Below are positions 1-64,000 of a stretch of 64,000 bases of DNA, piece by piece. The number at the start of each line of letters is the position of its first letter. Positions within the stretch are counted from its first letter, which is position 1. This DNA comes from Ferrovibrio sp. (GTDB taxonomy: Bacteria; Pseudomonadota; Alphaproteobacteria; Ferrovibrionales; Ferrovibrionaceae). A program made the position numbers and the translations under genes. The stretch is from positions 1 to 64,000 of the forward strand of contig NZ_JAHBYG010000009.1 of NCBI RefSeq assembly GCF_019636075.1, in the 5' to 3' direction. The notes below the pieces were generated by a model. That model saw only the letters and a program-made list of their open reading frames with translations, was not told the origin of the DNA and searched no databases.

Positions 1-1046
1 AGCGAGCCCACACCCAGCGACAGAACGAATTTCACGCCGAAGGCGCGACCGCGCCATTGCGGCGGCGTGTAGCGCGCCAGCAGCGCATTCTCCGCCGGCT
101 GGCCCAGCACGTTGAAAGCCACCATGAGGGCGGCCACGCCCACCAGGGCCGGATGCACCAGATACATCGCCACCGCGCATACCGGAATCTGCAGCCATTG
201 CGTGAAAGCATAAACGCTGCGCAGCGGATAGCGGTCGGCCAATTCACCGCCCAATATCTGCGCCATCGCGGCCCCTGCATAAACCAGCGACACCATGCCG
301 CCGATGCCCAGCAGCGACCCGCCGAACAGGTCGCCCAGGCGGCTCTCGAATATCTTGGGCAGGGCAAACGATGTGGCCTGATAGATCAGCCCGGTGCACA
401 GCATGGTGACCGACATCACCCAGAAAACCCGCCACACATCGGCCTTGGCGGTCTGCGGTGCCGGCTTCACATCCTCGCCGCGATCCAGCAGCAGGCCGGC
501 CTGGCGTGCGCAGAAGAAAGCCGCGCCGATCACCAGACAGACGATGCCCGGCAGGATGAAGGCCATGCGCCAGCCATAGAGATCGGCCAGAAAGCCGGCA
601 ACCAAGGCCGCCGAAGCCGTGCCGATGGAGCCGAACACGCCATTGACGCCCAGTGCCCGGCCATGATTGGCGGCGTTGCGCACCAGCCAGGGAATACCCA
701 CCGGATGATAGATCGCAGCGAATAACCCGATGCAGGCCAGGGCCAGGCAAAGCGCCAGCGGCCCCTGCGCCAGGCCGGCAGCAATCGAGCCGCCGCCCAC
801 GCCGAGGAAAAACAACACCATCATGCCCGAAGCGCTCCACTTGTCGCCCAGCCAACCGGCCGGCAAAGCGGCAGCACCGAACAGCACGCTCATGGGGATC
901 GATAGCGCAAACAGCGCGTCATAGCCCATGCCCCATTCACGCTCGAGCACCAGCACCACGGTGGCAAACATCAGCGTGAAGAGATGCGAGAAGGTATGCG
1001 CGAGGCTGGAAAAACCGAGCGTAAGACCAGCGGAATAGCGTTGCAT
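1..1046 (-). CDS. MFS transporter (3' end beyond window edge)
   Basis: Membrane transporter of the major facilitator superfamily; substrate unknown. The gene reads leftwards from an ATG at 1046 and is still open at base 1, so about 348 codons are visible and the C-terminus is missing. The translation is a series of hydrophobic segments. A GDKWSASG loop between the second and third segments (about residues 68-75) fits the family's motif A, and an IYHPVG motif lies near residue 115. That second motif resembles fosmidomycin-resistance-like MFS proteins, but this subfamily guess is weak. The gene stands alone upstream of a terminator that serves the neighbouring binding-protein gene. Confidence 0.8.
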   Translation of the reverse strand, partial: MQRYSAGLTLGFSSLAHTFSHLFTLMFATVVLVLEREWGMGYDALFALSIPMSVLFGAAALPAGWLGDKWSASGMMVLFFLGVGGGSIAAGLAQGPLALCLALACIGLFAAIYHPVGIPWLVRNAANHGRALGVNGVFGSIGTASAALVAGFLADLYGWRMAFILPGIVCLVIGAAFFCARQAGLLLDRGEDVKPAPQTAKADVWRVFWVMSVTMLCTGLIYQATSFALPKIFESRLGDLFGGSLLGIGGMVSLVYAGAAMAQILGGELADRYPLRSVYAFTQWLQIPVCAVAMYLVHPALVGVAALMVAFNVLGQPAENALLARYTPPQWRGRAFGVKFVLSLGVGS

Positions 1047-1133
1047 GAGCGGAATCCGAAACCACAGGGAGGCGGCAGTCTAGCGCAAGCCCTCGAACCG
1101 GTCAGCCTGCAAAGCCTGCATGGCAGCCCTGCG

Positions 1134-1168
1134 AAAAACAAACGCGCCGCGGGTTGCCCCGCGGCGCG
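1134..1168 (-). terminator. Intrinsic terminator after the peptide-type binding protein gene
   Basis: A perfect 11-bp GC stem (1143-1153 with 1158-1168) with a TTGC loop is followed, on the minus strand, by a T-rich tract (complement of 1134-1142). It sits about 30 bases beyond the stop codon at 1197 and is a textbook Rho-independent terminator for the minus-strand gene. Confidence 0.85.
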
Positions 1169-1196
1169 CCGGATTCTGGCCGTTAAGGCCTGATAT

Positions 1197-2798
1197 TTAG
1201 TCTTTCACCACACCCTGGGCCAGGGTGTACTGGTCGGCTCGGGCCTTGTAGGTGAAGCCCTTGCGGGTGGCCCAGGGGGTCACTTCGATATGCAGCGGGA
1301 TCAGGCCGTAATCGTCCAGCGCCAGTTTGCTGGCCTGCTGCAGCAGGGCTTCGCGCTTGGCATCGTCCACGGTCTTGAGCGCCTCTTCCAGCAGCTTGTC
1401 CATCTCAGGGTTGGAATAGCGGCCCTTGTTGGTGCCGCCCATGCCCTTTTCGCGGCTGGGCGTGGCGAGCAGCGCGCGCAACGGATCCGACATTTCACCG
1501 GTGCTGGCGCCCCAGCCGGCGAGATAGACCGAATACTTGAAGTCGTCGCGGTTCTTGAAGAACACCGTGCGGGTGGTGGCTTCAACGCTGGTCTTGATAC
1601 CGATGCGGGTCCATTGCGAGGCAACCGCCTGGGCCACTTCGGCATCGTTGATGTAGCGGTCGTTCGGCGTGCCCAGCGTGATGGAGAAGCCGTTGGGATA
1701 ACCGGCATCCGCCAGCAGCTTCTTGGCCGCATCGGGATTGTAGGGATCCAGCTTGGCATCCTTGCGGGTACCAAACATCGGATAGGGCAGCAGGTCTGCG
1801 GTGGGCACGCCCAGGCCTTCCATGATGCGGCTGGTGATCGCATCGCGGTTGATCGCCTGCGACAGCGCCTGACGCACGCGCTTATCCTTCAGCGGGTTCT
1901 TGTCCTTCGCCTCGGGGATGCCGGGGGTTTCATCGCGGAAGGTATCCACGTGGATATAGATCAGACGGTTCGATACCGCCTGGCTGATCTTCACGTTGGC
2001 ATTCTCGCGCAGCTTCTTGAGATCGGCGGGCGGTGGATTTTCGATCATGTCCACGTCGCCGGCCAGCAGGGCCGCCACGCGCGCCGCGTCGTTCGACATC
2101 GGGCGGTAGGTCACCTTCTCCCAGGTCGGCTTGCCACCCCAGTAATCGGCATTGGCGCTCAGCACCAGACGGTTGCCGCGCACCCATTCCACATACTTGA
2201 ACGGGCCGGTGCCGATCAGGCCTTCGCCCTTGCCCAGGGCTTCGGTGGTCATGCCTTCGGCCACATCGGCCTTGGCCGCCTTGGCCGACATGATGGCCAC
2301 ATTCTTCACATCGGACGGCAGCAGCGGACGCGGACCATCGGTGATGAACTGAATGGTGAAGTCATCGATCACCTTCAGCTCTTTGTAAGCGCGGGTGAAC
2401 AGCGTGAAGGGCGACGGGCTGTTGGGCACCTTGGCCGGGCGAGCCATGGAGAACACCACATCGGCGGCCGTGAAAGGCGAACCGTCATGGAACTTCACGC
2501 CCTTGCGCAGCTTGAATTCCCAGGTGGTGTCGTTCAGCGGCTTCCAGCTTTCGGCCAGGCCGGGCAGCAGGCGCTGAGCTTCGTCCTCGCGGATCAAGGT
2601 ATCGAAGATGGTGCGCGCCATCTGATTGTTGGGGCCAAGATTGTGATAATGCGGATCGAGCGCGCTGGGCTCGGCCGACAAGCCGATGCGCAGCTCCTGG
2701 GCCGCCGCCTGGCCGATTCCGGCGAATGCCACGCCAAAGCCGATCACGGCAGCGCTGGCAAGCAGATGGAATCCACGACGGGTGGTGGTGAGTCGCAT
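1197..2798 (-). CDS. ABC transporter substrate-binding protein, peptide/nickel family (SBP_bac_5)
   Basis: Periplasmic solute receptor of a peptide/opine-type ABC importer, 533 aa, the usual family length. The N-terminus has a twin-arginine-like signal (TRRGFHLL, residues 7-14), a hydrophobic core and a likely cleavage after AAA near residue 33, so export may be by Tat. The mature part carries the family hallmarks LSAEPSALDPHYHN, 'RKGVKFHDGSPFTAADVVFS' and an INRDAI region. An AGGAGG ribosome-binding site lies 9 bases before the ATG at 2798. No permease or ATPase gene is adjacent, so it is an orphan receptor here. The natural substrate cannot be read from sequence. Confidence 0.9.
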   Translation of the reverse strand: MRLTTTRRGFHLLASAAVIGFGVAFAGIGQAAAQELRIGLSAEPSALDPHYHNLGPNNQMARTIFDTLIREDEAQRLLPGLAESWKPLNDTTWEFKLRKGVKFHDGSPFTAADVVFSMARPAKVPNSPSPFTLFTRAYKELKVIDDFTIQFITDGPRPLLPSDVKNVAIMSAKAAKADVAEGMTTEALGKGEGLIGTGPFKYVEWVRGNRLVLSANADYWGGKPTWEKVTYRPMSNDAARVAALLAGDVDMIENPPPADLKKLRENANVKISQAVSNRLIYIHVDTFRDETPGIPEAKDKNPLKDKRVRQALSQAINRDAITSRIMEGLGVPTADLLPYPMFGTRKDAKLDPYNPDAAKKLLADAGYPNGFSITLGTPNDRYINDAEVAQAVASQWTRIGIKTSVEATTRTVFFKNRDDFKYSVYLAGWGASTGEMSDPLRALLATPSREKGMGGTNKGRYSNPEMDKLLEEALKTVDDAKREALLQQASKLALDDYGLIPLHIEVTPWATRKGFTYKARADQYTLAQGVVKD

Positions 2799-2820
2799 GT
2801 TATAAAGCCTCCTGTTATGG

Positions 2821-2840
2821 CGCCGCTTGGCGCCGCTTGG
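2821..2840. repeat. Short tandem repeat, two 10-bp units
   Basis: CGCCGCTTGG is repeated twice in tandem, with a partial third copy on the left, in the gap between the LysE-type gene and the binding-protein gene. No function is evident. Confidence 0.6.
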
Positions 2841-2886
2841 CAGAAAGCTTGCCGGTTTCCCCGGCCCCTGACAAGGGTTGTTGGAG

Positions 2887-3498
2887 CTATTGCAAAAGCA
2901 ACCAGAGCGCCAGGACGATCAGCCCGCCGCCCGATAGCCAATTGATTCGCTGCAACCAGGCGGCAGACACTCCCCGTCGCAGCCAAGCCACCAGCGTTGA
3001 AAGAAAAACCCACCACGCCAGCGAGCCGGCAAACACCCCGCCCACCAGCAGCGCGCCATCCTGCCATGGAGCATCCGGGCCGAGGCCAAGCCCGGCAAAC
3101 AGGGCAAGAAAACTCAGCAAGGTGGCCGGGTTGGCCATCGTCAACGTAAATGTGATCGCAAAGCTGCGCAGCAGATCGGCGGCTCCGGGCGCTATTGCGG
3201 CTTGCAGGGCGGCCGGACGCCGCAGGGTTTGCACACCCAGCCAGATCAGCAGGCCGCAGCCGCCATAACGCAGCCAGGGTGCCAGCGCTTCGAAAGAAGC
3301 CAGCAAAGCCACCAGCCCCGCCGCCCCCAACGCGGCATAAACCGCATCGGCCAAAGCCGTACCCGCACCGCCGGCCAGGGCAGCGGCAAAACCCTGGCTG
3401 AGACCACGCTGGATACAAAGCATGCCGATCGGCCCCACGGGCGCCGCAATCGCCAGGCCGAGTACAATCCCGCGTGCCAGCAGGTCCATTTCAGGCAT
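2887..3498 (-). CDS. LysE family amino-acid exporter
   Basis: Inner-membrane exporter of the LysE/RhtB family, which expels amino acids. 203 aa with about six hydrophobic segments; the N-terminal signature GLAIAAPVGPIGMLCIQRGL (about residues 13-32) is diagnostic. The ATG at 3498 overlaps the end of the upstream Lrp-type gene by 8 bases, so the two are translationally coupled. An alternative start is the second Met at 3489. An Lrp/AsnC regulator paired with a LysE exporter is a recurring arrangement in which the regulator senses the exported amino acid; the exact substrate is not known here. Confidence 0.9.
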   Translation of the reverse strand: MPEMDLLARGIVLGLAIAAPVGPIGMLCIQRGLSQGFAAALAGGAGTALADAVYAALGAAGLVALLASFEALAPWLRYGGCGLLIWLGVQTLRRPAALQAAIAPGAADLLRSFAITFTLTMANPATLLSFLALFAGLGLGPDAPWQDGALLVGGVFAGSLAWWVFLSTLVAWLRRGVSAAWLQRINWLSGGGLIVLALWLLLQ

Positions 3499-3943
3499 CC
3501 AGCGGCAACGCGGCTTCGTCCTTGGCCGAAGACAGCGCGATCACCGTATGGCTGCGCGGAATGCCGGGCAGCGCCTTGATGCGCCGCGCGATCAGGCTTT
3601 CCAGCCCGGCCATGTCGGCCGCCCGCAGCTTAAGCAGGTATGACCATTCGCCGGTGACATGGTGGCATTCCAGGATTGCCGGAGTATCGCGCACCATGGC
3701 CAGGAAGGCCGGTTCATGCTCCGGCCGCTCGATCAGCACCTGCACGAAAGCCAGGATCGGACAGCCCATGGCAGCCGGGTCCAGCCGCGCCCGATACCCC
3801 TGGATAACCCCCGCCTGCTGCAACTTGCGCAGACGCTCGGTGACCGGCGCGGGCGACAGCCCTACCAATTCGCCCAGCCTGACCGCAGAAATCCGGCCAT
3901 CCGCCTGGATCAATTCAAGGATTTTTCTGTCTATATCATCCAT
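3491..3943 (-). CDS. Lrp/AsnC family transcriptional regulator
   Basis: DNA-binding regulator of amino-acid metabolism, 150 aa. The N-terminal winged-helix region begins MDDIDRKILELIQADGRISA, with the recognition part LSPAPVTERLRKLQQAGVI at about residues 29-47. The C-terminal half is the ligand-binding/oligomerisation (RAM) domain (CHHVTGEWSYLLKLRAADM). It is the first gene of a two-gene operon with the LysE exporter. The upstream region is strikingly AT-rich, as expected for Lrp-type autoregulation. Confidence 0.92.
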   Translation of the reverse strand: MDDIDRKILELIQADGRISAVRLGELVGLSPAPVTERLRKLQQAGVIQGYRARLDPAAMGCPILAFVQVLIERPEHEPAFLAMVRDTPAILECHHVTGEWSYLLKLRAADMAGLESLIARRIKALPGIPRSHTVIALSSAKDEAALPLDA

Positions 3944-4013
3944 GGCAATATTATTATCTGTATTTTCTAAATTTTACAATAATTTATTCTGTATTGAAGC
4001 TTTAATCTGATTG
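3944..4013. promoter_or_regulatory. AT-rich upstream region of the Lrp-type gene, candidate operator
   Basis: About 60 bases of nearly pure A/T stand out against GC-rich surroundings. They contain the direct repeat TTATCTGTATTTT / TTATTCTGTATTG and the loosely inverted ends CAATATT / GTATTG. Lrp-family proteins bind such AT-rich repeats upstream of their own genes; assignment to this regulator is inference from position. Confidence 0.4.
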
Positions 4014-4111
4014 ATACACGGGCAAACATCGGCCTGCCCGGATATTCGCATCCGGAACGAAGCGCCCTATACTTTCTCCAAACGCACCCCTTGTCCCTGA
4101 CCGGTGATTCC

Positions 4112-5929
4112 ATGGCCTCGCAATTCCAGAGTTTCGACAGCGTGAACAACCCCGCCGCCGCCAAGCCGCGTCTGGCCGCCCTGCGGGAGGAGTTACGCCG
4201 CCAGGGTCTGGATGCCTTTGCCGTGCCGCGCGCCGACGAGCATCAGGGCGAGTATGTGCCGGAAAATGCCCAGCGGCTGGCTTGGTTGACCGGCTTCACC
4301 GGTTCGGCAGGCGCGGCGATTGCCGGCCTGGAAAAGGCCGCGATTTTCGTTGATGGCCGCTACACCATCCAGGTGCGCGAGCAGGTGGACCCAGCCCTGT
4401 TCGAACCGATGGAGCTGGCCGGCTGGGCGCAGGAGCAATGGATCGCCACGAACCTGCCCAAGGGCGGCGCGCTGGGCTTCGATCCCTGGCTGCATACGCC
4501 CGATAGCGTAGCGCAACTTGAAAAGGCCGTGGCCAATGCCGGCGGCAAGCTGGTGCCGACCCAGCGCAATCCGCTGGATGCCGTGTGGGCCAACCGCCCC
4601 GCCGCGCCGCGTGCCCAGGTGAAGCCCCATGCCCTGGTATTTGCCGGCGAAACCGCCGAAGACAAGTTGAAGCGCGTGCGCGCGGCTTTGCAGCAGGCGC
4701 GCTGCAGCGCTTTGGTGATTTCCGATCCCCATGCGCTGGCCTGGCTGTTCAACATCCGGGGCGGCGATGTGGGCCATACTCCGCTGCCGCTGGGCTATGC
4801 CCTGATCCCCATGGAGGGCAAGGCGCAGATATTCCTGGATCCGGCCAAGCTGAACGATGAAGTGCGCGGCCTGCTGAAGCCGCTGGCCGATCTGGGCGGG
4901 CCGCAGGATCTGGAACTTGCGGTGGTGAAGCAGGCGAAAGACGGCGCGCGCATCCGGCTGGATTCCGCCACCGCCGGCTTCGCGCTGAAGCGCCTGGTGG
5001 AACAAGCCGGCGGTATTGCCGATATCGGCCCAGATCCCATCGCGCTGATGAAAGCCGTGAAGAACCCGGTGGAGCGCGAAGGCACCCGCGCCGCCCATCG
5101 CCGCGATGGCGCCGCCGTAACGCGCTTTCTGGCCTGGTTCAACCGCGAGGCCGCCAGCGGCAAGCTGACCGAGATCGCCGCCGCCGAAGCGCTGGAAGAC
5201 TTCCGCCGCGAGACCAATGCGCTGGCCGACCTCTCCTTCCCCACCATCTCGGCCGCCGGCCCGAATGCCGCCATGCCGCATTACCGCGTGACGCGGCAGA
5301 GCGACCGCCGCATCGAGCATGGCATCTATCTGGTGGATTCCGGCGCGCAATATAACGATGGCACCACCGACATCACCCGTACCCTGGCCGTGGGCACGCC
5401 GAGCGCCGAGATGCGCGACCGCAACACCCGTGTGCTGAAGGGGCATATCGCCATCGCCCGCGCGGTATTTCCCAAAGGCACTTCGGGCGCGCAGATCGAT
5501 GCCTTTGCGCGGCAATATCTGTGGCAGGCTGGGCTGGATTTCGACCATGGCACCGGCCATGGCGTGGGATCGTATCTCTCGGTGCATGAAGGCCCGCAAC
5601 GCATTTCCAAGCTTGGCACCACGCCGTTGCAGGCCGGCATGATCCTGTCCAACGAACCGGGCTATTACAAGGAAGGCGCCTACGGCATCCGCATCGAAAA
5701 CCTGGTGCTGGTGGAAGAGCGCGAAATCCCCGGCGGCGACCGTCAGATGCTGGGCTTTGAAACTCTCACCCTGGCGCCCATAGATCTGGCATTGATCGAG
5801 CGCAACCTGCTGAGCCAGGAAGAAGTGGCCTGGCTGAATGCCTATCATGCCCGCGTGCGCGAAACCCTGGGCGGACAAGTGGATGCCGAGACCGCAGGCT
5901 GGCTGGAACAGGCTACGCGCGCCATCTGA
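4112..5929 (+). CDS. Aminopeptidase P family protein (M24B)
   Basis: Cytosolic metallopeptidase that removes an N-terminal residue preceding proline. About 605 aa, the length of the long, three-domain M24B forms, with two creatinase-like N-terminal domains and a C-terminal pita-bread domain. Metal ligands are visible: DSGAQYNDGTTDITRT carries two Asp, HGTGHGVGSYLSVHEGPQ the His, and NEPGYY plus GIRIENLV the two Glu. I chose the ATG at 4112; a TTG at 4091 would add 7 unlikely residues. Monocistronic or followed by the DUF2889 gene 41 bases later. Confidence 0.9.
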   Translation: MASQFQSFDSVNNPAAAKPRLAALREELRRQGLDAFAVPRADEHQGEYVPENAQRLAWLTGFTGSAGAAIAGLEKAAIFVDGRYTIQVREQVDPALFEPMELAGWAQEQWIATNLPKGGALGFDPWLHTPDSVAQLEKAVANAGGKLVPTQRNPLDAVWANRPAAPRAQVKPHALVFAGETAEDKLKRVRAALQQARCSALVISDPHALAWLFNIRGGDVGHTPLPLGYALIPMEGKAQIFLDPAKLNDEVRGLLKPLADLGGPQDLELAVVKQAKDGARIRLDSATAGFALKRLVEQAGGIADIGPDPIALMKAVKNPVEREGTRAAHRRDGAAVTRFLAWFNREAASGKLTEIAAAEALEDFRRETNALADLSFPTISAAGPNAAMPHYRVTRQSDRRIEHGIYLVDSGAQYNDGTTDITRTLAVGTPSAEMRDRNTRVLKGHIAIARAVFPKGTSGAQIDAFARQYLWQAGLDFDHGTGHGVGSYLSVHEGPQRISKLGTTPLQAGMILSNEPGYYKEGAYGIRIENLVLVEEREIPGGDRQMLGFETLTLAPIDLALIERNLLSQEEVAWLNAYHARVRETLGGQVDAETAGWLEQATRAI

Positions 5930-5970
5930 GTTCGTGTGTTGAAGAGATAACAAGAAGAAAGTTTTTTATC

Positions 5971-6549
5971 ATGCCGCTTTCGCCACCCGCGCCGCGCCGC
6001 AAATTCCATACCCGCCGCATCACCGCCGATGGCTATCGCCGCGACGATGGCGGCTGGGATGTGGAAGCCCATCTGGTGGATACCAAGGCCTATACTTATC
6101 GTGAACATTATCGCGGCGAGATGGAGCCCGGCCGGCCGGTGCATGAAATGCATATCCGCCTCACGCTTGGCGACGACATGGTGGTGCGGGCCGTGGAAGC
6201 CGTTACCGATCACGCGCCTTATGGCCCGTGTTTTCAGGTGGCGCCGAATTTTCAGGCCCTGGTAGGCGTGAAGGTGGGGAATGGCTGGCGCAAGGAAGTG
6301 CGCAAGCGCGTGGGGCGCACCATGGGCTGCACGCATCTGGTGGAATTGCTGGACACGCTGGCTACCGTCACCTTCCAATGCGTGGCCAATGGCCCCACGC
6401 CCGAGGATGTGGATCTGCCAACGCTATGGCGCAGCTTCGACCATAAGCCGTTTTTCGTGGATGGCTGCCATGCCTGGTCGAGCGATGGCGAAGTGGTGCG
6501 CGAACAATTGCCGATGTATTACACTGGGCCAGATAGCGCCAAGTCGTGA
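5971..6549 (+). CDS. DUF2889 domain-containing protein
   Basis: Protein of unknown function, 192 aa, matching the DUF2889 family common in proteobacteria. Recognisable parts are RRKFHTRRITADGYRRDDG near the start, EMHIRLTLGDDMVVRAVEA in the middle, and GWRKEVRKRVGRTMGCTHLV at about residues 105-125, which includes the conserved Gly-Cys-Thr-His. No signal peptide or membrane segment. Its stop codon overlaps the GTG start of the EamA transporter (GTGA), so the two are co-translated. Confidence 0.75.
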   Translation: MPLSPPAPRRKFHTRRITADGYRRDDGGWDVEAHLVDTKAYTYREHYRGEMEPGRPVHEMHIRLTLGDDMVVRAVEAVTDHAPYGPCFQVAPNFQALVGVKVGNGWRKEVRKRVGRTMGCTHLVELLDTLATVTFQCVANGPTPEDVDLPTLWRSFDHKPFFVDGCHAWSSDGEVVREQLPMYYTGPDSAKS

Positions 6550-7430
6550 AAACCAATACCCGTCTGGACAGCCTGGCCATCATCATACTCGCCATATGCA
6601 GCGTGGTATGGGGCACGCAGCAGGTTGTGATCAAGCTCACCACGCCGGATGTTTCGCCGCTGCTGCAGGCCGGTCTGCGCTCGGGCGGCGGCGCCATCCT
6701 GGTGTTGTTGTGGATGCTGTGGAAGCGGATCGAGGTGTTTCCGCGCGATGGCACATTATGGCCCGGCCTGTTGGTCGGCCTGCTCTTCGCCGTGGAATTC
6801 GCATTGTTTTACACCGGGGTGCAATACACCCTGGCCTCACGCGCCGGTATCCTGCTCTACACCGCTCCATTCTGGGTGGTGCTGGGAGCGCATTGGCTGA
6901 TCCCGGGCGAGCGGATCAAACCGATACAATTGGTTGGCCTGTTGGCCGCGTTTGGTGGCCTTCTGGTGGCTTTCAAGGATTCGCTGCATCTGCCTAACCC
7001 GGACGAATTGCTAGGCGACGGCATGGTGCTGCTGGCCGGCCTGGCCTGGGGCGCCACCACGCTGGCGATCAAGACCAGCAAGCTGGCACGCATCGATGCC
7101 GCCCGCACATTATTCTATCAGTTGGCATATTCGGCGCCGCTGCTCTTCGGCCTCAGCCTGTTGCTGAACGAAGAAGGCGTGCGGGTGTGGAGCGGTTTCG
7201 TGATCGGCTCGTTGGCCTTCCAGATCGTCGGCATCGCCTTCATCAGCTATCTGATCTGGTTCTGGCTGCTGCGCAATTATCCCGCCGGACGGCTTTCCGC
7301 CTTCAGCTTTCTCACCCCGCTGATGAGCGTGGTGGTTAGCCTGCTCTGGCTGAACGAGCCTTTCACCCCCACACTGGCGGCGGCTTTGCTGCTGGTGGGC
7401 GGCGGCATCTATATGGTGAACCGGCCATAG
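6546..7430 (+). CDS. EamA/DMT superfamily transporter
   Basis: Inner-membrane permease of the drug/metabolite transporter superfamily, 294 aa with about ten hydrophobic helices forming two EamA repeats (residues ~10-140 and ~155-290). Members move amino acids, nucleotides or other small metabolites; the substrate here is unknown. The start is GTG at 6546, set by the GTGA overlap with DUF2889. The gene ends six bases before the stop of the convergent DnaJ-domain gene, leaving no room for a separate terminator. Confidence 0.85.
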   Translation: MKTNTRLDSLAIIILAICSVVWGTQQVVIKLTTPDVSPLLQAGLRSGGGAILVLLWMLWKRIEVFPRDGTLWPGLLVGLLFAVEFALFYTGVQYTLASRAGILLYTAPFWVVLGAHWLIPGERIKPIQLVGLLAAFGGLLVAFKDSLHLPNPDELLGDGMVLLAGLAWGATTLAIKTSKLARIDAARTLFYQLAYSAPLLFGLSLLLNEEGVRVWSGFVIGSLAFQIVGIAFISYLIWFWLLRNYPAGRLSAFSFLTPLMSVVVSLLWLNEPFTPTLAAALLLVGGGIYMVNRP

Positions 7431-7436
7431 CGGCGG

Positions 7437-8228
7437 TTATTCGCCGAGCAACAGATCCTTGGCCCGGTTGATCTGCGCGGCGAGATAATTCGATCCGCCG
7501 AGATCCGGATGCAGTTTTTTCATCAACCGGCGATGCGCCTCACGGATCGCGGCAGCATCGGCATCGGGGCCCAGCCCCAGAATATCCAGCGCCTGTTCGC
7601 GTGTCATGACGCCGCCGGCAGACGATGCGGGCGGCGTGTCGTCGGCTGCCGCCTGCTCGCGCCATTCGGCCCCGAAACGGCGGTCCAGATAGGCTTCCAG
7701 CAACGGCTGCGATTGCGGATCGGCAGCCGCGCATTCACGCAGCAGACCAAGCAGCGCGGACAGATCCAGACTTTGCAGGCTGCGGCCCGAAAGCGCGCCC
7801 TGCAATACTTCGCCGGTCATGCTACCGCTATCGTGGTGCAAACGCATGGACAGCCAGGCCGTGCGGATATCCGAGCTGGTGCCGCCGGTATCGCTGGCTG
7901 CATCGGCAGGATTGTTGCCAAAGCCGGTGCGCGCGCGTTTCCAGCCCCCGCCCAGCCTGCCGCCGCTAAGCAAACCGCCGCCGAACAGCAGGTGGAATAT
8001 CGCACCGAAACGGCCAACGCCGAACAGCGCACCCGCGCCCAGCGAAAGCAGCAGCGCCATATCGACCCGGCCGCGGACCAAAAGAAAAACCGCCAATCCC
8101 GCCAGAAGCAGCCCGCCGCCCCAGCGCAGTGCTTTGGCAATCACCGCCGGATTGGATTGCACGAAAACCTTGCCGCCGATGAAAAACAGCAGCAGACCAA
8201 GCATGGCCACGATTGCCAGAACGCCCAT
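7437..8228 (-). CDS. Membrane-anchored DnaJ-domain protein
   Basis: Co-chaperone-like protein of 263 aa. The N-terminus is hydrophobic, with about three membrane segments between residues 2 and 75. The C-terminus is a single J domain (residues ~205-263) with the essential HPD motif in [20 protein letters not shown]. This layout, N-terminal anchor and C-terminal J domain without a Gly/Phe or zinc region, is that of a TIM14/DjlA-like type III J protein that would recruit DnaK to the membrane. The ATG at 8228 begins two bases after the VWA gene's stop; an upstream in-frame extension lies inside that gene and is rejected. Confidence 0.8.
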
Positions 8229-8230
8229 GT

Positions 8231-8959
8231 TCAGCCCTTCATCTGGCGGCTCAGCAGCCGCACTTCGGGCCCGGCGCGCTCGGCATAATCGGCCAGCGCA
8301 CGATGGCCGCCGGCGGCATAAACCGCAACGGCAGAAAGCAACTGCGCCAGCATGGCCGCGCTGGAACGATCGAAGCTGCAATAGGCACCGCGGGTGAGCC
8401 GCGCCATCTCCTGGAAACAGGCCCTGGCGCGCGGCTCCTCGCCTTCCTGGAAGGCGAAGATCGGCACGCCCAGCATGGCAAGCTCGCCGGCGCGCACAGC
8501 GATATCATCCGGGCTTTCCTCCAGGCAATCGCCTACATAGACCAGCGCATTCACCCGGCTCTCGCGCGCTTCGGCCAAGGTGTGGCGCAGCACGCGCTCG
8601 ATCTGGGTATGGCCGCCCACGCATTGCACCTGGCGCATCAGACGCAGCAAATCCGGCGCCCGCGACACCCAATCGGAGGCACGGCATTCGCCCAGGCCAC
8701 GAAAGAACACAAGCTGTATATCCAGGCCGCCAATGCCTGCCACGGCCTTGAACATTTCAGCCTGCACCTGCTGCGCCTCGGTCCATGTCGCCTGGCGGCT
8801 GGCGGTGGCATCCATGGCGAAGATCAGGCGGCCTCTGCCGGAGCCTTGCGCCGATGGTTTTGGCGCAACCGCCACCTGACGCAGAAAAGCCGCGACTTCG
8901 CTGCTGGTGGCAACGGGCGCTTTGCTGCCGCCGCTGCTATCGGCTGGTGGCTTGGTCAT
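8231..8959 (-). CDS. VWA-domain protein
   Basis: Soluble protein of 242 aa built around a von Willebrand factor A-like fold. After a low-complexity N-terminus (residues 1-45), [13 protein letters not shown] carries the DxTxS metal-ion-dependent adhesion motif (residues ~48-52). The [13 protein letters not shown] and VYVGDCLEE segments correspond to the other two MIDAS loops. No export signal. It is co-transcribed with the DnaJ-domain gene, which starts two bases after its stop. The function is unknown; chaperone-linked assembly is a guess from the pairing. Confidence 0.75.
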
Positions 8960-9186
8960 GATGCGGCTCGGCTACGAACATGAACAACATATAAGCATCC
9001 CGGATCAACAAAGCTAGACTGCTCATTTTGAAGGCTTTTCTCAGGAAATGCGGGTGCATAAATCACTGGCCTTAGCGGGTGAAATCTATAAAGTAATAAC
9101 CATGGCATAAAGCCTGAGCGGCAAGAGGAACCGGGAAACAGCCTCTGTCGTGCTTAACAAAACACATAATGGGAGGATAACAGACA

Positions 9187-10173
9187 ATGATGCTGTCCAA
9201 ATTCAAATATCTGGGCGCGGTTGCCGCTGTCGGCATGGCCGTGGTGGCTGGTTTTTCCGGCACCGTCTCGGCCCAGCCTAAATCGCTCACGCTCGGCACC
9301 GCCTCGGTGGGCGGCACCTATTTCATCTACGGTGGCGTGGTGGCCACGCTGCTGACCGACACGATCGGTATCAACGTTTCCACCCAGCAGACCCAGGGCC
9401 CGAATCAGAACATCATCCTGGTGGACGACAACAAGATCGAACTGGGCATGACCACCATGGGCATCGCGCTGCAGGCCTGGACCGGCACCGGCGATTGGAC
9501 CAAGGGCAAGAAATACAGCAATGTGCGGGCGCTGTTTCCGATGTATGACACGCCCTTCCATTTCGTGACCACGGAAAAGACCGGCATCAAGAGCGTGGCT
9601 GAAATGGCCGGCAAGACCCTGGGCGCAGGCCCCAAGGCCGGCACGCCGGGCACGTATTTCCCGCTGATGTTCGATGCTCTCGGCATCAAGGCCACTTGGC
9701 GCTTCGGCGGCGCATCCGACATGCAGAATCAGCTCGCCGATGGCCTGCTGGATGTGTTTGCCTTCGCTGCCGGCCTGCCGATTGCCGCCTTCTCCGAAAT
9801 CGAAGCGCAGCGCCCGGTGCGCTACATCACCTATAGCGATGCGCAACTCGACATGCTGAAGAAGGCGATGCCAGAACTCTCCGACAGCGTGATCCCGAAG
9901 GGCACCTACAAGAACCTGGCCGAAGACCACAAAACCGTGGGCGTTTACAATTTCGGCATCGCCCATAAGGATCTGCCGGAAGACGTGGCCTACAAGATCG
10001 TGAAGTCGGTGTTGGAAAACAACGACCGCATGGTGAAGGGCCATTCGGCCGCCAAGGAAACCATTGCCGCCAATGCTTCGCGCAACGGGTTCCTGCCATT
10101 CCATCCGGGTGCCGTGAAGTACTACAAGGAAAAGGGCATCCAATTGAATCCGAAGGCCCTGCCCGCCAGCTGA
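9187..10173 (+). CDS. TAXI family TRAP transporter solute-binding protein
   Basis: Periplasmic receptor of a TRAP-TAXI importer (glutamate, succinate or other carboxylates in studied cases). 328 aa, with a Sec signal peptide (residues 1-29, cleavage near VSA-QP). The mature start LTLGTASVGGTYFIYGGVVA is the TAXI hallmark, followed by ALFPMYDTPFHFVT and the FAFAAGLPIAAFSE pocket region. GGGAGG lies 10 bases before the ATG. The fused membrane component follows after a 106-base gap that contains a strong hairpin. Confidence 0.92.
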   Translation: MMLSKFKYLGAVAAVGMAVVAGFSGTVSAQPKSLTLGTASVGGTYFIYGGVVATLLTDTIGINVSTQQTQGPNQNIILVDDNKIELGMTTMGIALQAWTGTGDWTKGKKYSNVRALFPMYDTPFHFVTTEKTGIKSVAEMAGKTLGAGPKAGTPGTYFPLMFDALGIKATWRFGGASDMQNQLADGLLDVFAFAAGLPIAAFSEIEAQRPVRYITYSDAQLDMLKKAMPELSDSVIPKGTYKNLAEDHKTVGVYNFGIAHKDLPEDVAYKIVKSVLENNDRMVKGHSAAKETIAANASRNGFLPFHPGAVKYYKEKGIQLNPKALPAS

Positions 10174-10196
10174 TCGCCGCATAGAACGGCCACAGC

Positions 10197-10230
10197 ACGC
10201 CGCCGCCGCGATGAAACGTGGCGGCGGCGT
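10197..10230 (+). other. Intercistronic stem-loop between TRAP receptor and permease genes
   Basis: A perfect 11-bp inverted repeat (10197-10207 with 10220-10230) and a 12-base loop lie between the receptor and permease genes. Only TTTCT follows, so it is a weak terminator at most. It probably stabilises the upstream message or lets only part of transcription through, giving more receptor than permease. Confidence 0.6.
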
Positions 10231-10279
10231 TTCTGCTCAATGAAGCAGCCGGCAGAACGATTATTACGGGGGAACCACC

Positions 10280-12229
10280 GTGGCAAATGCACCAGAATCA
10301 ACCGCCGATGCAAAAGCGGCGGAGGAAATGGAATTCACCGGTTGGAAGCGCGAGTTGCAAGGATGGCAGCGGCCGCTCTTCTTCTGGATCTGCGTAAGCT
10401 TCACGGTATTCCATCTTCTTGTGCTGAACGTTTATCCGATCGATTCCGTATTGTTCCGCGCCATCCATGTAGGTTGGGGCGCGGTGATCGGCTTCGGCCT
10501 GTATTCCGGTACGCGCGGCAAATCGCTGGATCGCGTCGCACCGCTGGATTGGCTGTTGATCCTGCTCTCGATTGCCTGCGCCACCTATGTCGGCATCAAT
10601 ATCGATGAATTGCAGTTCCGCGCCGGCGCGCTGTATGAACCGGGCGATGTGGCGGCCGGATTTATCGGCACCCTGTTGATCATGGAACTGACGCGTCGCA
10701 CCGCCGGGCTGGCGCTGCCGATCATTGCCAGCATCTTCATCCTGTATTGCTTCGCCGGCCCCTGGCTGCCTGGCATCCTGTATCATCGGGGCTACGATTT
10801 CGGATATTTCTTCTCCTATATCTATTCCGATCAGGGCATTTTCGGCGTCACCACCCAGGTAAGCTCCACCTATATCGTGCTGTTCATCACCTTCGGTGCT
10901 TTCCTTACGGTTTCCAAAGCCGGCGATTATTTCAACGATCTGGCGGTGTCGCTGGTGGGTTGGGCGCGCGGCGGGCCGGCCAAGGTGGCGGTGTTATCGG
11001 GCATCCTGTTCGGCACCATATCGGGCAGCGCGGTAGGCAATGTGGTGGCCAGCGGCATGATCACCATCCCGATGATGCGCCGGGTGGGCTATACCCGCTC
11101 CACCGCCGGCGCCATCGAAGCCACCTCTTCCACCGGCGGCCAGATCACGCCGCCTGTGATGGGCGCTGGCGCCTTCATCATGGCCGAAATCACCGGCATT
11201 CCCTATACCGATATCGCGCTGGCGGCGGTGATTCCTTGTCTGCTGTTCTATATTGCCTGTTATGTGCATTGCGATCTGCATGCGGTGAAACATGGCCTGC
11301 GCGGCCTGCCGCGCAGCGAACTCACCCCCATCAGCACCATGATGCGCAAGGTCTACCTGCTGGCGCCGATCTTCGTGCTGATAGGCACGCTGATGATGGG
11401 TTTCTCGGAATTCCGAGCCGGCACGCTCGGCATCATCTCGGCGCTGGTGGCAAGCTGGATCAACAGCAAGCACCGCATGGGGGTGGGCGCAACGCTGGAT
11501 GCCCTACACATCGCCGCCCGTGAAACAGCGCAGCTTGTGGCCATTTGCGCCTGTGCCGGGGTGATCGTGGGCGTGATCGCGCTCACCGGAATCGGCGGCC
11601 GTTTCTCGCATCTGATCCTCAGCGTTGCCGGCGAGAGCAAGTTTCTGGCGATGCTGTTTGCGATGTTCATATCGCTGATACTGGGCATGGGCATGCCGAC
11701 CACGGCGGCCTATGCGGTGGCGGCATCGGTGGTGGCGCCCGGCCTTACCCGCCTGGGCATCGAGCCTCTGGTGGCGCATATGTTCATCTTCTATTACGCG
11801 GTGGTTTCGGCAATCACACCGCCGGTGGCGCTGGCCAGTTTTGCCGCCGCCGCCATGGCCAAAGCCGATCAATGGGAAACCTCGATGATCGCGGTGAAGC
11901 TTGGCCTGGCCACCTTCATCGTACCATTCATGTTTTTCTACAGCCCGCTTCTGCTGGCGCAGGGCGACCTATTGCCGATCCTGCATGTGTTCATCACCGC
12001 CTCGGCCGGCGTGTTCTTCCTGGCCTGCGCCACCGAGGGCTGGCTGAATGGCCCGATCAACCTGCCGCTGCGCGTCGTGCTGTTTGCCGGCGCGCTCTGC
12101 CTGATCGTGCCGGAGCCGATCTCCGATATGGTGGGCATCGGCATCGGCTTGAGCATCTGGGCGATGCAACGGGCCCGCCATGGTAAAAATCCAGGCGACA
12201 AGGTGCCCGCACCAGCGATCGAACGCTGA
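10280..12229 (+). CDS. TRAP transporter fused permease (DctQ-DctM type)
   Basis: Membrane component of the TRAP-TAXI importer, 649 aa, the usual size of the '4TM/12TM' fusion. The small DctQ-like part occupies about residues 30-120. The DctM-like part has the conserved SGSAVGNVVASGMITIPMM stretch (about residues 250-270), EATSSTGGQITPPVMGAGAF and GMGMPTTAAYAVAA. Start is GTG at 10280 with GGGGG upstream. It works with the receptor gene directly upstream, and the unit ends at a bidirectional terminator shared with the opposing tct operon. Confidence 0.93.
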   Translation: MANAPESTADAKAAEEMEFTGWKRELQGWQRPLFFWICVSFTVFHLLVLNVYPIDSVLFRAIHVGWGAVIGFGLYSGTRGKSLDRVAPLDWLLILLSIACATYVGINIDELQFRAGALYEPGDVAAGFIGTLLIMELTRRTAGLALPIIASIFILYCFAGPWLPGILYHRGYDFGYFFSYIYSDQGIFGVTTQVSSTYIVLFITFGAFLTVSKAGDYFNDLAVSLVGWARGGPAKVAVLSGILFGTISGSAVGNVVASGMITIPMMRRVGYTRSTAGAIEATSSTGGQITPPVMGAGAFIMAEITGIPYTDIALAAVIPCLLFYIACYVHCDLHAVKHGLRGLPRSELTPISTMMRKVYLLAPIFVLIGTLMMGFSEFRAGTLGIISALVASWINSKHRMGVGATLDALHIAARETAQLVAICACAGVIVGVIALTGIGGRFSHLILSVAGESKFLAMLFAMFISLILGMGMPTTAAYAVAASVVAPGLTRLGIEPLVAHMFIFYYAVVSAITPPVALASFAAAAMAKADQWETSMIAVKLGLATFIVPFMFFYSPLLLAQGDLLPILHVFITASAGVFFLACATEGWLNGPINLPLRVVLFAGALCLIVPEPISDMVGIGIGLSIWAMQRARHGKNPGDKVPAPAIER

Positions 12230-12262
12230 ATACGCATAAAGGCCCGGAAAATTCAGCCAAAG

Positions 12263-12293
12263 AAAAAGGCGGGGCTTTCACCCCGCCTTTTTT
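12263..12293. terminator. Bidirectional intrinsic terminator between TRAP and Tct operons
   Basis: Five A's, GGCGGGG (12268-12274), a six-base loop, CCCCGCC (12281-12287) and a T-run. The symmetric A/T flanks make it functional on both strands, which fits the convergent genes ending at 12229 (+) and 12329 (-). Confidence 0.92.
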
Positions 12294-12328
12294 ATTCCAT
12301 TAGGCATGCCTGCTTGCAGGTGCCGGTA

Positions 12329-13834
12329 TCATTCCTCTTCCTGGAAGGCCTCTTCGCGCTTCTTGCGGATGGCAGGCGACAACACCGCCAGCAACGCAAT
12401 CAGCGCCAGAGCCAGCATCGCGGCGCTGATCGGCCGTTCGATGAACACCATCGGGTTGCCGCGCGACAGCGTCATGGCGCGCCGGAGATATTCTTCCATC
12501 ATCGGGCCGAGGATGAAACCCAGCAGCATCGGCGCCGGCTCGCATTCCAGCTTGGCGCAGACATATCCCAGCAAACCGAACCCGGCCATCATGTAAACAT
12601 CGAAAGCCGAGTTGTTCAGGCTGTAAACGCCAATACAGCAGAACACCAGGATGCCCGGGAACAGCACGTGATACGGAATGGTGAGCAGCCGCACCCAAAT
12701 CCCGATCAACGGCAGATTCAGCACGATCAGGAACAGGTTACCGATCCACATCGACACGATGATGCCCCAGAACAGGGCCGGCTGCTCGGTCATCACCGCG
12801 GGACCGGGCTGAATGCCCTGGATGATCATCGCGCCGATCATCAATGCCATAACCGGGTTGGAGGGGATACCGAGCGTGAGCATCGGGATGAAGGATGTTT
12901 GCGCACCCGCATTGTTGGCCGATTCAGGGCCCGCCACGCCTTCGATGGCGCCCTTGCCGAAACGGCTGGGATCCTTCGCCACCTTCTTTTCCAGCGAATA
13001 GGCGGCGAAAGACGACAGCATCGCGCCGCCGCCGGGCAGAATGCCCAATGCCGAGCCCAGCGCAGTGCCGCGCAGGATCGGGCCGACGATGCGCTTGAAA
13101 TCCTCGCGGGTAGGCATCAAGCCGGTGACGCTCTTCACGAAGACCGAGCGGGAATGCTCATCCTCCAGATTCTTGATCACCTCGCCCAGGCCGAACATGC
13201 CCATGGCCACCACAACGAAGTTGATGCCATCGGCCAGTTCCGGCACCTCGAAGGTGAACCGCTGGGTGCCGGAATTCACGTCGGTACCGACAATGCCCAG
13301 CAGCAGGCCGAATACGATCATGGCAATCGCCTTGGGCAGCGAGCCATGCGCCAGCACTACCGAGGCCATCAGGCCCAGCACCATCAGGGAGAAATATTCC
13401 GCCGGTCCGAATTTCAAGGCGATATCGGCTAGCGGCGGAGCGAACACCGCCAGCAGGAAGGTGGCCACCGTGCCGGCGAAGAACGAGCCGAGCGCCGCCG
13501 TGGACAGCGCAGCGCCGGCGCGTCCCTGGCGTGCCATCGCATAACCATCCAACGCTGTTATCACTGATGATGATTCACCAGGCAGATTGATCAGGATAGC
13601 GGTGGTGGAGCCGCCATATTGCGCGCCGTAGTAAATGCCGGCGAGCATGATCAGCGCCGAGACCGGGGGCAGCGCGAACGTGGCCGGCAACAGCATGGCA
13701 ATGGTGGCCACCGGGCCCAGGCCGGGCAACACGCCGATCAGCGTGCCGAGAAAAACGCCGGCCAGGCAATAAAGCAGATTGATCGGCGTGAAGGCAGCTT
13801 CGAGGCCGATACCGAGATTGGCAATGAGTTCCAT
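12329..13834 (-). CDS. tctA: Tripartite tricarboxylate transporter permease TctA
   Basis: Large membrane subunit of a TTT-family importer, 501 aa with about a dozen hydrophobic segments. It has the family signature GVLPGLGPVATIAMLLP near residues 30-46 and the second-half counterpart GILPGGGAMLSSFAAYSLEK. The ATG at 13834 (MELIANLGIG) is the natural start; a longer reading upstream lacks membrane character. It follows tctB by 16 bases. The imported carboxylate is not predictable. C-terminus is strongly charged (RKKREEAFQEEE). Confidence 0.93.
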   Translation of the reverse strand: MELIANLGIGLEAAFTPINLLYCLAGVFLGTLIGVLPGLGPVATIAMLLPATFALPPVSALIMLAGIYYGAQYGGSTTAILINLPGESSSVITALDGYAMARQGRAGAALSTAALGSFFAGTVATFLLAVFAPPLADIALKFGPAEYFSLMVLGLMASVVLAHGSLPKAIAMIVFGLLLGIVGTDVNSGTQRFTFEVPELADGINFVVVAMGMFGLGEVIKNLEDEHSRSVFVKSVTGLMPTREDFKRIVGPILRGTALGSALGILPGGGAMLSSFAAYSLEKKVAKDPSRFGKGAIEGVAGPESANNAGAQTSFIPMLTLGIPSNPVMALMIGAMIIQGIQPGPAVMTEQPALFWGIIVSMWIGNLFLIVLNLPLIGIWVRLLTIPYHVLFPGILVFCCIGVYSLNNSAFDVYMMAGFGLLGYVCAKLECEPAPMLLGFILGPMMEEYLRRAMTLSRGNPMVFIERPISAAMLALALIALLAVLSPAIRKKREEAFQEEE

Positions 13835-13850
13835 GACGCTTGCTCTCCGC

Positions 13851-14312
13851 TCAGTTGCCGAACCAGGGGCCGACCATGGGGATCGGCAGACCCAGCGCAA
13901 TGATGAATACCAGAGCGCAGAAAGCCGCCAGCACCACCATCATGATGGCAGCCGTGCGCAGCTTGAAATGCACACTGGCGGCAGCCGAGACCAGCACCAG
14001 CAGACCGACCGACAGCAGGATGCCGCCGCCGCGCACGGTGGCTGCAAAGATCAGACAGCCGATCGGAACCAGCAAAAGGCCTTTCAGGGCAAGGCCTCGA
14101 ATGCCCTCGCCCTCGGTGAACAAGGCGCGCAGGGTGATGAATGCGCCAAGCGCGGCGAGGATCAGCGCCAGCACCATGGGAAAGAAACCGGCCCCCATGC
14201 GACGCGCCGAGCCGAACTGGTAATCCTGCGATATCCAGGCAAAGGCCAGGCCTACCGCCGTGAACATCACCCCGGACCAGAAATCCTTGGGGTTGCGTAT
14301 CAATCCCTGCAT
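13851..14312 (-). CDS. tctB: Tripartite tricarboxylate transporter small subunit TctB
   Basis: Small membrane subunit of the TTT importer, 153 aa with four hydrophobic segments, the normal TctB topology. The motif GSARRMGAGFFPMVLALIL (about residues 34-52) is typical. It lies between tctC and tctA in the usual C-B-A order and is separated from tctC by a GC-rich hairpin. Confidence 0.88.
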   Translation of the reverse strand: MQGLIRNPKDFWSGVMFTAVGLAFAWISQDYQFGSARRMGAGFFPMVLALILAALGAFITLRALFTEGEGIRGLALKGLLLVPIGCLIFAATVRGGGILLSVGLLVLVSAAASVHFKLRTAAIMMVVLAAFCALVFIIALGLPIPMVGPWFGN

Positions 14313-14384
14313 GTGCTTATCCCCCTACTGACAACTTCATGGCCCCGCCCCTGGCCGCCTGCGTTTCCTTGCATCGGAATACTA

Positions 14385-14419
14385 TTGCGCCCGCCCCACG
14401 ACAAGCGAGGCGGGCGCAA
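14385..14419 (-). other. Intercistronic stem-loop between tctC and tctB
   Basis: A perfect 11-bp inverted repeat (14385-14395 with 14409-14419) with a 13-base loop follows the tctC stop on the minus strand. No T-run follows in that direction. It most likely protects the receptor message or attenuates read-through to tctB and tctA. Confidence 0.6.
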
Positions 14420-14444
14420 ATTCCGGCACAACTTTGCCGTCAGA

Positions 14445-15434
14445 TTAATCGGCGTATTCGCCCGCGGCCTTGATCACCGGGGCCCATTTGGCGATTTCCG
14501 CCTTCAGATGGGCAGACAGCGCCGCCGGGGTGGCCTTGTCCTGCGACACCGGCTCGGTGCCCAGTTCGGCAAAGCGGGTCACTACGGCCGGATCCTTGAG
14601 AGCCGCCTGCAATGCGCCGGCAAGCTTGTCGATCACCGGCTTGGACGTGCCCTTGGGGGCGTAAACGCCATGCCACACGGCAACCTCGAAGCCCGGCAGG
14701 CCGCTGGAATCCAGCGTGGGCAGATCGGGCAAAGAAGGCACCTTGGTCTTGGTGGTAACACCATAGGCCTTGATCTTGCCGCCCTTGATCTGGCCGGTGG
14801 TGTTGGTGGTCTGATCGCACATCAGGTCGATCTGGCCGCCCAGCAGGTCGTTCATCGCCGGGCCGGTGCCGCGGTAAGACACCACGGTCATCTGGGTCTG
14901 CAGCGCGCTCATGAACATCAGGCCGCAGAGATGCGAGGCCGCGCCCACGCCGGCATTGCCATAAGACACTTTGTCCTTGTTCGCCTTCACATAGGCGATC
15001 AGTTCCTTCATGTCCTTGGGCGCCAGATCGCCCTTGGCCACAATGGTCATCGGCACGTCGGTGACGAGGCCGACCGCCTCGAAATCATTGATCGTGTCGT
15101 AGGGCAACTTGCGATACAGGGTGGCCGAGGTGGCCTGGCCGATATGGTGCAGGAAGATGGTGTAGCCATCAGCGGGCGAACGCGCCACGCGCGCCGCGCC
15201 CACAGTGCCGCCGGCACCGCCGACATTTTCCACGATCACCTGCTGCTTGAGGGTGTTGCCCATCGACTGGGCCAGCAGGCGACCCACCGTATCGGTGGGG
15301 CCACCGGCGGCGAACGGAATGATCATGGTGATCGGCTTGCTGGGATAATCCTGGGCCTGAACAGGCTTTGCGAACGGCGATGCAATACCCGCCAACGCAA
15401 CGGCGCCGATAAGCGCCACAGCGACTTGCTTCAT
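14445..15434 (-). CDS. tctC: Tripartite tricarboxylate transporter substrate-binding protein TctC (Bug family)
   Basis: Periplasmic receptor of the Bug/TctC family, 329 aa, with a Sec signal (residues 1-28, cleavage near VQA-QD). The mature start DYPSKPITMIIPFAAGGPTD is diagnostic, as is GAARVARSPADGYTIF. The ATG at 15434 has GAGGAAAAC in front; a TTG five codons upstream overlaps this site and is rejected. First gene of the tctCBA operon. Bug proteins are very numerous in related bacteria and their ligands vary, so no substrate is assigned. Confidence 0.92.
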   Translation of the reverse strand: MKQVAVALIGAVALAGIASPFAKPVQAQDYPSKPITMIIPFAAGGPTDTVGRLLAQSMGNTLKQQVIVENVGGAGGTVGAARVARSPADGYTIFLHHIGQATSATLYRKLPYDTINDFEAVGLVTDVPMTIVAKGDLAPKDMKELIAYVKANKDKVSYGNAGVGAASHLCGLMFMSALQTQMTVVSYRGTGPAMNDLLGGQIDLMCDQTTNTTGQIKGGKIKAYGVTTKTKVPSLPDLPTLDSSGLPGFEVAVWHGVYAPKGTSKPVIDKLAGALQAALKDPAVVTRFAELGTEPVSQDKATPAALSAHLKAEIAKWAPVIKAAGEYAD

Positions 15435-15558
15435 GGACGTTTTCCTCAACTGGTTGGGCTTATGCCAGAACCGGCATAGCCGCCGCAGGGCCTCCCTCCG
15501 GCTTTCTGAAGGCGGACTTTATGGCATTTGGCCGGTTCTTTACAATCGGGGTTTTCGC

Positions 15559-16359
15559 TCAATTTTCAGTAATGAGATTGAGGCCCAGCATCAGATTGCG
15601 CACCTCCTGGCGGGCGGCCGCCTGGGCCATGGACAAGCCGCTGCCGGTCTTGTCCAGGTCCAGCAGGGTGAGCCCCGAAAGGAACAATTCGCGGAAAATC
15701 ACCCGCTCGCTCAAGCCCGGCAGAAAGCGGAAACCCACGCGTTTTTCCAGGGCTTTCAGCACCTGGCCGACATTGCGCTTGTTGCGGGCATCGAGATGCG
15801 ACACCCGGTTGCGGATCACCACCCAGTCGATATTCCCCCGGTCGCGGGCGAAGCGCTGTTTGCGCTGCTCCCAAACCATGGCCGAATAGCGGCTGGGGCG
15901 GATTACCTTAAGATTTTCCGGGTCCACATGGGCCAGCAGATCCACGTCGATGAAGCTGTCATTCACCGGGGTGATTAAAATATCGGCAAAGGAATGGCCC
16001 AGCCGCGCCAGATAAGTATCGGCACCTGGGCAATCCACCAGCACAAAATCATGATGCGGCAAAAAACCATCCAGCGCAGCCCGGAAACGCTCGGCCTCAT
16101 CGGCTTCGGCCGCATCCCGGCTGGGCAGGTCGCTGGGCGTGATGGTGGCGAAACCCGGCATCGCCAGGCGCAGACCATGGCGGGCGATATAATCGCGGCG
16201 GTTCTCCAGATAGCGGCTGAGCGTGCGTTGCCGGCCATCCAGGTCGATGGCCGCCACCCGGCCGCCTTCCAGCAGCAGGCCGATCAGCACATGCATCGAG
16301 GTGGTGGATTTGCCGGAACCGCCCTTTTCATTGCCGACGACAACGACACGCGCGACCAT
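15559..16359 (-). CDS. mipZ: Division-plane positioning ATPase MipZ (ParA/MinD family)
   Basis: P-loop ATPase that in Caulobacter binds ParB at the chromosome poles and keeps FtsZ at mid-cell. 266 aa. It carries the deviant Walker A VVVGNEKGGSGKSTTSMH (residues ~6-23), the MipZ-specific AIDLDGRQRTLSRYLENRR, a DCPGADT Walker B-like segment, and the long GFRFLPGLSERVIFRELF block that separates MipZ from ordinary ParA. The ATG at 16359 overlaps the DUF1489 stop (TAATG), so it is translationally coupled. It is the last gene of a minus-strand run that begins with leucine-catabolism genes. No ParB gene is nearby. Confidence 0.9.
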   Translation of the reverse strand: MVARVVVVGNEKGGSGKSTTSMHVLIGLLLEGGRVAAIDLDGRQRTLSRYLENRRDYIARHGLRLAMPGFATITPSDLPSRDAAEADEAERFRAALDGFLPHHDFVLVDCPGADTYLARLGHSFADILITPVNDSFIDVDLLAHVDPENLKVIRPSRYSAMVWEQRKQRFARDRGNIDWVVIRNRVSHLDARNKRNVGQVLKALEKRVGFRFLPGLSERVIFRELFLSGLTLLDLDKTGSGLSMAQAAARQEVRNLMLGLNLITEN

Positions 16360-16790
16360 TACAGCAGCCCCGCCTCGCGCAATTCGCGCAGCAGCTTGTC
16401 GGGCAACTTGGCGGTGCCCTCGCCGGCCTGGGCCACATCCGGCGGCGCATCCTCTGCTTCCAAATACCGCCAGCCCTGATGCGGACGGCGCGGCTGCGGC
16501 AACACCGGAATCAGCTTGGCCTCCAGCTTGATGGCGCAATGCAGGCCATCGTCCAGCTTCACTTCATCCAACGCCAGAATGCGCGTGCGCACGCATAGCT
16601 GACCTTTCACGATCCAGTAGAGCGAGCCGCCATCCAGCACCTCGGCATCGCGCTTGGGGCGATGGCGGGTGATATGAGTGAAACTGCCGGGCTTTTTGCC
16701 GCGCGCATCCTTGGCGCGCTGCTTCAAGCGCTGGCGAAAATCCTCGACGCTTTCAACGCCGACAGCGAGTTTGAGCAGATGAACCGGCAC
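16359..16790 (-). CDS. DUF1489 family protein
   Basis: Small alphaproteobacterial protein of unknown function, 143 aa. The family pattern is clear: VHLLKLAVGVESVEDFRQRL at the start, HITRHRPKRDAEVLDGGSLY with WIVKGQLCVR in the middle, and a PRRPHQGWRYLEAEDAPPD tail. Predicted soluble. It starts 19 bases after the HMG-CoA lyase gene and overlaps mipZ by one base. The tight coupling to mipZ hints at a cell-cycle or housekeeping role, but this is only contextual. Confidence 0.82.
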   Translation of the reverse strand: MPVHLLKLAVGVESVEDFRQRLKQRAKDARGKKPGSFTHITRHRPKRDAEVLDGGSLYWIVKGQLCVRTRILALDEVKLDDGLHCAIKLEAKLIPVLPQPRRPHQGWRYLEAEDAPPDVAQAGEGTAKLPDKLLRELREAGLL

Positions 16791-16809
16791 GCGCCCACCA
16801 CGATGAAAA

Positions 16810-17715
16810 TCACATCACCTTGGATTTCAGCGCCTTGGCCACACGGGAGACCGGCTCGCGGCCCAGCTTTTCCGAAATCCACCAGGCGGTGCGTACCAGT
16901 TTCTTGATGTCGACGCCACTCTCAATGCCCATGCCGTCGAGCATATAGACCAAATCCTCGGTGGCCAGATTGCCGGTAGCGCCGGGCGCATAGGGGCAGC
17001 CGCCCAGGCCGGCCACCGATGCATCATGGGCGGTAACGCCCATTTCCAGCGATGCCAGCGTATTGGCCAAAGCCTGACCATAAGTATCGTGGAAATGCAT
17101 GCCTACGCTATTCAGCGGCATAAGCTTGGCCACTTCCTCCAACAAGGTCTTAACCTTACCGGGCGTGCCGACGCCGATCGTGTCGCCGATACCGATATCG
17201 TCGCAGCCCAGATCGGCCATCTGCTTGCAAAGCAAAGCCACCTGTTTGGGCTCTTGTTCACCCTCGAAAGGGCAACCCAACGCCACCGAGACGAATCCGC
17301 GCACGCGCTTGCCATCGGCCTTGCCGCGCTCCACCACCGGGCGGAACCGCTCCAGGCTTTCGGCGATCGTGCAATTCAGGTTGCGTTTGGAAAAGCTTTC
17401 GCTGGCTGCGGCAAACACCGCAATCGCCGGCGCACCATATTGCCGGGCGGCTTCATAGCCCTTCTCGTTCGGCGTCAATACCTGATAGGTCACGCCCGGC
17501 GCGCGCTTCAGCCTGGTCATCACATCGGCTGCATCGCCCATCTGCGGCACCCATTTGGGCGATACGAAACTGGTCGCCTCGATATGGGTGAGGCCGCAAT
17601 CGGCCAGGCGGTCCAACAATTCCAGCTTTACATCGGTGGGCACCACACCGGGCTCGTTCTGCAAGCCATCGCGTGCGCCGGCTTCCCAAAGCGTGATGCG
17701 ACTGGGCAGGCTCAT
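16810..17715 (-). CDS. liuE: Hydroxymethylglutaryl-CoA lyase
   Basis: Cleaves 3-hydroxy-3-methylglutaryl-CoA to acetyl-CoA and acetoacetate, the last step of leucine breakdown. 301 aa TIM-barrel. Landmarks: WEAGARDGLQNEP (metal/catalytic region, residues ~10-22), GCPFEGEQEPKQVA, the metal-binding HFHDTYGQALAN, and the C-terminal loop GLGGCPYAPGATGN with the catalytic Cys. GGGGAG precedes the ATG. It follows the carboxylase alpha gene by five bases. Confidence 0.95.
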   Translation of the reverse strand: MSLPSRITLWEAGARDGLQNEPGVVPTDVKLELLDRLADCGLTHIEATSFVSPKWVPQMGDAADVMTRLKRAPGVTYQVLTPNEKGYEAARQYGAPAIAVFAAASESFSKRNLNCTIAESLERFRPVVERGKADGKRVRGFVSVALGCPFEGEQEPKQVALLCKQMADLGCDDIGIGDTIGVGTPGKVKTLLEEVAKLMPLNSVGMHFHDTYGQALANTLASLEMGVTAHDASVAGLGGCPYAPGATGNLATEDLVYMLDGMGIESGVDIKKLVRTAWWISEKLGREPVSRVAKALKSKVM

Positions 17716-17720
17716 GCGGT

Positions 17721-19742
17721 TTACTCCCCGGTCTCGATGGCCAGCAAGGTAGCGCCTTCCACCACCTGGTCGCCGGCAGCGTAATGCAGTTTGCTCACCT
17801 TGCCTGCCGCGGGAGCAGCGATGGTGTGCTCCATCTTCATGGCTTCCAGCACCATCAGCGCCTGGCCCTTGGCCACGGCTGCACCCTCGGCCACCAGCAC
17901 CTGCACGATCTTGCCGGGCATCGGCGCCGCCAGCGCGCCGCCCGTGCCCACATCCTCATCACCGGCATCGCGCGGAGCAACCAGCAGCAGGCGATGGCTC
18001 GCACCCGGGCACAGGATGGTCAGGTCGTTGCCCTGCCGCACCAAGCCGGCATGCGAACGCTGGCCATTCAGCACCGCATCCAGGCTGCCATCGGTTAATG
18101 CGCCGCGCGCCTCGATGGCGCCTGCCTGGCCATGTATCCGGATGGCACCGCCGGCCAGGTAATCCACCCGGCAGATACGATCATCCTCGCCATCCTTGAA
18201 ATGCAATTCGTCGAAGCCGGTATCGTTCAGCCGCCAGCCATCGGCGGAAGCCCAGGGCGAGTAACGGTCGGCGCTGTTGCGGGCCGTATCCGTTGCTGCC
18301 TGGCGGCGTTGCAGCACGACGCCCAATGCCGCAAGCGCGATCACCTGATCATCGGCCGGCTTGCGATCGGGCAGCAGATCGGCGCGAAAGCGCTCGATGA
18401 ATCCGGTATCCAGGTCAGCAGCGGCAAAAGCCTCGTGCCCGGCCAGGGCCAGCAGAAAGCCGATATTGGTGGCAACGCCGGCGATGCGGTAATTCCCCAG
18501 AGCTCGGCGCAATTGCCGCAGCGCCGCAGCACGGTCTGCATCCCACACGATCAGCTTGGCGATCATCGGATCGTAGAAAGGCGTAACGCTGTCGCCTTCC
18601 CGCACCCCGGTATCCACCCGCACATGCGGGCCTTCGGCCGGCGCACGCAACTGATGCAGCTTGCCGATGGAGGGCAGAAAACCCTTGGCCGGGTCCTCGG
18701 CGTATATCCGAGCCTCGATGGCATGGCCTTGGATATGCAGGTCGCTTTGCTGCAAGGGCAATGGCTCGCCGGCCGCCACTCGCAATTGCCAGGCCACAAG
18801 ATCCTGGCCGGTGATCATCTCGGTAACCGGATGCTCCACCTGCAGGCGGGTGTTCATTTCCATGAAATAGAAGCGATCCGGCCGCAGGCCATCGGCCACA
18901 TCGGCGATGAATTCCACCGTGCCGGCCCCCACATAACCAATCGCCTTGGCAGCCTCCACCGCAGCCTTGCCCATGGCCTGGCGCATGGCCGGCGGCATGT
19001 CGGGCGCCGGCGCCTCTTCAAGCACCTTCTGATGCCGACGCTGCACGCTGCAATCGCGCTCGAAAAGATGCACCGCATTGCCGTGGCTATCGGCGAACAC
19101 CTGAATCTCGATATGGCGCGGTTTGACCAAATATTTTTCCAGCAGCACTTTCGGATTGCCGAAAGAGCCCGCGCCTTCGCGCTGCGCACCGGCCAACGCG
19201 GCGGCGAAATCCGCAGCCTTGTCCACCCGGCGCATGCCCTTGCCACCACCGCCGGCCACGGCCTTGATCAACACCGGCCAGCCGATAGCCTCGGCCTGGC
19301 CAAGCAGGAAATCCGCATCCTGGTTGTCGCCATGATATCCCGGCACCACCGGCACCTTGGCGCTTTCCATCAACGCTTTGGCGGCACCTTTCAGGCCCAT
19401 GGCGCGAATGGCGGATGCCGGCGGGCCGATGAACACCAGGCCGGCAGCGGCCAAAGCCTCGGCAAATTCCGCATTCTCAGACAAGAATCCATAACCCGGA
19501 TGCACGGCTTCCGCGCCGCTGGCTCGGGCGGCCTCGATGATGGTATCGGCGCGCAGGTAGCTTTCCGACACCGGCGCCGGGCCGATGCGGATGGCGCTGT
19601 CTGCCATGGCAACATGGCGGGCCTGAGCATCGGCATCGGAATAGACTGCCACAGTGGCGATGCCCATGCTGCGTGCAGTGCGGATCACCCGGCAGGCAAT
19701 TTCGCCGCGATTGGCAATCAGGATTTTGCGAAACATCGCCAT
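17721..19742 (-). CDS. liuD: Methylcrotonoyl-CoA carboxylase biotin-containing (alpha) subunit
   Basis: ATP-dependent biotin carboxylase with its own biotin carrier domain, 673 aa. It carboxylates 3-methylcrotonyl-CoA together with the beta subunit encoded two genes upstream. Biotin carboxylase starts MAMFRKILIANRGEIACRVI; the glycine-rich ATP loop is AVAGGGGKGMRRVDK; FMEMNTRLQVEHPVTEMITG is also conserved. The C-terminal biotinyl site is VLEAMKMEHTIAA. I place the start at ATG 19742 (GAGG five bases before); the next Met at 19736 is possible. Substrate assignment rests on the neighbouring HMG-CoA lyase and hydratase. Confidence 0.93.
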   Translation of the reverse strand: MAMFRKILIANRGEIACRVIRTARSMGIATVAVYSDADAQARHVAMADSAIRIGPAPVSESYLRADTIIEAARASGAEAVHPGYGFLSENAEFAEALAAAGLVFIGPPASAIRAMGLKGAAKALMESAKVPVVPGYHGDNQDADFLLGQAEAIGWPVLIKAVAGGGGKGMRRVDKAADFAAALAGAQREGAGSFGNPKVLLEKYLVKPRHIEIQVFADSHGNAVHLFERDCSVQRRHQKVLEEAPAPDMPPAMRQAMGKAAVEAAKAIGYVGAGTVEFIADVADGLRPDRFYFMEMNTRLQVEHPVTEMITGQDLVAWQLRVAAGEPLPLQQSDLHIQGHAIEARIYAEDPAKGFLPSIGKLHQLRAPAEGPHVRVDTGVREGDSVTPFYDPMIAKLIVWDADRAAALRQLRRALGNYRIAGVATNIGFLLALAGHEAFAAADLDTGFIERFRADLLPDRKPADDQVIALAALGVVLQRRQAATDTARNSADRYSPWASADGWRLNDTGFDELHFKDGEDDRICRVDYLAGGAIRIHGQAGAIEARGALTDGSLDAVLNGQRSHAGLVRQGNDLTILCPGASHRLLLVAPRDAGDEDVGTGGALAAPMPGKIVQVLVAEGAAVAKGQALMVLEAMKMEHTIAAPAAGKVSKLHYAAGDQVVEGATLLAIETGE

Positions 19743-19749
19743 CGTCGCC

Positions 19750-20553
19750 TCAACCAACCCAATTGGGCTTGCGCTTGGCGAAGAAGGCAGCCAGGCCCTC
19801 CTGCCCTTCCGCGCTGGCGCGGCGGTCGGCAATATTCTCAGCCGTATAGCGCATCAAGGCTTCATCGGGCGATGTGACATGCGCCACGTTGCGCACCAGC
19901 TTCTTGCTTTCGGCAATCGCCTCCGGCGCCCCCAGCAGCAAGGCCTGCACCATTGCCTCGCCCTTGGCGGCCAATTCCTCGGCATCCTTGGCCAGTTCAT
20001 GCACCAGGCCGATGCGATGCGCATCGGGTGCCTCGAAGCGTTCGGCCGTAAGGAAATAGCGCCGCGCCTGGCGTGGCCCGATGGCCGCCACCACATAGGG
20101 CGAGATCGTGGCCGGCGTAAGGCCAAGCCGCACTTCGGTGAGCGCGAATTTGGTTTCCACCGAGGCGATCACGATATCGCTGGTGGCGGCCAATCCGGTG
20201 CCGCCGGCCATGCAATTGCCATGCACCAGCGTAACAGTGGCCTGCGGCAATTCATTCAGCTTCTTCAGCATGCCGGCCAATACAATGGTCTCTGCCAGAT
20301 TGGCGGCGCGATCCTGCTGCCCGGATTTGCGCATCCAATCCAGATCGCCGCCGGCCGAAAAGCTTTTGCCGTTGCCCTTGATCAACACCACACGGATATC
20401 GCGACGGCCGGCGATTTCATCCCAGATCGCACCCAGGCGCTCGATCACCTCGGCGTTGAAGGCATTATGCACCTCGGGGCGATTGAGCGTTACCCGGGCC
20501 ACGCCGCGCGGTTCGACATCAAACAGAACGATATCCTGGCTCATGGCATTCAC
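19750..20553 (-). CDS. liuC: Enoyl-CoA hydratase family, probable methylglutaconyl-CoA hydratase
   Basis: Crotonase-fold enzyme of 267 aa that would hydrate 3-methylglutaconyl-CoA to HMG-CoA. The oxyanion-hole segments [20 protein letters not shown] (residues ~58-77) and [20 protein letters not shown] (~108-127) are intact, and [15 protein letters not shown] follows. The start is GTG 20553, overlapping the upstream stop (GTGA); an ATG three codons later (20544) is the alternative. The position between the two carboxylase subunit genes is the standard leucine-utilisation layout. Confidence 0.88.
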
Positions 20554-22157
20554 ATCCGGAACACGCCGAACCGCGTCGGCTCGATGGGGGCGTTATGGGC
20601 AGCGCTGAGGCCCAGCGCCAGCACCATGCGGGTATCCAATGGGTCGATGATGCCATCGTCCCACAAACGCGCCGAAGCATAATAAGGATGCCCTTGGCGA
20701 TCATATTGCGCGCGGATCGGATCCTTGAAGGCGGCTTCCTCTTCGGCGCTCCAACTGCCGCCGGATGCTTCGATGCCATCGCGCTTCACGGTGGCCAGCA
20801 CGCTGGCGGCCTGCTCGCCGCCCATCACGCTGATGCGCGCATTCGGCCACATGAACAGCAGGCGCGGCGAATAGGCCCGGCCGCACATGCCGTAATTGCC
20901 CGCGCCATAAGAGCCGCCGATGATCACGGTGAATTTCGGCACGCGGGCGCAGGACACGGCGGTGACCAGCTTGGCGCCATCCTTGGCGATGCCGCCGGCC
21001 TCGTATTTGCGCCCCACCATGAAGCCGGTGATATTCTGCAGGAACAGCAGCGGAATATTGCGCTGGCAGCACAACTCGATGAAATGCGCACCCTTCACGG
21101 CGCTTTCCGAAAACAGCACGCCGTTATTGGCGATGATGCCCACCGGATAGCCATGGATGCGGGCGAAGCCGCAAACCAACGTTGCGCCGTACAGCTTCTT
21201 GAATTCGTCGAATTCCGAATCATCCACCAGGCGGGCGATGATCTCGCGCACATCGAAGGGAATGCGGCCATCCTTGGGGATGATGCCATAGAGTTCCGCC
21301 ATGTCGAAACGCGGCGGCTTGGGGGCGCGGATATCGCCGGTGGGCTGCTTCACGCCATTGAGGTTGCCAACGATATGGCGCGCAATGCCCAGCGCGTGGG
21401 AATCGTTGAGCGCATAATGATCGGTCACGCCGGAGATGCGCGAATGCACATCGGCGCCACCCAGGTCTTCCGCCGAAACGATCTCGCCGATAGCGGCCTT
21501 CACCAGCGGCGGGCCGGCCAAGAAGATGGTGCCCTGGTTGCGCACGATCACGGTTTCATCCGACATCGCCGGCATATAGGCGCCGCCTGCAGTGCAGGAA
21601 CCCATCACCACGGCGACTTGCGGAATGCCTTCCGCCGACATGTTGGCTTGATTGAAAAAGATGCGGCCGAAATGTTCCTTGTCGGGAAACACCTCATCCC
21701 ATGTGGGCAGGTTGGCGCCACCGGAATCCACCAGATAGATGCAGGGCAACCGGTTCTCGCGGGCGATTTCCTGCGCGCGCAGATGCTTTTTCACGGTGAT
21801 GGGAAAATACGTGCCGCCCTTCACCGTGGCATCGTTGCACACGATCATGCATTCGCGGCCGGCAACGCGACCGATGCCGGTGATCACCCCGGCTGCCGCG
21901 ATATCGCCGCCATACATGTCGTAGGCGGCGAACTGGCTCAACTCGAGAAACGGGCTGCCCGGATCGAGCAGCACGCGCACGCGGTCGCGCGGCAGCAATT
22001 TACCGCGCGCAAGATGTTTCTCGCGCGCCTTGTCGCCGCCGCCGCGTTTGATCACGCGGAGCTTGGATTTCAGATCATCCACCAGGGCAGCCATATGCTC
22101 GGCATTGGCTTGGAACGCGGCGGATCGCGGGTCTAGCTGGCTGGTCAGCGCAGTCAT
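20550..22157 (-). CDS. liuB: Methylcrotonoyl-CoA carboxylase carboxyltransferase (beta) subunit
   Basis: Carboxyltransferase subunit that moves CO2 from biotin to methylcrotonyl-CoA, 535 aa, the usual length. Landmarks: [20 protein letters not shown] near residue 40, [36 protein letters not shown] (acyl-CoA oxyanion region), and the second-half [19 protein letters not shown] and [20 protein letters not shown] chose ATG 22157; a longer reading continues over the divergent SDR gene and is rejected. First gene of the liu operon; isovaleryl-CoA dehydrogenase, expected upstream of this step, is not in the window. Confidence 0.94.
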
Positions 22158-22328
22158 TCTTGCCTTCGTCGGCTTGTATCGACTTATAGTATTCTCGGGC
22201 TCGCAAACAGGATGCCAGCCCGCCCGGGCAGCCGCAAGGGGGCTGTGCCATGCATGGCGCGGAATTCCGGGGGATGCTAATTTCTTGTTTCTATAAGCAG
22301 TATCGACAAAGGCTATGGAGGAAACACC
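22158..22328. promoter_or_regulatory. Divergent promoter region between liuB and the SDR gene
   Basis: The octamer GTATCGAC occurs at 22176-22183 and again at 22300-22307. Each copy sits next to CTATAAG: 22291-22297 on the plus strand, and 22183-22189 read on the minus strand. The same element pair therefore faces outward towards each gene, which suggests two similar promoters or one regulator acting on both. A GGAGGAAAC ribosome site precedes the SDR start. Confidence 0.4.
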
Positions 22329-23108
22329 GTGACGGGCCCATTCGATTTGAGCGGCAAGGTTGCACTGATCAGCGGCGGTAATGGCGGCATCGGTCTGGGC
22401 ATGGCGGAAGGGCTGGCCAAGGCCGGCTGCGACCTGGTGATCTGGGGCAGCAATCCGGCCAAGAACGCCGCCGCCGAAACCAGGCTGAAAGCCCTGGGCG
22501 TGCGGGTGCTGGTGCAACGCTGCGATGTGAGCGACGAAGCCCAGGTGGATGCCTGTTTCGCGGAAGCCGTGGCGACCCTGGGCCGGGTGGATGGCTGCTT
22601 CGCCAATGCCGGCGTGATCCAGAATCCTGCCCCGCTGCATGAATTATCCACTGCCGAATGGCGCCGGGTGATGAATGTGAACCTGGATGGCGCCTTCTAT
22701 ACCTTGCGCGCCGCCAGCCGCCATATGGTGCAACGCGCCAAGGCGGGCGATGCCGGCGGCCGGCTGGTGGGCATTGCCAGCACGGCGGGCATCCATGGCG
22801 CCGCCCGCACTGCGGCCTATGGCGCCACCAAGGGTGCGATGCTGTCGCTGATCCGCGCCCTGGCGGTGGAGATGGCGCGCTACAAGGTGACCGCCAATTC
22901 GATCCTGCCTGGCTGGATCGAAACCGACATGACGGCCCATGGCATTGCGGATCAGAAATTCAGCGGCGCGGTGCTGCCGCGCATTCCAGCGCGGCGCTGG
23001 GGCCAGGGCGACGATTTCTCCGGCATCGCCACCTATCTGATGAGCGATGCCAGCAGCTATCACACCGGCGACAGCCTGGTGATCGACGGCGCCTATACGA
23101 TCTTCTAA
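22329..23108 (+). CDS. SDR family oxidoreductase
   Basis: NAD(P)-dependent short-chain dehydrogenase of 259 aa with a Rossmann fold. Cofactor motif [15 protein letters not shown] (residues ~16-30), structural [13 protein letters not shown], catalytic Ser in [10 protein letters not shown] and YGATKGA with the Tyr-x-x-x-Lys pair (about residues 164-168), then PGWIETDMT. Start is GTG with GGAGG nine bases upstream. It diverges from liuB and may act on a related acyl-CoA or hydroxyacid, but the substrate cannot be told from sequence. Confidence 0.9.
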
Positions 23109-23133
23109 GCAGCCGGCTATTCTGGGCAGCCGC

Positions 23134-24390
23134 CTAAAGCCCGAATACCTCGCGCGGTTCGGCCACGCCCCTCAGGGCATGCCGGCCGCGCGAGATCAGC
23201 CTGCCGCTGGCCCGGTTGGCGGCAATGGCGAAACTGGCCGAGGTCAGCAACGAGCAATCCAGCATCGAACACAGATTCTCGATCCGCGCGGCCTCGTTCA
23301 CCACCGGGCCGATCAAAGTGAAATCCAGCCGATCAGCCGTGCCCACATTGCCATACATCAACGTACCGAGATGCAGGGCGATATCCAATTGCAGCACAGG
23401 CAAGCCCATGCTGCGGCGCCCGGCATTGAGCGCTTCCACCGCCGCCAAACCCGCCTGCGCGGCACGCAGGGCCGCAGCGCAGGTCGGCGCAGGATCGCTC
23501 TTGCCGTCATGCTGAAAGCTGGCCAGCAGGCCATCGCCAAGAAATTTCAGCACCTGGCCGCCCTCGGCGGATATCGCCGGTCCCAGGCAATCGAAATATT
23601 GATTCAGGCCCTCCACCAGCGGCTCCATCGCCATGCTGTCAGCCAGCGCCGTGAAGCCGCGCAGATCGGCGTAAAGGATGGCAGCCTCCACCTTATGCGC
23701 CATGCCGCGACGGATTTCGCCCGACAACACATGGCTCGCCGCATCGGCCCCTACATAGGCCGTGGTTACGTCGCGCGCCAGCATGGCCAGAGCCGATGTT
23801 TTCATCACCAAGGCCAGGATGGTGGCAAGATGATCCAGCCGCGCGCGCTGAGCCGGGCTGAAGCCGCCCGGCGCATCGGCGGCGAAAGACGCGATCATGC
23901 CGATCTGGTTGTAGCGGTTTTCCAGCGGCATATGATCCACCTGCCAGCCGAAGCCATAGCCATAGGCCAGCCAGTCGGTCAGGCCCTGTTCGGCGAATTC
24001 CCGCAGCACCGGAAAGTCCAGCACGGCATCGGGCCCGGTCAGCGGGCGCGACAACCTTTCATAGCCGTTGAGCAGCATGTGGCGAAATGGGCTTTCATCC
24101 CAGGCCTGGTTGAAGCCCTCCTCCTCGCCCTGCTCGCGATGCGGCATGGCCATGTTTTCCACCATGCCGGCCCCGCGCGCCCAGGTATAGCCGCGGGCTC
24201 GCAACAGCGGGTGCAAGGTGGCAAGCCCCACATAAACCCGCCGGATCGGCACCCCATCGGCGAGCAACCTATCGCAAAAACCAGTTACCAGATCATGCGC
24301 CGGTCGGTCGGTCAGGCCGGCACGCAGCAGCCATTGCTCCAGCGGCGCCGAAGCATGAACGGGATCGTCGAGATAATCCGGGGCAGCCAT
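23134..24390 (-). CDS. Class III adenylate cyclase with N-terminal sensor region
   Basis: Signalling enzyme making cAMP, 418 aa. Residues ~1-220 form an uncharacterised sensor-like region common in alphaproteobacterial cyclases (VPIRRVYVGLATLHPLLRAR). Residues ~235-418 are the catalytic domain. Metal ligands sit in ILYADLRGFTALAD and LKFLGDGLLASF. The ATP-selecting Lys precedes the latter motif, an Asp lies in DFTLIGPVVN, and NEAARIENL has the transition-state Asn and Arg. All key residues are present, so it should be active. No membrane segment. It ends 25 bases from the convergent SDR stop. Confidence 0.88.
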   Translation of the reverse strand: MAAPDYLDDPVHASAPLEQWLLRAGLTDRPAHDLVTGFCDRLLADGVPIRRVYVGLATLHPLLRARGYTWARGAGMVENMAMPHREQGEEEGFNQAWDESPFRHMLLNGYERLSRPLTGPDAVLDFPVLREFAEQGLTDWLAYGYGFGWQVDHMPLENRYNQIGMIASFAADAPGGFSPAQRARLDHLATILALVMKTSALAMLARDVTTAYVGADAASHVLSGEIRRGMAHKVEAAILYADLRGFTALADSMAMEPLVEGLNQYFDCLGPAISAEGGQVLKFLGDGLLASFQHDGKSDPAPTCAAALRAAQAGLAAVEALNAGRRSMGLPVLQLDIALHLGTLMYGNVGTADRLDFTLIGPVVNEAARIENLCSMLDCSLLTSASFAIAANRASGRLISRGRHALRGVAEPREVFGL

Positions 24391-24392
24391 TC

Positions 24393-24438
24393 CATCACCT
24401 TGCCGGCCTTAACCTTACCGGCCATCACCTTACCGACT
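24393..24438. repeat. Imperfect triple repeat upstream of the cyclase gene
   Basis: Three near-copies of ATCACCTT(G/A)CCGGCC in tandem, about 15 bases each, lie just before the cyclase start. They could affect its translation or be slippage products. Confidence 0.45.
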
Positions 24439-24485
24439 ACGATATTTCGCCACAGCATACACGTTGGTGGCCGATTTTTCCTGTG

Positions 24486-25085
24486 TCAGCGATCACCGCG
24501 GTCGTTGCGGGTGGCGCAGCGCGGGAATAATTCCTTCACACGCCCCAGTTCGGTGCGCGTGGAATGGCGCACCAGGCCATTATAATCGGTCCAATCCGCC
24601 ATCAGCCTGCGAGCGGTATGGCATTCTTCCTCGGGTAGCCGGGCGAGACCACGCGAGGCGATCAGGCGATCATCGAATTCGCGCATGATGCGCGGGCGGT
24701 CGGGGTAATTGCGCTCCAGCGCGCTCTGCCGCAGTCGGGTGGCAGCCTGGATCTGCTCGCCATTGGCAGTGTCGAAGCTGTTCCAGAGCGTCAGCACTTC
24801 GTAATCGATGCCGCGCTTGGCGCATTCGCGGCCGATCTCGCGAAGGATGATGCCGGTGCGGATCAGCGCCTCGGCTTTCTGCTCGCGTTCATCCATGCAG
24901 ACCTTCTTCGCTTTCGGCCGCCGCGCCGGGCCCATATATTCATAATCCTGGGGCTGCGGCATGTCGCCAGCGAGAGGCAGGTTGGAACGCGGCAGATTGG
25001 TGTTGGCCGGCGGTTGCTGCTGCGCCATCAGTGCGGATGGCCCGCACAGCATCAGCAGAACCAGCGCCGGGGCAAAACGGCGCAT
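24486..25085 (-). CDS. Hypothetical exported protein
   Basis: 199 aa, not recognised. A Sec signal peptide is clear (MRRFAPALVLLMLCGPSALM, cleavage near MAQ at about residue 22), followed by a Pro/Asn/Gln-rich linker to about residue 60 and a helical, charged remainder. Two Cys (in KVCMDER and RECAKRG) and two more later (EECHTAR, FPRCATR) could form disulfides in the periplasm. The ATG at 25085 overlaps the stop of the upstream 66-aa gene by one base (TGATG); a TTG one codon earlier is less likely. Confidence 0.6.
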   Translation of the reverse strand: MRRFAPALVLLMLCGPSALMAQQQPPANTNLPRSNLPLAGDMPQPQDYEYMGPARRPKAKKVCMDEREQKAEALIRTGIILREIGRECAKRGIDYEVLTLWNSFDTANGEQIQAATRLRQSALERNYPDRPRIMREFDDRLIASRGLARLPEEECHTARRLMADWTDYNGLVRHSTRTELGRVKELFPRCATRNDRGDR

Positions 25086-25285
25086 CAACGCTTATGGCTC
25101 ACCGTCGCCACGAATGTGGCTGCGGCATCGGCCACTTGATCCACCATGCCGGCCGGCACATTGGGGCTCTGTTCCAGCGCCTCGCGGATCGCCTGCGCTT
25201 CCTGCGGCGGCAGGCGCGAAAGGATGCTTTTGGCGCGGTCGGCTCCAGCGGCGCGCAGAAACGCAACCAGCTTTTCCCGGCTCAT
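25085..25285 (-). CDS. Small hypothetical protein (66 aa)
   Basis: Short helical protein MSREKLVAFLRAAGADRAKS..., charged, with no export signal or known motif. The one-base TGATG overlap with the downstream exported protein supports real translation. Not recognised beyond that; SRLPPQEAQAIREALE is a possible helix-turn-helix-like pair of helices but is not diagnostic. Confidence 0.5.
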   Translation of the reverse strand: MSREKLVAFLRAAGADRAKSILSRLPPQEAQAIREALEQSPNVPAGMVDQVADAAATFVATVSHKR

Positions 25286-25345
25286 CCCGCCACTCCCGCC
25301 TTGGTCCTCATGATCATGACAAAATCCTGGATCCGAGCCTGGTGC

Positions 25346-25663
25346 CTAGCGCGTTTTCGGCGCCGCCTTCATCATCGCCAGATAAATCGGCATCACCACA
25401 TTGGTGAATTTGTTGGCGCCGTATTGCAGTTCATCCATCGCCGCCTTCACCATACTCACCGTGGGGTAATACGGCACGATGACATAGCCGCTCTTGCGCA
25501 AGGCCGTGATCACCGCATTCGACTGCTTGGTGTAATCCTCGAAGAAATAGCTGGTATCGGCTTCCTTGATCGCCTTGGCGATCACCTCGGCGGCAGCAAT
25601 CGGCCGGATATTCTGCGGCTTCCAGTCGAGGGCCGGTTCGTCGTCTTCGGTATCGGCAGCCAT
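25346..25663 (-). CDS. Hypothetical protein (105 aa)
   Basis: Soluble protein, not recognised. The N-terminus is acidic (MAADTEDDEPALDWKPQ). The rest reads as alternating helices with an aromatic VIVPYYPTVSMVKAAMDEL segment near residues 60-80. It starts 21 bases after the upstream 218-aa gene and probably shares its transcript. No link to any pathway is visible. Confidence 0.5.
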   Translation of the reverse strand: MAADTEDDEPALDWKPQNIRPIAAAEVIAKAIKEADTSYFFEDYTKQSNAVITALRKSGYVIVPYYPTVSMVKAAMDELQYGANKFTNVVMPIYLAMMKAAPKTR

Positions 25664-25684
25664 GGCGCGGGTTCCGGCCGGCGG

Positions 25685-26341
25685 CTAATTGAGCGGCAGG
25701 CGCACACTGCGCGGCCATTGGCGCGCGGTGTCGGATAGCGGCGGCAGCACTTCCTGCATGCCACCCACATTCTGCGCCTCGCCATCCAACTGGCGCACGG
25801 CAGACGCCACCCGGCGGGCCACATTGCCGGCAGGGCCGTTGCCCAGGCGGAAATGCGCATGGGCATCGCGCAAAGCCTCGGCCACCTTACGCTCCAGCAC
25901 ACCGCCGGGGCCCGACAGGCGGTTGGTGATCACCACGCCGATGGCATCGATATTCAGGCCGATGATACGATGCAGACGCGGGCTGGGTTCGCCCAGGCCT
26001 TCGGTCAGTTGCTTCAGCACATCGGCATACAGCGTGAGCAGAGGATAGTTGAACAGCCCGCCCTGGCCCTTCATCTCAAGCGCCAGGTCGCGGATCCATT
26101 CATAATAGTTGGCGCGGCCGACCTGGTTGAAGGCAGCGGAATTCCATGCATCGCGCATATTGCCCAGCGCCTGCACGGCGGCAGCTTCGAATTCGCTCTG
26201 GCTATTCACGATCACCTGCTCGATCTTGCCACGCAGTTCCGGGGTCAGACGCAATTCCTGCCCGCGCCGGAAATTCACCGCGCGCCGCTTCAGCTCGCCC
26301 CGATTGGCGATCATGCGGCCGGCCGTGAAAGGATCGATCAT
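25685..26341 (-). CDS. Hypothetical helical protein (218 aa)
   Basis: Not recognised. Predominantly helical and soluble. It begins MIDPFTAGRMIANRGELKRR and has an SEFEAAAVQALGNM segment and a LHRIIGLNIDAIGVVITNRL region near residues 120-145. The even spread of charged and hydrophobic residues and the clear GC-rich third codon position support coding. It heads the small unknown gene run 26341-24486. A 17-base palindrome lies 20 bases upstream of its start. Confidence 0.55.
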   Translation of the reverse strand: MIDPFTAGRMIANRGELKRRAVNFRRGQELRLTPELRGKIEQVIVNSQSEFEAAAVQALGNMRDAWNSAAFNQVGRANYYEWIRDLALEMKGQGGLFNYPLLTLYADVLKQLTEGLGEPSPRLHRIIGLNIDAIGVVITNRLSGPGGVLERKVAEALRDAHAHFRLGNGPAGNVARRVASAVRQLDGEAQNVGGMQEVLPPLSDTARQWPRSVRLPLN

Positions 26342-26360
26342 GGCAGTGCATCCGTAAAGT

Positions 26361-26377
26361 GCGAATCTGCGATTCGC
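26361..26377. promoter_or_regulatory. 17-base palindrome upstream of a hypothetical operon
   Basis: GCGAATC-TGC-GATTCGC is a perfect inverted repeat with 7-base arms and a 3-base centre, lying between the DUF4170 gene and the start of the 218-aa gene. It could be an operator or a short hairpin in the 5' leader; no T-run follows. Confidence 0.35.
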
Positions 26378-26456
26378 CCGTCAGAAACACTATTGTGAGC
26401 CCCGAACCGGTTAGCAAGCGATTAACGCCCATCCAGATGCCGAGCCCGGCCTGGAT

Positions 26457-26645
26457 TTAAGCCTCCCGGGCGAATACCTGCAGGCGGTGGTTGCAGATGT
26501 CGATCTTGTCTGACATGCGGGCACGCCAGACCTTGTCGGCCTCTGCCTCGGTATCGAACGGGCCGTATTTCTCTTCGGTGCCGGGCTGCGGCGCCGGATC
26601 GGCCAGATCCTTGAAAATGCCGCCTTCGACGTAAAACTTGCTCAT
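26457..26645 (-). CDS. DUF4170-like small protein
   Basis: 62 aa, starting MSKFYVEGG with AAGGAG seven bases upstream, which fixes the ATG at 26645 rather than the longer reading. The pattern of an FYVEGG start, then EEKYGPFDTEAEADKVWRAR, matches the short DUF4170 family found in alphaproteobacteria. The function is unknown. It lies downstream of the broken glycosyltransferase half on the same strand. Confidence 0.6.
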   Translation of the reverse strand: MSKFYVEGGIFKDLADPAPQPGTEEKYGPFDTEAEADKVWRARMSDKIDICNHRLQVFAREA

Positions 26646-26682
26646 CGAGCGCTCCTTCGGCGCGATCATGGATTAGGACGTA

Positions 26683-27306
26683 TTATCGCATGAAACCGGC
26701 CAGATTGGCAGCGGCTGCGGCAATTGGTCCCTGCCAATCCCCGGGTTTCTCCTGCCGGAAGCAGCGCAGCGAGGGGTAGAACGGCACTGTTTCCCCCGCC
26801 ACGCCCCAATACCAGAGCAGGCCCTGACCGGGGCTGGGCAACAGCAACCATGTAGGTATTCCCAGGCCCCCTGCAAGATGCACCGCGGTATTGCTGACCG
26901 TGATCACCAGGTCCAGCGTGGCGAATTGCGCCGCCGCCGCTTCCATGTCGCGCAATGGATCCACCGCGGCATCTTGCCAAATCCGGTGGCCCGTTTCAGT
27001 CTCCAGGCTGGCCAGTTCGGCAGTGCTATCGCCGTATTGCACCGATACGAAAACCAGCCCGGGCTGCCGCAGGATCGGCGCCCAAGCCGCCAGAGGAGCC
27101 GATTTATGCACGCCGAAAGCGGCATTGCCGCTCCGCCAGGACAGCCCTATCGCCTTGGCATCCGCCGACAGGCCAAGCGCAGCCCGGCGCCCTGCCAGCC
27201 GGGTTTGGGCAGCGGCCACCCGGGCGGGATCGGGCCGCAAAATCGGTTGGGACCCGGCGATGTGGGGCCCGGCGATGTGGGACCCGGCGATGTGGGACTC
27301 TGTCAT
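26683..27306 (-). CDS. C-terminal half of a split TPR-glycosyltransferase (GT9-like domain)
   Basis: 207 aa. Apart from its repeat-derived first ~18 residues (SHIAG/PHIAG units), the sequence is the C-terminal half of a GT-B, heptosyltransferase-like domain. It enters at ILRPDPARVAAAQTRLAG, followed by IGLSWRSGN, FVSVQYGDS, the nucleotide-sugar site LDLVITVSNTAVHLAGGLG (residues ~127-145) and PTWLLLPSPGQG. In intact relatives this half follows TPRs and the first Rossmann half, which here lie on the opposite strand starting 18 bases away (27324). By itself it lacks the acceptor domain and is probably non-functional unless it pairs with the other half. Confidence 0.7.
   Translation of the reverse strand: MTESHIAGSHIAGPHIAGSQPILRPDPARVAAAQTRLAGRRAALGLSADAKAIGLSWRSGNAAFGVHKSAPLAAWAPILRQPGLVFVSVQYGDSTAELASLETETGHRIWQDAAVDPLRDMEAAAAQFATLDLVITVSNTAVHLAGGLGIPTWLLLPSPGQGLLWYWGVAGETVPFYPSLRCFRQEKPGDWQGPIAAAAANLAGFMR
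27251..27295. repeat. Three 15-bp tandem repeats at the break in the glycosyltransferase
   Basis: GACCCGGCGATGTGG is repeated three times in tandem, with one A/G difference in the middle copy. It encodes the SHIAG/PHIAG units at the N-terminus of the minus-strand half-gene and sits at the presumed inversion breakpoint. Confidence 0.85.
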
Positions 27307-27323
27307 GCCGGCAGTTTAATCAG

Positions 27324-28382
27324 ATGAGCCAGCAGCCGCTACAGCAGGCGCAGATGCTTCAGACAGCCATGGCTGCCCTGCAGGCGCAGGATTTCGCCGC
27401 CGCCGCCGATGGCTTCGAGGCGGCCCTGGCTGCCATGCCCAATCATCCCGGGATTTTGCGCAGCCTGGTGATGCTGCGCAGCCGGCTGGGGGAACATGGC
27501 AAAGCCCTGGCCCATGCCGAAGCCGCCCTGGCCCTGGTTGGCCAGGATGCCATGCTACAGGATCAACGGCTGGCCGCCATGGCCCGCCTCGGCCGCGCCG
27601 AAGAAGCCCTGGGTTTAAGCCAGACACAGGCGCAAAGCCTGCCCAATGCCGCTTTCCGCCAGGGCGATTGCCTGCTGCTGCTGCAACGACCGGCCGAGGC
27701 GTTGGAGCGGTTCGAGGCCGCGTTACGGCATGAACCTGGGCGACAAGAACCTGCGCGGCCGGAGATTCTCACCGCTGCCGCCGAGGCCGCCTATCGCTGC
27801 GGCAAATTGCAGACCGCGCGCGGCTGGCTGGACCAAGCCGTGGCCCTGGAACCCAACAACCGCACAACCGTGATGGCCCGGGCCACCATCCTGCTCAGCC
27901 TGGGGCCCGGTGACCCGACCGCCTGGCACCAGGGTCTGTTGGATTACGAAGCCCGGCTCTGGCCCGAAGACAGCCTGCATATAGAGCGGCGCCTGAACCT
28001 GCCGCGCTGGCAGGGCGAGCCCCTGGATGGCGGCGCCATGGCAGGCACGGGCGGGCATCTGCTGGTCTGCGCCGAACAGGGCATCGGCGACCAGATCCGC
28101 TTTGCCACCGCGCTGCCCGCCCTGCTGGCGCGCGGCATACGCATCACTTTTGAATGCGCTGAACGGCTGGTGCCGCTGCTGGCGCGCAACTGGCCGCAGA
28201 TTGCCGTGCATGCGGCGCAGGAAAAGCGCTTAGGCCGGCAGCATGTTTTCTTCTATGATTGGTTGAACCACAACGGCGCGGACCGGCCGCAATCCTATAT
28301 AGAAGGCGGCAGCCTGGCCCTGCGGCTATACGAGATGGGTACGCGGCCTGACGGGCAGACTAGAAAAGTAATGGCAAAATAG
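27324..28382 (+). CDS. N-terminal half of a split TPR-glycosyltransferase
   Basis: 352 aa. Residues ~10-210 are tetratricopeptide helices (ALQAQDFAAAADGFEAALAA, RPAEALERFEAALRHEPG, ARGWLDQAVALEPNN). Residues ~245-335 are the first Rossmann half of a GT-B fold: LLVCAEQGIGDQIRFATALP, then ITFECAERLVPLLARN, then FFYDW and GGSLALRL. The reading frame ends in unrelated residues (TRPDGQTRKVMAK) just where relatives continue into 'YLRPDPARV', which is exactly what the minus-strand neighbour begins with. The same overall layout is known in FlmG, the Caulobacter flagellin glycosyltransferase, and a flagellin gene lies 930 bases downstream. I chose ATG 27324; the open frame upstream overlaps the other half. 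Confidence 0.7.
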   Translation: MSQQPLQQAQMLQTAMAALQAQDFAAAADGFEAALAAMPNHPGILRSLVMLRSRLGEHGKALAHAEAALALVGQDAMLQDQRLAAMARLGRAEEALGLSQTQAQSLPNAAFRQGDCLLLLQRPAEALERFEAALRHEPGRQEPARPEILTAAAEAAYRCGKLQTARGWLDQAVALEPNNRTTVMARATILLSLGPGDPTAWHQGLLDYEARLWPEDSLHIERRLNLPRWQGEPLDGGAMAGTGGHLLVCAEQGIGDQIRFATALPALLARGIRITFECAERLVPLLARNWPQIAVHAAQEKRLGRQHVFFYDWLNHNGADRPQSYIEGGSLALRLYEMGTRPDGQTRKVMAK

Positions 28383-28404
28383 CGTCGGCATTTTGGGGCA
28401 TGGC

Positions 28405-29196
28405 ATGCAGCAGGATTTCAACTCACTGAACAAGCTGATCGAACTGGGCCTGGATTTTGCGGTGCGCTACGGCCTGCAACTTCTTGGCGCCCTGGTGGTG
28501 TTTGTCATCGGCCTCAAGCTGGCGCTTTGGCTGGGCATGCGCACCACCTTATTGGCCGAGCGCAAGAAGCTGGATGTCACGCTGGCGCGCTTCTTCGGCA
28601 ATGTGGTGAAGATCATCGTGCTGACCGCCGTGATTCTGATCACCCTGGGCAATTTCGGAATCTCCATCGCACCGCTGATCGCGCTCGCCGGCGCCAGTGC
28701 CTTCGGCGCAACCCTGGCCATCCAGGGGCCGCTATCGAATTACGGCGCCGGGCTTGCCATCATTCTCAGCCGCCCCTTCGTGGTGGGCGATACGATCGAG
28801 GTGAAGCATGTGAGCGGCGTGGTGGAGGATATCACCCTGGCGGCCACCCGCCTGCGCAACGAGGATGGCGAGGAAATCACGGTTCCCAATAAATCCATCA
28901 ATGGCGAGATCATCGTGAATTCCCGCAGCCACAGGGTGGTGGAAACCCGGGTGACGCTGGAACAGACCGTAGACCATGCCGCCGCCTTCGCGGCCATCAA
29001 AAAAGCCCTGTCCGGCTTCGAGGGCGTGATGACCGGGCCGGTACCGCAAATCGGCATCCACGAATTCACCGCCTTCGATTTGGTTGTAGGCGTGCGGTAT
29101 TGGGCCCCCAGTCGGCAGTATTTCCAGACGCGCTATGCTGTAAATACTGCTATCCTCGAGGAATTAAGATCGATTCGTATTCTACCAAGAGTTTGA
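28405..29196 (+). CDS. Small-conductance mechanosensitive channel (MscS family)
   Basis: Inner-membrane tension-gated channel that releases solutes on osmotic down-shock, 263 aa, the short MscS form. Three hydrophobic helices cover residues ~15-120. The third, pore-lining helix holds ALAGASAFGATLAIQGPLSN, then RPFVVGDTIEVKHVSGVVED starts the beta domain and ITVPNKSINGEIIVN follows. Start is ATG 28405 with GGGG just upstream; a TTG at 28393 is unlikely. It follows the split glycosyltransferase half by 22 bases. Confidence 0.93.
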   Translation: MQQDFNSLNKLIELGLDFAVRYGLQLLGALVVFVIGLKLALWLGMRTTLLAERKKLDVTLARFFGNVVKIIVLTAVILITLGNFGISIAPLIALAGASAFGATLAIQGPLSNYGAGLAIILSRPFVVGDTIEVKHVSGVVEDITLAATRLRNEDGEEITVPNKSINGEIIVNSRSHRVVETRVTLEQTVDHAAAFAAIKKALSGFEGVMTGPVPQIGIHEFTAFDLVVGVRYWAPSRQYFQTRYAVNTAILEELRSIRILPRV

Positions 29197-29311
29197 CATT
29201 GGCGGAAATCTGGGGAAAATAATTTTCAACCAAAGCGGTCGATTTTAGGAAGTGTTAACAGTGTGGCCTTAGATGTAAGGCGTTGGCATAGGCCCAGAAA
29301 GGAACTTGACC

Positions 29312-30133
29312 ATGTCGAATTCAGTTAACACAAACGTTGGCGCACTTGTTGCGCTGTCCTCGCTGCGAACCACCAATTCGGACCTGGACAAGGTTTCGAA
29401 GCGGATTCAGACCGGCTATCGCGTGGCAGATGCCGCCGACGACGCCGCCGTATTCGCTGTTGCCCAGGGTATCCGCGGCAATATCAAGGCTTTCGCTTCG
29501 GTACAGTCCTCGCTAGCTGCCGGCGAAGGTCTGGGCCAGGTTTCCGCCGCCGCGTTGACCGGCATCTCCAATCTTGTGGGCGACCTGAAGGCGAAATTCG
29601 CCAATCTGGCCGACGGCTCGCTGACCTCGCAGCAGCGCATCACCTACCAGAACGATGCCTATCAGCTGGTTGGCCAGATCACCAACTTCATCAATCAGGC
29701 CACCTATAACGGCAAGAACCTGCTGAACTCGGCCGCCACGATTTCCTTCGTGTCGGACGTGTCGGGCGCTTCGCTGACCCTGCAGACCGGCACCAACATG
29801 GCCACTGCGGTCACCGCGGTATCCGATGCCATCGGCAACTTCAGCGCCGCCAGCGACTACAGCACCGCAATGGCCGACCTGACCACCTTCGAGAACCTCG
29901 TGAACTCGATTTCGGCCCAGGTTGCCGCCCAGAGCCGTTCGCTGCAGCTGCAGAACAAGTTCGTGAACGACCTGGTGGACGCCACCAAGACCGGCCTTGG
30001 CGCCCTGGTGGATGCCGACGTGGCTTCCGAATCCGCTGCCCTGCAATCGCTGCAGGTTCGCCAGCAGCTCGGTACGCAGGCGCTGTCGATCGCCAACCAG
30101 CGGCCGAACAGCTTGCTCAGCCTGTTTGGCTAA
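29312..30133 (+). CDS. Flagellin
   Basis: Filament subunit, 273 aa, a short flagellin with conserved terminal D0/D1 helices and almost no central variable domain. N-terminus: NTNVGALVALSSLRTTNSDL, then SKRIQTGYRVADAADDAAVF. Middle: DAYQLVGQITNFINQATYNG, then KNLLN. C-terminus: AALQSLQVRQQLGTQALSIA ending in SLLSLFG. The start is ATG 29312 with AAAGGA upstream; a TTG two codons earlier is rejected. The gene is single, with its own terminator. I see no convincing sigma-28 or sigma-54 promoter in the 115 bases upstream. Confidence 0.95.
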   Translation: MSNSVNTNVGALVALSSLRTTNSDLDKVSKRIQTGYRVADAADDAAVFAVAQGIRGNIKAFASVQSSLAAGEGLGQVSAAALTGISNLVGDLKAKFANLADGSLTSQQRITYQNDAYQLVGQITNFINQATYNGKNLLNSAATISFVSDVSGASLTLQTGTNMATAVTAVSDAIGNFSAASDYSTAMADLTTFENLVNSISAQVAAQSRSLQLQNKFVNDLVDATKTGLGALVDADVASESAALQSLQVRQQLGTQALSIANQRPNSLLSLFG

Positions 30134-30160
30134 GCCTGAACCCTTTTGTGTCTATGCCAG

Positions 30161-30192
30161 AAACGACGGTCCTTGTGGCCGTCGTTTTCTTT
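30161..30192 (+). terminator. Intrinsic terminator after the flagellin gene
   Basis: AAACGACGG (30161-30169), a nine-base loop and CCGTCGTTT (30179-30187) followed by TCTTTT form a clear Rho-independent terminator 28 bases after the flagellin stop. Confidence 0.9.
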
Positions 30193-30230
30193 TGTGCCCT
30201 CAATATGTTGGCAGAATTTTCCGGCAAAGG

Positions 30231-30259
30231 TTGACGCCATCCCGCCCCCGGAATATGGT
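30231..30259 (+). promoter_or_regulatory. Strong sigma-70-type promoter for the tRNA-Lys region
   Basis: TTGACG (30231-30236), exactly 17 bases, then TATGGT (30254-30259). It ends 14 bases before the truncated tRNA-Lys 5' half and 131 bases before the intron-bearing tRNA-Lys, and is the only good promoter seen for both. Confidence 0.7.
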
Positions 30260-30273
30260 CCGCCACCTCTTGG

Positions 30274-30313
30274 GAGCCCGTAGCTCAGCTGGTAGAGCAA
30301 GCGACTTTTAATC
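30274..30313 (+). pseudogene. Truncated tRNA-Lys 5' half
   Basis: The stretch reads as acceptor strand GAGCCCG, TA, the D arm GCTCAGCTGGTAGAGC, A, the anticodon-stem strand AGCGA, then loop CTTTTAA and TC. It then stops resembling tRNA: there is no variable loop, T arm or CGGGCTC-type 3' acceptor strand. It shares TAGCTCAG(C/T)TGGTAGAGCAAGCGACTTT with the complete gene 117 bases downstream. It cannot fold into a tRNA and is read as a remnant. Confidence 0.75.
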
Positions 30314-30320
30314 AAAAGTC
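30303..30320. other. Candidate fossil attachment-site core in the tRNA-Lys anticodon arm
   Basis: GACTTTT-AATC-AAAAGTC is a perfect inverted repeat with 7-base arms. The left arm and centre are tRNA; the right arm is not tRNA sequence. This is the geometry of a tyrosine-integrase core site formed when an element enters a tRNA anticodon loop. No integrase gene remains in the window. Confidence 0.45.
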
Positions 30321-30361
30321 CAGCTAGGTTTTCCAAGGGGTTGCGAAGGCAAAGTACGGTG

Positions 30362-30380
30362 CGGTAGCACCACGGTAGCA
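30362..30380 (+). repeat. CGGTAGCA direct repeat, possible integrase arm sites
   Basis: CGGTAGCA occurs at 30362-30369 and 30373-30380, 11 bases apart (one helical turn), between the truncated and complete tRNA genes. Helically phased short direct repeats beside a tRNA junction fit arm-type integrase sites. Confidence 0.4.
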
Positions 30381-30390
30381 AGTTAGGTGT

Positions 30391-30681
30391 GGGTCCGTAG
30401 CTCAGTTGGTAGAGCAAGCGACTTTGCACAATAGGAGTGCGCGGCTCGAAAGGGCCGACGTAGAACCGCTCAAATTCGGTGAACTCGTCCGCGTCAGGGC
30501 GACGACAACGCCGAGCCAAGCCCCTCCGGGGGAAGGTGTAGAGGCCAGACGGGCGGGGCCTAAAGCCGGAGACGGCCAAGGCCAAGGCATGGTCCAGACC
30601 ACGAACCCCCAGTGGGGCGGCGAAAGCCGAAGTGGTATGTTAATCGAGAGGTCGCGGGTTCGAATCCCGCCGGACCCACCA
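30391..30681 (+). tRNA. tRNA-Lys(UUU), interrupted by a group I intron
   Basis: Two exons, 30391-30424 and 30640-30681, join to a 76-nt tRNA including encoded CCA. Acceptor GGGTCCG/CGGACCC pairs perfectly, the D stem is GCTC/GAGC, and the T arm GCGGG-TTCGAAT-CCCGC is perfect. The spliced anticodon loop is CTTTTAA, giving anticodon UUU. The intron lies between U34 and U35. One oddity: anticodon-stem strands AGCGA and TCGAG pair at only three of five positions (A27-G43 and G28-A42 mismatched), as if the 5' exon had been converted to the sequence of the adjacent truncated copy. Other tRNA-Lys genes may exist elsewhere. Confidence 0.88.
30425..30639 (+). ncRNA. Group I self-splicing intron (IC3-like), no ORF
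   Basis: 215 nt, closely resembling the Azoarcus tRNA-Ile intron as I remember it. P1: exon ACTT (30421-30424) pairs with GAGT (30435-30438), leaving the required U-G wobble at the 5' splice site. P2: CGGCTC-GAAA-GGGCCG (30442-30457). P4 strands: ATTCGGTG and CGCCGAGCC. P6 follows AAGCC. P7: GGCCA (30543-30547) with TGGTC (30590-30594), a compensated version of GACUA/UAGUC. The element AAGGTGTAGAG is conserved. P9: CCCC/GGGG and CGGC-GAAA-GCCG (30618-30629). The intron ends in the obligatory G (30639). Confidence 0.93.
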
Positions 30682-30805
30682 ACTTGCGAAAACCAATTCC
30701 GTTTCAGTAATCCTAAAACCTCTATCCTAACCTCTTGGATGGCCTGCCCCAAGGTGAGTTATGAATAGCCCCTAGATTCGCAGACGCCTTCTTCCCTAAT
30801 TATGA
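30682..30805. other. Non-coding stretch downstream of tRNA-Lys
   Basis: Relatively AT-rich sequence between the CCA end and the gene remnant. I see no gene, no terminator and no repeat of the tRNA 3' end that would mark the far end of an integrated element. Confidence 0.5.
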
Positions 30806-30904
30806 GGCGAGGAGGCCAAGTACGGGATACAAGTCACCGCTGGGCACAGCGATGAGGCGCTCACGCAGGCCCAATCAGCAGTCGTGAGATTCTTGAAAAA
30901 ATGA
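30806..30904 (+). pseudogene. C-terminal remnant of a gene coupled to the cyclase-like gene
   Basis: A 32-codon open stretch begins immediately after an in-frame TGA (30803-30805), has no start codon, and ends in a TGA that overlaps the next gene's ATG (ATGA at 30901-30904). Its translation, with AKYGIQVTAGHSDEALTQAQ and ending AVVRFLKK, looks like a real protein tail. Such coupling is typical of operons, so this is probably the end of a deleted upstream partner. Confidence 0.5.
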
Positions 30905-31719
30905 ATGATGCCCAGAAAGCAAACTACGAAAAGCGATATGTCGCGTTCCTTGATATTCTTGGTTTCCGTGAGGCTGTGAAGAAAAGCACTGCCCATGATC
31001 AAACCTTGTTTTCGATCATCAACGCGCTACACAGCATAAGGCCACAGCCCGACCACATTTATAAGATCACCACCATCCCCTCCACACTGCCCCCGCCAAA
31101 GTTCGGGGCCTCGGTATTCTCAGACAGCATCATCATCTATGATGAGTTCTCATTAGCTGGCCTATACCGGACCATTAACAACATCACCCAAGTCACCGAG
31201 CAATTGGCGATCTATGGAATGCTGGCTAGGGGTAGCCTCACCTGCGGTCTGCTGCACGCGGCAAATTCCCCTAGCAACCAGCCCGTGGTGTTTGGCCCCG
31301 CCTTGGTGCAAGCAGTGGACCTAGAAAAAGTGGCCCGGCACCCCCGCGTGATCCTCTCAGCCGATGTCTATAACGAGATTTGGCACTATGGGATCGCAAT
31401 GGATAGTAACTATAGGGATTCCGTCATCATTCGTGATCCCGATGATGGCGCAGCCTACATCAGCCCCATGTATGGTTTCCGCTCACTGGTCTGCCGTGAT
31501 GAACCTGATTTGAAACAGTTGGGTTTGGATTATCTCGCTGCTGTAGCTCACAGTCTGATGCAGAACTTACGGGATGCCATAGACAACCCCGAGCATTTCA
31601 AAAAGCAGCGTTGGTTCACCGAACAGTACAACAGCATCATGCGTGTTGCAGGTCGCCCTGAATTGCAGATCAATGAGTTCACCGCGCATTGGCTCGGGCA
31701 CGCGACCGAGGATCAGTAG
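30901..31719 (+). CDS. Class-III-cyclase-like protein of unknown function
   Basis: 272 aa, soluble. RYVAFLDILGFREAVKKS (Asp 18) and FGASVFSDSIIIYD (Asp 75) occupy the places of the two metal-binding Asp motifs of class III nucleotide cyclases. The later LARGSLTCGLLHAANSP and VVFGPALVQAVDLEKVARHP resemble the rest of that fold, but the Asn-x-x-x-Arg transition-state motif is not evident. Families with this FLDILGF/FSD pattern are widespread in accessory regions; activity is unproven. Base composition is clearly less GC-rich than neighbouring genes, and it sits beside a disrupted tRNA, so it was probably acquired. Its ATG overlaps the stop of a gene remnant. Confidence 0.65.
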   Translation: MNDAQKANYEKRYVAFLDILGFREAVKKSTAHDQTLFSIINALHSIRPQPDHIYKITTIPSTLPPPKFGASVFSDSIIIYDEFSLAGLYRTINNITQVTEQLAIYGMLARGSLTCGLLHAANSPSNQPVVFGPALVQAVDLEKVARHPRVILSADVYNEIWHYGIAMDSNYRDSVIIRDPDDGAAYISPMYGFRSLVCRDEPDLKQLGLDYLAAVAHSLMQNLRDAIDNPEHFKKQRWFTEQYNSIMRVAGRPELQINEFTAHWLGHATEDQ

Positions 31720-31799
31720 TCCTAAAAATTGGCAAATTCCTCGGGCGGGGTGGTACCTTACACATGGGGTGGCCGAGCCAACGCCCAACCGAGCGCGTA

Positions 31800-32369
31800 T
31801 CAGCGTTGGCGTAATCCTGCGGCATGGGCCAGCACGAAAGCCTCCTGCTCTGCCGTTTCTATGGTTCCGGGCCGCGCCTGTCTGACATGGGCTATCGCTT
31901 CCAAGGCCGATGCTCCGCCGGCAACAAGCAGCATTGCCGCCATGGTGCCGGTTCTGCCCAGGCCGGCAGCGCAATGGATAAGGATGCGCTCACCCTCCGC
32001 CAACCTGCGCAACACATCAGGCAGCGCATCATTCCACTGCGCCAGGCTGGCCGGCCCCGGCGGCTGATAATCCTCGATCGGGATTTGCAGCCAGGCTATG
32101 CCTTTGGCGGCCAGACCGGCTTGCAGACCGGCCGCGCCATGGCGGGCCAGTTCGCCGTCGCCGAGCAGCGAAACCACAAGCCCTACGCCCCGATCGGCAA
32201 TGGCGGCGATATCCTCGGCAAGATCGCGCGACCAGCGAATGCCGCGCGCATCGACGGAATTGCGCCCCGGGCAATGGGCCATGCCAATCGCACCGCCGCC
32301 ACCGGCTGGATACACGAAATCAATCTTCAGCGGCGCGCCGCTGGATGGCTGCATCGCATCAGCCGCCAT
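31800..32369 (-). CDS. Dual-specificity/tyrosine phosphatase-like protein
   Basis: Cysteine-based phosphatase, 189 aa. The P-loop IHCAAGLGRTGTMAAMLL (residues ~130-147) has the full Cys-x5-Arg-Thr signature, and the general-acid Asp probably lies in IPIEDYQPP. A KIDFVYPAGGGGAIGMAHCP opening near residue 15 is typical of small bacterial DSP-like proteins. Its ATG overlaps the end of the LysR gene by 11 bases, so the two are co-translated. Substrate could be protein, lipid or small phospho-compounds. Confidence 0.8.
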   Translation of the reverse strand: MAADAMQPSSGAPLKIDFVYPAGGGGAIGMAHCPGRNSVDARGIRWSRDLAEDIAAIADRGVGLVVSLLGDGELARHGAAGLQAGLAAKGIAWLQIPIEDYQPPGPASLAQWNDALPDVLRRLAEGERILIHCAAGLGRTGTMAAMLLVAGGASALEAIAHVRQARPGTIETAEQEAFVLAHAAGLRQR

Positions 32370-33249
32370 GATTGGCCTTCAAGGTATCCAGGAATGTTTG
32401 CAGCATGCGTGTTTTGCGCCGTTTCTTCAACGTGATCGCCTTGCACTCGACCCGGTGGCTGAAATACTGCGGCAACACCTTGCGGACAAGCCTCTTGTCC
32501 AGCCATTGCTTGGCATAATGGTCTGGCAGATATCCGGCATAGGCGCCCGACATGACCAGGAAGGCAAGCCCCTCGATATTCTTTGCCGTGGCAGTGGTGC
32601 TGAACGCGACAACCTGCCGGCCGACCTGGCTTTCACGCAAATAGCCGCGCGCGGCATAATCCATGCCCAGCAGATCGGATTTCTGCAGCGTCTTTTTGCC
32701 GAAGAGCGGATGCCTGTTGCCAATGTAAAGCGATATGTCCTCTGCATAGAGCTGCATCTCCTCTATGCCCGGAATGGCAATATGGAAAGGCCCGATGGCA
32801 ACATCGATCTGTTCATCCAGCAGCAATCGCTCCAGTTCGCTGGGATTCTGGGTATCCAGAATAAACTCAATGCGCCGATTCTGCGCCTTCAGGTCGGCTA
32901 TCGTTTCCGACAATCGGCATTTGCGGTCGGTGATGATGTTGTCAACGATGCCCACGCGCAATTGGCCCGATACGGTCTGCGTCACCCGGCTGATATCGGA
33001 TTGGAAATCCTCCAGCGACTGAAAAAGCCGGTTGCACGATTCCAGCACACTCAAGCCCTCCGGGGTGAGCTTAAAGCCTTTCCGTCCCCGGTCGCATAGG
33101 CGCATGCCGAGGGATTTCTCCAAACCCGCCAGATGCGCGCTGATGGTGGGCAGATTGATATTCAGTGCGGTTTCGGCCGCGCTGAGGCCGCCGCATTCCA
33201 CAACCTGCTTGAACAGCTTCAGCCGTTTGACTTCGATTTCATTCAGCAT
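32359..33249 (-). CDS. LysR family transcriptional regulator
   Basis: 296 aa. The N-terminal helix-turn-helix spans residues ~5-65 (VECGGLSAAETALNINLPTI, then SAHLAGLEKSLGMRLCDRGR). The C-terminal domain is the periplasmic-binding-like effector domain, with GQLRVGIVDNIITDRKCRLS near residue 90. It diverges from the ureohydrolase/ABC-importer operon across a 324-base gap with a perfect palindrome, so it is the likely regulator of that operon. The inducer is not known. Confidence 0.9.
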   Translation of the reverse strand: MLNEIEVKRLKLFKQVVECGGLSAAETALNINLPTISAHLAGLEKSLGMRLCDRGRKGFKLTPEGLSVLESCNRLFQSLEDFQSDISRVTQTVSGQLRVGIVDNIITDRKCRLSETIADLKAQNRRIEFILDTQNPSELERLLLDEQIDVAIGPFHIAIPGIEEMQLYAEDISLYIGNRHPLFGKKTLQKSDLLGMDYAARGYLRESQVGRQVVAFSTTATAKNIEGLAFLVMSGAYAGYLPDHYAKQWLDKRLVRKVLPQYFSHRVECKAITLKKRRKTRMLQTFLDTLKANHGG

Positions 33250-33573
33250 TGCGGCACCGTGGATTCGATTTGCGCGCTATTGCGAAGGTAGCGGCGGATT
33301 TGGCTGCCAATGGCACACATAATAAGAATCGCACTGCGCGAATTTCACACAGCACGCCCTGTTTGCAGGCAGTCACGCCAAAAATATATGCAGCCACATG
33401 CTCTCCTCTGCTCGATTGATAACCACACATGCAGCCATACAGCCGGCCTGCTATCGCAGCTTGCCATTACTTATATATATATCAAAGTTTACTTTGAAAC
33501 TTCGTTATTCTTGAACTGTCTGCGATAACGCAAGGTTCGTGGCATCTACCCAGTTCAGCCACAGGGCCATTTG
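33250..33573. other. Divergent intergenic region between LysR and ureohydrolase genes
   Basis: 324 bases with no gene. The right third is AT-rich (a TATATATAT tract at about 33473-33481), followed by the palindrome noted separately. The sequence CATGCAGCCA/ATGCAGCCACA appears twice on the left. Promoters of both divergent units must lie here, but no clear -35/-10 pair stands out. Confidence 0.5.
33482..33497. promoter_or_regulatory. Palindromic operator candidate for the LysR regulator
   Basis: TCAAAGT-TT-ACTTTGA is a perfect inverted repeat (7-base arms) in the divergent region, about 75 bases before the ureohydrolase start. LysR proteins bind dyads of this kind between their own gene and the target. 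Confidence 0.5.
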
Positions 33574-34554
33574 ATGAAAGAGTCCCGCTTTCAACCGATC
33601 ACTGGAACCGTCCTGCCCCGATATGCAGGCTTGGCCACCTTCATGCGGCTGCCATATCTCGACCTGGATGACGCCCGCCTGCCGCAGGTGCAGATTGGTT
33701 TGGTTGGCATTCCTTGGGATGGCGGCACGACCAATCGCGCCGGCGCACGCCATGGCCCGCGCCAGATCCGGGATCAATCCACCATGGCGCGCAATGTCAA
33801 TCGCGCCTCCGGCCTCAATCCCTTTAAATTATGCAATTGCGCCGATCTGGGCGATACGCCGGTCAATCCGGTAGACCTGGAAGAAAGTCTGCGGCTGATC
33901 GAAAACTATTACACCCGCATTCATCAACAGGGTATCGCACCGCTCACCGCCGGCGGCGATCATCTGGTCACCCTGCCTGTGATGCGGGCGATTGCGCGGG
34001 AAAGACCGGTCGGCATGGTGCATTTCGATGCCCATACGGATACCTGGGATCGCTATTTCGGTAGCAGCCGTTACACCCATGGCACGCCTTTCCGGCGCGC
34101 CATCGAGGAAGGCTTGCTGGATCCCAGGCGCACGATTCAGATCGGCATACGCGGCGCGCTTTATAACGACAGCGAAAATGACTGGGGCGAGCGCCAGGGC
34201 ATCCGCGTTATCGATATCGACGAATACCATCGCATGGGCATAGAGGGCGTGATCCAGGAAGCCAGGAAGGTGGTGGGCGATGGCCCCACCTATGTGAGCT
34301 TCGATGTGGATTTCCTCGATCCGGTCTATGCGCCCGGCACCGGCACACCGGAAATCGGCGGCGCCACCACCTATGATGCGCAGCAGCTTGTACGCGGCTT
34401 GCGCGGCCTCAATCTGGTCGGCGGCGATGTGGTGGAGGTCTCCCCCCCTTTCGATCCATCAGGCAATACCGCTCTGGTGGGTATGACCATGATGTTTGAA
34501 ATCCTTTGCGTGCTGGCCGAATCCGTCAGCAAGCGCCAGTCAAATTCCGCTTGA
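33574..34554 (+). CDS. Ureohydrolase of the agmatinase/guanidinobutyrase family
   Basis: Manganese enzyme releasing urea from a guanidino compound, 326 aa. All metal-binding motifs are present: TAGGDHLVTLPV (residues ~126-137), VHFDAHTDTWDRY (~149-161) and VSFDVDFLDPVYAPGTGTPE (~240-259). The arginase fold does not reveal whether the substrate is agmatine, guanidinobutyrate or another guanidino acid. ATG 33574 is preferred over a TTG one codon earlier. The ABC importer genes follow 31 bases later on the same strand, implying that it processes the imported compound. Confidence 0.9.
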   Translation: MKESRFQPITGTVLPRYAGLATFMRLPYLDLDDARLPQVQIGLVGIPWDGGTTNRAGARHGPRQIRDQSTMARNVNRASGLNPFKLCNCADLGDTPVNPVDLEESLRLIENYYTRIHQQGIAPLTAGGDHLVTLPVMRAIARERPVGMVHFDAHTDTWDRYFGSSRYTHGTPFRRAIEEGLLDPRRTIQIGIRGALYNDSENDWGERQGIRVIDIDEYHRMGIEGVIQEARKVVGDGPTYVSFDVDFLDPVYAPGTGTPEIGGATTYDAQQLVRGLRGLNLVGGDVVEVSPPFDPSGNTALVGMTMMFEILCVLAESVSKRQSNSA

Positions 34555-34585
34555 TTGCACAACCCAACGCAGGAGATAAAACCAT

Positions 34586-35614
34586 ATGCTCGAAAAATAC
34601 ACCAAGCCGCTCGCGCTGTCTTTTGCAGCAACGTCTCTATTCATCATCGCCTCGGCACAGGCTGGCGAATTGACAATCTACAGCTCGGTGGAAGCCGATA
34701 ACCTGAAGGTGTTTTCCGAGCAATTCGCCAAGGCGCATCCCGATATCAAGATCAACTGGGTGCGCGATTCAACCGGCGTGATTCAGGCGCGGGTGATCGC
34801 TGAAAAGGAAAATCCCCGCAACGATGTCTTTTTCGGCCATGCCGCCACCGATCTTCTCGCGCTGGACCAGATGGGCATGTTCATGCCCTACCAGCCCAAG
34901 GGCGCCGATAAGCTGGATCCCCGCTATCGCGATAAGAAAGCACCGCCGACCTGGACCGGCCTGTGGGGCTTTGCCGCCGCCGTCTGTTTCAATACCGTGG
35001 AAGCGGCCAAGCGCAATATACCGCAGCCGACCAAATGGGTGGATCTGGCAAATCCGGTTTACAAGGGGCAGATCACCATGCCCAACCCGATCTCCTCGGG
35101 CACCGGCTTTCTGAATGTGGCCGGTTGGATGCAGATCATGGGCAAGGACAAGGCCTGGTCCTTCATGGATCAATTGCATGGCAACATCGCCAGCTACACC
35201 CATTCCGGCTCCAAACCGTGCAACCAGGTGGCCGCCGGCGAATATGTGGTCGGCATTTCGCTGCCGGGCCGCGCCGCGGATCTGAAAACCAGAGGCGCCC
35301 CGATCATGGCGGTTATCCCCGAAGACGGCATCGGCTGGGAAATGCAAGGCGTTGCCATCATGAAGGGCACCAAGAACGCCGCCGATGCCAAAACCTTCGT
35401 CGATTGGAGCGTTTCCGAAGCCGCGATGGAAAGCTATGCCGCCCGCGTGGAGGTCGTTGCGTTTCCCGTAAAAACGCCGATGCGCGAAAATATGCCGCGC
35501 GAGGTTTCCACCAGGATGATCAACAACGATTTTGCCTGGGCCGCCACCAACAAGACCGAAATCCTCGACGAGTGGCGCAAGCGCTACGACAGCAAGACAG
35601 AACCCAAGAAGTGA
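34586..35614 (+). CDS. ABC transporter substrate-binding protein, 2-aminoethylphosphonate type
   Basis: Periplasmic receptor, 342 aa, with a Sec signal (residues 1-26, cleavage near AQA-GE). ELTIYSSVEADNLKVFSEQF and NDVFFGHAATDLLALDQMGM are characteristic of the binding protein of the PhnS2/AepX class in the Fe3+/AEP receptor group. AGGAG precedes the ATG. Its stop overlaps the ATPase start by one base (TGATG). The ligand is assigned by family only; the adjacent ureohydrolase suggests a guanidino or amino compound instead. Confidence 0.82.
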   Translation: MLEKYTKPLALSFAATSLFIIASAQAGELTIYSSVEADNLKVFSEQFAKAHPDIKINWVRDSTGVIQARVIAEKENPRNDVFFGHAATDLLALDQMGMFMPYQPKGADKLDPRYRDKKAPPTWTGLWGFAAAVCFNTVEAAKRNIPQPTKWVDLANPVYKGQITMPNPISSGTGFLNVAGWMQIMGKDKAWSFMDQLHGNIASYTHSGSKPCNQVAAGEYVVGISLPGRAADLKTRGAPIMAVIPEDGIGWEMQGVAIMKGTKNAADAKTFVDWSVSEAAMESYAARVEVVAFPVKTPMRENMPREVSTRMINNDFAWAATNKTEILDEWRKRYDSKTEPKK

Positions 35615-36723
35615 TGCCCCAGCCTCAGCTTGCACAAGACACGGACGGTGCCGCCCCAGGCGCCGTCCAGACCTATATTCAGGTCGACCGCCTGAGCAAA
35701 CGCTATGACAAGGCCACGGTGCTGAACGAAGTCTGCTTCGATATCAGACAGGGCGAATTCATCTGCTTTCTCGGCCCATCGGGTTGCGGCAAAACCACCC
35801 TGCTGATGTGTCTGGCCGGGCTTGAGCAGGCAACATCGGGCATGGTTTACCGTCATGGCGCGCCGTTTCTTACATTGCCGCCCTCGCAACGCGATATTGG
35901 CATCGTATTTCAATCCTACGCCCTGTTTCCGAATCTCACAGTCGAACAGAATATCCGCTTCGGCGTGGAGAATCTCCGCAAGCCGAAGATCGAGATACAG
36001 AAGATCACAGCCGAACTGATCGACCTGCTGTCGCTTTCCGGACATGAGCGGAAATACCCAAACCAATTATCCGGTGGCCAACAACAGCGCGTGGCCCTGG
36101 CCAGGGCCTTGGCAATCTCCCCATCCCTGCTGCTGCTCGATGAACCGCTATCTGCGCTGGATGCCCAGGTGCGCATCCGTCTGCGTAGCGAATTGCGCGA
36201 CCTGCAAGCCCGCCTTGGCATCACAACCATCATGGTCACCCATGACCAAGAGGAAGCGCAAAGCCTGGCCGACCGCATCGTGTTGATGAATCAGGGGCGC
36301 ATCGAACAGATCGGCACTCCTTGGGACATCTACAACAATCCGAAAACACGTTTCGTGGCGGATTTTATCGGAACGGCTAACCTGTTCGACGGCCGGATCA
36401 CCGCACCTGGCATAGCAGAAGCCGAGGGGCTACGCATGTTTGGCGCCAGCGGCATGCTGGCATCGGGCAGCCCGGTCACGCTGCTGATTCGTCCGGAGGA
36501 TATTTCGGTTTCCGCGCAGAAAACCCAAACCAGCCAGCTTTCTGCCCTGATCCGCAAGATAGAGTATCTCGGCGCAACGCTTCGTTTGCATATGGCCAGT
36601 GATACTGGAAAATCACTGGTAGCCGATCTGCGCAAGCAACAGGCCGGCGATATCCAACTGCAAACCGGTGCCAGGCTCTGGCTGAGCATCCCACCCGATG
36701 CGATGAAAATCCTGCCGTCATGA
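35614..36723 (+). CDS. ABC transporter ATP-binding protein, 2-aminoethylphosphonate type
   Basis: Energising subunit of the importer, 369 aa. Walker A GPSGCGKTTL (about residues 55-64), signature LSGGQQQRVALARAL (~150-164), Walker B LLLLDEPLSALDAQ (~171-184) and the H-loop VTHDQEEA (~206-213), then a C-terminal TOBE-like domain (residues ~260-369). The start is ATG 35614, overlapping the receptor's stop. The end overlaps the permease start by four bases (ATGA). Confidence 0.92.
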   Translation: MPQPQLAQDTDGAAPGAVQTYIQVDRLSKRYDKATVLNEVCFDIRQGEFICFLGPSGCGKTTLLMCLAGLEQATSGMVYRHGAPFLTLPPSQRDIGIVFQSYALFPNLTVEQNIRFGVENLRKPKIEIQKITAELIDLLSLSGHERKYPNQLSGGQQQRVALARALAISPSLLLLDEPLSALDAQVRIRLRSELRDLQARLGITTIMVTHDQEEAQSLADRIVLMNQGRIEQIGTPWDIYNNPKTRFVADFIGTANLFDGRITAPGIAEAEGLRMFGASGMLASGSPVTLLIRPEDISVSAQKTQTSQLSALIRKIEYLGATLRLHMASDTGKSLVADLRKQQAGDIQLQTGARLWLSIPPDAMKILPS

Positions 36724-38432
36724 CAACTGCCGATCCAGCCATGGCGGAAGGCAGACTTGCCGCGCCGAAAGAATTATCCGACAAACTGGTAAGCCTGCTG
36801 CTCTGGATCTTTATCGGCGGCATGACGGTTGCCATTCTGCTGCCGCTCGGCCTGTTGTTGATACGCAGCTTCCGCAACCCCCAAGGCGCCTTCGTAGGCC
36901 TGCGCAATTATCAGAAATATTTCGAATCAACCGCCCTGTTCGAGGCCTTTTTCAATAGCGTTTTCGTCTCGCTGGTCACTGCGTTGATCGTCATTCCCAT
37001 CGCATTTCTGTACGCCTATGGGCTCAGCCGCACCAGCATGCGCTGGAAAGGCATATTTCGCGCGATGATTTTCGTGCCCCTGCTGATGCCCGGTCTGCTC
37101 AAGGCTATTGCCCTGGTTTACCTGTTCGGCAATCAGGGCATTCTGAAGGGGCTGCTTCTCGGCCACTCCGTTTATGGTCCGATAGGTATCATTCTGGCCT
37201 CGGTGCTGTGGACATTCCCCCACGCTGTGCTTGTGATTGGCGTGGCCCTGATGAATGCTGATCGGCGGCTCTATCAGGCAGCTGAAATTCTCAACACCAG
37301 TTCCCTGCGCACCTTCCTTGCCGTTACCTGGCCAGCATGCCGCTATGGCGTCATCACTGCCTTTCTTGCGGTTTTCGTTATGGTGTTCACGGATTTCGGC
37401 ATAGCGAAGGTAATCGGCGGAGATATGAGCCTGCTCGCCACGGATATCTACAAGGAGGTTGTGGGGCAGCAGAATTTCGAAATGGGTGCCGTCATTTCCA
37501 TCATCCTGCTGATACCGGCTGTTGTGGTTTTTGTGCTGGAGCGGCTCACTGCCGGTCGGCAATCAGCCCAGATTACCGGCAAGTCCCTGCCCTTCATACC
37601 CAAGCCGCATGCAATCAACGATGGCTTATTCTTCAGCTTCTGCCTGATCGTAGCAGCAATCATGGTGCTCATTCTCGGCATGGCGCAATTTGCCGCGCTG
37701 ATCAAATTCTGGCCCTACAATCTCAACCTCACGCTCAGCAATTACCTTTTCGATCTGGAAGGCGTGGGTTGGGAAAATTTCTGGAATTCGCTGAAAATGT
37801 CGCTCAGCGCGGCAACGCTGGGTACCATAGTGGTATTCATCGGTGCCACCATGGTTGAAAAGGCACGCTTCGATGTAGTGGCGAGCAAGATTCTGCATAT
37901 GCTTGCCCTTTTGCCGATGGCCATACCCGGCCTGGTGCTCGGTCTGTCTTACCTGATGTTCATCAACGACCCGCGCAATCCGCTGGAATTTCTATACGGC
38001 TCGATGAGCATCCTGGTGATCAGCACCACGGTTCACCTCTATACCGTGCCGCATCTGACCGCGCTCACCGGCCTGAAAGGTTTAAGCCGCGAGATCGACA
38101 TGGTGAACCTGTCGCTGCGCACGCCGATCTGGCGGAGTTTTCTACGCGTGATCCTGCCGACGAATATCCCAACCATCCTGGATATCTGGCTGTACATATT
38201 CCTGCGCGCGATGACGACATTATCCGCCGCCATCTTTCTTTACACGTCGCAAACCAAGCTGGCAGCCATCGCTGTGATCCATGTGGATGAAACCGGCAAC
38301 ACAGCCGCCGCAGCCGCCCTCGGCATGCTGGTGGTTTATGCCTGCCTATTCTTCCGCCTGATGCATTATGTGATCAGCCATAGCATTCTCCGCCACTTCC
38401 AGGCATGGCGGGGAACCGGCAAACCCGCTTGA
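36720..38432 (+). CDS. ABC transporter permease, fused two-domain, 2-aminoethylphosphonate type
   Basis: 570 aa with about twelve membrane segments and two binding-protein-dependent permease domains in one chain, the hallmark of the PhnU2/AepW class. Stretches diagnostic of that class include MVFTDFGIAKVIGGDMSLLA, IKFWPYNLNLTLSNYLFD and LHMLALLPMAIPGLVLGLSY. Each half has an EAA-like cytoplasmic loop. Last gene of the ureohydrolase-importer operon. Confidence 0.92.
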   Translation: MTTADPAMAEGRLAAPKELSDKLVSLLLWIFIGGMTVAILLPLGLLLIRSFRNPQGAFVGLRNYQKYFESTALFEAFFNSVFVSLVTALIVIPIAFLYAYGLSRTSMRWKGIFRAMIFVPLLMPGLLKAIALVYLFGNQGILKGLLLGHSVYGPIGIILASVLWTFPHAVLVIGVALMNADRRLYQAAEILNTSSLRTFLAVTWPACRYGVITAFLAVFVMVFTDFGIAKVIGGDMSLLATDIYKEVVGQQNFEMGAVISIILLIPAVVVFVLERLTAGRQSAQITGKSLPFIPKPHAINDGLFFSFCLIVAAIMVLILGMAQFAALIKFWPYNLNLTLSNYLFDLEGVGWENFWNSLKMSLSAATLGTIVVFIGATMVEKARFDVVASKILHMLALLPMAIPGLVLGLSYLMFINDPRNPLEFLYGSMSILVISTTVHLYTVPHLTALTGLKGLSREIDMVNLSLRTPIWRSFLRVILPTNIPTILDIWLYIFLRAMTTLSAAIFLYTSQTKLAAIAVIHVDETGNTAAAAALGMLVVYACLFFRLMHYVISHSILRHFQAWRGTGKPA

Positions 38433-38469
38433 GGGCAACAGCCACGGCATTCCGCTTCAATTGCCCTCA
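38430..38469. terminator. Inverted repeat spanning two convergent stop codons
   Basis: TGAGGGCAA (38430-38438) and TTGCCCTCA (38461-38469) pair perfectly around a 22-base loop. The first arm starts with the permease stop TGA and the second ends with the complement of the chemoreceptor stop TGA. Without a T-run it is a weak bidirectional terminator or an mRNA 3'-end stabiliser. Confidence 0.45.
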
Positions 38470-40134
38470 CGCGTCGATCCGGTACTGCCCCACCAAGCCG
38501 GCAAGATCGCCGGCTTGTTCCGAGAGGGCCTGAGCGGAAGCTGTGGTTTGCTCCACCAATGCGCCGTTGCGTTGGGTGAGTTCATCCATCTGCGATATGG
38601 CTGTGTTCACCTGCTCCAGGCCGGATGCCTGCTCGCGGCTGGCGGCGGTGATTTCAGCGATGATATCGGAAACCTTGCGGCTGGCCGCCACGATATTGCC
38701 CAGTGCATCGCCGGCGCGATTCACCAAAGTGGCGCCAGACTTAACCTGGGCGTTAGAATTCTGAATCAGGCTTTTGATCTCGCGCGAAGCATTGGCGCTG
38801 CGCTGTGCCAATGCGCGCACTTCCTGCGCGACAACGGCAAAGCCCTTGCCCGCCTCGCCCGCGCGGGCGGCTTCCACGCTGGCATTCAGCGCCAGCAGAT
38901 TGGTCTGAAAGGCGATTTCGTCGATCAGCCCCACGATTTCGGAAATCTTTTGCGAGCTTTCCGAAATGTCGCTCACCGCATGCACGGCTTTCTGCACGAT
39001 CTCGCCGCCTTCCTGCGCCACCTTGGATGCATCCTGCGCCAGCCGATTGGCGGCCTCGGCATTCTCGGCATTCTGTTTCACCGTCGTGGTGATCTGATGC
39101 ATGGAGGCTGCGGTCTGCTCCACGGTAGCGGCCTGGCTTTCGGTGCGCTGAGCCAAATCAGAACTGGCCGATGAGATTTCCGACGAGGCAGCGGCCACAG
39201 CGGCGGACGCATCCTTGATACTGCGCAGGATGGTGGTGGTGGTATCGAGGATGGCATTCACACCAAGGCAAAGCTGCATGATCTCAGTACCCATGCCCTC
39301 CGTGTTGATGCGGCGCGACATGTCGTTTTGCTGCGCTGCCGCCACCACATCATCCACCGCCGCCTTCAGCAATTGCGATTGCCGCACCTGCTCGCTGACA
39401 TCGGTTGCGTATTTAACGATCTTGAACACGCGTCCCTTGGCATCCACGATGGGGTTGTAGCTGGCCTGGATCCAGGCTTCCTTGCCATTTTTTCCGATGC
39501 GTCGATAGCGACCGATATCGAAGGCGCCGCTGCGCAGCTTCTGCCAGAAGGCCTCGTATTCCGCGCTGGCGGCGTAAGCCGGATCGACAAAGATGCGGTG
39601 ATGCTTGCCGGTTATCTCGGCCAACTCATACCCCATCAAACCGAGGAAATTGGCATTGGCGTAGCGGATCGTGCCATCGGTGTTGAACTCGATCACGGCC
39701 TGCGACTTGCGGATCGCGGCAATCTGCCCATCGGCATCGGCCTGCTGTTCTTTTTGTGCGCTGATATCGGTGGCGAATTTCACCACCTTGATCACGCGCC
39801 CGGCGGCATCGAAAATCGGATTATAGCTGGCCTGAATCCAAACCTCACGGCCACCATTGGCAACGCGGCAATATTGCCCCGCATCATATTCGCCACGCCG
39901 CAACTTGGCCCAGAATTCCGCATAGGCCGGCTGTGCGCTTTCCTGCGGATCGACAAACATACTGTGATGCCGGCCCTTCACTTCCGCCAGCGCATAGCCC
40001 ATCACCTTGAGAAAGTTTTCATTGGCGAAAAGAATATTGCCGCCAGGATCGAATTCGATCAGGCCTTGCGAACGGCTGATCGCCTTCACCATATCGTCGG
40101 CCGCTGTGTCGCGCGAAAAAAACTTTGTCAGCAT
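38467..40134 (-). CDS. Soluble methyl-accepting chemotaxis protein with two PAS domains
   Basis: Chemoreceptor of 555 aa without membrane segments. Two tandem PAS domains (residues ~20-125 and ~140-250) each contain the Pro-less repeats YNPI(F/V)DAAGRV/KGRV and VWIQASYNP or AWIQASYNP. The signalling hairpin tip [20 protein letters not shown] with [20 protein letters not shown] lies at ~430-470. It would sense an internal redox or energy cue and signal through CheA/CheW. I start at ATG 40134; a longer reading would add a short hydrophobic leader. C-terminus lacks an obvious CheR-tethering pentapeptide. Confidence 0.9.
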
Positions 40135-40314
40135 GGCGCCCCCACACCACTGCGTGAACCGGCTTTGATGCCGGTCGATCCTGGAGAAAACCCCAGGAAA
40201 AACACACGCTATAATAACAAGAAAAATCAAATACAGTTGATGTTTTAATACTTATTGACGATTACTTGTTGCAAATAAAACTTATTGATGCGGTAACCGA
40301 GTATGGAGAGTTTC

Positions 40315-40425
40315 TCAAAACATCTGCCTGGTAAGCCAAAACACCAGATGCGCAAGGCCATAGGCAATCGCGGCAAAAACAGCGGCAATCCCAAAAACCT
40401 TCAGATGGGGCCGTAGTTTTTCCAT
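40315..40425 (-). CDS. Small membrane protein downstream of tgt (36 aa)
   Basis: An ATG two bases after the tgt stop opens a 36-codon frame, MEKLRPHLKVFGIAAVFAAI..., ending LTRQMF and TGA. It has a basic N-terminus and one hydrophobic helix (residues ~9-31), as in single-pass small proteins. The position and composition support translation; no ribosome-binding site is obvious, and no function is known. Confidence 0.45.
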   Translation of the reverse strand: MEKLRPHLKVFGIAAVFAAIAYGLAHLVFWLTRQMF

Positions 40426-40427
40426 GA

Positions 40428-41570
40428 TCAGGGCTGAGAATTTCCGCTTAAGGGCTCGATATCGCCCAGCGCCTGACCGGCATGGAAATCAGCGGCGAAT
40501 GCCTCCAGGCCGCCCTTGGCAATGGCGGCGCGCATGCCTGCCATCAGATCCTGATAGTAGGTCAGGTTATGCGCGGTCATCAGCATGGCACCGAGGATTT
40601 CATCCGAGCGCACCAGATGATGCATGTAAGCGCGGCTGTAATGCCGGCAGGCCGGGCAGCGGCAATGCTCGTCGATGGGGCGCGGATCCTCGGCATGACG
40701 GGCATTGCGGATATTGAGCGTGCCGCGCCGGGTGAAAGCCTGGCCGTTGCGGCCCGAGCGGGTTGGCATCACGCAATCGAACATGTCGATACCGCGCTGC
40801 ACGGCGCCGACAAGGTCTGACGGCTTGCCCACGCCCATCAGATAACGCGGGCGATCCTGCGGCAGATGCGGCGTCGTTACATCCAGGGTGGCAAACATTT
40901 CCGCCTGAGTTTCGCCTACCGCCAGGCCGCCCACGGCATAGCCATCGAAACCGGTGGCGATCAGGCCCTTGGCGGATTCCTCGCGGAAAGCAGCATCCGT
41001 GCCGCCCTGAACGATACCGAACAAGCCATAGCCGTCGCGCTGGCGGAATGCCGTCTTGCAACGTTCCGCCCATCGCAGACTCAGCCGCATGGCCTCCGCT
41101 ACGCGCTTATCATCGGCGGGCAGCTTCACGCATTCATCCAACTGCATGGTGATGGTGGCATCCAGCAGATGCTGAATTTCGATGGATCGTTCCGGCGTAA
41201 GCTCGTAGCGCGCACCATCGATATGCGATTGAAAGCTGACGCCCTGCTCGTTCACTTTGTTGAGCTGCGATAGCGACATCACCTGAAAGCCGCCCGAATC
41301 GGTGAGGATCGGCCCTGGCCAATGCATGAATTTATGCAAGCCGCCCAACTTGGCCACGCGCTCCGCCGTGGGCCGCAGCATCAGGTGATAGGTGTTGCCC
41401 AGAATGATCTGCGCCCCGGTTTCAGCCACTGCTTCAGGTGTCATCGCCTTTACCGTGGCAGCCGTGCCCACAGGCATGAAGGCCGGCGTATCAATGGCCC
41501 CATGGGCGGTATCTAGCCGGCCCAGCCGGGCAGCACCATCCGTAGCGAGAAGCGAAAAAGACAGGCTCAT
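40428..41570 (-). CDS. tgt: Queuine/preQ1 tRNA-ribosyltransferase
   Basis: Exchanges G34 for preQ1 in tRNAs with GUN anticodons, 380 aa. Landmarks: [20 protein letters not shown], the catalytic-region [10 protein letters not shown] and FGIVQGG, and the zinc site [17 protein letters not shown]. The start is ATG 41570, which overlaps the queA stop (ATGA); five more residues could be read upstream but lack support. It works on the pathway step just before QueA. Confidence 0.96.
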
Positions 41571-42610
41571 GATGCAGACCGCCATAACAGCGAAGAGTCG
41601 CCATAGGAAAAGAAACGATAGCGCGATGCCACCGCATGAGCATAGAGGGCGCGTTGCGCATCCAGCCCGATAAAAGCCGCCACCAGCATCAGCAGGGTGG
41701 ATTTCGGCAGATGGAAATTCGTCATCAACCCGTCGGCAACACGGAACTCAAAGCCTGGCGTGATGAAGATGTCGGTCTCGCCCCGAAAAGGCTTCAACAC
41801 GCCGTCTCTGGCGGCGGATTCCAGCAGACGCAGACTGGTGGTGCCGATGGCGATCACGCGGCCGCCGGCCGCCTTCGCCGCCTGGATGGCAGCAACGGTT
41901 GCCTCGCCCAGTTCGCCCCATTCGGCATGCATGCGATGCTCGGCCACGCGCTCGGCCTTCACCGGCAGAAAGGTCCCGGCTCCCACATGCAAGGTAACGC
42001 CGGCAAAACTCACGCCGCGCTGCTGCAACCGGCTGCGTAATTCCGGGGTAAAGTGCAGCCCTGCCGTGGGCGCAGCCACTGCGCCCGGCTTGTCGGCGAA
42101 CAAGGTCTGGTAATCGCTGCGATCCTGCGCATCGGCGGTGCGGCGGGCAGCGATATAGGGCGGCAACGGCATGGCACCGGCGGCTTCAAGCGCAGCTATC
42201 ACCTCGGCATCCGGACGATCCAGCCGCAACCGCAGACCATCCACGCCCTCGCCGCGCTCGGCCACCTCGGCCCGCATATCGCCCTGGAAAATGATGGCAT
42301 CGCCCGGCTTCAACCGCCGGCCGGGCTTGGCCATGGCCGACCATAGCCGCTCGCCCAGCGGCTTGAGCAGCAAAGCCTCCACCGCCACTTCAGGCAAGCG
42401 CTCGCGGCGGCCATCGATACGCGCAGGAATTACCCTGGTATCGTTGAACACCAGCAGATCATGCGGCCGCAGCAGATCGGGCAGATGCCGCACCAGATGC
42501 TCCTGCCCATCCGATGGCCACAGCAAAAGCCGCGCGGCATCGCGCGGATTTGCAGGCCGCTCGGCGATCAACTCGGGCGGCAATTCAAAATCGAAGTCGG
42601 AGACCAGCAT
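41567..42610 (-). CDS. queA: S-adenosylmethionine:tRNA ribosyltransferase-isomerase
   Basis: Adds the epoxycyclopentane ring to preQ1-tRNA in queuosine synthesis, 347 aa. Landmarks: [20 protein letters not shown] at the start, [31 protein letters not shown] near residue 220, [20 protein letters not shown], then [13 protein letters not shown] place the start at ATG 42610; an in-frame GTG at 42637 is possible but would add nine non-conserved residues. Co-translated with tgt. Confidence 0.95.
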
Positions 42611-42661
42611 CGCTTGAGGCCCGGACAGCGCTTTCACGCCACAGCCAGGGCCGGACCGGTA

Positions 42662-43141
42662 TCAAACGTCGGCGGCGACGCGCAGGGTGACGATCTTATC
42701 GGGATCGCTCACCTCGCCGTTGCGGGCCTGGCTGCCGCGCTTGATGGCATCCACGTGATCCATGCCGTCACTCACCTGGCCCCAGACAGTGTATTGCCGA
42801 TCCAAGAAGCGCGCATCGTCGAAGCAGATGAAGAACTGGCTATCGCCGCTATTGGGATCTTGCGCACGCGCCATCGAGCAGGTGCCGCGCAGATGCGGTT
42901 CTTCATTGAATTCCGCCTTCAGCTTCTGCCCGGAACCGCCGGTGCCATTGCCGCGCGGGCAACCGGTCTGGGCCATGAAGCCGTCGATCACACGATGGAA
43001 TTTCAGGCCATCGTAGAAATGTGCGCGCGCCAATTCCTTGATGCGGGCCACATGGTTTGGCGCCAGGTCGGGGCGCAGGGTGATGGTCACCCGGCCATCC
43101 TTCAATTCGAGATACAGCGTGTTTTCCAGATCGGCGGCCAT
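42662..43141 (-). CDS. Peptidyl-prolyl cis-trans isomerase, cyclophilin type (cytoplasmic)
   Basis: Cyclophilin of 159 aa without a signal peptide. FHRVIDGFMAQTGCPRGNGT (residues ~48-67) holds the catalytic Arg, then GTCSMARAQDPNSGDSQFFI and YTVWGQVSDGMDHVDAI. It is a close paralogue of the next gene upstream, and the two lie between coaD and queA. The catalytic and cyclosporin-binding residues look intact. Confidence 0.92.
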   Translation of the reverse strand: MAADLENTLYLELKDGRVTITLRPDLAPNHVARIKELARAHFYDGLKFHRVIDGFMAQTGCPRGNGTGGSGQKLKAEFNEEPHLRGTCSMARAQDPNSGDSQFFICFDDARFLDRQYTVWGQVSDGMDHVDAIKRGSQARNGEVSDPDKIVTLRVAADV

Positions 43142-43170
43142 TGGTCTTAGCTCCTAAAGATTGCGAGGGG

Positions 43171-43779
43171 TCAGGCCGCGTCAGCGGGACGCATGCGCTT
43201 GATACGGTCCGGGCCATCCACCCGGCCGCTTCCCGGCGCGCCCTTCTTGATACGGTCAACAAGGTCCATGCCGGATGTCACCTGGCCCCAGACGGTATAT
43301 TGACCGTCCAGATGCGAGGCTGCGGCAAAGCAGATGAAAAACTGGCTGTCTGCACTATTGGGATCGCTGGTGCGCGCCATAGAGCAGGTGCCGCGCACAT
43401 GGCGTTCGCGGCTGAATTCGGCATTCAGCTTGCGACCAGAACCGCCCGCTCCCGTGCCGGTAGGATCGCCGGTCTGGGCCATGAAGCCCGGGATCACGCG
43501 ATGGAAAGCCGAGCCATCGTAAAAACCGCCGGCAGCCAGTTCCTTGATCCGCGCCACATGGTTGGGGGCCAGATCGGGCCGCAATTGAATGGTAACACGC
43601 CCCCAATCGAGATCGAGAAACAGCGTGTTTTTCGGATCGCTGGCCTGTGCCAGGCTTTCGCCCGGCAGCGTGGCGGCGGCGGCCAATGCGGCGGCGCTGG
43701 CCAGGATTTCCCGGCGATTGATTGCTGGATGATTGCTTCCAGGGCGATTGCTTCCAGGGCGGTTGATTTTGCGGCTCAA
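43171..43779 (-). CDS. Peptidyl-prolyl cis-trans isomerase, cyclophilin type (exported)
   Basis: Cyclophilin of 202 aa with an N-terminal export signal. NRREILASAAALAAAATLPG after a basic, repeat-rich lead (NRPGSNRPGSN) fits a twin-arginine signal, with cleavage near LAQ-AS at about residue 45. The catalytic domain repeats its neighbour's motifs: FHRVIPGFMAQTGDPTGTGA, GTCSMARTSDPNSADSQFFI and YTVWGQVTSGMDLVDRI. It probably folds proteins in the periplasm. Its start overlaps the coaD stop by four bases. Confidence 0.9.
   Translation of the reverse strand: MSRKINRPGSNRPGSNHPAINRREILASAAALAAAATLPGESLAQASDPKNTLFLDLDWGRVTIQLRPDLAPNHVARIKELAAGGFYDGSAFHRVIPGFMAQTGDPTGTGAGGSGRKLNAEFSRERHVRGTCSMARTSDPNSADSQFFICFAAASHLDGQYTVWGQVTSGMDLVDRIKKGAPGSGRVDGPDRIKRMRPADAA
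43731..43760. repeat. Two 15-bp tandem repeats in the exported cyclophilin signal region
   Basis: GATTGCTTCCAGGGC occurs twice in tandem and encodes the repeated NRPGS units before the twin-arginine motif. It keeps the frame and lengthens the signal's N-region. Confidence 0.75.
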
Positions 43780-44297
43780 GACTTGTCTCCCGCCTTCAAA
43801 GCCGCCACGCGGGTGAGCAACCGTTCCGCCACGCGCGGCGACACGAAGGGCGCCACATCGCCGCCCAACATGCCAATTTCCTTAACCAGGCGCGAGGCGA
43901 TGAATTGGTGGTTATCGGAAGCCATCAGAAACACGGTCTCGATCTCGGAATTCAGGCGGGCATTCATGCCCACCATCTGAAATTCGTATTCGAAATCCGA
44001 TACCGCGCGCAGGCCGCGGATAATCATGCTGGCGCCCACTTCCATGGCGAAATGCATCAGCAGATTGGAAAACGGCTTCACCTCGAACTCGGTGGCGCCA
44101 GGCATCAGCGGGCCGATTTCCTCGCGCACCATGGCCACGCGTTCTTCCATGGAGAAGAGCGGGCCCTTGCCGGCATTCACCGCCACACCCACCACCAGCT
44201 TGTCCACCAGCTTGCCGGCGCGCTTGATGATGTCGTAATGGCCCTTGGTGACCGGATCGAACGTGCCTGGATACAGGCCGATCCTCTGCTTGATCAT
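43776..44297 (-). CDS. coaD: Phosphopantetheine adenylyltransferase
   Basis: Penultimate enzyme of coenzyme A synthesis, 173 aa. Nucleotidyl-transferase motif [18 protein letters not shown] (with the TxGH-type His, residue ~20) and the second site [20 protein letters not shown]. Slightly longer than the ~160-aa norm at the C-terminus. The ATG overlaps the gyrA stop by four bases. Confidence 0.95.
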
Positions 44298-47038
44298 GCG
44301 TCTCCCTCCTCGGCACCCCCGGCTTCATCGCTGCCGGTTTCTTCGCCGCCCGCTTCATCGGCACTCGCTTCATCGGCACCGGCATCAGCCAGATGCGCAA
44401 CAGAGGCGACCTTCTCTCCCTCACCCAGTTTAAACACGATGACGCCCTGGGTATTACGACCTGCGATACGAATATCGCTCACCGGGCAGCGGATCAACTG
44501 CCCACCATCGGTGACCAACATGATCTGATCGTCAGTCTTGACCGGGAAGGCGGCAGCAACATCGCCATTCTTCGCCGTGGCTTCGATATTGATGATGCCC
44601 GAACCGCCGCGGCCCGTCACACGATATTCATAGGCCGAGGTGCGTTTGCCATAACCCTTTTCGGTGACGGTGAGGATGGTCTGCTCTTTACCGAGCAATT
44701 CGCCAAACCTTTCGGCGGAAATCCCCTCCGGCAGCGTTACATCGGTTTCCCCGGCCTTTATCCGCTCCTGAGCGGATTTATACTTGCCAAAGGCGTCACG
44801 CTCTTCAGCGGTGGCTTCCACATGGCTGAGGATCGACATCGAGATCACCCGATCGCCATCGGCCAGCTTGATGCCACGCACGCCGGTGGACGAGCGGCTC
44901 TGGAAGCTGCGCACATCCGAAACCTCGAAACGAATGCACTTGCCCTGATGGGTGGCGAGCAGGATGTCGTCCTGGTCCGAACAGGGCCGCACTTCCACCA
45001 GGCGGTCGTCGGCATCTTCGCCTTCGAATTTCATGGCGATCTTGCCGCCGGCATTGATCGAGACGAAATCCGACAGGTCGTTGCGCCGCACATAGCCCTT
45101 GGCGGTGGCAAAGGCCACATGCAACTGGCTCCAGCTCGCTTCATCTTCAGGCAACGGCATCACCACGGCGATCTTCTCGCCGTCGGCCAGCGGCAGCAGG
45201 TTAACGAATGCCTTGCCGCGCGATTGCGGATTGCCCACCGGCAGGCGATAGACCTTCATCTTATAGACGCGGCCGATATTGGAGAAGAACAGCACCGGCT
45301 GATGCGTGTTGGCCACGAACATCTCGGTGACGAAATCTTCTTCCTTGGTGGCCATACCCGAGCGGCCTTTGCCGCCGCGCTTCTGCGTGCGATAGGTGGA
45401 AAGCGGCGTGCGCTTCACATAACCGGCATGGCTGACCGTCACCACCATGTCTTCACGCTGGATCAGGTCTTCGGCATCGGCCTCGAATTCCACATCCTGG
45501 ATTTCGGTGCGGCGCGGCGTGGCGAAACGCTCGCGCACCGCCACCAATTCGCCGCGCAGCAAGCCCATCAGCTTCACGCGGTCGCCAAGGATAGACAGGT
45601 ATTCGTTGATCTCGGCGGCCAGCTTGGCCATCTCCTCGGCGATTTCGTCACGGCCCAGGGCGGTCAGGCGTTGCAGGCGCAGATCCAGGATGGCGCGCGC
45701 CTGGGTTTCCGACAGGCGATAATGCCCATCTTCCACCCGATGGCTGGGATCGTCGATCAACGCGATCATCGAGGCCACATCGCTGGCGGGCCAGAGCCGC
45801 GTCATCAATTGTTCGCGCGCCGTGGCCGGATCGGGCGCGGCGCGGATCAGCGCAATCACTTCGTCGATATTGGCCACCGCAATGGCCAGGCCCACCAGCA
45901 CATGGGCGCGGTCGCGCGCCTTGGCCAGCAGGAAACGCGTGCGGCGCTGGATCACGTCTTCGCGGAAATTCACGAAGGCAGCCAGCAACTGCTTCAGATT
46001 CAGCAATTCCGGCTTGCCGCCATTCAGCGCCAGCATATTGACGCCGAACGAGGTTTGCAGCGCCGAGAAGCGGTACAGCTGATTCAGCACGACTTCGCCC
46101 ATGGCATCGCGCTTGATCTCGATCACCACGCGTACGCCATCGCGGTCGGATTCATCGCGGATGTCGGAGATGCCTTCGATGCGCTTGGCGCGCACCAGTT
46201 CGGCGATCTTCTCGATCATCGTCGCCTTGTTCACCTGGTAGGGGACTTCGGTGATGATGATCGCTTCGCGGTCTTTGCGGATTTCCTCAATCGTCGCGCG
46301 GCCGCGCATCACCACCGAGCCACGGCCGGTGTAAAGCGCGGATTTGGCACCGGCGCGCCCCAGGATGATGCCGCCGGTGGGGAAATCCGGGCCCGGCAGC
46401 AATTCCAGCAGGCGCTCCATGGTCACTTCTGGATCGTCGATATAGGCGCAGCAGGCGTCGATCACTTCGCCCAGGTTATGCGGCGGAATGTTGGTGGCCA
46501 TACCCACCGCGATGCCGTTGGCGCCATTCACCAGCAGATTGGGAAATTGCGCCGGCAGAACGCTGGGTTCCTCGGTGCTGTCGTCGTAGTTGGGCTGAAA
46601 ATCGACGGTGTCCTTGTCGATATCGGCCAGCATCGCCTCGGCGGATTTATCCAGGCGGATTTCGGTATAGCGCATGGCCGCCGGCGGATCGCCGTCCATC
46701 GAGCCGAAATTGCCCTGACCATCCAGCAGCATCAGCCGCATGGAGAAAGGCTGCGCCATACGCACCATGGCATCGTAGATCGACTGATCGCCATGCGGGT
46801 GATACTTACCCATCACATCGCCGACGATGCGGGCCGATTTGCGATAGGGTTTGTCGGAGGTATAGCCGCTTTCCTGCATCGCATAGAGGATACGGCGATG
46901 CACCGGCTTCAAGCCGTCGCGGGCATCGGGCAACGCGCGCGATACGATCACGCTCATGGCGTAACCGAGGTAGCTGCGCTGCATCTCCTGTTCGATGGAG
47001 ATCGGCTGAATGTCGTGCGAAAGCGGCTGATCGGTCAC
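44294..47038 (-). CDS. gyrA: DNA gyrase subunit A
   Basis: DNA-cleaving subunit of gyrase, about 914 aa. Breakage-reunion domain: [20 protein letters not shown], and the active-site Tyr in [12 protein letters not shown] (about residue 120). The C-terminal pinwheel starts with the GyrA box [12 protein letters not shown] choose GTG 47038 (giving [20 protein letters not shown]), which matches relatives; the open frame extends to a TTG at 47122, but neither start has a clear ribosome-binding site. The C-terminus is an acidic, repetitive Asp-Glu-Ala tail (about 30 residues). Quinolone-resistance positions Ser/Asp appear as GDQSIYDAM (Ser then Tyr-Asp). Confidence 0.95.
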
Positions 47039-47263
47039 GCGGGAAAAGTCCGATTCTGAATGGGCATTCTGGACAGGAGAAATGCGGGCTCCGTTGCCCG
47101 ACTCCGACGGTTTTGACCGCAAGGGAATCAGGCTGCGAAATCTACCATGCGGGGGCTTGCCGGAGCAATGTGGCGGGGGCCTCCCGAAGCGGAATCCACT
47201 CGCGCCGGCACTTTAAAATATATCAATAAAAACAATACCTTGGAAAGGTAGTCGGAGTGGCCG
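47039..47263. promoter_or_regulatory. gyrA upstream region with an AT-rich promoter candidate
   Basis: About 225 bases between gyrA and the phosphatase gene. Most is GC-rich, but 47213-47247 is AT-rich and, read on the minus strand, contains TTGTTTTTATTGATATATTT, a plausible promoter for gyrA. No exact -35/-10 spacing is convincing. Confidence 0.35.
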
Positions 47264-48085
47264 TCAGGGATTGAATATCCCATCCCGCAGCCAGGCCCAT
47301 TGTTCGGCCCCGCAGGCCGGCACCAGCGGGCTGCCCCAGGGCTTGTCGGCGGCACGATAGCGGCTGCCATCCAGGCGCATCGCCACCCCACCGGCTTCCT
47401 CGATCAGCAGGCAGCCAGCGGCGTGATCCCAGGGCAAGGCGCGGTTATACAGCGCAAAATGCATATGGCCTTCGGCGATGGCGATGTATTCCTGCCCGGC
47501 GCAGCGCAGGATCATCACGCTGGCCAGCTTGTCGGCGCGATGGCCGATGCGGGCAGCGAAATCGCGGTCGCCATAGCGGATATTCGGCGCGCCGGAAAGA
47601 TGCGCCAGGCTGGGCGGCTTGGGCGTGACAAGCCTTCGGCGCGAGCCATCGGCCTCCAGCATCCAGGCGCCCTGCCCGCGTTCGGCGAGCGCGGTGATGC
47701 CGCGTAGCGGATCGTGGATCCAACTGGCCACCGCATCGCCATCCTTCACCAGACTGACCATCACGGCAAACAGCGCATTGCCCACGGCGAAATTGGCGGT
47801 GCCATCCACCGGATCGATCAACCAGACCATGCCCGGCTGCCGCAGCGCATCGGCGATTGCCGGATCGGCGCTGGTGGCCTCCTCGCCTACCACCAGCGAG
47901 CCCGACAGCAACCCTTGCAGGCGCGGGGTAAGCCAGGCTTCCGCCTCGCGGTCGGCAATCGTCACCAGATCATGCGGCCCGGTCTTGGCATCCACTTCAT
48001 GCTGCTTGAGCTGGCGGAAGCGCGGCAGAATGGTTTCCCGCGCGGCCTGCACCAGCAAGGCATTGACGGCCTGTGCATCAATCAT
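47264..48085 (-). CDS. Inositol monophosphatase family protein
   Basis: Mg-dependent, Li-sensitive phosphatase fold, 273 aa. Metal ligands: VGEEATSAD (residues ~66-74), DPVDGTANFAVG (~91-102) and LPWDHAAGCLLIEEAGG (~218-234). The set of FxVGN and WDHAAG variations resembles members acting on histidinol phosphate, inositol phosphate or 3'-phosphoadenosine phosphate; which applies here is not clear. Start is ATG 48085 behind GGGGGA, overlapping the hflX end by 8 bases. Confidence 0.85.
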   Translation of the reverse strand: MIDAQAVNALLVQAARETILPRFRQLKQHEVDAKTGPHDLVTIADREAEAWLTPRLQGLLSGSLVVGEEATSADPAIADALRQPGMVWLIDPVDGTANFAVGNALFAVMVSLVKDGDAVASWIHDPLRGITALAERGQGAWMLEADGSRRRLVTPKPPSLAHLSGAPNIRYGDRDFAARIGHRADKLASVMILRCAGQEYIAIAEGHMHFALYNRALPWDHAAGCLLIEEAGGVAMRLDGSRYRAADKPWGSPLVPACGAEQWAWLRDGIFNP

Positions 48086-49460
48086 TGCCCATCCCCCGGC
48101 GTTTCTCCCAGCGCCCAACATCGCCCGGCGAAAGCGCCACCGCCAGATGCAGCACGCCTTCCGCCTCGCGCATGGCCTTCACCTCGCCATGGCGATGCAG
48201 CCAGGCCAGGCTGGCGCCATCGCTGGCCGGCAGGGTGATATCAAGCTGCACCTGGCTGCCCGCCAGTTCGCTATCGATACGTTGCAAAAGCCGGTCGCAA
48301 CCACTGCCATCAAGGGCCGAAATCGCCATGGCGTCGGCCTGGCGCTCGATCTGGTTTTCCAGCATCTGGCGCTGCTCGGGCGCCAGGTTGTCGATCTTGT
48401 TCCAGGCTTCCAGGATGCGATGTCCGCCTTCCGGCGTTACCCCCAGCGTAGCCAGCACGCCGCGCACATCCTCGGCCTGGGCCGGATGATCGGGATGCGA
48501 CATGTCGCGCACATGCAGCACAAGGTCGGCCGCCACCACTTCTTCCAGCGTGGCGCGGAACGCGGCCACAAGATGGGTCGGCAGATCGGAGATGAAGCCC
48601 ACGGTATCGGACAGGATCACCTGCCGGCCCGAAGGCAGCTTCACCGCGCGCATGGTCGGGTCCAGGGTGGCGAACAGCAAATCCTTGGCAAAAACTTCCG
48701 CGCGGGTGAGCCGGTTGAACAAAGTGGATTTGCCGGCATTTGTGTAGCCCACCAGGGCCACCACCGGATACGGCACCTTCTGGCGCGCCCGGCGATGCAG
48801 GCCGCGGGTATTCACCACCTGCTCCAGCTCGGCCTTGATGCGGGTTATGCGCTCGCCGATGATCCGGCGGTCCATTTCCAATTGGCTTTCGCCAGGGCCG
48901 CCCAGAAAGCCGAAACCGCCGCGCTGGCGCTCCAGGTGGGTCCAGGATCGCACAAGGCGGGAGCGCTGATAGCTCAGATGCGCCAGCTCCACCTGCAGCC
49001 GGCCTTCCCGGGTGCGGGCACGGGCGCCGAAGATTTCTAAAATCAGGCCGGTGCGGTCGATCACCTTGGCCTTGAGATCGCGTTCCAGATTGCGCTGCTG
49101 CACCGGCGACACGGCGGCATCCACCACCACCACATCCAGCCGTCCGCCGGCCTCGCGGATGGCCTCGATACGTGCGGCCAGTTCCTCCACCTTGCCCTGG
49201 CCGATCAGCGTGGCCGGGCGCCAGGCGGAGACCGGCACCACCTCGGCATGGCAGATTTCCAACGCGATGGCGCGCGCCAGACCGGCGGCTTCCGCCAACC
49301 GGGCATCGGGCATGCGTTTGGCCTCGGCACCGGGCTTATCCGACGCCAAGGCAGCCGATGGCGGTGCGCGCCCGGCCTTGAGATAGGGATGGATCACCAT
49401 CGCCTGCCCGGCGCCAGATTGGCCGGGAGGCGTGGTCGATACGGTATCGATCGCGGTCAA
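48078..49460 (-). CDS. hflX: GTPase HflX
   Basis: Ribosome-associated GTPase, 460 aa, that rescues stalled or heat-damaged ribosomes. N-terminal HflX domain: WRPATLIGQGKVEELAARIE and VDAAVSPVQQRNLERDLKAK. The linker RSWTHLERQRGGFGFLGGPG is diagnostic. G1 is GYTNAGKSTLFN (residues ~250-261) and G3 is LSDTVGFISDLP. It follows hfq by eight bases, the classic hfq-hflX arrangement. The N-terminal ~55 residues are longer and less conserved than in enteric HflX. Confidence 0.95.
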   Translation of the reverse strand: MTAIDTVSTTPPGQSGAGQAMVIHPYLKAGRAPPSAALASDKPGAEAKRMPDARLAEAAGLARAIALEICHAEVVPVSAWRPATLIGQGKVEELAARIEAIREAGGRLDVVVVDAAVSPVQQRNLERDLKAKVIDRTGLILEIFGARARTREGRLQVELAHLSYQRSRLVRSWTHLERQRGGFGFLGGPGESQLEMDRRIIGERITRIKAELEQVVNTRGLHRRARQKVPYPVVALVGYTNAGKSTLFNRLTRAEVFAKDLLFATLDPTMRAVKLPSGRQVILSDTVGFISDLPTHLVAAFRATLEEVVAADLVLHVRDMSHPDHPAQAEDVRGVLATLGVTPEGGHRILEAWNKIDNLAPEQRQMLENQIERQADAMAISALDGSGCDRLLQRIDSELAGSQVQLDITLPASDGASLAWLHRHGEVKAMREAEGVLHLAVALSPGDVGRWEKRRGMGND

Positions 49461-49468
49461 ATCAGGCT

Positions 49469-49741
49469 TTAGTGACCCGCATCCGGTGCGGCACCGCCGC
49501 CGGCTTGCGAAGCCGGGTCAAAAAGCTGGATCGGGCCGGACGGCATCACGGTGGAGATCGCATGCTTGTAAACAAGCTGCATATGCCCATCGCGGCGCAG
49601 CAGCACCGAGAAATTATCGAACCAGCTGATGATACCCTGCAGCTTCACGCCATTGACCAGGAATACCGTGACGGGAGTCTTGGTCTTGCGGATGTGATTG
49701 AGGAAAACGTCTTGCACGTTCTGAGGTTTTTCGGCAGCCAT
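49469..49741 (-). CDS. hfq: RNA chaperone Hfq
   Basis: Hexameric Sm-like RNA-binding protein that pairs small RNAs with mRNAs, 90 aa. Sm1 is [20 protein letters not shown] (residues ~9-28) and Sm2 holds [10 protein letters not shown]. The C-terminal tail is short and Gly/Ala-rich. Start ATG 49741 has AAAGG upstream; ten further upstream residues in the open frame are rejected. Confidence 0.96.
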
Positions 49742-49932
49742 CGTTGGGGCCTTTCTTTTTGTCGTTATCATTTGTTCGTCGCTCTATGGCGGGTTGCTTT
49801 GTTTGAGACGGATGCGGACCAATTGGAAACGGCCAAGACCTGACCATCCCTGCCACATCACAGGCATATATTTAGACTTTAATGATGGCAAAACAATGGC
49901 GCTTATCGCCGCAGGCAACGCCTTTTGCCGGC
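49742..49932. other. Intergenic region between dat and hfq
   Basis: 191 bases. Read on the minus strand it contains the AT-rich TAAAGTCTAAATATATGCC, a candidate -10 region for hfq. A weak GCCTTT/AAAGGC hairpin overlaps the dat stop. Nothing else stands out. Confidence 0.35.
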
Positions 49933-50835
49933 TTAAAGGCCAGATGGGGCGCGATAGCCGCTGCCAGACCGCGCACCACGCGCTTCGGATTCGGCGTAAG
50001 CCGCGTAAAGCGCACGCAATTTCGTGGCCAACAGGCCCGGCGCGGCATTGCCGATGGGGCGGCCGTCCAAACTTGTGATGGGCATCACGAAAGCGGTGGT
50101 TGAGGTTGTGAAGGCCTCGCGGGCGGCAAACACCTCCTCCGGCCGGAAGCGGCGCTCTTCCACTCTCAACCCCTCGGCCTCGGCCAGGGCCAGGATGGCG
50201 CCGCGGGTGATGCCGCTCAGGATCGACAAGCCCAGATCGCGTGTTACCAGCACGCCATCCTTGGTGACGATCCAGGCATTGGAGGAACTGCCCTCGGTGA
50301 TGAAGCCATCCCGATCCACCAGAAAAGCCTCGAAAGCGCCCTGCTCGCGCGCCGCCTGCTTGGCCAGGGCAGCCGGCAACAAGGCCACCGTCTTGATATC
50401 GCAACGCGCCCAGCGCTGATCCGGCGCCAGGATGGCCGCCCCGCCCTGCGCCGCCTTGGCGGCCACGCGTTCCATGTCCACCGCTCTGGTGATCGCAACC
50501 ACGCTGGGCCGGATGCCGGCTGGGAACGGAAAGTCGCGCCGCGCCGCACCGCGCGTGATCTGCAGGTAGATCGAGCCATCCTGCACGCGGTTGCGGCGGA
50601 TGGTTTCATTCAACACCACCAATAGGGCGGCACGGCTCATCGGATGGGCAATGCGCAATTCATCCAGATTGCGCTCCAGCCGCTGCAAATGGCCCGCGCC
50701 ATCCACCAAACGCCCGCCCAGAATGGCGATCACCTCGTAAATGCCATCGGCGAACTGGAAGCCGCGATCCTCCACATGCACCGCAGCCTTGGCGTAGGGC
50801 ATATACCGGCCATTCACATAAACAACCCGCGACAT
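49933..50835 (-). CDS. dat: D-amino-acid aminotransferase (fold-type IV)
   Basis: PLP enzyme of the D-alanine/branched-chain aminotransferase fold, 300 aa. It makes D-glutamate or D-alanine for peptidoglycan in the best-studied members. Landmarks: VEDRGFQFADGIYEVI near residue 22, the catalytic Lys in ARCDIKTVALLPA (~residue 145), EGSSSNAWIV, and SILSGITRGAILALAEAEGL binding the phosphate. ATG 50835 is supported by GGAG nine bases upstream. Position between trkA and hfq is usual in related genomes. Confidence 0.88.
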   Translation of the reverse strand: MSRVVYVNGRYMPYAKAAVHVEDRGFQFADGIYEVIAILGGRLVDGAGHLQRLERNLDELRIAHPMSRAALLVVLNETIRRNRVQDGSIYLQITRGAARRDFPFPAGIRPSVVAITRAVDMERVAAKAAQGGAAILAPDQRWARCDIKTVALLPAALAKQAAREQGAFEAFLVDRDGFITEGSSSNAWIVTKDGVLVTRDLGLSILSGITRGAILALAEAEGLRVEERRFRPEEVFAAREAFTTSTTAFVMPITSLDGRPIGNAAPGLLATKLRALYAAYAESEARGARSGSGYRAPSGL

Positions 50836-50852
50836 CGCAGCAAACTCCACTC

Positions 50853-52229
50853 TCAAAAGAATTCCAAGCGGACGGAAAACAGCTTCTCCACCTTCTTCAC
50901 CGCTTCCTTGCGCACGAACAGAATCATCCGGTCGCCGGCCTCGATCTCGATATCGGAGCGCACGATCAGGATATCGTCCTTGCGGATCAATGCGCCGATC
51001 ATCAGGCCGGCCGGCAAATCCAACTCGCCGATCGGGCGGCCAAGCAGAGACGAGGAATCCACCGCCACCGCTTCCATCACCTCGGCAGCGCCATCGCGCA
51101 GGCTATGCACGCTGCGTATGCGCCCACGCCGCACATATTGCAGGATCGAGGAAACCGTGGTGGAGCGTGGGTTCACCACAACATCAACACCCAGCGAACC
51201 GATCAGATTTTCATAGGCCGGATTGTTTACCAACGTAATCGCACGCTGGCAGCCGGCCCGCTTGGCCAGCAGCGAAGCCAGGATATTCACCTCATCATCG
51301 TTGGTCAGCGCGATGATGGCTTCCGCCGACTGCACCTTGGCCTCGGTGAGGATATCCATATCCAGCGTATCGCCCTGGATCACCACGCTGCTCTTCAACT
51401 GACCGGCGACATATTCGGCGCGCGCCCTATTGCCTTCGATCAACTTCAGCTTCACGGCGGATTCCTGCGCTTCGATCTCGCGCGCCAGGAACAAGCCGAT
51501 ATTGCCGCCGCCGGCCAGCACAAGCCGCCGGGCCTCGCGCTCCTCATGGCCGAATAGCCGCATCGCGCGCGGCACATGATCTGTCACCGCCACGAAATAA
51601 ATCTCATCGCCAGCCACCAACTGGTCGTCGCCTTCCGGCACGATCACCTCGTCGCCGCGCGCAATACCGCAAACATTGATCTCCAACCCGGGAAACAACT
51701 CGGTCAACTGCCGCAGCGGCGTGTTCAGCACCGGGCAATCCTCGGTCAACCGAACGCCGATCAAGCGCAACCGGTCGCCGGCAAAGGGGATCATGTCGAA
51801 AGCGCCGGGCGTCAAGATTCGGCGATGAATGGCTCGGGCCACTTCGATTTCCGGCGAGATGATATGGTCGATGGAAATATGCTCGCCATTGAACAGGTCA
51901 GACCATTCCGGCCGCAGATAGCTTTGCGCCCTGATGCGTGCGATCTTGGTTGGCACCTTGAACAGCGCATGCGCCACTTCGCAGGCGACCATGTTCACTT
52001 CATCGGCATAGGTGACCGCGATCAGCATGTCGGCATCGGCGGCGCCGGCCCTGTCGAGCAGATCGGGATGCGAGGCATGCCCCACAAGGGCGCGTAGATC
52101 ATAGCTTTCGGCGAGCTTATGGGCCTGCTCGACCGATTGATCGATCACAGTGACTTCGTTGCCCTCGGCGGCCAATTGCCGCGCGATGGTGGTGCCGACC
52201 AGGCCGGCCCCGCAGACGATCACCTTCAT
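50853..52229 (-). CDS. trkA: Trk system potassium transporter TrkA
   Basis: Peripheral NAD-binding regulator of the Trk potassium uptake system, 458 aa. Two repeats, each an RCK-N Rossmann domain followed by RCK-C. The first has VIVCGAGLVGTTIARQLAAE (residues ~3-22) and the second VLAGGGNIGLFLAREIEAQE (~residue 231). It follows ntrX by 23 bases, the standard alphaproteobacterial linkage. The TrkH/TrkG membrane subunit is not in the window. Confidence 0.95.
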   Translation of the reverse strand: MKVIVCGAGLVGTTIARQLAAEGNEVTVIDQSVEQAHKLAESYDLRALVGHASHPDLLDRAGAADADMLIAVTYADEVNMVACEVAHALFKVPTKIARIRAQSYLRPEWSDLFNGEHISIDHIISPEIEVARAIHRRILTPGAFDMIPFAGDRLRLIGVRLTEDCPVLNTPLRQLTELFPGLEINVCGIARGDEVIVPEGDDQLVAGDEIYFVAVTDHVPRAMRLFGHEEREARRLVLAGGGNIGLFLAREIEAQESAVKLKLIEGNRARAEYVAGQLKSSVVIQGDTLDMDILTEAKVQSAEAIIALTNDDEVNILASLLAKRAGCQRAITLVNNPAYENLIGSLGVDVVVNPRSTTVSSILQYVRRGRIRSVHSLRDGAAEVMEAVAVDSSSLLGRPIGELDLPAGLMIGALIRKDDILIVRSDIEIEAGDRMILFVRKEAVKKVEKLFSVRLEFF

Positions 52230-52252
52230 GACGCTTCCCCAGCCGTAGCAGA

Positions 52253-53647
52253 TCAGCCGTTGCGATCGAGATTTGCGACGCCCAATGCCTTCAACTTGCG
52301 ATGCAGCGCCGAACGCTCCATGCCGATGAAGCCCGCCGTACGCGATACATTGCCGCCAAAGCGGGTGATCTGCGCCAGCAGATATTCGCGCTCGAACACC
52401 TCGCGCGCCTCACGCAGCGGCAGCGCCATCACTTCGGTCGTGGTTTCCGGCCGCAGCGCGATCGGCGGCGTAGCGCCCAGATCGGGCGGCAGCATATCGG
52501 CATGGATGGCGCCGCGTTGGTCGCCCGGCATCATGACCAGCAACCGCGCGATGGCATTGCGCAACTCGCGCACATTGCCTGGCCATTCCGCAGATTGCAG
52601 CGCCAGCAGCGCATCCTCTGCCAATTCGCGTTCCGACACGCCCTGGCGCTGAGCCTCCAGCTTGACGAAGAATTTCGCCAACAAAGGAATGTCGTCGCGC
52701 CGGTCGCGCAAGGCCGGCACTTTCAACGGCACGACATTCAGACGATGGAACAAATCCTGCCGGAACAGGCCCTGCGCCACCCGAGCGGAAAGATCATGGC
52801 TGGCGCCGCTGACAATGCGCACATCCACCTGCACGCGATTGCGGCCGCCAACGCGCTCGAAACTCTGTTCGGTGAGCACACGGAGAATCTTGGCCTGGGT
52901 TTCCAGCGGCATGTCGGCCACTTCATCCAGAAACAGCGTGCCGCCATGGGCTTCTTCCAGTACGCCCACGCGATGGTTGCGCCCGCCATTGCCGCCGGCC
53001 TCTTCCACACCGAACAATTCCGGTTCCATGCGGTCGGGTGTCATAGCTGCGGCATTCAGCACCACGAAGGGGCCGCCGGCACGGCGCGAGCGGGCATGCA
53101 ACAGACGCGCGGCCAATTCCTTGCCCGAGCCGAGCGGACCGGAAATCAGCACGCGGCTGTTGCTGGGGGCCACGCGTTCGATGGCCTGGCGCAGGGCCTG
53201 GATCGGGGCGGACTGCCCCACCATCTCCGCCGGGCTGCCCGAGCGATGGCGTAATTCCTCGTTCTCGCGCTTCAGCCGCGCCTGTTCCAGGGCGCGTTCC
53301 ACAAGCACCAGCAGGCGGTCGCTCTTGAACGGCTTCTCGATATAATCGTAGGCACCGCGCTTGATGGCGGATACGGCGGTTTCCACATTGCCATGGCCGG
53401 AAATGATAATCACCGGCACATTGGGGTGGTTGCGGGTAATGCGGTCGAGGATTTCCAGGCCATCCAGCTTGCTGCCCTGCAGCCAGATATCCAGGATCAC
53501 CGCGCTTGGGCGGCGGGACTCAACCTCATGCAAGGCAGCATCGGAATCCGCCGCCATGCGGGTTTCATAGCCCTCATCCTCCAGAATGCCGCCGATCAGG
53601 TTGCGGATGTCGGCTTCATCATCGACGATCAGAATATCACGCGCCAT
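52253..53647 (-). CDS. ntrX: Nitrogen-assimilation response regulator NtrX
   Basis: Sigma-54-type response regulator, 464 aa, partner of NtrY. Receiver domain (residues 1-118) with DDEAD and phospho-acceptor Asp in VILDIWLQG. The AAA+ domain (~140-365) has an altered Walker A, ISGPLGSGKELAARLLHARS, and a [20 protein letters not shown] Walker B. The sigma-54 contact loop GAFTGA typical of NtrC is not seen, as is usual for NtrX. C-terminal Fis-like DNA-binding helices (MERSALHRKLKALGV). Gap to ntrY is six bases. Confidence 0.95.
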   Translation of the reverse strand: MARDILIVDDEADIRNLIGGILEDEGYETRMAADSDAALHEVESRRPSAVILDIWLQGSKLDGLEILDRITRNHPNVPVIIISGHGNVETAVSAIKRGAYDYIEKPFKSDRLLVLVERALEQARLKRENEELRHRSGSPAEMVGQSAPIQALRQAIERVAPSNSRVLISGPLGSGKELAARLLHARSRRAGGPFVVLNAAAMTPDRMEPELFGVEEAGGNGGRNHRVGVLEEAHGGTLFLDEVADMPLETQAKILRVLTEQSFERVGGRNRVQVDVRIVSGASHDLSARVAQGLFRQDLFHRLNVVPLKVPALRDRRDDIPLLAKFFVKLEAQRQGVSERELAEDALLALQSAEWPGNVRELRNAIARLLVMMPGDQRGAIHADMLPPDLGATPPIALRPETTTEVMALPLREAREVFEREYLLAQITRFGGNVSRTAGFIGMERSALHRKLKALGVANLDRNG

Positions 53648-53653
53648 GACGTA

Positions 53654-56152
53654 TCAAGCCAATCGTCCGCCGCCAGCCTGCGCCACAGGCATATCCGTCC
53701 CTGCCGTCCGCATGTCGTTTCGCGCCTCTTCACCTAGCGTCTGATCAAGCATCCGGTCCGCATCTTGCGCTTGGCTTTCGCCGATGGCTGCGCGCTTCCC
53801 GCTCCCCGGCTCCGGATTGGTACCCGGCTCCGGATTGGTGCCTGGCTCCGGATCGACTATGCCTTTCGCGGCAATCGGCAGCTTGACTCGGGCCACGCTA
53901 CCACTTTTCGCGTCGGGGGCAAACCGCCGGGCATCCTCCAGGGTGATGCCGCCGCCATGTTCTTCGATGATCTTTTTCACAATGGCAAGCCCCAGGCCGG
54001 TGCCCTTGGCCCGCGTGGTCACATAAGGCTCGAACAACCGGCCAGCCAGGCCCGGCGGCAGGCCGCGGCCGTTATCCATGATGCAAAGCTGGGCTTCGTT
54101 ATCCACTTGGCGCAACTCGATCACGATATGGCCGGGCGGCAGGCTTTCGCCTTCCTCGGTTCCGGCCCTCTCGGCGCCGGGTTTCTCGCGGCCATCTATG
54201 GCATCGAGGGCATTTTGCAGCAGGTTGGTAAAAACCTGCGACAATTGCCGCGCATCGCAGCGCAGCGCCACGGGTTCGGCCGGCAGCCGGCTTTCAAATA
54301 CCACATCGGCACGCGCCACCTGTTGCATGAATACCGCCTGGCGCACGATCTGGTTCAAATCCTCGTCGCGATAGACCGGGCGCGGCATACGGGCGAAAGC
54401 CGAGAACTCATCCACCATACGGCCGATATCGCCCACCTGGCGGATGATGGTGTCGGTGCATTGCGCGAAGATTTCCGGATCGGTGGTCACCTCGCGCAGG
54501 TATTTGCGTTTCAGTCGCTCGGCGGAAAGCTGGATCGGGGTCAGCGGGTTCTTGATTTCATGGGCGATGCGGCGGGCAATATCGGCCCAGGCGGCATTGC
54601 GCTGGGCGGCCACCAGCTCGGTCACATCATCGAAGGTGACCACATAGCCGAGCAATTCATTGCCGGTCATTTCGCGGGCTACACGCACCAGAAGGCTGCG
54701 CGGTACATCGCCGCGTTGCAGCATCACTTGGCCACGCGCCACCTGTTCGGTGGGGTTATCACGCACTTGCTGAAACAGCTCGGCCATTTCCGGTGCCGCT
54801 TCCACGAAAAGCCTGCCGGCCAGACTATCGAAATCGGTTTCCAGCAGCGCCAGCGCCGAAGGGTTGGGCAAGGTTACCCGGCCCACCATATCCACACCGA
54901 TAACGCCGGCCGAAACGCCCGACAACACGGTTTCGGTGAAACGCCGGCGCTCGTCCAATTGCCGGTTGGCGGCAATCAGTTCGGCCTGCTGCACGCCAAG
55001 CTGTTCGGTCATGCGGTTGAACGCGCGGCCGAGATTACCCACCTCGTCGTCATCGGCACGTTCGCTCACCCGGGCATTCAGGTCGCCGGCGCTGATCCGC
55101 TCGGCAGCCGACACCACCTCGCCGATCGGCGTTACCAGCCGCGTGGCGATCAACAGGCTGAACCAGATCGCCAGCAGCAACAGCAGCAGCGAAACCAGCA
55201 CGAACACAATGGCGAAATTCACCTCGATCTGCGAGCGGGTCTGTTCCAGCCGGGTATATTGCGCCGCCGCATCGCGGGTACGCTCCAGTTCCGCCGATAC
55301 CCGGGGATCGATGAAACGACCGACATAAAGAAACAGGTCGAGATAGGCATCCAGCCGCACCAGTGCCCTGACACGGTCTTCGCTATCGGAATTGATGAAG
55401 ATCAACTGCCCGGTGGTGGCATCCTGCAATAGCCGGTCGGTGAATTGATCGAGTTCGAACTGCATGCCGAAACGGGTCTGCGCCACGATCTCGCGGCTGG
55501 AGGTGAATACCATCGCTTCGCTCAGGCCGCGGAGCCGGGCCAGCGACAGCATAGCCTGTTGCAACAGCAGCGAATTGCGCGCCAGCCTTGGCGCCTCGCG
55601 GTTGAGATCGACAGCCATGCCGAGAATATCGGCGCGGATGGTCTTGCGATGCTCCTGCATATACGCCTCGGCCACCGCCACCGAGCCCTTAACGGCGCTG
55701 GTGACACGGTCGCTGAACCAGGTTTGCAGGCCGAGATTGAAAAACAACACGGCAAAGACCGACATCAGAATGGCCGGCGCCGAAGCCACCAGGGCAAACA
55801 GCAGCACGATACGCGCATGCAGGCGCGAGCCGGCAGCACCGCGACGACGCTGCACCCACAGCATGGTGGCACGCCGCGCAACAAGGCTGATCAACCCCAG
55901 CAGCACCACAAGGTCAGATAGCAGCAGCAACTGGGTCTGGCGCAGGGAAACTTCGGTGGCGCCCGGTGTCATCGCCACATAGGTGAGCACACCCATCACC
56001 AACGCGGTGCAGGCGGTGGCGATTTCCAGATACCGGATCAGCCGCACCCGCTGGGTCCAGGCGGTGAAACGCCGCCAGAGCACAGCCCGCCGGCTGGGCG
56101 CCTCGGCAGGATTGGGCATGACAGGACTATCGGCAACGGTTTCCCGGCTCAT
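53654..56152 (-). CDS. ntrY: Nitrogen-regulation sensor histidine kinase NtrY
   Basis: Membrane sensor kinase, 832 aa. About four membrane segments: residues ~38-60, ~75-95, ~112-135 and ~295-318. Then HAMP (IATRLVTPIGEVVSAAERIS), a PAS domain (~390-490), the phospho-His in IARRIAHEIKNPLTPIQLSA (~residue 520) and an ATPase domain with IMDNGRGLPPGL and GTGLGLAIVKKI. The C-terminal ~70 residues are an extra tail with NPEPGT repeats. NtrYX responds to nitrogen, and in some species to redox state. Confidence 0.95.
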   Translation of the reverse strand: MSRETVADSPVMPNPAEAPSRRAVLWRRFTAWTQRVRLIRYLEIATACTALVMGVLTYVAMTPGATEVSLRQTQLLLLSDLVVLLGLISLVARRATMLWVQRRRGAAGSRLHARIVLLFALVASAPAILMSVFAVLFFNLGLQTWFSDRVTSAVKGSVAVAEAYMQEHRKTIRADILGMAVDLNREAPRLARNSLLLQQAMLSLARLRGLSEAMVFTSSREIVAQTRFGMQFELDQFTDRLLQDATTGQLIFINSDSEDRVRALVRLDAYLDLFLYVGRFIDPRVSAELERTRDAAAQYTRLEQTRSQIEVNFAIVFVLVSLLLLLLAIWFSLLIATRLVTPIGEVVSAAERISAGDLNARVSERADDDEVGNLGRAFNRMTEQLGVQQAELIAANRQLDERRRFTETVLSGVSAGVIGVDMVGRVTLPNPSALALLETDFDSLAGRLFVEAAPEMAELFQQVRDNPTEQVARGQVMLQRGDVPRSLLVRVAREMTGNELLGYVVTFDDVTELVAAQRNAAWADIARRIAHEIKNPLTPIQLSAERLKRKYLREVTTDPEIFAQCTDTIIRQVGDIGRMVDEFSAFARMPRPVYRDEDLNQIVRQAVFMQQVARADVVFESRLPAEPVALRCDARQLSQVFTNLLQNALDAIDGREKPGAERAGTEEGESLPPGHIVIELRQVDNEAQLCIMDNGRGLPPGLAGRLFEPYVTTRAKGTGLGLAIVKKIIEEHGGGITLEDARRFAPDAKSGSVARVKLPIAAKGIVDPEPGTNPEPGTNPEPGSGKRAAIGESQAQDADRMLDQTLGEEARNDMRTAGTDMPVAQAGGGRLA
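53806..53853. repeat. 18-bp tandem repeat in the NtrY C-terminal tail
   Basis: CCGGCTCCGGATTGGTAC is repeated two and two-thirds times with small changes and encodes the DPEPGTNPEPGTNPEPGSG segment. The repeat preserves frame and lies beyond the kinase domain. Confidence 0.85.
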
Positions 56153-56214
56153 GGCGGCCAGTCTAGCCGATTCCGCCGGGCTTGCTAACGGTCAGGCCGG
56201 CGGCCTGAAACCGC

Positions 56215-57663
56215 TTATTTCAAACCCCGGATAACCTGGATGTTATGGTCGCGGATCTTCTTGCGCAGCGTATTGCGGTTCAGCCCCAGCAGCGAGGCGG
56301 CCCGAATCTGGTTGCCGCGCGTGGCCGCCAGGCTGAGTGAGATCAGCGGGATTTCCAACTCACGCAGCATGCGATCATACAACCCGTTGGGGGGCAGATC
56401 GTCGCCATGAGCGGCGAAATACTTGGTGAGATGGCGCTCGATGGCACCGGTCAGGGTCTCTTCCTCGCTGGGCTCCGGCGCGCGGGCGGCCTGCGGCGGC
56501 TCGGCCAACTCGTTTTCGATCACCTCGATGCCGATTACGTCGTCGGCATAAAGCGCGGCCAGGCGGCGCACCAGGTTTTCCAGTTCGCGCACATTGCCAG
56601 GCCAGCGATAGCGGCGCAGCCGCTCCATTGCCTCCGGCGACACGGTCTTGATCGGCAGGCCCTGCAGATGCGCCTGGTTGAGGAAGTGGCGCACCAGATC
56701 GGGGATATCCTCGCCGCGCTCGCGCAGCGGCGGCAGGCGCAACGGCACGACATTCAGGCGGTAGAACAAATCCTCGCGGAACAGGCCCTGGTTCACCAAT
56801 TGGCGCAGATCGCGGTTGGTGGCGGCAACGATACGCACATCGGTGCGGATCGCAGTGCGGCCGCCCACGGTGGTATATTCGCCCTGCTGCAACACGCGCA
56901 GCAGACGGGTCTGGGCTTCCAGCGGCATATCGCCGATTTCGTCCAGGAACAGCGTGCCGCCTTCCGATTGCTCGAAACGGCCGGCATAGCGCGCATTGGC
57001 GCCGGTGAAGGCGCCCTTTTCATGGCCGAACAATTCGGATTCGATCAGCTCGCGCGGAATCGCCGCCATGTTGATCGCCACGAAAGGACCATTGCGGCGC
57101 TTGCCGTAATCATGCAGCGCACGCGCCACCAATTCCTTGCCGGTGCCGCTCTCGCCCGAGATCAGCACGGTAAGGTCGGTGCCCATCAGGCGCGCCATCA
57201 CGCGGTAGATTTCCTGCATCGAGGGCGAACGGCCGATCAACGGCAGCTTTTCCTCGTCGGCAACCGCCTCGCTGCTTTCCGAGGGCTGCGCCTTGGGCTG
57301 GCTCAGGGCGCGCTCAACCACCCGCAGCAATTCCTTCAGATCGAAGGGCTTGGGCAGATAATCATAGGCGCCGCGTTCGGCCGCCTTCACGGCGGTGAGC
57401 AGGGTTTTCTGCGCGCTCATCACGATGATCGGCAGATCCGGCCGGATGCGCTTGATGCGCGGCAGCAGGTCCAGCCCGTTTTCGTCCGGCATCACCACAT
57501 CGGTGATGACCAGGTCGCCCTCGCCTTCCGACGCCCAGCGCCACAGCGTGGCGGCATTGCCGGTGGTGCGGACCTGATAGCCCACCCGCCCCAATGCCTG
57601 ATCGAGCACGGTGCGGATGGACCGATCGTCATCTGCGACGAGGATCGTGCCCTTGTTACTCAT
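56215..57663 (-). CDS. ntrC: Nitrogen regulation response regulator NtrC
   Basis: Sigma-54-dependent activator of nitrogen-limitation genes, 482 aa. Receiver (residues 1-118) with phospho-Asp in [12 protein letters not shown] (~54). AAA+ domain (~145-370) with Walker [18 protein letters not shown], the sigma-54 contact [13 protein letters not shown], and [21 protein letters not shown]-terminal Fis-type helix-turn-helix [20 protein letters not shown]. Overlaps ntrB by four bases. Confidence 0.96.
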
Positions 57664-58778
57664 GCTAATCCTCCGGACTCCTCGGTTGCCGGGTTATGCA
57701 CCGGCAGCCGCGCACTGAACACGGTACGGCGAGGGCGGCTATCGCATTCGATCACGCCGCCGTGGTCGCCAATGATCTTCGCCACCAATGCAAGACCCAG
57801 GCCGCTGCCATAAGACTTGGTGGTGACGAACGGATCGAACAGATAAGGTCGGATATCCTCGCTCACGCCGGGGCCGTTATCCTGCACGGTCACTTCCAGC
57901 GGCAGATGGATACGATCCCGCGAACCGCGCACGGCCAGCCGCACGCCATGGCGATAGGCCGTGGTCAGCGTAAGCTCGCCGCCCGGATCGCCGCCGATGG
58001 CCTCTACCGCGTTTTTCACCAGATTGAGAAACACCTGGATCAGTTGGTCGCGGTTGCCGAAAACCGGCGGCAGCGAAGGATCGTAGCGTTCGATGAAGCG
58101 TATATTCTTGCCGAAGCCGGCCTGCGCCACCTTGCGCACATGTTCCAGCACCTGATGGATATTCACCGGGCCGCGCTCGATGGGGCGCTTGTCGGAGAAT
58201 ACTTCCATGCCATCCACCAACGCGCAGATGCGGTCGGTTTCATCGCAAATCAGCCGGGTGAGCTCGCGGTCGGCCGGGCTGACGCTGCCCTCTAGCAACT
58301 GCGCGGCGCCCCGGATGCCCGAGAGCGGATTCTTCACCTCATGCGCCAGCACGGCGGCCATGCCGGTGACCGAGCGCGCAGCGCCGCGATGGGTCAACTG
58401 ACGATCGATCTTGGCGGCCATGGAGCGCTCATCCAGCCGCAGGATCACATGGTCGGGCAACTCCGGCACCGGCGAAACCTGCACATCCACCAATCGCTCG
58501 CCAAGCCGCGGCGAACCGAGATCCACATCATATTCCGACACCGTATGGCGATCGCGCTGCACCTGCCCCACAAGCTGCAGGATCGGGCTGCCGAAGGGCA
58601 CGATGTCGCGAATATTCTGCCGGCACAGCATGGCTGAGCCGGAATCGAAAAACTGTTCGGCGGCGGGATTCACATAGGCAATCACGCCCTGCTTGCCCAG
58701 CACCAGGATCGGATTGGGGATCGAGCCGAGCACCAGCGCGGCATCGAGATTGGGCTGATCGATCAGACGTTCGGACAT
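57660..58778 (-). CDS. ntrB: Nitrogen regulation sensor histidine kinase NtrB
   Basis: Soluble kinase/phosphatase controlled by PII, 372 aa. N-terminal PAS domain (residues ~15-110), phospho-His in [20 protein letters not shown] (~residue 150), ATPase motifs [32 protein letters not shown] and [16 protein letters not shown] 58778 lies four bases after the dusB stop; a longer reading would overlap dusB. Member of the dusB-ntrBC-ntrYX transcript. Confidence 0.96.
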
Positions 58779-58782
58779 CGGA

Positions 58783-59769
58783 TCACGCCGCCAGACGGTC
58801 GAGCACGGGGGCATAGAAATCCCGCACGGCCTGGCGCGCCTCGTCCGGCGCCTCGATCCGCATGATGCGGGTGCGGAATTCAGCCGAACCCGGCAGACCC
58901 TTGGAATACCAGGCCACATGCTTGCGTGCGATCTTGCTGCCGGTATGGGTGCCGTAATGCACCAGCATGGCATCGTAATGCTCGAGCACCAGGGCTTCCT
59001 GTTCGGCAAGCGTAGGATCGGGCAACCGCGTGCCATCGCGCAGGTAGGCCATCACCTGGTTCAAAAACCACGGCTTGCCATAGGCGCCACGACCGATCAT
59101 CACGCCATCGGCGCCCGATTGCTCCAGCGCCGCCTTAGCCTCTTCCAGCGTGGTGATATCGCCGTTCACGATCACCGGGATCGACACGGCTTCCTTCACC
59201 TGGCGCACAAAGCCCCAGTCGGCAGAGCCGTTATACATCTGGCAGCGGGTGCGGCCATGCACCGTCAGCATCCGTATGCCCTCGCCCTCGGCGATCCTGG
59301 CCAGTTCGGGCGCGTTGCGATTGGCATGGTCCCAACCGGTGCGCATCTTCAGGGTGACCGGCAGTTTCACGGCCTTCACCGTGGCGGTGATCAGGCCCTT
59401 GGCATGCTCCAGGTCGCGCATCAGCGCCGAACCGGCATAGCCGTTCACCACCTTCTTCACCGGGCAGCCCATATTGATGTCGATGATGGCGGCGCCCTTG
59501 TCTTCATTCAGGCGCGCGGCTTCGGCCATCACATGGCCTTCGCAGCCGGCAAGCTGCACCGACATGGGAAATTCTTCCGGCGCCACCTCGGCCATCTTCA
59601 GGGATTGGCGCGAGGCACGTACCATCGCCTCGGAAGCGATCATTTCAGACACAACCAACCCCGCCCCGGCGCGCTTGACGAGCCGGCGGAAGGGCAGATC
59701 GGTGACGCCAGACATCGGCGCGAGGATCACCGGATCCTCGATTGTCACGGGGCCAATTTGTATGCTCAT
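58783..59769 (-). CDS. dusB: tRNA-dihydrouridine synthase B (NifR3)
   Basis: FMN enzyme that reduces uridine in the tRNA D-loop, 328 aa. Landmarks: [40 protein letters not shown] (with the catalytic Cys, ~residue 101), [19 protein letters not shown] and [13 protein letters not shown]. It is the first gene of the ntr block, historically called nifR3. A palindrome lies about 60 bases upstream, in the gap shared with ispDF. Confidence 0.96.
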
Positions 59770-59830
59770 AATTTAGTCATCACTGGATGATGCTCACTTG
59801 TTGGTCAATGTACAAACAAAGGTACCGCAC

Positions 59831-59849
59831 TGCAACATGATTTGTTGCA
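59831..59849. promoter_or_regulatory. Palindrome between dusB-ntr operon and ispDF
   Basis: TGCAACA-TGATT-TGTTGCA is a perfect inverted repeat with 7-base arms in the 128-base divergent gap. The position fits an operator for one or both units. It does not match the NtrC consensus (TGCACC/GGTGCA) exactly. Confidence 0.45.
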
Positions 59850-59897
59850 TCCTGCAGCATTTGCCTTTCCAAGCCCGCCTCGGCTAGGCTGCGCGCC

Positions 59898-61073
59898 ATG
59901 CAAACCAGCGCCCTGATCGTCGCAGGAGGCCGCGGCCATCGCGCCGGCGGCGAAATCCCAAAGCAATATCAATTGCTTGGTGGGATACCCCTGATCACTC
60001 ATAGCATCGCCCGGCTGCTCGCCCATCCGGCCATCGACCGGGTGCAGGTGGTGATCCACCGCGACGACGGCACTTTCTATCATGACGCGATTAAAAATCT
60101 AGCCGACGCCAAAAAATTGGCACCGGCCTGTTTTGGCGGCAGCCAGCGCCAAGACTCTGTGCGCCTCGGGCTGGAGGCCCTGGCGGCCACCAACCCCACC
60201 GATCTGGTGCTGATTCACGACGCGGCAAGACCTTTCGTTACCGAGGCCGAGATCGACCGTCTGCTGGCGGCGCTCACCACCAGCCCAGGGGCCATCCTTG
60301 CGGTGCCGGTGGTGGATACGCTGAAACGTGCCGATGAACAAGGCCGTATGCTCGGCGGCGCGGATCGCACCGGACTTTGGCGTGCACAGACACCGCAAGC
60401 TTTCCACTTTCAGGCCATATTGGATGCCCATCGCGCAGCCGCCGGCCAAAGCCTGACCGACGATGCCGCCGTGGCCGAACAGGCCGGGCTTGCAGTATTA
60501 TGCGTGACCGGCCGCGACGAGAATTTCAAAGTGACGGCACCGGAAGACTTCCAGCGCGCCGAGCGGCAATTGCTGCTGGCCCGGCCTGATATAAGAGTAG
60601 GCCAAGGCTTCGACGTGCATGCCTTCGATGCCGAACCGGGCCGCCGCGCCCTTGTGCTGGCCGGGATCGAACTATCGCACAGCCATGGCCTTGCCGGACA
60701 TTCGGATGCCGATGTGGCATTGCATGCACTCACCGATGCCTTGTTAGGCGCCATCGGCGATGGCGATATCGGCGCACATTTCCCGCCCTCGGACGCGCGC
60801 TGGAAAGGCGTGGCCAGCGAACGCTTTCTGCGCCACGCGGTGGATCTGGTGCATAAGCGCGACGGCCTTATCGCCCATTTGGATCTCACCATCATCTGCG
60901 AGGCACCGAAAGTGGGGCCCTACCGCGAAGCCATGCGCAAGCGCATCGCCGGCATTTGCGGCCTGCCTGTGGATCGCGTGGCGGTGAAGGCCACCACCAC
61001 CGAGAAACTCGGCTTCACCGGTCGGCGCGAAGGCATCGCGGCACAGGCCGTGGCAACGGTTCGCCTGCCATGA
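59898..61073 (+). CDS. ispDF: Bifunctional IspD/IspF
   Basis: Two steps of non-mevalonate isoprenoid synthesis in one chain, 391 aa. N-terminal cytidylyltransferase (residues 1-~225): LIVAGGRGHRAGGEIPKQYQ, LIHDAARPFV, and the RAQTPQAF loop. C-terminal cyclodiphosphate synthase (~230-391): VGQGFDVHAF, GHSDADVALHALTDALLGAI, VKATTTEKLGFTGRREGIAA. The fusion is typical of alphaproteobacteria. The end overlaps pgpA by four bases. Confidence 0.97.
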   Translation: MQTSALIVAGGRGHRAGGEIPKQYQLLGGIPLITHSIARLLAHPAIDRVQVVIHRDDGTFYHDAIKNLADAKKLAPACFGGSQRQDSVRLGLEALAATNPTDLVLIHDAARPFVTEAEIDRLLAALTTSPGAILAVPVVDTLKRADEQGRMLGGADRTGLWRAQTPQAFHFQAILDAHRAAAGQSLTDDAAVAEQAGLAVLCVTGRDENFKVTAPEDFQRAERQLLLARPDIRVGQGFDVHAFDAEPGRRALVLAGIELSHSHGLAGHSDADVALHALTDALLGAIGDGDIGAHFPPSDARWKGVASERFLRHAVDLVHKRDGLIAHLDLTIICEAPKVGPYREAMRKRIAGICGLPVDRVAVKATTTEKLGFTGRREGIAAQAVATVRLP

Positions 61074-61528
61074 TCAACGGCCTGGCCTTCGCGCTTTGCA
61101 CCTGGTTCGGCCTCGGCAAAATGCCCAAGGCGCCAGGAAGCTGGGGTTCGCTGGGCGCCCTGCCCTTTGCCTGGCTGCTGCAAGGCTGGGGCGGCTGGCC
61201 GGCCCTGGCTATCGCGCTTGGCCTGATTTGCCTGCTTTCGCTGTGGGCCGTCGCAATCTATCTGCGCAACTGGCCAGGCGACGATCCCGGCGAGATCGTG
61301 ATCGACGAAGTGGCCGGCCAATGGCTGGTGCTGCTTTTCGTACCGCAGGATTGGCTGCTTTATGCCCTGGGTTTTGTGGTGTTTCGCGTGCTGGATATCT
61401 CCAAGCCCTGGCCGGCCTCCTGGGCCGACAGCCGCCTGCATGGACCGAAAGGCATCCTGCTCGACGACCTGCTAGCGGCGGTGTATGGCTGCCTGATCAT
61501 GGTCGGCGTGCAAAGGATGTTGGCATGA
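61070..61528 (+). CDS. pgpA: Phosphatidylglycerophosphatase A
   Basis: Inner-membrane lipid phosphatase making phosphatidylglycerol, 152 aa. The family's motifs are GKMPKAPGSWGSLGALPFAW and PGDDPGEIVIDEVAGQWLVL, with several membrane segments and KPWPASWADSRLHGPKGILL. ATG 61070 overlaps the ispDF stop (ATGA), and its own stop overlaps pncC, giving a three-gene coupled operon. Confidence 0.94.
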   Translation: MINGLAFALCTWFGLGKMPKAPGSWGSLGALPFAWLLQGWGGWPALAIALGLICLLSLWAVAIYLRNWPGDDPGEIVIDEVAGQWLVLLFVPQDWLLYALGFVVFRVLDISKPWPASWADSRLHGPKGILLDDLLAAVYGCLIMVGVQRMLA

Positions 61529-62040
61529 ACGCTGAAATCGCTTCCGAAATAGAAAAGCTGGCAGCCGAAGTGCTGGCAGCCTGCCGCAAACGCGGGGTGA
61601 TGCTGACAACGGCGGAATCCTGCACCGGCGGCCTGATCGCCGGCGCACTCACCGCGATTGCCGGTTCATCCGACGTGATGGAGCGCGGCTTCGTCACCTA
61701 TTCCAACGAAGCAAAAATCGGCATGCTGCGCGTGCCGGCCGAGATCATCGCCGGGCGCGGCGCGGTAAGCGAGGAAGTGGCGCGCGCCATGGCCGAGGGC
61801 GCGGTGCGCAACAGCAATGCCCAGATCGGCATCGCCTGCACCGGCATTGCCGGCCCGGGAAACAGTTCGGGTGGCGGCTCGGCGGCAAAACCGGTTGGCC
61901 TTGTGCATATCGCCGTGGCGATGGTGCAGGAGGATACGCTGCATGCCGAAATGCGCTATGGCGATATCGGCCGCGCGGAGGTGCGCGAAGCCACGGTGCG
62001 CGATGCGTTGAAGATGGCGCTCAGGATGCTGGGCGCCTGA
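61525..62040 (+). CDS. pncC: Nicotinamide-nucleotide amidase (CinA C-terminal family)
   Basis: Deamidates nicotinamide mononucleotide for NAD recycling. 171 aa: only the CinA C-terminal domain, without the N-terminal MoaB-like part. Landmarks: TTAESCTGGLIAGALTAIAG (catalytic Ser region), VTYSNEAKIGMLRV, VSEEVARAMAEGA and GIACTGIAGPGNSSGG. ATG 61525 overlaps the pgpA stop. The stop lies 15 bases from the convergent mltG stop. Confidence 0.93.
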   Translation: MNAEIASEIEKLAAEVLAACRKRGVMLTTAESCTGGLIAGALTAIAGSSDVMERGFVTYSNEAKIGMLRVPAEIIAGRGAVSEEVARAMAEGAVRNSNAQIGIACTGIAGPGNSSGGGSAAKPVGLVHIAVAMVQEDTLHAEMRYGDIGRAEVREATVRDALKMALRMLGA

Positions 62041-62055
62041 GCTATATGGCCTGAA

Positions 62056-63033
62056 CTACTTCTGCTGCGCGCGATAGATCGCCACGTTGCGCAGATGCTG
62101 GTCGTAGGTTTCGGCAAACAGATGCCCGCCGCTGCCATCGGCCACGAAGTAGAGATATTTCGTAGCCGCAGGTGCCAGCGCGGCGGCCAGGCTGGCACGG
62201 CCGGGATGGTTGATCGGCGTGGGCGGCATGCCATCGATCACATAGGTGTTCCATGGTGTGGGCTGGGCCAGATCGGCGCGGCTGAGCGGGCGGTCGAGGT
62301 CGCGCAGACCGCGGGTGATGCCGTAGATCACCGTGGGATCGGTTTGCAGTTTCATGCCGCGTCGCAGGCGATTGACGAACACGCCGGCCACCACCGGGCG
62401 TTCCTCGGCCTTGGGCGTTTCCGCCTCCACGATGGAAGCCATGATCACGGCCTGCGCCATACTGGCGTAAGGCAGCGCCGGATCGCGCGCTGCCCAGAGC
62501 CGTTGCAGCAATTCATCGCGGGCCCGGCCCATGCGCCGCAGCATCTCCGCCCGACTATCGCCATGCAGGTAATTGTAGGTCTCGGGCAGCAGCGTACCTT
62601 CATCGGGCAAAGCGGATGGCGCCTCGCCGCTCATCGCTTCGGCTTTGCTCAGCAGCGCGAGAATCTCCGCGCTGCTGAGGCCTTCGGGCACGGTGAATTT
62701 ACGTTGGAAAACCCGGCCAGCAGCAATCTGCGCCAGGATGGCGCGCGGGCTTTCATGAGCAGCGATGGCATATTCGCCGGCCTTGAGAGCGGGGCCGAAA
62801 CTGGTCCACCAGCCGGCCAGCATGAATAGCCGCGCATCGCCAACCGCCCCAGCATCATGCAGGCGTGCCGCAATGCCCGCCAGGCCCTCGCCGCGCGGCA
62901 CCAACACCAGGGTTGTTTCAGGGAGTGGGCCTGCCCGGTCCAGCCATTGGCTGAACCACCAGGCCGAGCCAGCCGCCGCCGCACCGACCGCCAGCAGCAG
63001 AGCCAGCAGCGGGCGCAGCAGGGATTTCATCAA
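62056..63033 (-). CDS. mltG: Endolytic murein transglycosylase MltG
   Basis: Membrane-anchored enzyme that cuts nascent peptidoglycan and ends glycan chains, 325 aa. One N-terminal membrane segment (residues ~8-28), a LysM-like region, and the YceG core: [20 protein letters not shown] with the catalytic Glu, then [20 protein letters not shown] and [16 protein letters not shown]. Its ATG overlaps the fabF stop by four bases, a common pairing. Confidence 0.95.
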
Positions 63034-64000
63034 GTCTCGACGCGCTTGAGCACCAGCGAAGCGTTGGTGCCGCCGAAGCCGAACGAATTCGACAAAGCCG
63101 CACGCACCTCGCGCTGCTTGGCCTTGTAGGGCACCAGATCGATGCCTTCCGAGCCATCGCAGGGATCGTCGAGATTGAGCGTGGGCGGCACGATGCCGGT
63201 CTTGATCGCCAACGTGGAGAAAATCGCTTCCACCGCACCGGCAGCGCCAAGCAGGTGACCGATGGCCGACTTGGTGGAGGACATCGACAGCGTGGCCGCA
63301 GCATTGCCGAACACACGCTTCACGGCGCCAAGTTCGATTTCGTCGCCCAGCGGCGTAGAGGTGCCATGGGCATTCACGTAATCGATCTCGCCCGGGCTCA
63401 TGCCGGCGCGCTTCAGCGCCATCTGCATGCAGCGGAAAGCGCCATCGCCGCTTTCATGCGGGGCCGTGATGTGATGCGCATCGCCGGTCAGGCCATAGCC
63501 GACCACTTCGGCATAGATCTTGGCGCCACGCGCCTTGGCATGCTCGTATTCTTCCAACACCACAACGCCGGCGCCCTCGCCCATCACGAAGCCGTCGCGA
63601 CCCTTATCCCAGGGGCGCGAGCCCTTGGTGGGGGTGTCGTTGAAACCGGTGGAAAGCGCACGGGCGGCGGCAAAGCCGGCCACGCCGAGCGGGCCGATGG
63701 TGGCTTCCGCACCGCCGGCAATCATCACATCGGCATCGTCCCACATGATCAGGCGGGCCGCATCGCCGATGGCATGCGCGCCGGTGGAACAGGCCGTCAC
63801 CACAGCGTGATTCGGACCCTTGAAGCCGTGTTCGATGGAAACATGGCCAGACACCAGATTGATCAGGCGGCCGGGCACGAAAAACGGGCTGATGCGGCGA
63901 TGGCCCTTTTCCTTCAGAGTAATCGCGGCTTCCTCGATACCATTGAGGCCGCCGATGCCGGAGCCGATCAGCACGCCGGTGCGGCAACGCTGTTCTTCAT
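63030..64000 (-). CDS. fabF: Beta-ketoacyl-ACP synthase II (5' end beyond window edge)
   Basis: Condensing enzyme of fatty-acid elongation. About 323 C-terminal residues are visible; the frame is open to base 64000 (reading ...[17 protein letters not shown]), so the N-terminal ~90 residues lie outside. Catalytic Cys in [14 protein letters not shown], catalytic His in [18 protein letters not shown] and [18 protein letters not shown], and the end [13 protein letters not shown]. An internal Met at 63974 is not the start. Confidence 0.97.

What the first reader, a model, noticed from the sequence alone, without database searches (positions are those of the whole stretch)
30391..30681. tRNA-Lys(UUU) interrupted by a group I intron between U34 and U35
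The two exons make a 76-nt tRNA with perfect acceptor and T stems. The 215-nt insert has P1 with a U-G splice wobble, GAAA-capped P2 and P9 helices, a compensated P7 and a terminal G. Known bacterial tRNA group I introns are best described in tRNA-Leu(UAA), tRNA-Ile(CAU) and tRNA-Arg(CCU). An intron in tRNA-Lys, at the same anticodon position I recall for tRNA-Leu(UAA), would extend that list. The intron has no ORF, so it relies on self-splicing.
Basis: partly seen in the sequence, partly recalled or inferred. Interest (0 to 1): 0.9.

Follow-up and report, generated by a model that had tools for sequence, protein, structure and literature searches.

The report
Self-splicing intron splits a lysine tRNA
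In this bacterium the only gene found for the transfer RNA that reads the lysine codon AAA is cut in two by a small ribozyme-type intron that must be spliced out, in a tRNA not on the usual list of intron hosts, and similar split lysine tRNAs turn up, mostly unannotated, in several bacterial phyla and in a phage.

Summary
In detail: window 30391-30681 is a tRNA-Lys(UUU) gene (34-nt and 42-nt exons) interrupted after U34 by a 215-nt group I intron of the IC3 kind. Rfam's Intron_gpI model misses it. A covariance model built only from six related introns hits the window at 119 bits (E 2e-24). Core helices, including P7, covary across 75 aligned sequences, and the G-C pair of the guanosine site is invariant. 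Spliced in silico it is a normal tRNA-Lys(UUU); no other UUU gene was found in the genome. Nine same-genus genomes have an uninterrupted gene, so the intron was probably gained in this lineage, beside a truncated intronless 5' half. It is not unique: tRNA-Lys(UUU) introns occur in 8 of 385 sampled alphaproteobacterial genomes, in Microbacterium, Tistrella mobilis and Gordonia phage Daredevil. Relatives also sit in Lys(CUU), Thr(GGU), Thr(CGU) and Leu(CAA) tRNAs. No open-access paper found here reports a credible group I intron in tRNA-Lys, but most subscription literature could not be searched. Splicing itself is inferred, not shown. This is a known ribozyme class in an apparently unreported host tRNA.

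The parts
30231..30259 (+). sigma-70-like promoter TTGACG-17-TATGGT, at the place of the promoter of the uninterrupted gene in same-genus relatives
30274..30313 (+). truncated intronless 5' half of tRNA-Lys(UUU), through the anticodon loop to ...TTTTAATC; the resident gene remnant or first copy of a tandem duplication
   Evidence: not called a tRNA by ARAGORN; Rfam tRNA only 16.1 bits
30314..30390 (+). 77-nt spacer of unknown origin between the truncated half and the complete gene
   Evidence: no match in 20 relatives
30391..30424 (+). exon 1 of tRNA-Lys(UUU), nt 1-34
30425..30639 (+). group I (IC3-like) intron, 215 nt, terminal G at 30639
30421..30438 (+). P1: exon A31-C32-U33-U34 (30421-30424) pairs with guide G30435-A-G-U30438; U34.G30435 marks the 5' splice site
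   Evidence: sequence
30442..30457 (+). P2 hairpin CGGCUC-GAAA-GGGCCG
   Evidence: sequence
30463..30606 (+). catalytic core matched by CM R1: P3 30466-30471/30551-30556, P4 30476-30481/30509-30514, P5, P6, P7 30543-30547/30590-30594, P8 30557-30561/30579-30583
30543..30594 (+). P7 strands GGCCA (30543-30547) and UGGUC (30590-30594); G30543-C30594 is the expected guanosine-site pair, invariant in 75 of 75 sequences
30619..30628 (+). P9-region hairpin GGC-GAAA-GCC
   Evidence: sequence, conserved in relatives
30640..30681 (+). exon 2 of tRNA-Lys(UUU), nt 35-76 including CCA
   Evidence: 3' flank ACTT shared with relatives

Best explanation
A small ORF-less group I intron of the IC3 kind sits in tRNA-Lys(UUU) between U34 and U35. 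The pre-tRNA folds so that exon nt 31-34 pair with the intron's guide (P1, U34.G). A guanosine bound at P7 attacks after U34; the freed 3'-OH of U34 then attacks after the terminal G (30639), joining the exons into a normal 76-nt tRNA-Lys(UUU). Shown here: homology, architecture, covariation, empty sites in relatives, and no other UUU gene in the assembly. Inferred: the chemistry, and that splicing occurs in the cell. The intron belongs to a large family that sits in the anticodon loops of several tRNAs, each time after a U; its absence from nine congeners suggests a gain in this lineage, probably by horizontal transfer.
For: CM trained without the window: 119.1 bits, E 2e-24. Covariation in P3 and P7, 99.6% of cells paired, 0 of 500 shuffles as high; guanosine-site G-C invariant. 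Some of the same family pass Rfam's group I cut-off. Spliced product is tRNA-Lys(ttt). Empty site in nine congeners, with shared flanks in the four regions compared. No other Lys(UUU) in the genome; AAA codons are used. A related tRNA-Arg(CCU) intron of Bartonella splices in vivo and in vitro (PMC7717549).
Against: No RNA data. Rfam RF00028 does not reach E<10. The anticodon stem has two non-standard pairs, though they are conserved in congeners. The P1 of 4 pairs is short. The assembly is a 98.65%-complete draft.
Confidence: 0.93

Rival explanations
1. A decayed, non-splicing group I intron in a dead tRNA gene, with AAA codons read by another tRNA-Lys(UUU) missing from the draft assembly.
For: Draft genome of 85 contigs; a truncated tRNA-Lys half lies just upstream.
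Against: All core helices and the guanosine-site pair are intact, both exons are intact, and the acceptor strands of exon 1 and exon 2 match each other. No other Lys(UUU) was found here or in intron-bearing G178, G275, G073, G028 and G101.
Confidence: 0.04
2. The intron splices only with help of a protein (for example a tRNA synthetase or maturase-like factor), so it does not self-splice under physiological conditions.
For: The short P1 with one wobble pair is weak; some group I introns need cofactors in vivo (PMC7717549 discusses this).
Against: A relative in Bartonella self-splices in vitro; the Azoarcus IC3 tRNA intron is a well-known efficient self-splicer (established knowledge).
Confidence: 0.2
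3. The intron was inherited from one ancient tRNA-Lys intron shared by all Lys introns and lost in the congeners, rather than gained in this lineage.
For: Placing the window in the main Lys clade is not rejected (p-AU 0.13).
Against: It would need at least nine losses or an early loss in the genus; the best trees put the window outside the main Lys clade; one clade for all 34/35 Lys introns is weakly rejected (p-AU 0.0245).
Confidence: 0.15
4. Assembly artefact or chimera at this locus.
For: Tandem 5' halves, and about 9.7 kb not found at this place in relatives.
Against: Same-genus synteny on both sides within one 106-kb contig; exon 2 and its 3' flank match congeners.
Confidence: 0.02

Closest known systems
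Alphaproteobacterial tRNA-Arg(CCU) group I introns (Agrobacterium; Bartonella BbgpI, PMC7717549)
   Same: Same class, same small ORF-less IC3 architecture, same core motifs; aligned and modelled together here
   Different: Host tRNA is Arg, insertion after nt 36-37 instead of 34; the Bartonella one has splicing data
[quoted passage not shown]
   Same: IC3 core and the same 34/35 position in the anticodon loop
   Different: Host tRNA is Leu, a class II tRNA; only the alphaproteobacterial ones were compared here
Azoarcus tRNA-Ile(CAU) group I intron (from memory and reviews; not fetched here)
   Same: Small IC3 intron in a tRNA anticodon loop
   Different: Host tRNA and species differ; crystal structure and splicing known
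tRNA-Lys introns found here in Tistrella mobilis, Sphingomonas, Neomegalonema, Microbacterium and Gordonia phage Daredevil
   Same: Same host tRNA; IC3 core by CM R1
   Different: Tistrella, Sphingomonas and Neomegalonema are at 35/36; Microbacterium and the phage are at 34/35 with a different core lineage. A published cyanobacterial tRNA-Lys 'group I intron' (introns of 22-49 nt, PMC5733544) is far too short to be one

Membership tests
Group I intron | Conserved core helices P3, P4, P6, P7, P8 with covariation | tested here: met
   99.6% of cells paired, 15 of 23 pairs doubly changed, 0 of 500 shuffles as high
Group I intron | Guanosine-binding G-C pair in P7 | tested here: met
   G30543-C30594; invariant in 75 of 75 sequences
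Group I intron | U.G wobble at the 5' splice site in P1 and a terminal G | tested here: met
   U30424.G30435 and G30639, read from the sequence
Group I intron | Match to Rfam Intron_gpI (RF00028) | tested here: not met
   No hit at E<10. This is a detection threshold, not a defining feature: relatives G016 and G026 pass it, G024 and G028 fall below it
Group I intron | Guanosine-dependent self-splicing | not testable with these tools
   Needs in vitro splicing
IC3 subgroup of tRNA introns | Homology to IC3-type tRNA introns of alphaproteobacteria, no P5abc, small size | tested here: met
   CM R1 119.1 bits; 215 nt; but published IC3 subtype models were not available, so the subgroup label rests on similarity and on established knowledge
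tRNA-Lys(UUU) | Cloverleaf with UUU anticodon after exon joining | tested here: met
   ARAGORN tRNA-Lys(ttt); uninterrupted orthologue in nine congeners
Mobile group I intron with homing endonuclease | Intron-encoded endonuclease | tested here: not met
   No Pfam match to ORFs across the intron

The most novel reading that the evidence does not exclude
Intron-split tRNA-Lys genes are carried by integrating phages and islands and take the place of the resident tRNA-Lys. The truncated resident 5' half, the complete intron-bearing copy beside it and about 9.7 kb of DNA absent there in relatives would be the scar of such a swap, and Gordonia phage Daredevil, with an intron-split tRNA-Lys(UUU) about 0.5 kb from its integrase gene, would be an example of the vehicle.
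Probability: 0.15. Interest if true: 0.8.

Novelty: new member of a known kind. Interest (0 to 1): 0.55.

Why it matters
It adds lysine tRNA (and, from relatives found on the way, threonine and leucine-CAA tRNAs) to the hosts of bacterial group I introns. ARAGORN and Rfam miss such genes, so genomes look as if they lack an essential tRNA. A ribozyme reaction stands in the path of AAA decoding. Filled and empty sites within one genus make intron gain directly testable, and the phage-borne and plasmid-borne copies suggest how introns without an endonuclease travel.

Tried and rejected
Rfam RF00028 at gathering and relaxed thresholds: no hit. ARAGORN without introns finds nothing; with introns it miscalls tRNA-Ser(cga) because it puts the 3' splice site inside the P9 region. 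Automatic host-tRNA assignment that maximises over all splice-site pairs overfits; anchored on the terminal G and P1 it recovers the window as Lys(UUU) after nt 34 and many others, but it fails on most 35/36 introns and miscalls a few, so the host tRNAs given here rest on reading the exons. Pfam and PADLOC on ORF 30901-31719: nothing. ORFs crossing the intron: no Pfam match. The spacer 30314-30390 has no match in 20 relatives. The strict Lys 3'-junction pattern found nothing in viral contigs. The founding papers PMC93479 and PMC179611 are not held. A link between the phage intron and the Microbacterium introns was suspected (86% identity to L132), but the tree does not support a clade and does not reject it (p-AU 0.115).

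Full report
Observation. The reported feature is real and correctly placed. Exon 1 is 30391-30424, the intron 30425-30639 (215 nt, last base G) and exon 2 30640-30681. Joined, the exons are called tRNA-Lys(ttt), 76 nt. Standard annotation misses it: ARAGORN finds no tRNA in the window, Rfam finds nothing at gathering score, and no Intron_gpI match appears at E<10.

Group I identity. blastn of the gene against 60 relatives found matches in other alphaproteobacteria: G028 (72%) and G050 (68%) over the whole gene, both in tRNA-Lys(UUU); G016 in tRNA-Leu(UAA); and partial matches in G024 and G043 (tRNA-Arg(CCU)) and G026 (tRNA-Leu(UAA)). RF00028 recognises G016 and G026 above its cut-off, which ties the family to group I introns independently. 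A covariance model of the P3-to-P9 core, built from six of these introns without the window, hits the window once, at 30463-30606, 119.1 bits, E 2e-24. On an alignment of 75 matches (73 strong, 2 weak) the helices form standard pairs in 99.6% of cells, 15 of 23 pairs have changes on both sides, and no shuffle of 500 reaches any measure. P7 crosses P3 and was not part of the model's structure; it is 99.7% paired with two doubly changed pairs, and its guanosine-site G-C pair is invariant. In the window P7 reads GGCCA/UGGUC. P1 pairs A31-C32-U33-U34 with U30438-G30437-A30436-G30435, which gives the U.G at the splice site (read).

Gain of the intron. Nine same-genus genomes have an uninterrupted tRNA-Lys(UUU). 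In the four regions compared, flanking genes are shared: relatives run from the sequence matching window 30254-30313 straight into that matching 30640-30685, and about 0.8-1.6 kb further on reach the sequence matching window 40325-40453. In the window a promoter-like site (30231-30259) and a truncated intronless 5' half (30274-30313) remain, followed by a 77-nt spacer without match in relatives and then the intron-bearing gene. The two 5' halves form a 38-nt direct repeat. Their acceptor strands differ (GAGCCCG against GGGTCCG), and only the second pairs fully with exon 2 (CGGACCC). About 9.7 kb between exon 2 and the tgt-like gene at 40428 is absent at this place in relatives. A tandem duplication with decay of the first copy, or an integration event, would leave this picture; I cannot separate them.

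Dependence on splicing. The genome shows 41 intact tRNAs, among them Lys(CUU), and no other Lys(UUU). AAA codons occur in neighbouring genes (13 AAA to 34 AAG in four genes). By established decoding rules CUU cannot read AAA, so if the assembly is complete the cell depends on splicing; this step is inference. The same search found no intact Lys(UUU) in the intron-bearing G178, G275, G073, G028 and G101, while G050 has a second one in an array of 9 tRNAs.

How widespread. In an even sample of 385 alphaproteobacterial genomes (the window's own included) 48 carry an intron of this kind. Reading the exons gives as hosts Leu(UAA), Arg(CCU), Leu(CAA), Lys(UUU) (8 genomes), Lys(CUU) (4), Thr(GGU) (7) and Thr(CGU) (2). 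A strict pattern scan of one genome per species, read, gave 52 stretches: 17 Lys(UUU) at 34/35 in Microbacterium or similar actinobacteria; 3 alphaproteobacterial Lys(UUU) at 34/35; 12 Lys(UUU) at 35/36 (Tistrella mobilis NC_017956, Sphingomonas, Neomegalonema and others); 6 Lys(CUU); and 14 with a different, larger insert in tRNA-Lys(UUU), mostly Rhodothermales, of which a Kuenenia bin's matches RF00028 at 54.1 bits. These are lower bounds. CM R1 confirmed the core in all IC3-type named loci that were run.

Relationships. In trees of the core the window intron groups with the 34/35 Lys intron of G073 (98/97, 91/96) and lies outside the main Lys clade, whose support is 98/93, 94/92 and 99/96 in three trees. 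Putting the window into that clade is not rejected (p-AU 0.13); one clade for all 34/35 Lys introns is weakly rejected (p-AU 0.0245). Several entries into tRNA-Lys are therefore likely but not proven.

Mobility. Gordonia phage Daredevil carries an intron-split tRNA-Lys(UUU) at 34/35, about 0.5 kb from its integrase gene. A 2014 review states that phage introns known then were all in protein-coding genes (PMC3984707).

Known or new. Papers read here name Leu(UAA), fMet, Ile and Arg(CCU) as bacterial hosts (PMC4033280, PMC8450103, PMC5733544, PMC7717549). One claims a tRNA-Lys group I intron in a cyanobacterium with introns of 22-49 nt (PMC5733544), too short for a group I ribozyme. Nine literature searches found no other report, but only open-access text was searchable. 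I file it as a group I intron in an apparently unreported host tRNA: a new member of a known kind.

Noticed in passing
L215 3001-3260 (pCTX-M3, NC_004464.2) and similar plasmid records: An intron-split tRNA-Leu(UAA) of the same intron family, with no annotated feature under it, lies next to the AAA-ATPase gene that neighbours aac(3)-IId. The window gene matches 1279 plasmid records (71-73% identity in those listed), and the pCTX-M3 copy is in 627 of 5426 complete E. coli genomes, almost all at 99% identity or more.
   Followed up: partly
L218 1330-1660 (Gordonia phage Daredevil, NC_048021.1 41814-42144): Unannotated tRNA-Lys(UUU) split at 34/35 by an IC3-type intron near the phage integrase gene.
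   Followed up: partly
L162 5499-5770; L126, L129, L130, L136, L174: A different, larger insert in tRNA-Lys(UUU) at the anticodon loop in Rhodothermales bins, a Kuenenia bin and an alphaproteobacterial bin; the Kuenenia one passes the Rfam group I cut-off.
   Followed up: partly
L085, L096, L102, L108, L109, L111, L118 (Thr GGU); L103, L104 (Thr CGU); L110, L114, L117, L121 (Leu CAA); L075, L083, L090, L123 (Lys CUU): IC3-type introns in tRNAs that the papers read here do not list as hosts.
   Followed up: partly
window 30686-40425: About 9.7 kb (ORF 30901-31719, a phosphatase, a LysR regulator, an arginase-family enzyme, an ABC transporter, a chemotaxis-type protein) is absent between tRNA-Lys and the tgt-like gene in same-genus relatives.
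   Followed up: partly
window 30901-31719: 272-aa protein without Pfam or PADLOC match, absent from nine congeners, weak matches in two other alphaproteobacteria.
   Followed up: no
L185 1191-2136 (G050:C48): Array of 9 tRNA genes within 1 kb, with an intact tRNA-Lys(UUU), in a genome whose other tRNA-Lys(UUU) is intron-split.
   Followed up: no
viral contigs L273, L280, L226, L232, L261, L272, L275: Introns of this family apparently in tRNA-Arg(UCU); assigned only by an automatic reading that is known to overfit.
   Followed up: no
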